34,827 nucleotides of DNA from Mycoplasmatota bacterium (GTDB lineage: Bacteria; Bacillota_I; Bacilli_A; Izemoplasmatales; Hujiaoplasmataceae): the NCBI GenBank assembly GCA_016342455.1, contig JAEIOE010000021.1, positions 1 through 34,827 on the forward strand, given 5' to 3'. Of the stretch, positions 1 to 34,827 are shown piece by piece. Every line of letters starts with the position of its first letter. The stretch's first letter is position 1. The notes beneath the pieces were generated by a model, which saw only the letters and a program-made list of their open reading frames with translations, was not told the origin of the DNA and did not search any database. The position numbers and the translations under genes are program-made.

Positions 1-22
1 ACCTACTCTCGTAGGCTTTTTC
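1..22 (+). terminator. Possible rho-independent terminator at the left edge
   Basis: CCTAC (2-6), a four-base loop and GTAGG (11-15) form a hairpin followed by CTTTTT on the plus strand. The stem may continue beyond the window. It would end a plus-strand gene lying to the left and converging on hup. The stem is short, so confidence is moderate. Confidence 0.45.
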
Positions 23-67
23 TAGTTTTTCTTTATTTCATTTTTTCAAATACAATTTCCTATTAAA

Positions 68-94
68 TAAAAAAAGGTTGATTTTATCAACCTT
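68..94 (-). terminator. Terminator of hup
   Basis: AAGGTTGA (74-81) and TCAACCTT (87-94) form an 8-bp stem with a five-base loop. Read on the minus strand it is followed by a run of T. It lies 17 bases past the hup stop codon. Confidence 0.85.
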
Positions 95-111
95 AATTTA
101 TCATTTTGCTA

Positions 112-384
112 TTATCTTACTTTTTCTTTTAAAACTTTACCAGCTTTAAATGTAGGAGCGTTTAATGCAGGAATTTGAATTTGTGCGCCAGTTCTTGGGT
201 CGTGACCTACTCTAGCTTTTCTTTGTTTCACTTCAAAAGTACCAAATCCTGTTAAAACAACTTTTTCACCTTTTACTAATGCTTCTTGTACAGCAAGCAC
301 TGTTGAGTTTAAAGCTTTCTCTGCATCTTTCTTAGATAAGTCAGCTAAATCAGCAATACGAGCAACTAATTCTGATTTGTTCAT
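112..384 (-). CDS. hup: DNA-binding protein HU
   Basis: This is a 90-residue histone-like HU protein, the family's usual length. It forms a dimer that bends and compacts DNA in the nucleoid. The N-terminal helices start with MNKSELV. The VVLTGFGTFEV segment and the arm region around RVGHDPRTG, which inserts into the minor groove, are all present, and the protein ends in the typical basic tail. The ATG is preceded by AGGAGG. The gene has its own promoter (415-443) and its own terminators on both sides, so it is a single-gene unit, as expected for an abundant protein. Its place next to der matches the der-to-hbs order of Bacillus, without gpsA between them. Confidence 0.97.
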   Translation of the reverse strand: MNKSELVARIADLADLSKKDAEKALNSTVLAVQEALVKGEKVVLTGFGTFEVKQRKARVGHDPRTGAQIQIPALNAPTFKAGKVLKEKVR

Positions 385-414
385 ATATTATTCCTCCTTT
401 TTATTGATAATTAA

Positions 415-443
415 ATTATAGTTAAAATTATTAAAAAAAGCAA
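415..443 (-). promoter_or_regulatory. Promoter of hup
   Basis: On the minus strand TTGCTT (438-443) is followed after 17 bases by TATAAT (415-420), about 30 bases upstream of the hup start codon. It fits a housekeeping sigma-A promoter with a weakened -35 box. Confidence 0.8.
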
Positions 444-470
444 GGCATTTAGCGAAAAGAACGATATTTT

Positions 471-505
471 TTATAAAAAAACCCGTATTTTTGACAAATA
501 CGGGT
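471..505 (-). terminator. Terminator after der, end of the efp-der gene cluster
   Basis: ACCCGTATTT (481-490) pairs perfectly with AAATACGGGT (496-505), a 10-bp stem with loop TTGAC. On the minus strand a run of T follows at once. It lies 10 bases after the der stop and insulates hup from the operon upstream. Confidence 0.92.
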
Positions 506-515
506 CTATTTTTGC

Positions 516-1823
516 TTATTCTCTGTTTCTTAGGACTAAATTTAGCGGTGTTCCTATAAAATCAAATCTCTCTCTTAAACGATTTTCTAAGTATCTATAA
601 TAAGAAAAATGCATACAATTAGAATCATTTACGAATAATACAAAGGTTGGACATTTCGTTTTCACCTGTGTAGCATAGTATACTTTTACTATTTTTTGCT
701 TATGAGCTTTCGGTGGATTCAACATCATTGCTTCTGATATTACTTCGTTTAGCATAGAAGTTGAAATACGTCGATCATAATTTTCATAGGCTCTATCAAT
801 TACAGGGAAGATAGTTTTTACTCTTGCATTTGTTTTTGCAGATACAAAGACAATTGGAATATAACTTAAGAATCTAAATTCTTTTCTAATATCCTTTTCC
901 CATTCATTCATCGTATATTGGTCTTTTTCAATGACGTCCCACTTGTTGACAACAATGATTAAGGCTTTTTTACTATCTAATGCATAACCCGCAATATGTT
1001 TATCCTGTGCTTGTATTCCTGTTTCTGCATCTATTAAAACCAAGCAGATATCAGAACGGTCAATAGCAGATAAAGCTCTTAGATTTGCATATTTGTCAAT
1101 ATTTTCATAAATCTTACCGCGTTTTCTCATTCCCGCTGTATCAATTAATACATAATTGGTATCATCTTTTGTAAACTGAGTATCGATGGAATCCGTTGTG
1201 GTACCTGAGATATCAGATACAATTAATCTTTCATTTCCAAGAATAGCATTTACTAAGGAAGATTTCCCAACATTAGGTCTACCAATCACACATATTCTAC
1301 GGTGATCTTCTTCATACTCATCATCTACCTCTTCAGGCATATGGGCAATTACTTCATCAAGTAAGTTACCAACACCTAAACCATGTGAAGATGAAATCAT
1401 CACAACTGAGGTAGCGCCTAACTCATAAAAATCATATAGATTTTCACGATGTTTTTCGCTTTCTAACTTATTTACAGCCACAATAATCGGCTTTTCAGAT
1501 GAATATAGCATTTGCATTACATCTCTATCCATTGGTAATAAACCTTCTCTACCATCAACAGCAAAGATAATGACATCACTTTCTTCGATAGCGATTTCTA
1601 CTTGTGCTTTAATTTCAGTTAAAAAGGGTGCATCTGAAATCTCGATGCCCCCTGTATCAATAAGTCTGAATTCGTGATTTAACCAATTGGCTTTACTATA
1701 GATTCGATCTCTAGTAATTCCGCTTAAATCATCTGTGATAGATTTTCTTTCACCAATAATTCGGTTGAACAATGTTGACTTACCAACATTTGCACGACCA
1801 ACAATAGCCACTACTGGTAACAT
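516..1823 (-). CDS. der: GTPase Der (EngA), 50S ribosome assembly factor
   Basis: Der carries two tandem G domains and a C-terminal KH-like domain and acts in maturation of the large ribosomal subunit. In this 435-residue protein the first G domain shows GRANVGKS (9-16), DTGG (56-59) and NKLE (118-121). The second shows GRPNVGKS (181-188), DTAG (228-231) and NKWD (293-296). The acidic linker near 165-173 joins them, and about 85 residues follow as the KH-like part. Length and motifs are normal. It starts with ATG after a GGTGAG-type ribosome site, 22 bases below the S1-domain gene, so it is the last gene of that operon and is followed by a strong terminator. Confidence 0.97.
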   Translation of the reverse strand: MLPVVAIVGRANVGKSTLFNRIIGERKSITDDLSGITRDRIYSKANWLNHEFRLIDTGGIEISDAPFLTEIKAQVEIAIEESDVIIFAVDGREGLLPMDRDVMQMLYSSEKPIIVAVNKLESEKHRENLYDFYELGATSVVMISSSHGLGVGNLLDEVIAHMPEEVDDEYEEDHRRICVIGRPNVGKSSLVNAILGNERLIVSDISGTTTDSIDTQFTKDDTNYVLIDTAGMRKRGKIYENIDKYANLRALSAIDRSDICLVLIDAETGIQAQDKHIAGYALDSKKALIIVVNKWDVIEKDQYTMNEWEKDIRKEFRFLSYIPIVFVSAKTNARVKTIFPVIDRAYENYDRRISTSMLNEVISEAMMLNPPKAHKQKIVKVYYATQVKTKCPTFVLFVNDSNCMHFSYYRYLENRLRERFDFIGTPLNLVLRNRE

Positions 1824-1845
1824 ATTCTCACCAAATTTCTATTTC

Positions 1846-3237
1846 TTATTTGTAATCCTTAAATAAATCTGCTAAAGATTGATCAGAACTTACATTTTCA
1901 GATAGTTGATTTTCATATTCAGCACGGTTTTTACGGTCTGAAATGCTCTTCATTGACAATGACATGTTCCATCTTCTTGGATTGAAATCCGTAACTTCAG
2001 CTGTAACAACTTGTTCTAACTTAAGTACATCTTCAATTCTTGAAACGTGTTCTTGAGAAATTTCACCAATTGGTAAGAAAGCTTCAATACCTTCTACATC
2101 CAAAATAGCTCCTTTTTCTTCAATTCTTTTCACTTGTGCAGATACTAATTCGCCTCTTTTGAACTTTTTGTCAGCCCAAGGGTTGTATTCTAAATGTTTT
2201 TTAGAAAGTGCGAATTGTTTTTTATCTTTGTTAATTGAAATTATTTGTAATTCTAAAACTTGTCCAACTTCAACATCGCCAGCTAAGTTTTGATCTGGAT
2301 TCCAAGAATAATCAAATCTATTTAATAATCCAACTACTTCTTTTTCAACTTCTACTAACATACCATATTGCATTTTTCTAATAACAGTACCTGTTACTTT
2401 ATCAGAAACTTTGTATTTAGCAATAAATTGATTCCAAGGTGTTTCAAGCAATGCTTTAATAGATAAACTAATTCTTTTACCTTTAATTCTAATTACTTTA
2501 ACTTCAACCTCTTGTCCTGCTTCTAAATAATCTTCAACTTTTTTAACTCTAAAGTGTGAAACCTCAGAAATATGTACTAAACCTTCCGTACGTTCTCCAA
2601 TGCTAACAAAAGCACCGAATTCTGTGATTTTTTTAACTGTCCCTTTGTATACATCATCAATATGGAAGCTTTCAAATTCAGCTTTTTCAGCTGCTTTTAA
2701 TTCTTCAAATTGAATTTGTTTACGGTTAACGATGATTCTTTCAAAACGTCCTTTTTGATCAATTTCGATAATTCTAGCTTTGACTTCTTGTCCCACTAAT
2801 TCGCTCTTGTCTAAAGTTTCACTTTTAAGTCCAATTAAAGATTCTGGCAAGAATGCTTCTACACCATGAAAATCTAATAATAACCCACCTTTTACAGCTT
2901 TTTTAACTTTAAAAGTTACGTCTTTATCAACTTCTAATTCATTTCTGAATTCGTCTAACTTTTCCTTTTTTAAAATGTCTAGTCTTGATAATAAAAGTGA
3001 ATCAGATTCGTCTCCACGTTTGAACTGAGTTACTTTTACTTTAACTTGGTCGTCAATTTTAAATAAATCTTTTAGACTATCGACTTTTTCTGCAGCTGCA
3101 TGTTGTCTGTAAATAACTCCTTCACATGTGTATCCAACATCAACCAACATTTCTGAATCCGTGACATTAATTACAGTCCCTGTAACTATGTCACCCACTT
3201 TAGGGATGTATAATTTTCTCTCGCCTTCAATTCCCAT
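1846..3237 (-). CDS. rpsA: S1-domain RNA-binding protein (ribosomal protein S1 homologue)
   Basis: The 463-residue protein is built from about five S1 (OB-fold) RNA-binding domains, near residues 10-85, 100-175, 192-265, 280-350 and 362-435. The third is closest to consensus (GTVKKITEFGAFV, then EGLVHISE). E. coli S1 has six domains and the Bacillus homologue YpfD has four, so this form is intermediate. The family binds mRNA and can help it load on the 30S subunit, although in low-G+C Gram-positives the protein is often dispensable. The ATG start (SD GGAG) lies inside the end of cmk, an 11-base overlap that suggests translational coupling. The cmk-rpsA pairing is widely conserved. The symbol follows homology; the role as a true ribosomal protein is not proven by sequence. 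Confidence 0.9.
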   Translation of the reverse strand: MGIEGERKLYIPKVGDIVTGTVINVTDSEMLVDVGYTCEGVIYRQHAAAEKVDSLKDLFKIDDQVKVKVTQFKRGDESDSLLLSRLDILKKEKLDEFRNELEVDKDVTFKVKKAVKGGLLLDFHGVEAFLPESLIGLKSETLDKSELVGQEVKARIIEIDQKGRFERIIVNRKQIQFEELKAAEKAEFESFHIDDVYKGTVKKITEFGAFVSIGERTEGLVHISEVSHFRVKKVEDYLEAGQEVEVKVIRIKGKRISLSIKALLETPWNQFIAKYKVSDKVTGTVIRKMQYGMLVEVEKEVVGLLNRFDYSWNPDQNLAGDVEVGQVLELQIISINKDKKQFALSKKHLEYNPWADKKFKRGELVSAQVKRIEEKGAILDVEGIEAFLPIGEISQEHVSRIEDVLKLEQVVTAEVTDFNPRRWNMSLSMKSISDRKNRAEYENQLSENVSSDQSLADLFKDYK

Positions 3238-3904
3238 TATAACTTTCTCCTTTTAATTTACTCTTAAATTTATTATATATCAAAGCGACTGCCTCTTTGA
3301 TTGAAATCTCTGAGGTATCGATTAAGATAGCATCATTAGCTTGTTTCAACGGATTGTATTCTCTTGATGAATCATAGTCATCTCTTCTTTTTATGTCATC
3401 CATTAATTCATGTAAAGTGAAATTTGTTCCGTATTTTTTTAACTCTTCAAGTCTTCTTTCGGCTCTTACTTCTACAGAAGCAACCATAAAGTATTTTACA
3501 TCAGCATTTTTAAGAACTACTGTTCCGATATCTCTACCATCCATTACCACATTGTTTTGTTTCGCAATATTTTGTTGAAGCATGACTAATTTATTTCTAA
3601 CTGGAACGTGACTAGCTACTAAAGAAACGTTGTCTGAGACTTCTTTTCTTCGGTTTAACACCGTCATATTTACTCCATCCATAAATAGTTCGCCAAATTT
3701 GAAAACAAATTCGGTAGTATCGAGAAAACTGTATGCATATGGGTTTGATAAATCAACCCCAATGCTAAGTGCTTTGTAAGTTGTTGCACGATACATTGCC
3801 CCTGTGTCGATATAGATATAGTCTAGTTTTTTAGCTAATTCCTTAGCAACTGTAGACTTTCCAGATGCTGCTGGACCGTCTATCGCAATACTATGATATT
3901 TCAT
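3227..3904 (-). CDS. cmk: Cytidylate kinase
   Basis: This enzyme phosphorylates CMP and dCMP with ATP in the cytosol as part of pyrimidine nucleotide recycling. The 225-residue protein has the P-loop GPAASGKS (10-17), the YIDTGAMYR segment that follows it in this family, and the GRDIGTVV motif in the nucleoside-monophosphate-binding region. Length is normal. The ATG follows a GGAGG site. The gene has its own extended -10 promoter just upstream and overlaps the start of the S1-domain gene by 11 bases. It ends with TGA, one of the codons showing that TGA is a stop in this organism. Confidence 0.96.
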   Translation of the reverse strand: MKYHSIAIDGPAASGKSTVAKELAKKLDYIYIDTGAMYRATTYKALSIGVDLSNPYAYSFLDTTEFVFKFGELFMDGVNMTVLNRRKEVSDNVSLVASHVPVRNKLVMLQQNIAKQNNVVMDGRDIGTVVLKNADVKYFMVASVEVRAERRLEELKKYGTNFTLHELMDDIKRRDDYDSSREYNPLKQANDAILIDTSEISIKEAVALIYNKFKSKLKGESYNGN

Positions 3905-3925
3905 ATAGCCTCCATAACCTTAAAC

Positions 3926-3934
3926 ATTATACCA
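3926..3934 (-). promoter_or_regulatory. Internal extended -10 promoter before cmk
   Basis: On the minus strand TGGTATAAT gives a consensus -10 with the TGN extension, about 20 bases before the cmk start. No good -35 is seen at 17 bases. It would let cmk-rpsA-der be made apart from efp and rluB. Confidence 0.65.
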
Positions 3935-3973
3935 TAAAAACCTATAAATCTCACAAAAAAAGTTCTGAAATTA

Positions 3974-4696
3974 TTAGTTGCCGTTTTCGCTTAAATTCCA
4001 AAGTTTTTTGATTTCATGGATTTTCAATTTTCGATATTCCCCTTTGTTTAATCCTTTTAAATCTAAAACCCCATAACGAACTCTTTTTAACTTGACAACT
4101 TTGTGGTCAAATTTCTCAAACATTCGCTTAACTTGGTGATATTTACCCTCTGTTATCGTGATATTACAGAATGAATGTTCCTTTTTATCATCATAACTTA
4201 CCTTCGTTATTTTTGCTTTTTGTGTGAAGAAATCACCTAAGTCAATACCATTGCATATATCTCTTGTTTCTTCTTTTCTTAATAAGCCAGTTACTTTAAC
4301 ATAGTATTCTTTCTCTAATTTAAACTTCGGATGCGTTAATGCATGAGAAATCTCCCCATCATTTGTCATAATGATAAGGCCAGATGTATTATAGTCTAAT
4401 CTTCCTACTGGGAATACACTTACTTCTTGAGGCATTAAATCCATTACGGTTAAACGGTTAAAGTTATCATGTGTAGTGGAAAGATATCCTTCAGGTTTAT
4501 AAAGTAAAAAATAAGCTAAGTCAACTCTTTTCACTTTCTTTCCATCTACTAAAATATCATCCTTAGGACCAGCTTTCGATCCAAGTTCTGTAACTTTCAC
4601 TCCATTCACTGTAACTCTGCCTGCTGAAATCATCTCTTCGGCTTTTCTTCTAGAAGCAATTCCTGCTTTTTGAATAATTTTTTGTAATCTTTCCAT
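3974..4696 (-). CDS. rluB: 23S rRNA pseudouridine synthase, RluB/RsuA family
   Basis: The 240-residue protein has an N-terminal S4 RNA-binding domain (about 1-60, starting MERLQKIIQKAG) and an RsuA-type catalytic domain. The catalytic motif GRLDYNTSGL holds the essential aspartate at residue 101. Family members isomerise a uridine in helix 89 of 23S rRNA (RluB) or in 16S rRNA (RsuA). Placement next to cmk and similarity in length to Bacillus RluB favour RluB. The ATG is preceded by GGA only, and a short terminator-like hairpin lies just before it, so expression may be attenuated relative to the gene upstream. Confidence 0.92.
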   Translation of the reverse strand: MERLQKIIQKAGIASRRKAEEMISAGRVTVNGVKVTELGSKAGPKDDILVDGKKVKRVDLAYFLLYKPEGYLSTTHDNFNRLTVMDLMPQEVSVFPVGRLDYNTSGLIIMTNDGEISHALTHPKFKLEKEYYVKVTGLLRKEETRDICNGIDLGDFFTQKAKITKVSYDDKKEHSFCNITITEGKYHQVKRMFEKFDHKVVKLKRVRYGVLDLKGLNKGEYRKLKIHEIKKLWNLSENGN

Positions 4697-4707
4697 AATA
4701 TCCTTTC

Positions 4708-4731
4708 AAAAAAGCGAGGTTTTCCCCCCAC
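4708..4731 (-). terminator. Weak intrinsic terminator or attenuator between the CBS protein gene and rluB
   Basis: CCCCAC (4726-4731) and GCGAGG (4714-4719) can form a 6-bp stem that includes two G-U pairs on the minus strand, followed by six T. It begins right at the stop codon of the upstream gene, and the rluB ribosome site starts a few bases later. There is no room for a promoter in between. Confidence 0.6.
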
Positions 4732-6102
4732 TTATTGTTCTGTATCTTCGACAATGTCTATTGACAATAACACTTCTTTAATTCTACGTTGTTTTACTTT
4801 CAATATTTTAAAAGTAAGAACAGCGGTATCTTCTTGTATAATTTCACTTAAGTCATTATATTCTTGGTTGTATCTAATGATGAATTCTATTTTTTCCCCA
4901 ACCTCAGGGATATCTTGGAACATTTCGAATAACCATCCACCAACAGAAGTTGATTCTGATATTGGTGCATCGCCTAATTCTAAATCTTCAAATAAATCAT
5001 CCAGGTCATAATCAGCGTTTATTTTGTATGAATTCTCACCTATTAACGTAATTGTTTCTTCGATTTCGTCGTGTTCATCATAGATTTCTCCAACTAATTC
5101 TTCTAAGGCATCTTCCATTGTAACAATACCATCTAAACCACCATATTCATCCACTACGAATGCGATATGGCTGTTTTCTGATTGTAGAAGCTCAATAAGC
5201 GCATCTACTTTAGAAGATGAAGGAACAAATATCGGCTTTCTAACGAGAGCTCTCAAATCTATTTCTTGTTTCTTGATTAATTTAGTATAAAAATCTCTTT
5301 CTGATAAAACGCCAATAATATTATCAATTTTATCATCATAAACCGGAATACGAGAAAATCTGCTTTTAAAGAATAAGTTTTTAATTGCTTCTAAATCATC
5401 ATCGATTTCGATAGCAGTCATATCAACTCTTGGAGTCATGATTTCTTCTACAGTAATATTAGATAACTCTAATACTTTTTGTAGCATATCTGCTTCCTCT
5501 TCGTCGATAGAGCCTTCTTCTTCCATTGTATCAATAATAGTTTCTAATTCAGATTCCGTAACTGAAACCTTTGTAGAAGCTCCCTCCACTCTTGACATAA
5601 CCTTGCGGTTTAATAATAAGAATGGATACGTGATTGGAGTCATAACCTTAATCACAAAATAGATTAAACTACTGATACCTAAACAAATTACTTCTGTATG
5701 TGCTTTCGCAATACTTTTTGGTAATATTTCGCCAAAGATTAAAATGAGGGTTGTCATTACTACTGTATTCATAATCGTTGTTACAGTATCTGCATTTGGC
5801 AGAGATTGAAAAATCCCTGAAAATAACAAAACCGACACCGTAGTTAAACCGATATTAGCTAAATTGTTACCCACTAATAACGTTGTTAAAGTACGATCGA
5901 AATGTTCAACGATCCACAATGCTTTTTTAGAACCGTTCACATCTTTTTCAACTAATGTTTTTAATCGTAACTTTCCTACTGATGAAAAAGCCATCTCTGT
6001 CATAGAGAAAAAAGCTGAAACAAATAATAGTATTACCATTAAAATAATTAGTGAAGGGTTAAATACAGTTAATAACATGAGCCCGGACTGACTAACTTCC
6101 AA
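4732..6102 (-). CDS. CNNM/DUF21-CBS domain membrane protein (HlyC/CorC family, possible Mg2+ transporter)
   Basis: The 456-residue protein has an N-terminal DUF21/CNNM membrane domain with about four hydrophobic segments (roughly residues 10-165). A CBS pair follows (about 220-345; IMTPRVDMTAIEID opens it) and then a CorC_HlyC domain (about 355-450). The DEYGGLDGIVTMEDALEELVGEI stretch at the end of the CBS pair is typical. Relatives such as Bacillus MpfA and CNNM proteins act in Mg2+ export or homeostasis; the family's old haemolysin label is not functional evidence. The chosen start is TTG at 6100-6102 because AGAGGTGA lies 6 bases upstream; the next in-frame ATG has no such site. It follows efp by 19 bases and is probably co-transcribed with it. 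Confidence 0.9.
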   Translation of the reverse strand: MEVSQSGLMLLTVFNPSLIILMVILLFVSAFFSMTEMAFSSVGKLRLKTLVEKDVNGSKKALWIVEHFDRTLTTLLVGNNLANIGLTTVSVLLFSGIFQSLPNADTVTTIMNTVVMTTLILIFGEILPKSIAKAHTEVICLGISSLIYFVIKVMTPITYPFLLLNRKVMSRVEGASTKVSVTESELETIIDTMEEEGSIDEEEADMLQKVLELSNITVEEIMTPRVDMTAIEIDDDLEAIKNLFFKSRFSRIPVYDDKIDNIIGVLSERDFYTKLIKKQEIDLRALVRKPIFVPSSSKVDALIELLQSENSHIAFVVDEYGGLDGIVTMEDALEELVGEIYDEHDEIEETITLIGENSYKINADYDLDDLFEDLELGDAPISESTSVGGWLFEMFQDIPEVGEKIEFIIRYNQEYNDLSEIIQEDTAVLTFKILKVKQRRIKEVLLSIDIVEDTEQ

Positions 6103-6121
6103 AGAAATTCACCTCTTTATA

Positions 6122-6682
6122 TTATTTAGCTCTGGTATCGTATTTACCAGTAGCTGTAGAAACAACAATTTGATCACCTTCATTAATAAATAAAGGTACA
6201 GATAAGCGTAAGCCTGTATTTGTTAAGGCTTCTTTAGTAGCATTTGAAGCTGTATTTCCTTTCGCTCCACCTGCAGTTTCAACTATTTCTAATGTCACTT
6301 TATCAGGAAGTTCAAGTCCTAAAATTTCAGTGCCATAAGAAATGATACTTACATTCATATTCTCCATAATATATGGAAGTTGTTCTTCAATTGTAGATTT
6401 GTGTAATTCAAGTTGATGATATGTTTCATTATTCATGAATACATATGTTTCATCATAGCTATATAAAAAAGACATTGTGTCTTTATCAATTTGTGCTAAT
6501 TCAAACTTTTCTCCTGAATTAAAGGTTATATCGATAACAGATTTTGTTCGTAAGTTTCTGAGTTTAGTTCTAACAAATGCAGAACCTTTCCCAGGTTTCA
6601 CATGTTGAAATTCTATTATAGAATAGATGTTTCCATCATATTCAAACGTTAAACCTGTTTTAAAATCACTTGTACTAATCAT
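6122..6682 (-). CDS. efp: Elongation factor P
   Basis: EF-P enters the ribosomal E site and relieves stalling at consecutive prolines. The 186-residue protein has the usual three beta-barrel domains. Domain I carries the tip loop HVKPGKGSAF with Lys32, the residue that is modified in many bacteria (5-aminopentanol in Bacillus). The C-terminal TGLRLSVPLFINEGD segment is the conserved domain III signature. No modification enzyme is encoded in this window. ATG follows AGGAGG. Its promoter (6702-6730) lies back to back with that of the rhodanese-like gene. Confidence 0.97.
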   Translation of the reverse strand: MISTSDFKTGLTFEYDGNIYSIIEFQHVKPGKGSAFVRTKLRNLRTKSVIDITFNSGEKFELAQIDKDTMSFLYSYDETYVFMNNETYHQLELHKSTIEEQLPYIMENMNVSIISYGTEILGLELPDKVTLEIVETAGGAKGNTASNATKEALTNTGLRLSVPLFINEGDQIVVSTATGKYDTRAK

Positions 6683-6701
6683 AAAATCCTCCTAATAATG
6701 T

Positions 6702-6730
6702 ATTATATAACATATGATATTATATTACAA
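6702..6730 (-). promoter_or_regulatory. Promoter of efp
   Basis: On the minus strand TTGTAA (6725-6730), a 17-base spacer and TATAAT (6702-6707) lie about 20 bases before the efp start codon. The region is shared with the divergent plus-strand promoter just to the right. Confidence 0.78.
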
Positions 6731-6740
6731 AAATGTCTTA

Positions 6741-6769
6741 TTGACAATAGATTTCATTCCTACTATAAT
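6741..6769 (+). promoter_or_regulatory. Perfect consensus promoter of the rhodanese-like gene
   Basis: TTGACA (6741-6746), a 17-base spacer and TATAAT (6764-6769) match the sigma-A consensus exactly. They stand 27 bases before the start codon. It is the best match to consensus in the window. Confidence 0.93.
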
Positions 6770-6796
6770 AAAGTAGACAAAAAAAGAGGTGAAATT

Positions 6797-7204
6797 ATGT
6801 TTTTAGCTATAACTGACATACTAAATTGGGTGTTGCCTATCACTTTAGGTTTATTAGTGGGATATATGATAGCGACAAGAGGAAAAAATCAAAATAAAGA
6901 TTCTTTAGTATATTTAAACGCTGAAGATTTCCGTCAAAATATGCGCAAAGGTCAATTAATTGACTTAAGAAGCAAAGAAGATTTTGAAAAAGAAAGAATT
7001 AACGGAAGTCGTAACTTTCCAAAAAGAGAAATTTTAGGGTCTTTATTTAAACTAAGAGCCGACCAACCGGTATTTTTATACAATGAAACTGGTACAGGAA
7101 CTGTAAAAAGCGTTGCGAATAAATTAGCGAAAAAAGGATTTAAACCAGTGTACATTTTAAAAGAAGGTTTTCAAGAATGGCCATTTATTAAAAAATCAAA
7201 CTAA
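6797..7204 (+). CDS. Membrane-anchored rhodanese-like protein lacking the catalytic cysteine (YqhL-like)
   Basis: This is the only plus-strand gene. The 135-residue product has an N-terminal hydrophobic anchor (about 8-26) followed by a rhodanese fold. Conserved landmarks are QLIDLRSKEDF (53-63), the GSRNFP stretch and the closing YILKEGFQEWP. In active rhodaneses the loop after the hydrophobic strand begins with the persulfide-bearing cysteine; here it reads FLYNETGTGT, with Asn96 in that place. As I recall it, Bacillus YqhL has the same layout with YCQ. Sulfur transfer by the usual mechanism is therefore unlikely, and a binding or regulatory role is an inference. The start is ATG 6797 because GAGGTGA sits just upstream; the longer frame back to 6698 would run through the promoter. 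A bidirectional terminator follows. Confidence 0.85.
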   Translation: MFLAITDILNWVLPITLGLLVGYMIATRGKNQNKDSLVYLNAEDFRQNMRKGQLIDLRSKEDFEKERINGSRNFPKREILGSLFKLRADQPVFLYNETGTGTVKSVANKLAKKGFKPVYILKEGFQEWPFIKKSN

Positions 7205-7210
7205 ACAAAC

Positions 7211-7236
7211 AAAAAGACTGATAACTCAGTCTTTTT
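7211..7236. terminator. Bidirectional terminator between the rhodanese-like gene and miaA
   Basis: AAAAAGACTGA (7211-7221), loop TAAC, TCAGTCTTTTT (7226-7236): the stem is flanked by A and T runs and works in both directions. The TGA stop of miaA lies within one arm, and the plus-strand gene ends 6 bases before it. Confidence 0.92.
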
Positions 7237-8116
7237 CTTTTATATATTTTTTTGCTTCTTCGATAGTTACATTATAATTTAAAGGATCTACTGATAGCCA
7301 ATGACAGTTCATTTTATTCTTAAACCAAGTCATCTGTCTTTTCGCATACCTTCTTGAATTCCTTTTTAGTAATTCCACAGCTGTTTCTAAATCGGTCAAG
7401 CCATCAAAATAAGAAAAGAATTCTTTATAACCAATCGCCTTTGTTGCTTGTGTATCTAAGGATTGATCATATAGCCACTTTGCTTCCGCTAATAAGCCAG
7501 TATCCATCATTTTATCCACTCTTGCATTAATTCGTTGGTACAATTTTGCTCTATCCATTTCTAAAGCGATGATGTTAGAATCTTCATAGTATAAGTTCGT
7601 TCCGGATAAATCAAGATCATCGTCTGTTTTCTCTAATGCTCTCAATACTCGTCTTTTATTATCGAGAACTGTATTGCTTGCTATCATTGGTGATTTTTCT
7701 TTTAGGATAGCAACTAATTCCTCCAATGATTTTTCCTCATAGAGACTTAACTTTTTAGTACTTCGTTTATCTCCTTTAAACTGATAATCATAAAGAACTG
7801 AATTTATAAATAATCCAGAGCCTCCTACTAAAATAGGCGTTCTTTTTTTAGCTAGAATTTCTTCTAATTTATCTCTTACTATTTTTTGATACTTGGCAAC
7901 TGAAAAAGAATCACTCACTTCTAAAATATCTATGAGATGGTGTTTAACCCCTTCCATCTCTACCTTTGTTACTTTTGCGGTTCCTATATCCAAGTTTTTA
8001 TAAAACTGCATAGAATCACAAGAAATGACTTCTCCTGAGAATTCTTTTGCTAATTCAATAGCTAGTTTCGTTTTACCAACGGCAGTAGGACCAACTATTG
8101 CAATAATGCGATTCAT
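7226..8116 (-). CDS. miaA: tRNA dimethylallyltransferase
   Basis: MiaA adds a dimethylallyl group to N6 of A37 in tRNAs reading codons that begin with U. MiaB, also encoded in this window, then methylthiolates the product. The protein has the P-loop GPTAVGKT near its start, the CDSMQFYKNLDIGTAKV substrate segment and the C-terminal RRYAKRQMTWFK motif. At 296 residues it is close to the family length. I place the start at ATG 8116, which shares its A with the mutL TGA stop (TGATG), a typical coupled junction. A GTG one codon upstream is possible. It is the last gene of the EP-protein-mutS-mutL-miaA operon. Confidence 0.95.
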   Translation of the reverse strand: MNRIIAIVGPTAVGKTKLAIELAKEFSGEVISCDSMQFYKNLDIGTAKVTKVEMEGVKHHLIDILEVSDSFSVAKYQKIVRDKLEEILAKKRTPILVGGSGLFINSVLYDYQFKGDKRSTKKLSLYEEKSLEELVAILKEKSPMIASNTVLDNKRRVLRALEKTDDDLDLSGTNLYYEDSNIIALEMDRAKLYQRINARVDKMMDTGLLAEAKWLYDQSLDTQATKAIGYKEFFSYFDGLTDLETAVELLKRNSRRYAKRQMTWFKNKMNCHWLSVDPLNYNVTIEEAKKYIKEKD

Positions 8117-9834
8117 CACATTACCCTATTAAATAGTCTTTCTATTTGATCAATAGAAACTTTGACTATAATTGGCCTTCCATGAGGACAAGTATATGGT
8201 CTTAGGCATTTTCTTAGGTCTTGAATTAATATATCAGCTTCTGTTTTAGAGATGAAGTGATTTGCTTTTAAGGAATGCTTACAAGCTAATAATTTCGCTA
8301 AATCATCAATAATTACCTCAGAAGAGAGATCTGTTTCTTCAATTAACTTCATAATAACTGATTCTGAATAGACTAATTCGTAATTCTTAACGAACCAAAT
8401 AGGAACTTGAGTAATGATAATTTGATTATCTTCGATAGTCGCTTTTATTCCAAATTCATTTAGTTTGTCTAAGTAATCTACTAGTCTTAAAGAGATGTCA
8501 TTACTCAAATGTAGGGTTATTGGCACTAATAATTCTTGTGAGCCTGTTGTATTAGACATTTTAGCGATGTATCTTTCATATCGAATTCTTTCTGCAGCAG
8601 CATGTTGGTCTACTAAATATAAGCCTTCTTCGTTTTGAAAGATTAAATAAGTACCTGCATATTGTCCTATGTATTCAATATCAGGAATCACTCTTTTTGG
8701 TGTTTCGACTGTTTCTTGATTCAATTCTTCTTTCAATTCTTCTTCAAAAGAGAGTTGTTCCAATGATTCTGTTTGATAAACTTCTGGAACTGGTTCATGA
8801 AATTCCATTTTTTCCTGTTCAAAGTCTGTTTGTTTTGCAAATTGATATATTGATTGCATACTCACTTTAGATGAGATGGTCTTTTTGATTAAATATAGAA
8901 GTTTGTCATATTCAGAGAATTTAATCTCTTGTTTTCTTGGATGAATGTTTACATCTATAATTCCTGGATCACATTCAATATATAAAACTGTAATAGGATA
9001 TCTATTTTTAGGGATTAATTGTTCGTAACATTCTTTGATAGCTTTCACAATTCTTTGATCTAATATTTGTCTTTTATTGACAAAGATATTGATGTAATTT
9101 CTAGAAGAACGATTGATAATAGGATTCGTTGAGAAACCTTTGATTTCATAGTCACGTGATTCATTGCTAAACTCAAACATATTTTTAGCTACATCTTTTG
9201 AATAAATCGTTGCGATAACATCAATTACAGAGCTATTACCTGTACTAACAAAAATCAATTTTGAATTATTCGTTAATCTAAAAGATACTTCAGGATAAGC
9301 TAGTGCAAACTTGTTAACCATTCCTTGTATTACAGCTAATTCATACTGTGGTGATTTAAGATATTTAAATCTAGCTGGAGTAGTATAGAACAGTTTTGTA
9401 ACATTAATCATGGTTCCTATATTAGTTGGAGTAGATACTTTTTCAATAAATAATCCATCTTCAAAGACAACTTTAATGCCGTTCTCTCCATTTGATGTTG
9501 TTAATTCTACTCTAGAAATTGCCGCAATACTTGGTAATGCTTCTCCTCTAAAACCAAGAGAATTGATTCTGAATAGGTCTGTAACATTTTCAATCTTAGA
9601 TGTAGCATGTCTTTCAAACGCCAACAAAGCGTCAGAATCTTCCATTCCGGAACCATCATCGGTTACCGTAATAGATTTCAATCCTGACTCGATTAAATCG
9701 ATATCAATTTTTCTGCTTTTAGCATCGATACTATTCTCTACCAATTCCTTCACTACGTTCGCAATCTTTTCAATTACTTCACCAGCAGCGATTTTATTAG
9801 CAATAACAGTATCTAGACGTTTAATTACACTCAT
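8116..9834 (-). CDS. mutL: DNA mismatch repair protein MutL (endonuclease type)
   Basis: The 572-residue protein has an N-terminal GHKL ATPase domain: ENSIDAKS with the catalytic Glu, DDGSGM, and SLGFRGEALPSIAAIS. The C-terminal domain carries the metal-dependent nicking motif DQHAAAERIRYE (409-420), together with ACKHS (517-521) and CPHGRP (from 549). It is therefore the nicking MutL of organisms without MutH. QELLVP (433-438) matches the position and pattern of the sliding-clamp binding motif QEMIVP of Bacillus MutL. The start follows AGGTGA, which overlaps the end of mutS 10 bases away. MutS detects the mismatch and recruits MutL; the operon order supports this pairing. Confidence 0.97.
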   Translation of the reverse strand: MSVIKRLDTVIANKIAAGEVIEKIANVVKELVENSIDAKSRKIDIDLIESGLKSITVTDDGSGMEDSDALLAFERHATSKIENVTDLFRINSLGFRGEALPSIAAISRVELTTSNGENGIKVVFEDGLFIEKVSTPTNIGTMINVTKLFYTTPARFKYLKSPQYELAVIQGMVNKFALAYPEVSFRLTNNSKLIFVSTGNSSVIDVIATIYSKDVAKNMFEFSNESRDYEIKGFSTNPIINRSSRNYINIFVNKRQILDQRIVKAIKECYEQLIPKNRYPITVLYIECDPGIIDVNIHPRKQEIKFSEYDKLLYLIKKTISSKVSMQSIYQFAKQTDFEQEKMEFHEPVPEVYQTESLEQLSFEEELKEELNQETVETPKRVIPDIEYIGQYAGTYLIFQNEEGLYLVDQHAAAERIRYERYIAKMSNTTGSQELLVPITLHLSNDISLRLVDYLDKLNEFGIKATIEDNQIIITQVPIWFVKNYELVYSESVIMKLIEETDLSSEVIIDDLAKLLACKHSLKANHFISKTEADILIQDLRKCLRPYTCPHGRPIIVKVSIDQIERLFNRVM

Positions 9835-9844
9835 TTAAATTCAC

Positions 9845-12433
9845 CTATTTTTTGTTTACTTTTTTTATTTCTTCTAACACATCATTTAGGATATTCATCG
9901 CCTTAATAGGCGTGATATCTAAGATATCTAATTCTTTCAATTGTTCAATGATTGGTAGGTACTTATTATCCGTTGCTTCCTCTACCACTAGAGCCTCTTC
10001 ATAGTTAAACAAATCAATTGTTTGTGGTTTTATCACATTGTATCCATGATTTTTTTCTAATTCTTCTAGTATTTGATTTGCTCTTTTAGTTACAATGTTT
10101 GGTAATTTAGCTAATTTAGCTACATGGATACCATAACTTCTATCCGTTGGTCCATCTACTACTTTATGTAAGAATACAATACTTCCGTTTTCTTCTTTAG
10201 CAGTAACGTGTACATTATGAAGAGATTTTAAATCATCTTCTAGATATGTCAATTCATGGTAATGTGTTGAGAATAATATCTTACAATTAATTTTATGATG
10301 AGAATACTCTATGATTGCTTGAGCCAAAGCCATACCATCATAGGTAGCCGTTCCTCTACCTATTTCATCAAATAGGATTAAGGATCTATCCGTAGCATTC
10401 TTTAATGCATAGTTTACTTCTAACATTTCAACCATAAAAGTAGACATTCCGCTACTCAAATCATCTGAAGCTCCAATTCTGGTAAAAATTTGGTCAAAGA
10501 TTGGAAGACTTGCAGACTTAGACGGAACAAAACAACCTATTTGAGCCATAATAATAATTAAGGCAAGTTGTCGCATATATGTCGATTTACCAGACATATT
10601 AGGCCCAGTGATTAAAAGTATGTGATCTGTTTCTTGCATTTTTATTGAGTTTTCAACAAAAATCTCATCAGAAATGACTTCCACTACAGGATGTCTTCCA
10701 TCCACTATTTGAATATTTCTTTCCTGAATAATCGTTGGTTTAATATATCTGTTATTCATAGAAACCGTACTAAAGGCAACTAACATATCTATTTCACTTA
10801 ATGATCTAGCAAGTTCTTGAAGTCGAATGGTTTCTTGTTTTGAATCTTCTCTTAATACTAAGAAAAGTTCATACTCCAGATTAATCATTCTTTCATTAGC
10901 CCCAAGGATTAAAGCTTCTTTTTCTTTTAGTTCATTAGTGATGTATCTTTCTGAATTAGAAAGGGTTTGCTTTCTAATATAACCAAACTCATCTTTAACC
11001 ATATCCATTTGGCCCTTTGTTACTTCAATATAGTAACCAAAGACACGGTTGTATCCGACTTTCAGTTTGTTGATACCAGTTCGTTCGCGTTCTCTTTCAA
11101 CAAAAGCTTCTAACCATGCTTTAGAATTGGTAGCCGCTTCTCTAATATCATCTAGTGTTTTATTATAACCATCTTTAATAAATCCACCTTCTTTGATTGA
11201 AAGAGGAGGATTATCTGTGATTGCTTTTTCGATTAATTCAGTTAAATCCTTAAAATCAGGGATTTTATTTAATATATCTTTTGCAAATTCATTTTCTAAA
11301 ATTGCTAGAGATTCTTTAATTTTTGGTAAGGTCTTCAAACTTTTCTTTAAGTTGACTAAGTCCTTTGCATTACAATTTCCAAAAGAAATTCTACCAACGA
11401 TTCGCTCTAAGTCATAGACTTTTTTAAGTTCGTCTTGAATATCACTCTTTACGATAAAATAATTATTTAAACTTTCTACTAAACTATAGCGTTTTTCAAT
11501 ACGAGCTTGATCAATTAGTGGTCTATGAATACTTTGTTTTAAGTATCTAGAACCCATTGCCGTTTCACATTTATCTAAAAGCCAAAACAGAGTAGAAGAT
11601 TTTGTTTGTCTTCTAAACGTTTCAGTAAGTTCTAAGTTTTTCTTTGAATTATTATCAATACGTAAATAAGAGTTTGAATCAAAAACCTGTACTTTTTGCA
11701 TATGCATTAATGTTTGTTTTTGAGTTTGTTCCAAATAATTGACTAATCTAGCGAAAGCTTGGATTAGTTCTTTGTCATATACTTCATTCACCAAGCTTTT
11801 ATAATAACTAGGTAAATCTGTACTATCACTAATAGATATCGTCAACTGATAGTCATTTAGATAGTGCTTCACAAGTTTATTTCTAAAGTCACTTGGAATA
11901 ACAACTTCTTTTACATTTAGATTTAAAATTTCATTAAATAGAATTCCTACATCATCAGGAACTCTTTCTAAGTAGTTTTCTCCAGTAGTTAAATCAGAGA
12001 AAGCCAAGATGTATCCATGTTTTAGTTCGGTAATAGCAACAATATAGTTATTGTCTTTTTGATCAATGACTCCCTCAGCAACAATTGTACCAGGAGTTAC
12101 TAACTTCACTACTTCCCTTTTTACGATACCTTTAGCAAGTTTTGGATCTTCCACTTGTTCAACAATAGCAACTTTAAAGCCTTTTTCAACTAGTTTTTCT
12201 AGGTAAATAGCTGCAGCGTGAAAAGGAATACCACACATTGGTACTCTCTCCTTAGCTCCTGCATCTCTAGCAGTCAATACTATTTCTAGCTCTTTTGAAG
12301 CAACTATTGCATCTTGGAAGAACATTTCATAGAAGTCTCCTAATCGAAAAAAGACTATATAATCACTATAGTCTTTTTTAATTTCAAGATATTGTTGCAT
12401 CATTGGTGTATATTGAATGTTATCTTGCTTCAC
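9845..12433 (-). CDS. mutS: DNA mismatch repair protein MutS
   Basis: MutS binds mismatches and small loops and licenses MutL. The mismatch-contacting motif GDFYEMF lies near the N-terminus. The ATPase domain has GPNMSGKST (from residue 610), the signature DLSSGMSTFMVEM, Walker B DEIGRGT and the FSTHYHEL switch. QTIDLF near the C-terminus may be a sliding-clamp peptide. I place the start at GTG 12433, giving 862 residues: TTTAGGAG lies 8 bases upstream, and the result (MKQDNIQYTPMMQQY) fits the family start. The frame is open to a TTG at 12475, but those 14 codons would overlap the previous gene's stop and lack a ribosome site. The gap to the EP protein gene is 19 bases. Confidence 0.97.
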   Translation of the reverse strand: MKQDNIQYTPMMQQYLEIKKDYSDYIVFFRLGDFYEMFFQDAIVASKELEIVLTARDAGAKERVPMCGIPFHAAAIYLEKLVEKGFKVAIVEQVEDPKLAKGIVKREVVKLVTPGTIVAEGVIDQKDNNYIVAITELKHGYILAFSDLTTGENYLERVPDDVGILFNEILNLNVKEVVIPSDFRNKLVKHYLNDYQLTISISDSTDLPSYYKSLVNEVYDKELIQAFARLVNYLEQTQKQTLMHMQKVQVFDSNSYLRIDNNSKKNLELTETFRRQTKSSTLFWLLDKCETAMGSRYLKQSIHRPLIDQARIEKRYSLVESLNNYFIVKSDIQDELKKVYDLERIVGRISFGNCNAKDLVNLKKSLKTLPKIKESLAILENEFAKDILNKIPDFKDLTELIEKAITDNPPLSIKEGGFIKDGYNKTLDDIREAATNSKAWLEAFVERERERTGINKLKVGYNRVFGYYIEVTKGQMDMVKDEFGYIRKQTLSNSERYITNELKEKEALILGANERMINLEYELFLVLREDSKQETIRLQELARSLSEIDMLVAFSTVSMNNRYIKPTIIQERNIQIVDGRHPVVEVISDEIFVENSIKMQETDHILLITGPNMSGKSTYMRQLALIIIMAQIGCFVPSKSASLPIFDQIFTRIGASDDLSSGMSTFMVEMLEVNYALKNATDRSLILFDEIGRGTATYDGMALAQAIIEYSHHKINCKILFSTHYHELTYLEDDLKSLHNVHVTAKEENGSIVFLHKVVDGPTDRSYGIHVAKLAKLPNIVTKRANQILEELEKNHGYNVIKPQTIDLFNYEEALVVEEATDNKYLPIIEQLKELDILDITPIKAMNILNDVLEEIKKVNKK

Positions 12434-12452
12434 GGAAATATCTCCTAAATCA

Positions 12453-13796
12453 TTACCAGAATACTGGTATTCCAAATGGTAATGTTCCTTGGTCTAGGTA
12501 TTGTAAGTATGAATAGCCTGCGAATCCTAGGACAGCAACTATTAAAACAATTATTACAATCCATGTGATTCTTCTGCGACGGCGTTTTTTATAATATTTC
12601 TTAATGATTTGATTAATTTTTTCATCAAGTAATTCTTTTTCAACATTTGTAAGAAGAGATTCATCTACTTCTTTAACAGTTGTTAATACTTGTTCTTCTG
12701 GTTCTTCAGCAAATGCTGGTGCTTCTTCAAAAACTTCTTCTACAACAGGTTCTGGTTCAGGTTCTGGTTCAGGTTCTGGTTCAGGCTCTGGTTCAGGTTC
12801 AGGCTCTGGTTCAGGTTCTGGTTCAGGCTCTGGTTCAGGTTCTGGTTCAGGCTCTGGTTCAGGTTCTGGAATTGGCGCTACTACTATTTCTTCGATTTCT
12901 TCTTCAACTTGAACAATTACTTCTTCAACTGTTTCCTCTACGATAACTTCTTGTTCAATATCGTTCCAAACATCTTCTTCAATAGTTGATAATGGAATGT
13001 TGTAATTAAAGTTATCTTTAAAAGTTTCTTTTTGATACATTCCCATAGCGAACTCGATAAATTCAATCATATCGCGTTTTTTAAGATCGATAGAAATTTG
13101 GAAACCTTTTTCTTTTGCATATAATTCTAAATCTAAGACTGACTTTTTAGCAAGCAGTTCAGATTCATCATCTGTAAGTTTAAATTTTGCTGTAAGGATT
13201 TCTATGAGTTTTGATTTATTAATACGTCGAGGAACGTTAACGTTATATTTTTTACCTAATCCTTTTAAATCTCCTAGTGTATAAGATGCGAGAACATCAT
13301 CATCATATTTAGTAATTTCCATTCCATCTAAATATCTACTTTCTTGACTGAAAACATCTGCAAATATTTCTAAGAAACTTTCGTAATTCATCACTTCAAG
13401 ATCAACAGTATAATTGTGTTGAAGTTGTTCTAACTCTTTGATGAAATTTCCTTTAATAGAAAATTCGTCTAGATTGATAAATAAGAAATCAAACAATAAC
13501 TCTTTGTATCTTGTTAAATCAAAATCTAAATTATAAGACTTAATCAATTTTTCAAGTAAAAAATTAGAATATTGATCATATCCTCTCAATCTAAATTTTT
13601 GTTCATCACTGTAGGTATCGTATACCCTTTCCTCAAAGACTTTATCACGGATTGTTTCCTTCAATAAAAATCTGTGAACAGAACAAGGAAGCTCAATTTT
13701 ATACTTTGATATTAAGTCCTTAATCTCTTCAGTTGGAATTACAACTAAACGTTTTGAAAATTCAAAATATTCCTCATTTGTTTTGAATTTACTCAT
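12453..13796 (-). CDS. Tail-anchored protein with SAP-like segments and a P(EP)20 tract, function unknown
   Basis: I do not recognise this 447-residue protein as a named family. The N-terminal 270 residues are helical and charged. They hold at least one SAP/HeH-like segment ([25 protein letters not shown], split here as LKGLGKKYN and [10 protein letters not shown]) and a second similar one (LELYAKEKG to KKRDMIEFI). Such folds often bind nucleic acid. An acidic stretch leads into Pro-Glu repeats (about residues 310-350), more acidic sequence, then YYKKRRRRR and a single membrane helix (about 410-431) with 16 residues after it. The positive-inside rule puts the N-terminus in the cytoplasm, and there is no signal peptide. 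GGTGAG precedes ATG 13796; a GTG six codons upstream is less likely. It heads the mutSL-miaA operon, where Bacillus has ymcA/cotE. Function is not inferred. Confidence 0.8.
12747..12869 (-). repeat. Hexanucleotide tandem repeat encoding P(EP)20
   Basis: These 123 bases are a run of alternating Pro (CCA or CCT) and Glu (GAA or GAG) codons, 21 Pro and 20 Glu. On the plus strand the unit is GGTTCA/GGTTCT/GGCTCT. GAG codons recur at 18- to 24-base spacing, which suggests growth by duplication of 24-base blocks. The 6-base period keeps frame, so copy-number change would alter spacer length without a frameshift. Confidence 0.95.
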
Positions 13797-13826
13797 AATC
13801 TCACCCTTTTCCACTATACTACTTAT

Positions 13827-13855
13827 ATTTTAATATAAAAGAAGAATAATTTCAA
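13827..13855 (-). promoter_or_regulatory. Promoter of the EP-protein-mutS-mutL-miaA operon
   Basis: On the minus strand TTGAAA (13850-13855), 17 bases, TAAAAT (13827-13832), about 30 bases before the start codon. A second candidate (TTGAAG-17-TAAATT) lies further upstream. The 13856-13937 stretch down to the miaB stop otherwise shows only weak A+T hairpins and no clear terminator. Confidence 0.7.
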
Positions 13856-13937
13856 GTGTGTTACGCAATAATTTAGCGTTTTCCCGTATTTTCTTCAATT
13901 TCAATACCTATTTAACAATAAATCGATAATTGTAGAG

Positions 13938-15362
13938 TTATAAAGCTTCCCCTTCGAGTGACCAGGTCTTTGCTTCTATGATACGAACTTCTACTATTTG
14001 ACCAATTGTTTCTTTGCTAGCCTTTAAATTTATTAGCTTATTATTTTCAGTACGACCTGATAGAACTTCGGGATTGTTTTTAGAAATTCCTTCAACCAAT
14101 ACTTTCACAGTGTGATCTTGGAATCTAAGATTCCCTCTTTTATATCCTTCATTGACTAATTCATTTAATCTATGTAAACGATCTTTCGCAATCTCTTCTG
14201 TGATATCAGTCTCGTAAGTAGCTGCTGGTGTTCCTTTTCTTTTTGAATAGACAAAGGTGAAGGCTCCTTCAAAGTTCGACTTTCTTACTAAATCTAGTGT
14301 GTCTTGGAAGTCCTCTTCTGTTTCTGTTGGGAATCCAACGATAATATCAGTAGTTATTGAAACATTAGGCATTGCTTTATAAATTCTATCAACTAAATCC
14401 AAATATTGTTCTTTCGTGTATTTACGATTCATTTTCTTTAGGACTTTGTTAGAACCTGATTGTACTGGTAAGTGAATATGTGGCATCACTGAATCTCTTA
14501 TAGCGATTACATCAATTAACTCATCTGAAAAGTCTTTTGGATGACTTGTTTGAAATCTAATTCTTGGAACTCCTAAATCACTTAGATCTTCTAATAGATT
14601 AGCAAAACTGTAGTTATAATTTTCAAAGTCTAATCCATAAGAATTCACATTTTGCCCTAATAGCGTGATTTCCTTATATCCTCTTTCCAAAAGATCTTTA
14701 ACTTCTTCAATAATATATTCTTTCCTTCTTGATCTTTCTTTTCCTCTAGTATAAGGAACGATACAGTAAGTACAGAACTCATCACAACCATACATGATAT
14801 TAACCCAAGCTTTAAATCGGTTGTCTCTAGCATGCGGCAGATGTTCTGTAATATGTCCTTCTTCAGAAAAGACTTCAATCAATGATTTGTTTTCTTTCAT
14901 AACATAATTTAAGTATTCTATAAACTTAGAAATATTATGTGTACCAAAAACAATATCAACATGTTTATATGTCTTTAGTATTCTTTCTACAGTAGCTTCT
15001 TCTTGAGGCATACAACCCGCAACTGCAATAATGAGATTAGGATTGACTCTTTTAAAACTTTTTAGTCTCCCAAGTTCACCGAAAACCTTGTTTTCAGCTC
15101 CTTCTCTAATTGCACAGGTATTAATTAATACAAGGTCTGTTTCTTCTAAAACATCAGTCTCTGTAAACTTTTGTTCTAAAAGCATTCCTTTAATTATTTC
15201 TGTATCTGCTTCATTCGCTTGACAACCATGAGTTTGGATCAGGAATTTTTTTCCTAAGCCTAAATCTTTGATATCTTTTGATAGTTGATATTCATTTACA
15301 AGCACTTCTGATTTAGAACGCTTTCTCGCAGTTCTTAAATCGGGTTTATTCATTCTTTCCAT
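13938..15362 (-). CDS. miaB: tRNA-2-methylthio-N6-dimethylallyladenosine synthase
   Basis: MiaB is a radical-SAM enzyme that converts i6A37, made by MiaA, to ms2i6A37. The 474-residue protein has an N-terminal methylthiotransferase domain with Cys47 (HGCQAN), Cys83 (NTCAIRE) and Cys117 (GCMPQ) for the auxiliary cluster. The radical-SAM cluster CDEFCTYC has its cysteines at 193, 197 and 200, and a C-terminal TRAM domain (about 407-470) binds tRNA. All key cysteines are present and length is normal. Its ATG lies two bases past the ymdB stop, and the ribosome site AGAGG sits in the last ymdB codons, so it is coupled to ymdB. MiaA and MiaB lie in adjacent operons. Confidence 0.97.
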   Translation of the reverse strand: MERMNKPDLRTARKRSKSEVLVNEYQLSKDIKDLGLGKKFLIQTHGCQANEADTEIIKGMLLEQKFTETDVLEETDLVLINTCAIREGAENKVFGELGRLKSFKRVNPNLIIAVAGCMPQEEATVERILKTYKHVDIVFGTHNISKFIEYLNYVMKENKSLIEVFSEEGHITEHLPHARDNRFKAWVNIMYGCDEFCTYCIVPYTRGKERSRRKEYIIEEVKDLLERGYKEITLLGQNVNSYGLDFENYNYSFANLLEDLSDLGVPRIRFQTSHPKDFSDELIDVIAIRDSVMPHIHLPVQSGSNKVLKKMNRKYTKEQYLDLVDRIYKAMPNVSITTDIIVGFPTETEEDFQDTLDLVRKSNFEGAFTFVYSKRKGTPAATYETDITEEIAKDRLHRLNELVNEGYKRGNLRFQDHTVKVLVEGISKNNPEVLSGRTENNKLINLKASKETIGQIVEVRIIEAKTWSLEGEAL

Positions 15363-15363
15363 A

Positions 15364-16128
15364 TTATTCCTCTTTTATGTTTATTCTAGTAATTTTTTTA
15401 GTATCTAAATCAAGTAATACAGCATTAAATTGTAGTAATCCGCTTTTTTCTGCTTTTACACGTTCAGGTACGCCTGAGACAAACTTACGTATACCTTGAG
15501 CAACTTCTCCACCAATAATACCATATTTAACTCCAGACATCCCTACATCTGTTTGATACATTGTCCCGAAAGGTAACACCATCTCATCCGCTGTAGGTAC
15601 ATGTGTGTGTGTTCCAATGACTGCATCTACTCTACCATCAAGGTAATGAGCTAAGGCAATTTTTTCACTCGTTGCTTCAGCGTGGAAATCCACGATGATA
15701 TGCTCCGCATCAATAGTTTCTAATAATTCATCCATCTTTGTAAATGGATTATCAATAGGATCACGCATGAAAATTCTCCCTAAGAGATTAACAACAGCGA
15801 CTCTAGTTCCATTATAGTTATAGATAACATATTCGTTACCAAGCGTTCCTGGACCATAGTTAGCAGGTCTAGCAACGTATGGTAAGGCTAATACTTCAGG
15901 ATAGTCTCTTCTAGAGAAAGCGTGGTTTCCTAGGGTAAAGACATTTACTCCTCTTTTTAGATAATCTTTATAGATTTCTTCCGACAAACCATTCGTATCC
16001 GATATATTTTCACCATTAACGATTATAATTTGTGGTTTGTATTCTTGTTTTACACTAGCGAAGTATTTATCAAAGGCTTTACGCCCTTGTTCCATATAAA
16101 CATCACCAATAAATAGTACTTTCATCAT
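15364..16128 (-). CDS. ymdB: YmdB-type metallophosphoesterase
   Basis: The 254-residue protein is a calcineurin-like phosphoesterase of the YmdB family. These enzymes hydrolyse 2',3'-cyclic nucleotides in vitro, and in Bacillus YmdB affects RNase Y activity and biofilm formation. Metal ligands are visible: Asp9 (IGDV), Glu40/Asn41 (NGEN), Asn68/His69 (TLGNHAF), His149, His174 and His176 (GTHTHVPTAD). The DVGMSG motif follows. Linkage to rny matches Bacillus. The first of two tandem ATG codons overlaps the TGA of the upstream NUDIX reading frame as ATGA, a coupling junction that remains although the NUDIX gene now carries an earlier in-frame stop. Its ribosome site (AAGAG) is weak, so expression may depend on that coupling. 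Confidence 0.95.
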   Translation of the reverse strand: MMKVLFIGDVYMEQGRKAFDKYFASVKQEYKPQIIIVNGENISDTNGLSEEIYKDYLKRGVNVFTLGNHAFSRRDYPEVLALPYVARPANYGPGTLGNEYVIYNYNGTRVAVVNLLGRIFMRDPIDNPFTKMDELLETIDAEHIIVDFHAEATSEKIALAHYLDGRVDAVIGTHTHVPTADEMVLPFGTMYQTDVGMSGVKYGIIGGEVAQGIRKFVSGVPERVKAEKSGLLQFNAVLLDLDTKKITRINIKEE

Positions 16129-16643
16129 AAACTCTTTTCTAGGACACCAAAGTAATCATATGTTGGAAGGTAAATCAAAAAGTTCCAAAATTCTTGGGCA
16201 TCAATCATTTTTAATATTTTTTCTTTCGAATAGTATGCTACATCCTTCACTTCTACGCTATCAAGGACTAAATCGTCCAATTAGACATCTTTATGAACAA
16301 GATATATCTCAACTAGGTAATTTGCATCATCGTTGTCTACGTACAAAGAATCTATATGCTGAAGTTCTGATTCTTTTAGAACGATACCAATTTCTTCGTA
16401 AGTCTCTCTAATAGCTGACACTATTGGAACTTCTCCACTAGTAACAGCTCCTGCTGTCGGTGCCCACTGATAAGGATTCCTGTCAGTGGCTTTGTTTCTT
16501 TGTTGTACTAGATAGTCACCAAATGAATTTCTAATCCAAATGTGCACCACTTTATGGTATTCACCCGATAAGTTCTTCGTGCCTCTAGCCATTTTTTTAT
16601 TAAGTTTCATTCCATTGATATCAAATAAATCAAAATATTCCAT
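16125..16643 (-). pseudogene. NUDIX hydrolase interrupted by an in-frame TAA
   Basis: The frame codes for a NUDIX protein of 172 codons but has TAA at 16281-16283, codon 121. Before it lie 120 residues with an intact NUDIX box, GAVTSGEVPIVSAIRETYEE (65-84) followed by IGI, so the metal-binding glutamates are kept. After the TAA the same frame runs 51 more sense codons (opening LDDLVLDSVEVKDV) with no other stop. It ends in TGA overlapping the ymdB ATG as ATGA. That arrangement shows the gene recently extended to 16125. The sequence resembles the YfcD/isopentenyl-diphosphate-isomerase-like NUDIX group, but the substrate is unknown. A read error, a real nonsense mutation or stop readthrough are the options. 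The ATG follows GGAGG, which directly abuts the U-run of the rny terminator. Confidence 0.82.
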
Positions 16644-16652
16644 AAATCCTCC

Positions 16653-16692
16653 TTAAAAAAAAGAAACCTTCCATAAATAATCTGGAAGGTTT
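16653..16692 (-). terminator. Terminator after rny, abutting the NUDIX ribosome site
   Basis: AAACCTTCCA (16664-16673) and TGGAAGGTTT (16683-16692) form a 10-bp stem with a nine-base loop. On the minus strand a run of eight T follows after four bases, and the AGGAGG of the NUDIX gene comes right after it. No promoter fits between, so NUDIX-ymdB-miaB must rely on readthrough or on a promoter inside rny. Confidence 0.88.
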
Positions 16693-16698
16693 GATTTC

Positions 16699-18276
16699 TT
16701 ATTTTGCAATGTTTTGAGCACGAGTCTCTCTTATAACTGTAATTTTTATCGTTCCAGGATAGCTTAATTTTTCTTCAATTTGTTCTTTGATTTCTTTAGC
16801 AATTACATGTGTCTTCGCATCGTCAACCTCATTTGGTTTCACAATAACTCTAACTTCTCTACCTGCTTGAATAGCAAAGGCAGATTCTACACCCTTCACT
16901 TGAGAAGATATTTCTTCCAATTGTGATAAGCGATTTATGTAATTTTCTAATGATTCAGATCTTGCTCCTGGTCTAGCGGCGCTTAATGCATCTGCTGCAG
17001 CTACTAATACGCCGATAATAGTAGTCGCTTCATGGTCTCCATGATGTGATTGAATTGCATCTAATACAGCTGGATGTTCACGGTATTTTTTAGCTAATGC
17101 GATACCAATTTCTACGTGTGAACCTTCCACTTCATGGTCAACTGCTTTACCGATATCATGTAGTAAACCAGCTCTTTTTGCGATAATTTCATTTTCACCT
17201 AACTCAGCTGCCATTTTTCCAGCTAGGAAAGCAGTCTCAATTGAGTGTTTTAAAGCGTTTTGGCCATATGATGTTCTAAAGTTTAGTCTACCAAGTAATT
17301 TTGTTAAGTCAGGATGAATCTTACCAATACCCGTTTCGAATACGGCTTCATCTCCTTTGTCTCTAATAAATTGATCAACTTCAACTCTTGTTTTTTCTAC
17401 GATTTCTTCAATTCTAGCTGGATGAATTCTTCCATCTGAAATTAAAGTTTCTAATGCTTTCTTGGCAATTTCTCTTCTTATCGGATCAAATCCAGATAAT
17501 ACGACAGCCTCTGGTGTATCGTCAACAATTAAGTCAACTCCAGTTAAGGCTTCGATTGCACGAATGTTTCTTCCTTCTCTACCGATAATACGACCTTTCA
17601 TTTCGTCGTTTGGTAAAGTAACAACTGAAACTGTTGTTTCAGCAGTAACGTCTTGAGCATATTTTTGGATTGCATCTGAAATAATTTCTCTAGAACGTTT
17701 TTGAGCATCTGATTTAGCTTGTTCCTCTTCATCTCTTAAGTAACGGTCTATTTCTTCAGCCATGTCTACTTCAACACGTTTCATAATAATATCGCGAGCG
17801 TCTTGCTCGGATAAGTTTGCAATTTCTAAAAGTTTAGTGTTTTGTTCGTTGATGATTTTTTCCAGTTCATAGTTCTTTTCGTCAATTGCGGATTTTCGAT
17901 TGTCTAAGATCTCTTCTTTTCGGTCTAAATTAACTTCACGTCTATCTAAGTTGCTAGATCTACGTTCTAATAATTCATCACGTTGATGCATTTTGTTCTC
18001 ACGAACAAGATGATCTTCCTTCTTTTCTTTTAATAGTTTATCATTTGCTTGATTTAAAATAAAGATTTCTTGTTTTGCTTCTAAAAGTCTCTCTTTTTTA
18101 ATTCTTTCCGCTTGAGAAGTAGCATTGTCAATGATACCTTGTGATTTATTTTTTGCAGTTTGAAAACCTTTTTCAACTACTCTTACTCTTAAAATAAAAC
18201 CAACTAATACCCCAATTGCTAGAGCTAACACACTGGAAATAACAACTTCAACTACACTAATTGCAGCGAATAACAT
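16699..18276 (-). CDS. rny: Ribonuclease Y
   Basis: RNase Y is the membrane-bound endoribonuclease that starts mRNA decay in many Gram-positives. The 525-residue protein has an N-terminal membrane helix (about 5-28), a long charged coiled coil (about 35-200), a KH RNA-binding domain (around [15 protein letters not shown]) and an HD catalytic domain ([12 protein letters not shown] for the HD pair). Length is normal. The ATG follows AGGAG. It has its own consensus-like promoter and a strong terminator, so it can be a single-gene unit, with partial readthrough into NUDIX-ymdB-miaB. Bacillus has recA, rny and ymdB in the same order. Confidence 0.97.
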
Positions 18277-18361
18277 AATTATTATCTCCTTCTATTTTGT
18301 TTTGTTTTGAATATATATTTAAGTATGCTTTTTCATACGTATAAATACTTATTTCTCTATA

Positions 18362-18390
18362 ATTATATATTATATTTAGTATATAGTCAA
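18362..18390 (-). promoter_or_regulatory. Promoter of rny with an A+T-rich leader
   Basis: On the minus strand TTGACT (18385-18390), 17 bases, TATAAT (18362-18367). The 80-base leader that follows can form a GTATG/CATAC hairpin (18323-18338). An alternative AAGTAT/ATACTT pairing (18321-18350) would exclude it. No protein is encoded in the recA-rny gap. Confidence 0.85.
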
Positions 18391-18419
18391 AGATTTTTTA
18401 CTATTATCTTTTTAATTCA

Positions 18420-18449
18420 AAGAAAAAGAAAAGCCATTTCTGGATTTTC
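18420..18449 (-). terminator. Terminator of recA
   Basis: GAAAAGCCA (18428-18436) and TGGATTTTC (18441-18449) form a stem with one mismatch and a TTTC loop. On the minus strand a T-rich tract follows. It begins at the recA TAG stop. Confidence 0.8.
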
Positions 18450-19460
18450 CTATTTGTTAGCTATTTTTTCTCTTATTAATTTATTGATTTCTTCTTGTAA
18501 TTCAGGGTTTTCCAATAAATATTTCTTCACATTTTCACGACCTTGACCAATCTTATTATTATTATAAGAATACCAAGAACCTGATTTGTTAATTATCTCA
18601 TATTCAACACCTAAATCGCATATTTCTCCCACTTTAGAAATTCCTAGGCCAAAGACGATGTCGACTTCACATTTTTTGAAAGGAGCAGCTACTTTATTTT
18701 TCACAACTTTGATTCTCGCAACATTACCTACGATATCTGTACCTTCTTTAATTTGTTCTCCTCTACGGATTTCTAAACGTACTGATGAATAGAATTTTAA
18801 CGCTCTACCACCTGGTGTTACTTCTGGATTTCCAAACATAACTCCTACTTTTTCTCTAATTTGATTAATAAAGATAGCGATACAATTTGATTTAGATAAC
18901 GCTCCACTTAGTTTACGCATTGCTTGAGACATCAGTCTTGCTTGTAAGCCAACATGTGAATCACCCATTTCTCCTCTGATTTCAGCTTCTGGAACCAAAG
19001 CAGCTACCGAGTCAATTACTAATAAGTCAATTGCTCCTGAGCGGATTAATGCTTCAGTGATTTCTAATGCTTGTTCTCCCGTATCTGGTTGAGACAAGAT
19101 TAAGGTGTCGATATTCACACCTAAATTTCTTGCATAACCAGGGTCTAAGGCATGTTCAGCGTCAATAAAAGCTGCGTATCCACCAGCTCTTTGTGCTTCT
19201 GCTATTGCATGAAGCGCTAAAGTAGTTTTCCCACCAGATTCAGGTCCGTATATCTCAACGATTCTTCCTTTAGGGTAACCACCAACACCTAATGCTGCGT
19301 CTAAAGAAATAGAACCAGTTGAAATTGTTTCGATGTCAACGATATTAACATCTCCTAAAACCATTATTGATCCTTTTCCATATTCTTTTTCGATATTTTT
19401 AAGTGCTATTTCTAAATTTTTCTCTCTTGTTGAATTTTTTGCTATTGTTGTTTTATCCAT
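18450..19460 (-). CDS. recA: Recombinase RecA
   Basis: RecA forms ATP-dependent filaments on single-stranded DNA, drives strand exchange and triggers the SOS response where one exists. The 336-residue protein has Walker A GPESGGKT (72-79), Walker [13 protein letters not shown], the L1/L2 region with [24 protein letters not shown], and a C-terminal domain that ends in lysines. The usual Walker A is GPESSGKT; the Ser-to-Gly change keeps the GxxxxGKT pattern and should be tolerated. The ATG follows a strong AGGAGG, with a bulged hairpin directly upstream of it. No Bacillus-type LexA box was seen. AddAB, which loads RecA onto broken ends, is encoded 10 kb away. The stop is TAG. Confidence 0.98.
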
Positions 19461-19472
19461 ACAGCCCTCCTG

Positions 19473-19501
19473 ACCGTGTACCTATGATAAATAGTACCGG
19501 T
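19473..19501 (-). promoter_or_regulatory. Bulged hairpin in the recA leader, next to the Shine-Dalgarno site
   Basis: ACCG-GTAC-TAT pairs with ATA-GTAC-CGGT around the loop, with two single-base bulges (19477 and 19482), giving 11 pairs. No U-run follows, so it is not a terminator. It sits two bases from the AGGAGG of recA in the 57-base gap after pgsA. It could be an operator or an RNA control element; function is unknown. Confidence 0.5.
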
Positions 19502-19517
19502 TGCTTTAATTAATTCT

Positions 19518-20099
19518 TTAAATTTCTTTTAAAATAAATTCTTTGTTCTTGATAAAATAATCAAGTCCAGACCATAAAGTCATAAATACAGATAATGATA
19601 TTAACACAATACCAATTATATTAATGACTCCCATATCCAAAGGCATAATAAATAGATAGTACATAATTGTTACCATAGTCAACGCAGTTTTATACTTACC
19701 TAATTTAGATGCATGAAGAATTTTTCCTTCTCCAACCGCTACTAGACGAATAGAAGTTACGATTAACTCTCTCGCCAGGATAACGAATACTATCCAGAAA
19801 GGCATCCACATTGTTTGGGTTCCTAAATAATTTCCTGTATATAAATCACTTAGAATCATCAATGTTCCTAAAACTAATAACTTATCTGCTAAGGGATCCA
19901 TAAATTTACCAAAAGTAGTTACGATATTTCTTTTTCTAGCAATGTAGCCATCAAAAAAATCAGTTACCGAAGCTAATGTAAACAATACTCCTATTATCAG
20001 TAAAGTTGAGTCTCCGATAGCTTGTCTTAAGAAATATAGTATAAAGATTACCGGAATACAAATCATTCTCATTACTGTTAATTTATTTGGTAAATTCAT
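19518..20099 (-). CDS. pgsA: CDP-diacylglycerol-glycerol-3-phosphate 3-phosphatidyltransferase
   Basis: PgsA makes phosphatidylglycerol-phosphate from CDP-diacylglycerol and glycerol-3-phosphate in the membrane, the committed step to phosphatidylglycerol and cardiolipin. The CDP-alcohol phosphotransferase motif is complete: DGYIAR, then G eight residues on, then D and D at the spacing DG-x2-AR-x8-G-x3-D-x3-D. About five or six membrane segments are visible. I place the start at ATG 20099 (193 residues, opening MNLPNKLTVMR like the Bacillus protein) with GAGAG upstream. An ATG eight codons earlier (20123) lacks a ribosome site. In Bacillus cinA lies between pgsA and recA; here only 57 bases do. 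Confidence 0.95.
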   Translation of the reverse strand: MNLPNKLTVMRMICIPVIFILYFLRQAIGDSTLLIIGVLFTLASVTDFFDGYIARKRNIVTTFGKFMDPLADKLLVLGTLMILSDLYTGNYLGTQTMWMPFWIVFVILARELIVTSIRLVAVGEGKILHASKLGKYKTALTMVTIMYYLFIMPLDMGVINIIGIVLISLSVFMTLWSGLDYFIKNKEFILKEI

Positions 20100-20157
20100 C
20101 AGGTTTCTCTCTTTCTTAAACATTTAAATAAATCAAATTATGTCAATTAAATACAGA

Positions 20158-20889
20158 TTATTCTGCTGATGGCATCAATACGTTATGATATACATCCTGT
20201 ACATCATCAAGTTCATCTGTCATATCTAAGAATTTTTGTAATTTTGCTAAATGATCTTCATCTAATTCAATATAATCATTTGGAATATATGCCACTTGGT
20301 CTTCAAAGAATTCAAGTTCTTTTCCTGTTGCTACTAAAGTATCTTTGATATGATCTAAATCACCTGGTTCTCCTGTGATGATTACTACATCTTCATCTGA
20401 TTCTATATCCGTTACTTCACAATCATTCATCATTAATGCTTCTAAGGCTTCATCTTCTGTTAAACCTGAGAAACTAAGTCTTGAACAATAGTTATATAAA
20501 TATGATACAGAACCTGCTACACCAATATTACCACCAGTTTTTGTAAAGCAACTTCTTACTTCACCAAAAGTACGGTTTACGTTGTCTGTTAAACAATCAA
20601 CAATAAGTGTACATCCACCTGGTCCATAACCTTCATATTTCGTTGGAGCATAATCTTCTCCAGCTCCTGCTGTTGTTGACTTCTTAATATTTCTATTAAT
20701 TACATCTCCTGGTACTTGTGCTTGTTTGGCGCGATCAATAATTCTTTTAAGTGTTAAGTTGCTATCTGGATCCGGGCCGCCTTGTTTTGCTGCCATATAA
20801 ATTTCTTTACCAAACTTTGAATATATTTTTGATTTCTTTAAACTGGTTTTCTCCATTTTTGATGCTCTTACTTCATGTGCTCTTCCCAT
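20158..20889 (-). CDS. yebC: YebC/TACO1-family protein
   Basis: The 243-residue protein belongs to the YebC/PmpR/TACO1 family; its opening (MGRAHEVRASKMEKTSLKKSK, trimmed to MGRAHEVRASKM here) marks the YeeN/YeeI (YebC2) branch. The family was long annotated as a transcriptional regulator. Recent work on TACO1, YebC and YebC2 points to a ribosome-associated factor that relieves stalling, notably at proline runs. The GPGG segment and three-domain length are normal. ATG 20889 follows AGGTGA; an upstream GTG is less well placed. It lies 13 bases after cvfB and 58 bases before pgsA, probably in one operon with them. Confidence 0.92.
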   Translation of the reverse strand: MGRAHEVRASKMEKTSLKKSKIYSKFGKEIYMAAKQGGPDPDSNLTLKRIIDRAKQAQVPGDVINRNIKKSTTAGAGEDYAPTKYEGYGPGGCTLIVDCLTDNVNRTFGEVRSCFTKTGGNIGVAGSVSYLYNYCSRLSFSGLTEDEALEALMMNDCEVTDIESDEDVVIITGEPGDLDHIKDTLVATGKELEFFEDQVAYIPNDYIELDEDHLAKLQKFLDMTDELDDVQDVYHNVLMPSAE

Positions 20890-20902
20890 TATATTCACCT
20901 AC

Positions 20903-21745
20903 TTATATTTTTTTAGTTTTATTTTTTTCTAATTCTACTTTTTTAGCTTTATATAATGATCCTAAAGCTCTTTTAAATGCTGATTTAGACATATGGAAGG
21001 TTTGATAGATAATATCAGGTGAAGATTTATCGGTTAACACCATCTCTCCATCATTATCTTCTAAATACTCTAAGATTCTTAAAGCGTCTTCTTCTAGCAT
21101 TACTTCTTTTTGTTCAATTAATGTAGCTGTGTATTCGCCGCTAGGGTTTCTTTTTAATATTTTCGGTTCGCAAAACTCACCAATACGATAATCTTCACGG
21201 AAATTATTTGAATGAACGAAGATTTCATCACCTGCTTCAGAATAAGCAACTAATCCATTTTCAATAAGAAACATAACGTAGGCTCCTACTGTCGCTCCCT
21301 CAACTAATGCTTCTCTATCAGGAAATTCATCTGTAATTTGTTTTCTACCTACAATATGTCCAAATAACTTTTCACCTTTTGAAATCATTTTAACAAACAT
21401 TTTATCGCTAACTTGAGGCCATTTGTTTTTGTTAATGGGTAAGTCATCATAACTTACCATTAAGTCTTTAATCATACCATAATACAAAAATGCACCGTAT
21501 CTGTGTCCAATTTCAACTACCTCTAGTAGTTTTACTTCGCCTAACATGATAAGCGGTTCTTGGGTTGATGCGGTTTTTCTACCTTGATTGTCTACATATA
21601 AAAAGACGTCAATTTCCTCATTTTCTAAATAAGGCTTTTTGGCTTCTTTTTTATGTAAAAATACTTCTTCAACCCCATCTGTCAACAAATATGATATATC
21701 TGTTTCTCTAAGGATTTTAAGCGTATTTATTTTTCCTATTTCCAT
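20903..21745 (-). CDS. cvfB: CvfB-family S1-like RNA-binding protein
   Basis: The 280-residue protein matches the CvfB/YitL family. It has tandem S1-like OB folds (first about 1-65, second about 68-140 with GEVKLLEVVEIGHRYGAFL, a third about 145-210) and a C-terminal winged-helix segment (about 220-275; YLEDNDGEMVLTDKSSPD then MSKSAFKRALGSLYK). In Staphylococcus aureus CvfB binds RNA and affects virulence gene expression; in other species its role is poorly known. ATG follows GAGGTG. Its promoter is an extended -10 that touches the terminator of the gene upstream. It is the first gene of cvfB-yebC-pgsA-recA. Confidence 0.88.
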   Translation of the reverse strand: MEIGKINTLKILRETDISYLLTDGVEEVFLHKKEAKKPYLENEEIDVFLYVDNQGRKTASTQEPLIMLGEVKLLEVVEIGHRYGAFLYYGMIKDLMVSYDDLPINKNKWPQVSDKMFVKMISKGEKLFGHIVGRKQITDEFPDREALVEGATVGAYVMFLIENGLVAYSEAGDEIFVHSNNFREDYRIGEFCEPKILKRNPSGEYTATLIEQKEVMLEEDALRILEYLEDNDGEMVLTDKSSPDIIYQTFHMSKSAFKRALGSLYKAKKVELEKNKTKKI

Positions 21746-21773
21746 TTAAACACCTCAAAACTTATACTGAAAT

Positions 21774-21782
21774 ATTATACCA
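21774..21782 (-). promoter_or_regulatory. Extended -10 promoter of cvfB
   Basis: TGGTATAAT on the minus strand, about 30 bases before the cvfB start. Its -35 region falls in the T-run and stem of the upstream terminator and shows no clear match. Confidence 0.6.
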
Positions 21783-21820
21783 AAAAAAAAGAGATAAGTC
21801 TAGAAATGTTGGCTTATCTC
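21782..21820 (-). terminator. Terminator of the beta-lactamase-like gene
   Basis: GAGATAAG (21791-21798) and CTTATCTC (21813-21820) form a perfect 8-bp stem with a 14-base loop. Nine T follow on the minus strand. It lies 14 bases past the stop codon. Confidence 0.88.
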
Positions 21821-21834
21821 GTATTATTTTAACT

Positions 21835-22878
21835 TTATTTGTTTTCTTTTTCTAATTCTATCAATTTATGAGAGTGACTTTTGAATCTTCTTGTAAAATC
21901 TCTCAATGAAAATTCGTTTAATTTATAGCCAGATTTCGTTGCTTTAAGCACAAAGTCTTCAAATAAATATAGTATCTTTCTCTCTTCATTTGCTTTACAA
22001 ACAAAGACTAAGTTAAATTCTTTATTGATAACAACGTGTTGAGACAAATATCCAGTACATCTGAAATCTCCAAATGAATTCATCCAAAATTGGTAACCAT
22101 AACCAAATTTATCATAATCGTTTTCTTGATTATCAGTTTTGATTTGTAAAGAAGTTGCTGCTTTTAAGTAATCTCTAGAAACGACTTGTAAGCCATCCCA
22201 ATTACCATCATTTAGTAATAGTAATCCAAATCTAGCCAAGTCATGACTAGAAACTTGTAAGCCTGTAGCTCCTAAGCTAATTCCATTTACTGCACGCCAA
22301 ACTGGTTTTTCCATAGCAATAACTTTATATAGATTTTCATTTAAGAAATCGTTCAAAGAGTTACCTGTAACCTTAGTCACTATCGCTGATAACATAAAAC
22401 TAGCGAAGTTATTATACATAAAAGTCTCACCAGGTTTTGAAGTCAATGCTTGATTAAAAAATACTTCAAAGAAATTACTATCTGGATTTAAATTAGGAAA
22501 AGCATCTTCTGCTTGACCTACAGACATGGTTAATAAATGCTTTACTTTTAACGCTTCATATTCAGGTAAATAATTTTTTACTTCATTCTTAAAGAAAAAT
22601 AACACATAATCTTCTAAGTTTAACAATGACCTATCTAAGAGAATACCTATTGCGATACTAAGAAAAGATTTCGATACAGAATAAACTTCATCTCTTGTAT
22701 CTTCCGTATAACCTTCTGCCTCAGCATGAAAGACTTTAGATCCATTTCTTACTAAAAGCAGGGAATGGATATTAAATTTTTCTTTTTCAATCTCGTTAAA
22801 TAAGTCCACTAATATTCCTTTGTCTAAATTAGCATCCTTAACAGACGCTTTGTTGAATTCTTGTTTGGGAAAAACCAT
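21835..22878 (-). CDS. Serine beta-lactamase-family hydrolase
   Basis: The 347-residue protein has the class C beta-lactamase/DD-peptidase fold. Ser67-x-x-Lys70 (YSVSKSF) is the nucleophile motif, Tyr155-x-Asn157 (MYNNF) the second, and the CTGYLSQHVVI segment replaces the usual KTG strand. There is no signal peptide or lipobox, so it is probably cytoplasmic. Relatives act as esterases, peptidases or amidases; true beta-lactamase activity is not implied. GAGGAGG precedes ATG 22878; the frame is open further upstream to 22941 but that would overlap the previous gene and the promoter. It has its own promoter and terminator. Confidence 0.88.
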   Translation of the reverse strand: MVFPKQEFNKASVKDANLDKGILVDLFNEIEKEKFNIHSLLLVRNGSKVFHAEAEGYTEDTRDEVYSVSKSFLSIAIGILLDRSLLNLEDYVLFFFKNEVKNYLPEYEALKVKHLLTMSVGQAEDAFPNLNPDSNFFEVFFNQALTSKPGETFMYNNFASFMLSAIVTKVTGNSLNDFLNENLYKVIAMEKPVWRAVNGISLGATGLQVSSHDLARFGLLLLNDGNWDGLQVVSRDYLKAATSLQIKTDNQENDYDKFGYGYQFWMNSFGDFRCTGYLSQHVVINKEFNLVFVCKANEERKILYLFEDFVLKATKSGYKLNEFSLRDFTRRFKSHSHKLIELEKENK

Positions 22879-22903
22879 ATTTGCCTCCTCTATTTTTTTT
22901 AAA

Positions 22904-22912
22904 ATTATATCA
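22904..22912 (-). promoter_or_regulatory. Extended -10 promoter of the beta-lactamase-like gene
   Basis: TGATATAAT on the minus strand, about 26 bases before the start and just after the stop of the M20 peptidase gene. No convincing -35 is present. Confidence 0.65.
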
Positions 22913-22924
22913 TAGTTTTTTGAG

Positions 22925-24364
22925 TTATTTGTGTTGAACAATAAAATCTTTGTAAAATCTTTTTGCTTCTGTTAAAGCAGTTTTTTTGATTGATTCGTTC
23001 TTACCATGCATTTTTGATAATTCCTTATTGTTTAGTCTTACAGGTGAGAATCTAAAAGCAGATTCTGTTATCTCAGAAAAGAATCTACAATCTGTACCAC
23101 CTAACATAATGTAAGGACTAGCAACTGCATCAGGGTAGTTCTTAGCAATGATTTCTAAAAGATACTTGTAAGCTGCATTTGATGTGCTAGAGATCGGAGA
23201 AGAATCTCTTCTTTCTGTAATCAAAGCTTCAATGTCAAATTTAGCTGCTAACTTTTTCATTACTTCAAACGATTCATCTACATCTTGGAAGGGTTGAGTT
23301 CTTAAATTCGCTATCACATACGCTTCTGAAGGTATCACATTTTCAGCGTTTGAGCCTTTACACATCGTGAAAGCGATAGTTGTTGATAACAACGCTCTAC
23401 CATAAGAGTTAAGCATTGGTAGTAACGCAGTGATCAATGGTTTAAATAACCAGAAATTTCCAAATAAGAAACGATAGCCAAAACTCATTCTTGGAGCCGC
23501 TTTCTTAAAGATATCAGCCACCTCTGGCAACATCTTTGTTTTCATAGGGAAGTTCTTTTCACATTCCGTAATAAAAGCCGCCAGTCTTGCTATCGGACTA
23601 TTTTTAGGAGGCGTTGAAGAATGTCCGCCTTTACTTCTCGCTGTCAAACGAATATTACAATAGCCTTTTTCAATCACTCCAATCATTGCCATTGGAGTTT
23701 TTACAGACGGTAAGGAATCACTAACAATAGCGCCACCTTCATCTAAAACGATATACGGTTTTACTCCGTTTTTCTTTAAATACTCCACAGACTTTAAAGC
23801 ACCGTCTCCAGAAATTTCTTCATCCGTAGCTGATGAGATATAGATATCTTGTTCCGGTACGAAACCATCCCTTATCAATTCGTCACAAGCTTTAAAGAAC
23901 GCATACAAAGTAGACTTTGTATCTAAAGTACCTCTACCATAAATCTCTGTATCAGTAACTTTACCTGAGAAAGGTTCAAATTCCCAATCATCCGCATTCG
24001 CAGGCACGACATCTTGATGAGCCATTAACACCATTGGTTTTGCATCTGACTTACCAGTCCATTTAAATAATAAAGAACCTCCATCAAAAACCTTTCTATC
24101 CATTATCCTAAAAACATTGGGAAACAGTTCTTCCATTACTTTATGAAGTTCTTTAAACTTTCCAATATTATCTAATTCTTTTTGATAAGATATGGTATCT
24201 ATTTGAATCATTCTACTAAATTCGTTAGCAAAGATTTCTCTTTCTATAGGATCATCTTCTAAAGGGAGCTCCAATTTAGATCTATCTTTTATAATAATTG
24301 TATTTACGAAAGCAGCCAATAACAATGCTGCAATTAATCCTAATATAATATATAAAACTATCAT
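22925..24364 (-). CDS. Membrane-anchored M20 metallopeptidase (PM20D1/carboxypeptidase S-like)
   Basis: The 479-residue protein has an N-terminal membrane helix (about 2-21), then an M20 di-zinc catalytic domain and lid domain. Expected ligands are His116 and Asp118 (AHQDVVP), Asp148 (GRGTLDTK), Glu182/Glu183 (DEEISG), Asp208 (VLDEGG) and the C-terminal His of KMHGKN. Length and the GGHSSTPP lid motif fit the carboxypeptidase S/PM20D1 branch, whose members cut peptides or N-acyl amino acids. GGAGG lies 5 bases before ATG 24364; the TTG one codon earlier is less likely. It follows two membrane proteins by 9 bases, suggesting that uptake and hydrolysis of one substrate are linked. Confidence 0.9.
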   Translation of the reverse strand: MIVLYIILGLIAALLLAAFVNTIIIKDRSKLELPLEDDPIEREIFANEFSRMIQIDTISYQKELDNIGKFKELHKVMEELFPNVFRIMDRKVFDGGSLLFKWTGKSDAKPMVLMAHQDVVPANADDWEFEPFSGKVTDTEIYGRGTLDTKSTLYAFFKACDELIRDGFVPEQDIYISSATDEEISGDGALKSVEYLKKNGVKPYIVLDEGGAIVSDSLPSVKTPMAMIGVIEKGYCNIRLTARSKGGHSSTPPKNSPIARLAAFITECEKNFPMKTKMLPEVADIFKKAAPRMSFGYRFLFGNFWLFKPLITALLPMLNSYGRALLSTTIAFTMCKGSNAENVIPSEAYVIANLRTQPFQDVDESFEVMKKLAAKFDIEALITERRDSSPISSTSNAAYKYLLEIIAKNYPDAVASPYIMLGGTDCRFFSEITESAFRFSPVRLNNKELSKMHGKNESIKKTALTEAKRFYKDFIVQHK

Positions 24365-24373
24365 CAAAACCTC

Positions 24374-25036
24374 CTACACTAATTTTTTATCAAATAACAC
24401 TTTAGAAACAACTATAGTAACTATCGCTGCTAATAAAATAGTAATCATCATATTTGCAATAATAAATTCTGGTGCTACAAATGCTAAAATCACAACAAAC
24501 ACAAGCGGTGCTATCGTTAATTTTAAATTACCCTTGAAGTATTTATATCCTAAAGCACCAAATAAAGCTGAAATGACCCAATTAAATGCAGGAGCTAATA
24601 CTTCACTTTGTAGAATTGGAGTTAAAGGAATTAACATCACAACTCCTAAAGATAAAATTAATACAGTAGTAATCGACGAAAAAGCAACTGCTAAGGCTGA
24701 AATAACTTCATTTTCATCCGTACCTATCTTCGTTCCACATAATTCAGTAGCGTTCATCACACAAGGTACTTTTAAATTCACAAGGTTCCCTGTTATAAAA
24801 GCCAAATAAGTAGCTGAAGTTCCTAATAATGGAGAATAAGTCATCATTTCAATTGCTCCGCCAGGTAAGAAAATAATAGATAAAGCTAATACTCCGGTAA
24901 ACAATTGGCTAAGATTAGGTGCTACACCTGTAATAAGCCAGATCATTACTGGAGCTAAGAACATCACACAGATACCCATGATAGTAAATAACTTACCATA
25001 TTTATGCATTTCATTTCTATAAGTAGAATTATTCAT
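24374..25036 (-). CDS. Multi-pass membrane protein paired with a DUF5058-like protein
   Basis: I do not recognise a named function. The 220-residue product has about six hydrophobic segments (roughly 17-40, 45-62, 68-90, 112-138, 145-165, 178-215). A loop between the third and fourth contains MNATELCGTKIGTDENEV, which may be conserved because it is the only long polar stretch. Its ATG shares bases with the stop of the upstream gene (TAATG), and GGAGG lies 10 bases before it, so the two are tightly coupled. The frame is open upstream to 25120, but those 28 codons lie inside the other gene. Together they look like a two-subunit membrane transporter serving the M20 peptidase; this is inference. 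Confidence 0.75.
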   Translation of the reverse strand: MNNSTYRNEMHKYGKLFTIMGICVMFLAPVMIWLITGVAPNLSQLFTGVLALSIIFLPGGAIEMMTYSPLLGTSATYLAFITGNLVNLKVPCVMNATELCGTKIGTDENEVISALAVAFSSITTVLILSLGVVMLIPLTPILQSEVLAPAFNWVISALFGALGYKYFKGNLKLTIAPLVFVVILAFVAPEFIIANMMITILLAAIVTIVVSKVLFDKKLV

Positions 25037-25785
25037 TAGTAGATACCTCCTAATCCTAGAAGCACAGCGGAAGTCATCCCAATTAACATCGATAAGGTCA
25101 ACTGAAAGTTTTCTAACCACTTCACACTTTTCTTATTCACTAAGAAATCAAATCCCATCATCGAGAGAAACGATACCACGAAAACAACCAAAGGAACATA
25201 GGTACTTCCATTTTCTGAATTATTAACTATTCTAGAAAATGCTTCTCCAAAATAAGCAGCTATCAACCCAATAAATACAGATTGAAATAATAAAGGCCCA
25301 AAGCTTCTTCCCTCTTTTTTCGTAGCTTTATCAACCACTTTAGCTTGATATTTTTTAAAGAAGAATAAAGTAAATAAACTTCCCCAAACAATAGCTATCG
25401 TCATCGTAAAAGCAATTGTTACAAAATTTTCAACTGTCATAGTCGCAGCTGTTACATCACCAACGGCTGTATCAACTGCCAATAATTCATAATGCAAAGC
25501 TCCTAACACTGATAAACGAATCCAAGGCAGTGCAATACCTAGTAAACCAGACATTGTAATAACCCCAATAAAGATACCGATAGAAGGTAGAATACTAAAA
25601 CTTACTGAAGAAATTACCGCCTTTTTAATACTTTCCTTTTCCATCCCTAATTCTTTTGAATGCTTATAGGCTTTATAAGCAAAAAATAAAGAACCACAAA
25701 TGATAAATATTGTTACAAATGCGCCAATGCCATAAAGCCACCATGCACCCCTAACCTCTGTAATTGTAATTGCATTAAACATCAT
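25036..25785 (-). CDS. DUF5058-like multi-pass membrane protein
   Basis: The roughly 249-residue product has about seven hydrophobic segments and resembles proteins annotated DUF5058, whose function is unknown. Visible features are an N-terminal segment after WWLYGIGAF, a conserved-looking run around SFSILPSIGIFIGVITMSG, the LPWIRLSVLGALHYEL loop, and a short polar region before the last two segments. Of several ATG codons I favour 25785, because AGAGG lies 9 bases upstream; 25794 would touch the ribosome site. It is the first gene of a three-gene operon with the next membrane protein and the M20 peptidase. The SVLGALHYELLA stretch is the best seed for a family search. Confidence 0.75.
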   Translation of the reverse strand: MMFNAITITEVRGAWWLYGIGAFVTIFIICGSLFFAYKAYKHSKELGMEKESIKKAVISSVSFSILPSIGIFIGVITMSGLLGIALPWIRLSVLGALHYELLAVDTAVGDVTAATMTVENFVTIAFTMTIAIVWGSLFTLFFFKKYQAKVVDKATKKEGRSFGPLLFQSVFIGLIAAYFGEAFSRIVNNSENGSTYVPLVVFVVSFLSMMGFDFLVNKKSVKWLENFQLTLSMLIGMTSAVLLGLGGIY

Positions 25786-25808
25786 TTTCATCATCCTCTC
25801 TTGATACT

Positions 25809-25836
25809 ATTTTACAGACTTTTTGCGTTTTTTCAA
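25809..25836 (-). promoter_or_regulatory. Promoter of the DUF5058-M20 operon
   Basis: On the minus strand TTGAAA (25831-25836), 16 bases, TAAAAT (25809-25814), about 25 bases before the start codons. Confidence 0.65.
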
Positions 25837-25864
25837 CCACTAAGACAAAATCATTTTTTTTTAT

Positions 25865-25891
25865 TAAAAAAGAGTTGAAATAAATCAACTC
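25865..25891 (-). terminator. Terminator of the addBA-sel1-queH operon
   Basis: GAGTTGA (25872-25878) and TCAACTC (25885-25891) form a 7-bp stem with loop AATAAA. A run of six T follows on the minus strand. The TGA stop of queH is part of one arm. Nearly the same hairpin occurs at 34711-34732. Confidence 0.88.
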
Positions 25892-26433
25892 AATTTCTTC
25901 CAATATTTCTTTAAATATCTTTCTTCTTCTGAAAAAACACAGCCACAATACTTTTGCATATACTGCCCCATATCTTTCGCTTCTTTGTTGCCTTCTCTAA
26001 AATAAACTCTTGGATCGATATAAACAAACTCCACTCCAAGTTCTTTTCCTATTTCATAAGCTTGTTGCTTAATTGCCTCATGCTTTTGATAAGGACTTAC
26101 TAGTAATGTTGAGGTAAAACCATCAAATCCCAGTTCTTTTGCTTTTAAAGCAGTTTGTCTAATACGGTCTAAATAGCACTTATCACAGCGGTTATCTAAA
26201 TCATCAGCCACCATTTTAACAAATTCTCTTAAGCCATATTCTCCATCAACGATTAAAGGCAATTTTAAAACCTCAACAAATTCTTTCAAACTATTGAGTC
26301 TGCTTTTATATTCTTGATATGGATGAATATTTGGATTATACCAATAAGCGGTAACATCATATACATCCTGATCAATTGATTTTAATGTTCCAGTCAAACA
26401 CGGACCACAGCATACATGTAATAATAATTTCAT
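25885..26433 (-). CDS. queH: Epoxyqueuosine reductase QueH
   Basis: QueH reduces epoxyqueuosine to queuosine in tRNA, the last step of queuosine synthesis, and is the non-homologous replacement for QueG. The 182-residue protein has the N-terminal HVCCGPC motif (Cys8, Cys9, Cys12), a central RCDKC pair and a C-terminal YCGC pair, as expected for its Fe-S and metal sites. The YNPNIHPYQEY segment is also typical. No other queuosine gene lies in this window, so the organism may salvage the precursor or carry those genes elsewhere. ATG 26433 follows GGAG at 5 bases; the GTG two codons before is poorly placed. Confidence 0.93.
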   Translation of the reverse strand: MKLLLHVCCGPCLTGTLKSIDQDVYDVTAYWYNPNIHPYQEYKSRLNSLKEFVEVLKLPLIVDGEYGLREFVKMVADDLDNRCDKCYLDRIRQTALKAKELGFDGFTSTLLVSPYQKHEAIKQQAYEIGKELGVEFVYIDPRVYFREGNKEAKDMGQYMQKYCGCVFSEEERYLKKYWKKLS

Positions 26434-26441
26434 ATTCACTC

Positions 26442-28154
26442 CTATAAGGTTCTTAGTTTTTCCTTAGCAGGCAAATACTTCATACCCGCTGCTTTTCCAA
26501 ACAACTCTTTTGCTTTTTGAAGATCTTTCTTTACATAATCAGTTCCTATAAGGTAAAGATTTGCCAATTCATATAATGATTCTCCATCCGCCGGTCTTTT
26601 TACTGCTTCTAGTAAGTAATTATATGCAATAAGTGCTTCTTGATCCTTTAAAATCTTATACATTTGTATCATCGCTTTTGTAAACTTATTCTCAGCAGCG
26701 AGTTCAAAATAATATCTCGCAATTTTTTTAGATTTTAAATCAAAATTTTCAAAACTATACAGTGTTCCTAACATATACATAGCATAGGTAGTATTGATTT
26801 CACTAGTGACAGGAGAATTAATATATTCAAACAATAAATCTCTTATTTGAAGATAAATAACATTCTTCTTTTTATTTGATAAACTAGCATTTGTCACATG
26901 ATCATAAAGCATTTGAGCATACTTGTATTTCGCGCCTTCATTGTTTGATTCAATTGCTTGCTTAAAAGCTTCTTCCGCTTTTTTAAAATCTTTAGGAACC
27001 CCAACACCCTTATCATAAAAAATACCTAACCAATAATTGGCTGTGTTATTCCCTTTCGCCTTTGCTTGTTGCATGTATTGGAAAGCAAGAGCAGGTTTCG
27101 CTCCTGTAATTTGATTACGGTAATTCAGTAATCCTATATTAATCAAGGCATTTGTCTCTTGCGCTTTTGCTGCTTCAAAATAATAGTCCTTCGCTCTATT
27201 GTAATTGATTTCTACACCATAACCTAAACGATAAATCTCACCTAAGGCATTCATCGCTAAGGCATCATTTCTCGTAGCCGCAACCTCTAATAAATCTTTA
27301 GCCTTATTATAATCTTGTTCAAAAGCCTTCGCATACAAATATAGAAAACCAAGTCCACGGTAACCTACTGTCTCATCTAATTTATATAAGATAGTAAAAT
27401 AAGTCTTTGCTTTTTCAAAGTTTTGCTTTGTTACAGTTGATCCCAAATAATAAGTCATAGCGACTTCTTTTAAGGCTTCAATATCTTTCAGTTTCGCTAA
27501 TAATTCTAAATAATAGAATTCCATTTCTTTTAAATATAGTTGAGATTTCTTTTTTAAATGAGGATGACTATTATGATATAAACTAATTAATTTCTTAATA
27601 GCATGAACATTAGAAAATTCGGAGGCTTTATCTAACCAGAAAAAACCATTTTCATAGTCTTTTTTGAAAGATTTCGCTTCTAAGTATAAACAACCCAATA
27701 AATACATTCCCTCAGACACTTTATTATCTGCAGAAAGCTGATAATACTTCTTCGCATCTAATTCGTTTCTACGACATCCTATTCCTTGTTCATAGAATAA
27801 GCCTAAACGATGCATTGCCTCACTATCATTTGCAAGAACTGCCTCATTCATATACTTGAAAGCTTTCTTTTTGTTTTTTCTAAAGCCTAAGCCGTTTAAG
27901 TACATATCAGAAAGCTTCATCGAAGCTACTGTATATCCTAAATCCTTTGCTTTATTTAAATATTCATATGCTTGTTTAAACTGTTCTTTTTCAATAAAAT
28001 ATCTTCCGACATTGTAATATCCAATAGGATTGTTCAAATCAGCTGCTTTTTTATAATAGGTAAAAGCAAGTTCAATATTTTTCTCTTTTCCTAAACCCTC
28101 AAAGTATTGATCTCCTAAATCGTTTAATTGTTTGGGTGTATCGTTTCCAATCAT
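26442..28154 (-). CDS. Sel1-like repeat protein
   Basis: The 570-residue protein is almost entirely Sel1-like repeats, about 36 residues each, of the form AxxYYxKAAxxNxxxAxxxLGxxYxxGxGVxxD (for example AMHRLGLFYEQGIGCRRNE and ANYWLGIFYDKGVGVPKDF). Such alpha-solenoids act as protein-protein scaffolds. No signal peptide or membrane helix is seen, so it should be cytoplasmic. It starts one base after the stop of a second Sel1 protein and ends 8 bases before queH. The partner is unknown. Confidence 0.85.
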   Translation of the reverse strand: MIGNDTPKQLNDLGDQYFEGLGKEKNIELAFTYYKKAADLNNPIGYYNVGRYFIEKEQFKQAYEYLNKAKDLGYTVASMKLSDMYLNGLGFRKNKKKAFKYMNEAVLANDSEAMHRLGLFYEQGIGCRRNELDAKKYYQLSADNKVSEGMYLLGCLYLEAKSFKKDYENGFFWLDKASEFSNVHAIKKLISLYHNSHPHLKKKSQLYLKEMEFYYLELLAKLKDIEALKEVAMTYYLGSTVTKQNFEKAKTYFTILYKLDETVGYRGLGFLYLYAKAFEQDYNKAKDLLEVAATRNDALAMNALGEIYRLGYGVEINYNRAKDYYFEAAKAQETNALINIGLLNYRNQITGAKPALAFQYMQQAKAKGNNTANYWLGIFYDKGVGVPKDFKKAEEAFKQAIESNNEGAKYKYAQMLYDHVTNASLSNKKKNVIYLQIRDLLFEYINSPVTSEINTTYAMYMLGTLYSFENFDLKSKKIARYYFELAAENKFTKAMIQMYKILKDQEALIAYNYLLEAVKRPADGESLYELANLYLIGTDYVKKDLQKAKELFGKAAGMKYLPAKEKLRTL

Positions 28155-28155
28155 C

Positions 28156-29097
28156 TTAATACCCCCTTATCTCTAAAAGTGCTGTTTTAGCTAATTCATA
28201 TCCCGATTTAGCAGCTAAATCGTAGAAAAGTGCAGCTTTAATAAAGGAAGAATCTACTCCTTCACCCAATTCATACTTTTTAGCAATTAAGTAATTCAAT
28301 TCAGCTTCATTTAATTCTTTATATTTTAATAGTGTTTTAAAAGCCTTCTCAGGAGATGGTTTCACTCCTCTGCCTAAGAGATAACTTTCACTTAAAGCGA
28401 TAACTCCGGGCAAGTATTTCTCTTTTGCGGCTATTTCTAATAAGGTAATACTATCTTCTAAATTATTATTCTTTATATAAGACAAAGCTGTTTGAAAAAT
28501 CTCTTCCTTAGAACGAATATCATTCTTCGACTTTGAACCTAAGAATCTAAAATAGTTCATCGCCTCTAAACTACCAGCAGATAAGGCTTTATTTAACCAA
28601 CTGTATGCATTATCTAAAGATTTCTTTAAGCCTTTTCCTTCTAAATAGAAGGTACCAATTTTATACATTGCATAAGCATTTTGTTTCTTAGTAAGTAAAA
28701 CATAAATTTCAATAGCTGTTTTTAAAGACTTTTCAACTACAGTTCCTTCTTCAGAAAACTTCGCTATTTTAAGTAAAGCCAATTCACTTTCGTTTTTGGC
28801 AGCTGCTTGATAGTATTCAAAGGCTTGATTTAAATCTTTATCGACGCCTCTACCAAATTCAAACAGTATGCCTAACATATAAATAGCATCAGGGTATAAA
28901 CCTTCCCAAGCTTGTTTAAAGTATTTATAAGCTAAACTATAATCTTGATTTGTTGCATAACCGTTATAATACATCATTCCTAGGTAGTAAGCAGCTTCCG
29001 TTTGCGTTTTAGCAAGTTTCTTAAATGCTTGAAACGCATCTTTGTAATTCTTTAAATTGTAATTGTTAATAGCTTCTAATAAAGCGTTTGTAGACAT
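28156..29097 (-). CDS. Sel1-like repeat protein (second copy)
   Basis: The 313-residue protein has about seven Sel1-like repeats (for example AAYYLGMMYYNGYATNQDY and AIYMLGILFEFGRGVDKDL). It is about half as long as its neighbour, and the two are diverged tandem relatives. No signal peptide is present. ATG follows AAGGAG. It lies 52 bases after addA with no terminator in between, so the pair is probably read with addBA. Confidence 0.85.
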   Translation of the reverse strand: MSTNALLEAINNYNLKNYKDAFQAFKKLAKTQTEAAYYLGMMYYNGYATNQDYSLAYKYFKQAWEGLYPDAIYMLGILFEFGRGVDKDLNQAFEYYQAAAKNESELALLKIAKFSEEGTVVEKSLKTAIEIYVLLTKKQNAYAMYKIGTFYLEGKGLKKSLDNAYSWLNKALSAGSLEAMNYFRFLGSKSKNDIRSKEEIFQTALSYIKNNNLEDSITLLEIAAKEKYLPGVIALSESYLLGRGVKPSPEKAFKTLLKYKELNEAELNYLIAKKYELGEGVDSSFIKAALFYDLAAKSGYELAKTALLEIRGY

Positions 29098-29149
29098 TTT
29101 GAGCTCCTTCCATTTATCATTTGATTTTTTTATGTTTTGAATAGATAAA

Positions 29150-32100
29150 TTATTCTATTTCTTGAATAATCTGTGAAAGTATTGAATATAAGAAACACTT
29201 CACTTTTTTTGTTGTATGTTTTTGAATATAGTTCTTATATCCTCTTAATTGTTTCTTATAAGCATCATCCGTAATACTCTTTAACTTATAATCCACAATA
29301 TAGATTATATCATTATATTCGACCATTAAGTCAATAATTCCATGTCTTGCGTATAAATTGCTTTCATCGACAAACTCATATTCTTGATAAATAATCGGAG
29401 AAAGATTGAAATCAAAGACTTCTGTTTCTAATAAGCTTTGATATGATTCTTTAATATTCTTTGGTAGTTTTTCTAAAGAAGCATCCAGGTTATTAAAGTC
29501 TAAACGTTCTAAATACTTATGAACTTTATTACCATAATCAATCGTGTTAATTGTCTCATCATTAAATAAACTGTATTCTGATTTTGAGAATCTCGATTCA
29601 TCTATTTCTTTCTTATGAAGGTTGAAATACTTTCTAGTTATGCAGATATTTGAATCACTAATTTGATCAGCTTCTACCAAGTTTTCACTGCTAGTAGCTG
29701 TAAAGTGATTATCATAATCAGCAATTTCAGTAGTGGCTAAGACTTTAGTAAACTTATTATACTTCAATCTGAGAAAGTCCTCAACATAGCCATTAACCAT
29801 TTTTGTATCCTTCGTTTCTAAGTCTTTATAATCCGCAAATAACACTAAGTTTTCTTTCGCTCTAGTAAAGGCAACGTATAATAATCTAATTCTTTCTGAG
29901 ATGTACTCTTTTTTCGTTTTATCTAAACTTAGGTATCTTAAGAAAGTGTGATTAAATCCTTGATCAAATGCATTGGTAATTAACCCGTATTGCAAATCAA
30001 ACAAGAAAAAATCTTTATTCTCAGAATAATTAAATTGTTTGTTTAAACCAGGACAGTAAACAACTGGGAACTGTAAGCCTTTTGACTTATGCATCGTCAT
30101 TAAACTAACCGCTTCTATTTGTGAGTTTTGAAGCGAGTACTCAATATCCCAATCTTTGTTTTCTTCAATTGCATCTAAGTAATCAATTAAGTCAAAGAAA
30201 GAAAAACTTTCAAAGCCTTGAATCGTTTTTGCGAAGTAATCTAGTTTCTCTTCTTTTTTTCTTGGATTATCTAAATAACTTATTGATTTATAGATATCTA
30301 ATTTCCGATAAATAAGTTGAATCAATTCAAAGACAGGTAACTCTTCCGTTAACGATACCAATTCATTTACTAAATTATATAAACCACTAAAAACAATATA
30401 GTCATCTAGTCTTACTAAATCTCTTATATTTTCAATTTGTTCATTTGCTAGGAAGCTAATAATTTCTTGGTCCTTTATTTTAAAGACAAATGACCTCGTG
30501 ACACTATAAAATAGCGCTCTAAAATTAGCACGCAAATAGTCTACATCAATAAAACAATGAACGAATTTTAAGAAATTCGTTAAGAATAACATTTCTGGAC
30601 TATCGATAAATGGTTCATCACTGTAAAGATTTACAGGAATGTTTTTTTTAGAAAGAATTTCTGATATTTGTTGGAAGTTAGTCTTTCTGTCAATTAATAT
30701 AGCGATATCTTTATAAGAAATATCTCTAAATGCTCCATCAAAGATTTGATATTTACTGTCAATCTTCGCTTTGATGTCTTCTGCTAGAAGATTTGCTTCC
30801 ACTAAAGAGTTATTTAATAATTCATCTTCTTCTTTTAGACTTTCTAAATCATACTTAATAAAATCTATACCGTAGTGTTGATTTGGATATTCATTATCGT
30901 AAGACTTTAAACCATAGATTAAGGATTGTCCATCTTGGTAATTGATTCCACCAATCTCATCATTCATCACATGATAAAAGGTCTTGTTGATGTCTTCTAA
31001 TATTTGTTTTCTCGAACGGAAGTTCTCTCTTAGGTTAATTAATTGGCCGTCTTTGCCTTGTTGATACTTCATATAATTATCTAAAAAGTTCTGTGGATTC
31101 GCATCACGGAAGCCATAAATAGATTGTTTAATATCTCCAACCATAAATAAGTTGTTATTGGAGATTAAAGAAACAAAGTATACTTGTAAATCATTGGTAT
31201 CTTGATATTCATCAATCATTATTTCTTTAATTGTTGATTTATATAAGTCACAAATGTCTTGATTATCAACTAACAATGTAGTCGCTAATTCCATAATATC
31301 TTGATAAGAATATAGATTAGCTTGTTTTTTCTTTGTTTTTAATCGATTTAAATAGTCTAACGTTATCTCTAAGATTTTTAAGGTATTACCCTTTGTCGAT
31401 AAAACGCGATTTATTGCAATCTCTTTTGAAGTGATATTTAAATCCTTAACGATTCCTCTTAATTGATCAATACTTTCCTTTACTAATGGATGGAAGTAAT
31501 CTAAGTCTTCTTTGATATCTTCTTCATTTCTAATACTTGGTTTTCTAACAAAAGCGGTATCCATCAAAAAACTTAGTAAATAATCAAAGTCAGAAGTCAT
31601 CAAATCAAGATAAAAATTATCCAGAGCAGAAATATAACTAACAATACTGTCTTTGTCATACTTAGACATAACAGTTACTAACTCTTTATAGTTTTGATAA
31701 GAGTTATCTCTTATCGCAACTATTTTAGATTTGAATTCTTCAAAATGCTTTTCCATTACGGAATCACTAAAGTATAAAGCATCAAAATCATCTACTATTG
31801 ATTCATAGTTTGGTATCTTAGACACTTTTTTGGCTAAGTTACTTACTACTTCATATATTAAATCGTCACCTTTTTGAAAATATTCAACAACTAAAGCATC
31901 AAAGACTTCATCATGTGATTCATAGTATGATTGAATTGTTTCTTCTAAAATAATTTTTTCCATCGTCATAAATTGGATTTTATCACCAATAGAAATATTA
32001 CTTGGTAAATCCAATAAATAATGATATTCCTTTACTAGTTTTAAACAGAAAGCGTCAAAGGTTGTGATAATAGCATTATTGATTCGTTTTAATTCCGATT

Positions 32101-32329
32101 TTATACTGTCTTCTGAATTAATGGCGTCGATAATTCTTGATTTCATCTCAAAAGCTGCGGCTTTTGTGAAGGTTAAGATAATCAACTCGTCGATATGGTT
32201 GCCTTTTTTTAGTTTTTCTACTACTCGTTGCATTAACACACCGGTTTTACCAGAACCAGCTCCTGCACTTACTAATATATTATTCCCAAAATCATGAATT
32301 GCTTTTAACTGCGTTGGCGTATAATTCAT
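29150..32329 (-). CDS. addA: ATP-dependent helicase-nuclease subunit A
   Basis: AddA is the motor subunit of the AddAB complex, which processes double-strand breaks for RecA-mediated repair. The 1059-residue protein has a UvrD-like helicase: Walker A SAGAGSGKT (21-29), Walker B DEYQD (373-377), the GDIKQSIYGFR motif III and LMTMHKSKGLQFPVV. At the C-terminus a RecB-like nuclease has Asp1000, Asp1013 and Lys1015 (IVDYK) and a following Gln. All catalytic residues are kept. It is about 170 residues shorter than Bacillus AddA. Its ATG overlaps the addB TGA as ATGA. Confidence 0.96.
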   Translation of the reverse strand: MNYTPTQLKAIHDFGNNILVSAGAGSGKTGVLMQRVVEKLKKGNHIDELIILTFTKAAAFEMKSRIIDAINSEDSIKSELKRINNAIITTFDAFCLKLVKEYHYLLDLPSNISIGDKIQFMTMEKIILEETIQSYYESHDEVFDALVVEYFQKGDDLIYEVVSNLAKKVSKIPNYESIVDDFDALYFSDSVMEKHFEEFKSKIVAIRDNSYQNYKELVTVMSKYDKDSIVSYISALDNFYLDLMTSDFDYLLSFLMDTAFVRKPSIRNEEDIKEDLDYFHPLVKESIDQLRGIVKDLNITSKEIAINRVLSTKGNTLKILEITLDYLNRLKTKKKQANLYSYQDIMELATTLLVDNQDICDLYKSTIKEIMIDEYQDTNDLQVYFVSLISNNNLFMVGDIKQSIYGFRDANPQNFLDNYMKYQQGKDGQLINLRENFRSRKQILEDINKTFYHVMNDEIGGINYQDGQSLIYGLKSYDNEYPNQHYGIDFIKYDLESLKEEDELLNNSLVEANLLAEDIKAKIDSKYQIFDGAFRDISYKDIAILIDRKTNFQQISEILSKKNIPVNLYSDEPFIDSPEMLFLTNFLKFVHCFIDVDYLRANFRALFYSVTRSFVFKIKDQEIISFLANEQIENIRDLVRLDDYIVFSGLYNLVNELVSLTEELPVFELIQLIYRKLDIYKSISYLDNPRKKEEKLDYFAKTIQGFESFSFFDLIDYLDAIEENKDWDIEYSLQNSQIEAVSLMTMHKSKGLQFPVVYCPGLNKQFNYSENKDFFLFDLQYGLITNAFDQGFNHTFLRYLSLDKTKKEYISERIRLLYVAFTRAKENLVLFADYKDLETKDTKMVNGYVEDFLRLKYNKFTKVLATTEIADYDNHFTATSSENLVEADQISDSNICITRKYFNLHKKEIDESRFSKSEYSLFNDETINTIDYGNKVHKYLERLDFNNLDASLEKLPKNIKESYQSLLETEVFDFNLSPIIYQEYEFVDESNLYARHGIIDLMVEYNDIIYIVDYKLKSITDDAYKKQLRGYKNYIQKHTTKKVKCFLYSILSQIIQEIE

Positions 32330-34629
32330 TCTTTCACCTCCGCTTTACGATTTTTATTATAACAAATACCAGCGAAACTACAGTATTCGCAGGATTTAGA
32401 GTCTTTTCTAGAACCATAAGCAGGACTTGGATTAATGGCGAATTCACCTAATTTTAAAGAACGAATCATTTCAATGATCTTTTCTTCAATCGAATCATAG
32501 ATTTCTGTAAAACCACTATCTGTAACTAGTCTTGATCTGGATGAAAGTTTACCTTTAGAAGTGATACTAATACCTTCTAGATTCTCAAGTTCAGGGTTAA
32601 AAGAAGAAAGAATTTCTTTATCCTCTAAAGCAACACCTTTCATCCTATAGTTCTTAAGAACTGCCTCCGCTTCAAAGTTATATCTTCCTATCGATGTTTT
32701 TTGATAAAAGAATCCCACAGGTATTACTTTGGAATCATTTAGGTTTTGATATGCATACAAGTAAAGTGGTAATTGAAGCTGTTGGTCTTTTTCGAATTTA
32801 TCAAGTGAGAAATCTTTATCTCCTAGTTTATAATCAATTAAAACAACATACTCTCTTAAATCTTCACCTACTCTAATCATTACTTTATCAATAATACCAG
32901 AGATTTCAAAGTCTTGATCATGCTTAAAAGGAAATCTAAATGGATATTCCAATAAGATTTTCTTAAAAGCGGTTTGTTGATGGAAATCTCCTATGATTTT
33001 AAGTAATACATCTAATTCTTTTTTAATCGCTGTTTTAAATACTTGTTCCTTATAGTGAAACTCCTCAGGGAAGTCTTTATCTTCATCTACTAGTTTATAG
33101 TAATCAACACTGGTATCAAGCGTAAACGCTTCTAATACCTTATGAGTTAGTGTGCCTAAATATTGACTGATGCTTGTTTCAAATGGTTCTAGTTTTAGTA
33201 AGTTTTTTAGTAAGAACTGAAATTGACAATCCATATATGTTTCTAACTTATAAGCAGTAATTGATGGATTCTTTTTTAGTAAAGCGAATAAATCACTTCT
33301 TTGAATACCAGTGAAATCATGACTGTAATTTTTGATAAGACGATGAAAATCAAAGTATAAATTATTATAGTTTTGATGTCTTAAAAAGAAAGTTTTGAAG
33401 TCATAATTTGTTTTCGCAAACTCTAATTGCGTTAACGCGTTTAGATAAGTAAAATCTTTTACGATATATTGGTAGTCTTCTTCTGTAATCTCACGCTTTA
33501 AATCAAGAGTTGCAATACGGTTTTCTTCCTCGGTAAAGTTAGTGAACACTAAAGAGAGATGCTCTATATTTCTAATTAAGTTACTATAGTATAAATGATA
33601 GTATTCATTTAACAAAGTATCCTCTAAGTAATCTATTTCTTTTAAGTCTTCTTTGCTGAGGTAATGACTATTAGTAGCGGTTTTCGGTAAAGAGTTATCT
33701 GAATAGTTCATCAGAATGTAGTGTTTTTCTGGACTGTAGCTAAAGTCATCAATAGGATAAACATTGATGCAATCCGTGTATCTTTTTTGACTGATTGTAT
33801 GGTTATTTAATATAGCCATTAACACATCAGGATTTTTCTCTAGATCTTTATCTAAATAGTTATTATATATTTGGATAAGAGAAGATAAATATATACCATC
33901 TTTCTTAGATTTGACTAAGTTATTTAAATAGTTTTTAGAGGCAATAAATCCTTCATTTTGTAGAATTCTTTGAAGCTTGATTACTTCTGGATATGAATTG
34001 AGCTTAACAGATTTATTAATAGTAACTGGAACGAAAGCATCTGAGAATATTTTTAATAGATTATAGTCATCTTCTGAACTAGAATTAAGAATGACAATAT
34101 CATTAATAGATACTCTATCTCTTAATAGTTGTATCACTAATTCATAGACACAATAACTTGCTTCTAAATAAGAATCTGTTTTATAAAGTTTTATTGGGTT
34201 TAATGATTGTTTTTCTAAAGGAAGATTGATTACTTCTTTTGCTTTAATAAAACTAGCGATTGGCATTTGATTGATTGTATAGATTGTTTTACCCTCAAAA
34301 CAATCTAATAAAGAGCTATCGATAATCTCATGTTCTAGCAATTCATTTTTAATGTCTACTAATTGTTTTAATTTATTTGATTGATAGTTTTTAGTTATAT
34401 CAATATAAGGTAGATAAGCTTTCAAACGATTACTCAAGTCCAATTTAATAGAGAAATGCTCTAACAAATAGAAATAGTAAGCATGATTAAAGTCTAAGAA
34501 GTTATGGAACATATTAAAAAAGAATAAATTAAGAAAAAGAGATTTTTGATTTAAACTTTTCAAAATCTCGAATTTATCCTGCTTTGTGGAAAATATGAAA
34601 CTGTTATTCTTTATTTTCTCTATCTCCAA
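32326..34629 (-). CDS. addB: Short AddB/RexB-like nuclease subunit
   Basis: AddB is the second nuclease subunit of AddAB. This 767-residue protein is about two-thirds of the Bacillus length. The C-terminal nuclease is intact: His496, Asp581 and the DYK motif (599-601). The four Fe-S cysteines are Cys468 (YMDCQF) and Cys747, Cys750 and Cys756 (C-x2-C-x5-C). The N-terminal helicase-like part is reduced, and no Walker A motif is visible, unlike Bacillus AddB and like RexB. The start is TTG at 34629, with GAGG 10 bases upstream; no nearer ATG is well placed. It heads the addBA operon and ends in TGA overlapping addA. Confidence 0.88.
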   Translation of the reverse strand: MEIEKIKNNSFIFSTKQDKFEILKSLNQKSLFLNLFFFNMFHNFLDFNHAYYFYLLEHFSIKLDLSNRLKAYLPYIDITKNYQSNKLKQLVDIKNELLEHEIIDSSLLDCFEGKTIYTINQMPIASFIKAKEVINLPLEKQSLNPIKLYKTDSYLEASYCVYELVIQLLRDRVSINDIVILNSSSEDDYNLLKIFSDAFVPVTINKSVKLNSYPEVIKLQRILQNEGFIASKNYLNNLVKSKKDGIYLSSLIQIYNNYLDKDLEKNPDVLMAILNNHTISQKRYTDCINVYPIDDFSYSPEKHYILMNYSDNSLPKTATNSHYLSKEDLKEIDYLEDTLLNEYYHLYYSNLIRNIEHLSLVFTNFTEEENRIATLDLKREITEEDYQYIVKDFTYLNALTQLEFAKTNYDFKTFFLRHQNYNNLYFDFHRLIKNYSHDFTGIQRSDLFALLKKNPSITAYKLETYMDCQFQFLLKNLLKLEPFETSISQYLGTLTHKVLEAFTLDTSVDYYKLVDEDKDFPEEFHYKEQVFKTAIKKELDVLLKIIGDFHQQTAFKKILLEYPFRFPFKHDQDFEISGIIDKVMIRVGEDLREYVVLIDYKLGDKDFSLDKFEKDQQLQLPLYLYAYQNLNDSKVIPVGFFYQKTSIGRYNFEAEAVLKNYRMKGVALEDKEILSSFNPELENLEGISITSKGKLSSRSRLVTDSGFTEIYDSIEEKIIEMIRSLKLGEFAINPSPAYGSRKDSKSCEYCSFAGICYNKNRKAEVKE

Positions 34630-34652
34630 ATTATTCGCCTCGCTTATTTAAT

Positions 34653-34661
34653 ATTATAGCA
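34653..34661 (-). promoter_or_regulatory. Extended -10 promoter of addB
   Basis: TGCTATAAT on the minus strand, 24 bases before the TTG start. The -35 region shows no good match. Confidence 0.65.
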
Positions 34662-34702
34662 CAAAAGATAGGGTTTTTAGAATGCTTTTCTAAAGATTTC
34701 AC

Positions 34703-34736
34703 TAAAAAAAAGAGTTGAAATTAATCAACTCTTTTT
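34703..34736. terminator. Bidirectional terminator at the right end
   Basis: AGAGTTGA (34711-34718), loop AATTAA, TCAACTCT (34725-34732) form an 8-bp stem. A run of A on the left and T on the right lets it work on both strands. It separates addB from whatever lies to the right. Confidence 0.85.
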
Positions 34737-34759
34737 CTCTTCTATGTTCACCCCGAGTT

Positions 34760-34827
34760 TTACAGTTGTAGTGCTAAGACATCTCCTTTGTAGACCAAAT
34801 AAATTTTTGGAAGCCTATTTGAGGGCT
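34760..34827 (-). CDS. Possible 3' end of a gene continuing past the window
   Basis: One minus-strand frame is open for 22 codons from the edge to a TAA at 34760-34762, ending NRLPKIYLVYKGDVLALQL; the other minus frames have stops. A terminator follows 24 bases later, where it would be expected. In A+T-rich DNA a 22-codon open frame is weak evidence, and the stretch could instead be an untranslated RNA end. I do not recognise the sequence. Confidence 0.3.
   Translation of the reverse strand, partial: PSNRLPKIYLVYKGDVLALQL

Follow-up and report, generated by a model that had tools for sequence, protein, structure and literature searches.

An in-frame TAA codon in a NUDIX hydrolase gene upstream of ymdB in a draft genome of the Hujiaoplasmataceae

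The NUDIX gene and its neighbors

The window, i.e., the whole stretch of 34,827 nucleotides analyzed here, was contig JAEIOE010000021.1 (C108) of a Mycoplasmatota bacterium of the family Hujiaoplasmataceae, whose draft assembly (GCA_016342455.1) comprised 2.43 Mb in 108 contigs and was 97.8% complete. It harbored a NUDIX hydrolase gene between rny and ymdB, all three on the minus strand. The features of the locus, in coding order, were:

16699..18276, minus strand: rny (ribonuclease Y, TIGR03319), intact, upstream of the NUDIX gene
16664..16692, minus strand: hairpin between rny and the NUDIX gene, AAACCTTCCA...TGGAAGGTTT, with a T run behind it (16655-16662)
16648..16654, minus strand: AAGGAGG ribosome-binding site of the NUDIX gene (-11.1 kcal/mol)
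16125..16643, minus strand: NUDIX hydrolase gene (YfcD/DR0079/IPP-isomerase-like), 173 codons including the TGA, interrupted at codon 121
16284..16643, minus strand: upstream half, 120 amino acids with the complete NUDIX box, ending at the end of a predicted strand (109-120)
16281..16283, minus strand: in-frame TAA, codon 121, at a position variable in the alignment of relatives
16128..16280, minus strand: 51 downstream sense codons, with a predicted strand and two predicted helices, conserved residues intact
16131..16142, minus strand: ctagaaaagagt, the last NUDIX codons doubling as a weak Shine-Dalgarno (SD) sequence of ymdB (-6.2 kcal/mol) and almost identical in relatives with a NUDIX gene
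15364..16128, minus strand: ymdB (PF13277), intact, the conserved start being the second ATG (16123-16125)
13938..15362, minus strand: intact gene downstream of ymdB, syntenic in relatives (tblastn), which we take to be miaB-like from knowledge of the family

SD energies, here and below, were computed against an assumed anti-SD sequence, the 3' end of the 16S being absent from the sampled part of the genome. The NUDIX box, the TAA and the 51 sense codons following in the same frame, as given in a preliminary description of the locus, were all reproduced on the minus strand. The full box (GAVTSGEVPIVSAIRETYEEIGI), recognized as GX5EX7REUXEEXGU from the sequence and from a PF00293 match above cut-off, lay within the first 120 codons. 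The frame terminated with a TGA (16125-16127) overlapping the ymdB start; the 4-base ATGA overlap described earlier holds for the first of two consecutive ATGs, but the second, from which nearly all relatives' YmdB aligned, is the likelier start and gives a 1-base overlap (TGATG). A 51-codon open stretch is expected by chance with P = 0.017 at 31.6% GC; such openness is weak evidence, and homology is decisive for a real tail, which aligned with full-length orthologs across its whole length.

The hairpin and T run behind rny (16655-16692) resembled an intrinsic terminator immediately followed by the NUDIX SD, and relatives displayed an equivalent hairpin after rny. Because the NUDIX SD directly follows this hairpin and leaves no room for a promoter, NUDIX and ymdB would be reached by transcriptional readthrough or from a promoter within rny. 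Elsewhere in the window, a gene at 12453-13814 encoded a long Pro-Glu repeat tract, then a run of basic residues and, close to the C-terminus, what looks like a membrane segment, and two membrane-protein-like frames (24374-25120 and 25036-25794) overlapped by 85 bases as listed; the start of the downstream frame of this pair may be misplaced.

Read across the stop, the NUDIX product matched PF00293 over residues 29-145 (E=1.5e-11), and its 120-residue short form was still recognized by Pfam (E=4.8e-10). The match to NF011922 (YfcD; E=1.5e-8) scored 34.5 bits, far below the curated cut-off of 152 bits, and a phmmer search of the PDB with the raw sequence gave no match. An AlphaFold2 model, built on a 3-sequence alignment in which the TAA was treated as an amino acid purely for folding (mean pLDDT 71.7, the last 17 residues below 50), placed a strand (135-138) and two helices (140-148 and 164-170) within residues 121-172. 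The closest solved folds found by Foldseek (E=4e-5 and 5e-5), E. coli YfcD (2fkb), DR0079 (2o5f) and type 1 IPP isomerase, were the best family and fold matches of the gene, although TM-scores reached only about 0.4-0.5 on this modest model and the window gene differs in being interrupted. According to the model, the 120-residue product would keep the catalytic NUDIX box without the strand-helix part completing the fold, and is probably unstable or inactive.

Orthologs and history of the NUDIX gene

Within the order (90 genomes, the window's own included), 59 genomes contained a NUDIX match, and an internal stop was found in the window's match and in none from the 89 other genomes. Aligning the region with related genomes, the check proposed beforehand, placed a sense codon at position 121 in 25 of 28 relatives, a gap in two, and one sequence did not reach it; no relative had a stop there. 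Residue 121 was variable among them, and the stop sits at a poorly constrained position just past a predicted strand. Close orthologs were mostly 166-173 amino acids long and directly preceded ymdB, within an order rny-NUDIX-ymdB-miaB common to the window and its relatives (tblastn synteny). A naturally shorter protein ending at codon 120, the finding that would have argued against an interruption, was ruled out, as no close relative ends there. The locus hence displayed an in-frame stop within a frame that is full-length in orthologs, which is one of the features of a nonsense-mutation pseudogene.

Conservation was compared on an alignment with 20 orthologs. Well-conserved positions were kept at 11 of 12 sites after the stop and 41 of 44 before it, both within the range of intact genes, and the ratio of C- to N-terminal identity (0.80) fell among those of intact orthologs (0.65-0.96). 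The gene's own branch accumulated 0.27 (N-terminal part) and 0.52 (C-terminal part) substitutions per site, values within the ordinary range of this tree. If substitutions fell at random, the median number needed to create a second stop in the 153 bases would be 11. No decay was seen after the stop, 51 codons without a close relative being too few to display a slight one. Since the tail is conserved as in intact orthologs, the stop would be young, or unreal, or the tail still translated; the nearest orthologs, sharing about 57% identity, are too distant for dating it. As for the three options proposed earlier, related genomes thus favored a recent stop or a read error, while readthrough found no support.

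Reading the 29 other ymdB loci of the family displayed the NUDIX gene in 8 and its absence in 20, where ymdB lay directly behind rny and its hairpin; the remaining locus starts too close to a contig end to judge. Presence and absence both occurred inside single genera (g11 and g6), and family f3 possessed a NUDIX gene at the same place. Repeated loss at the rny-ymdB site within the family is the simplest history, and a gene absent from so many of these loci, repeatedly lost, would therefore be dispensable. At the NUDIX-less loci, ymdB mostly carried a strong SD directly after the rny hairpin, a layout matching that of the NUDIX gene itself in the window; they give the appearance of a clean excision of the NUDIX frame, with ymdB adopting its ribosome site.

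The same species was sought among the contigs of other genomes, in a search that possibly omitted its own genome, and only relatives with YmdB identity of at most 79% were obtained; a pattern search of viral contigs for the same species gave no match. Named relatives closest by YmdB included records called Bacilli, Tenericutes and Candidatus Izemoplasmatales.

Origin of the stop codon

Interruptions were scanned by comparing a complete relative (G027, 1.2 Mb of its 1.65 Mb) with about 31% of the genome (753 kb), sampled as stretches; overlapping antisense shadow frames were removed, and internal stops were counted when flanked by at least 15 residues on each side. With 375 genes of the relative matching over 127,385 aligned residues, the NUDIX TAA was the only internal stop, and no split-frame pair of this genome was listed in the same comparison; judged from these sequences, the assembly appeared generally clean. 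The seven other NUDIX genes of the genome were uninterrupted. TAA terminated 18 of the 28 window genes and was the commonest gene-ending stop there, two release-factor genes were present, both open, and none of the tRNAs found in the sampled part had a UUA anticodon. An alternative genetic code with reassigned TAA was ruled out by the single in-frame stop in the gene comparison, by the two release-factor genes and by TAA being a common terminator; in practice, recoding can be dismissed.

The explanation that we consider probable is a nonsense mutation that recently struck one codon of a dispensable NUDIX hydrolase gene, with the TAA presumably real in the organism; the evidence comes from one assembly of one species. 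A nonsense mutation is ordinary, and all that is seen here fits known kinds of event. The case resembles the isolated in-frame stops described in bacterial genes (PMC7918605) in having one stop, no other damage and conserved flanks, with the difference that one genome only is known here.

The main rival, possible though doubtful, is a sequencing, assembly or mixed-strain consensus error, in which case the organism would have a sense codon and an intact gene. The tail without decay and the perfect ymdB junction fit an error, as do the fragmentation of the draft into 108 contigs and the uniqueness of the event in 753 kb, since one chance error would yield the same count. However, the change resembles a substitution and not an indel, the reading frame being preserved before and after it, and 375 other matched genes were without internal stop or evident frameshift.

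Readthrough of the TAA, by ochre suppression or driven by its context, would supply some full-length NUDIX protein and keep the coupling to ymdB. The conserved downstream half would agree with it, and a survey makes the case that readthrough renders many of the isolated in-frame stops of bacterial genes functional, though most are short-lived (PMC7918605). It is nevertheless improbable here, given that no other in-frame stop occurred in the 375 genes and no relative had a stop at codon 121, that a UUA-anticodon tRNA was missing from the sampled tRNAs, and that TAA is in ordinary use as a terminator in the window. UAA is recognized by both release factors, and the two release-factor genes were open. 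No other match in the order had an internal stop, in contrast to the conserved stop expected of programmed readthrough, and general readthrough is unsupported.

We also regard as very unlikely that the 120 residues form a functional short NUDIX enzyme, or that the gene is split with its second half starting from a TTG after the stop. The complete NUDIX box with its Pfam match and the position of this TTG immediately behind the TAA speak for such forms, but the short one would lack the last strand and helices as well as the conserved tail residues and has no counterpart among close relatives, while hardly any SD precedes the TTG (-1.3 kcal/mol). That the TAA is real and has become fixed in the species, with a partial readthrough whose level sets the output of NUDIX and, via coupling, of YmdB, is scarcely credible.

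Translation of ymdB and loss of the NUDIX gene

Termination-reinitiation coupling was reported in 13 of 14 tested overlapping gene pairs (PMC6728339), and a spacing of about 20 nt nearly abolished coupling in H. volcanii and E. coli (PMC10666635). The full NUDIX frame resembled the ATGA/TGATG pairs of these studies by its -4/-1 overlap with ymdB, kept in relatives: the NUDIX stop lay -4 to +2 bases from the ymdB start in all nine NUDIX-bearing loci. The truncated frame differs, its TAA preceding the conserved ATG by about 155 nt and the first ATG by 152 nt, away from the near contact of stop and start that typifies a coupled pair; the coupling of NUDIX and ymdB is itself putative.

The ribosome site of ymdB, earlier described as weak, is so when compared with the -9 to -12 kcal/mol of many window genes, but it is no weaker than that of intact relatives, which carry an almost identical (c/t)tagaaa(a)ga stretch as ymdB SD. 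The mean ymdB SD energy was -6.5 kcal/mol at loci with NUDIX versus -8.3 kcal/mol at loci without it (Mann-Whitney p=0.006, ignoring relatedness). The ymdB SD region folded more weakly than shuffled sequences (z=+1.5), by which burial of this SD in structure was ruled out. Neither this genome nor the family's 33 others had a match above cut-off to the RNA-binding domain of Rho (PF07497), and Rho-dependent polarity on ymdB is accordingly unlikely.

Under a recent nonsense mutation, ribosomes loaded at the strong AAGGAGG site would make 120 of the 172 residues and then terminate, and the NUDIX product would lose its function through the missing C-terminal strand-helix part. Termination, formerly 1-4 bases from the ymdB start, would now occur far upstream of it, so that termination-reinitiation coupling would be lost and ymdB left to its own weak but unfolded ribosome site, with reduced translation. 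That the TAA uncouples ymdB translation, as proposed earlier, is a reasonable reading of the junction. As the ymdB start lacks strong folding and the search for Rho gave no match, YmdB would more likely be lowered moderately than be subject to full polarity.

For annotation, the NUDIX gene should be marked as interrupted, and ymdB may be affected as a consequence. Among the loci compared, a dispensable gene has repeatedly gone missing from the interval separating rny and ymdB. The present genome may display an early step of such a loss, in which ymdB still carries a weak ribosome site suited to coupling.
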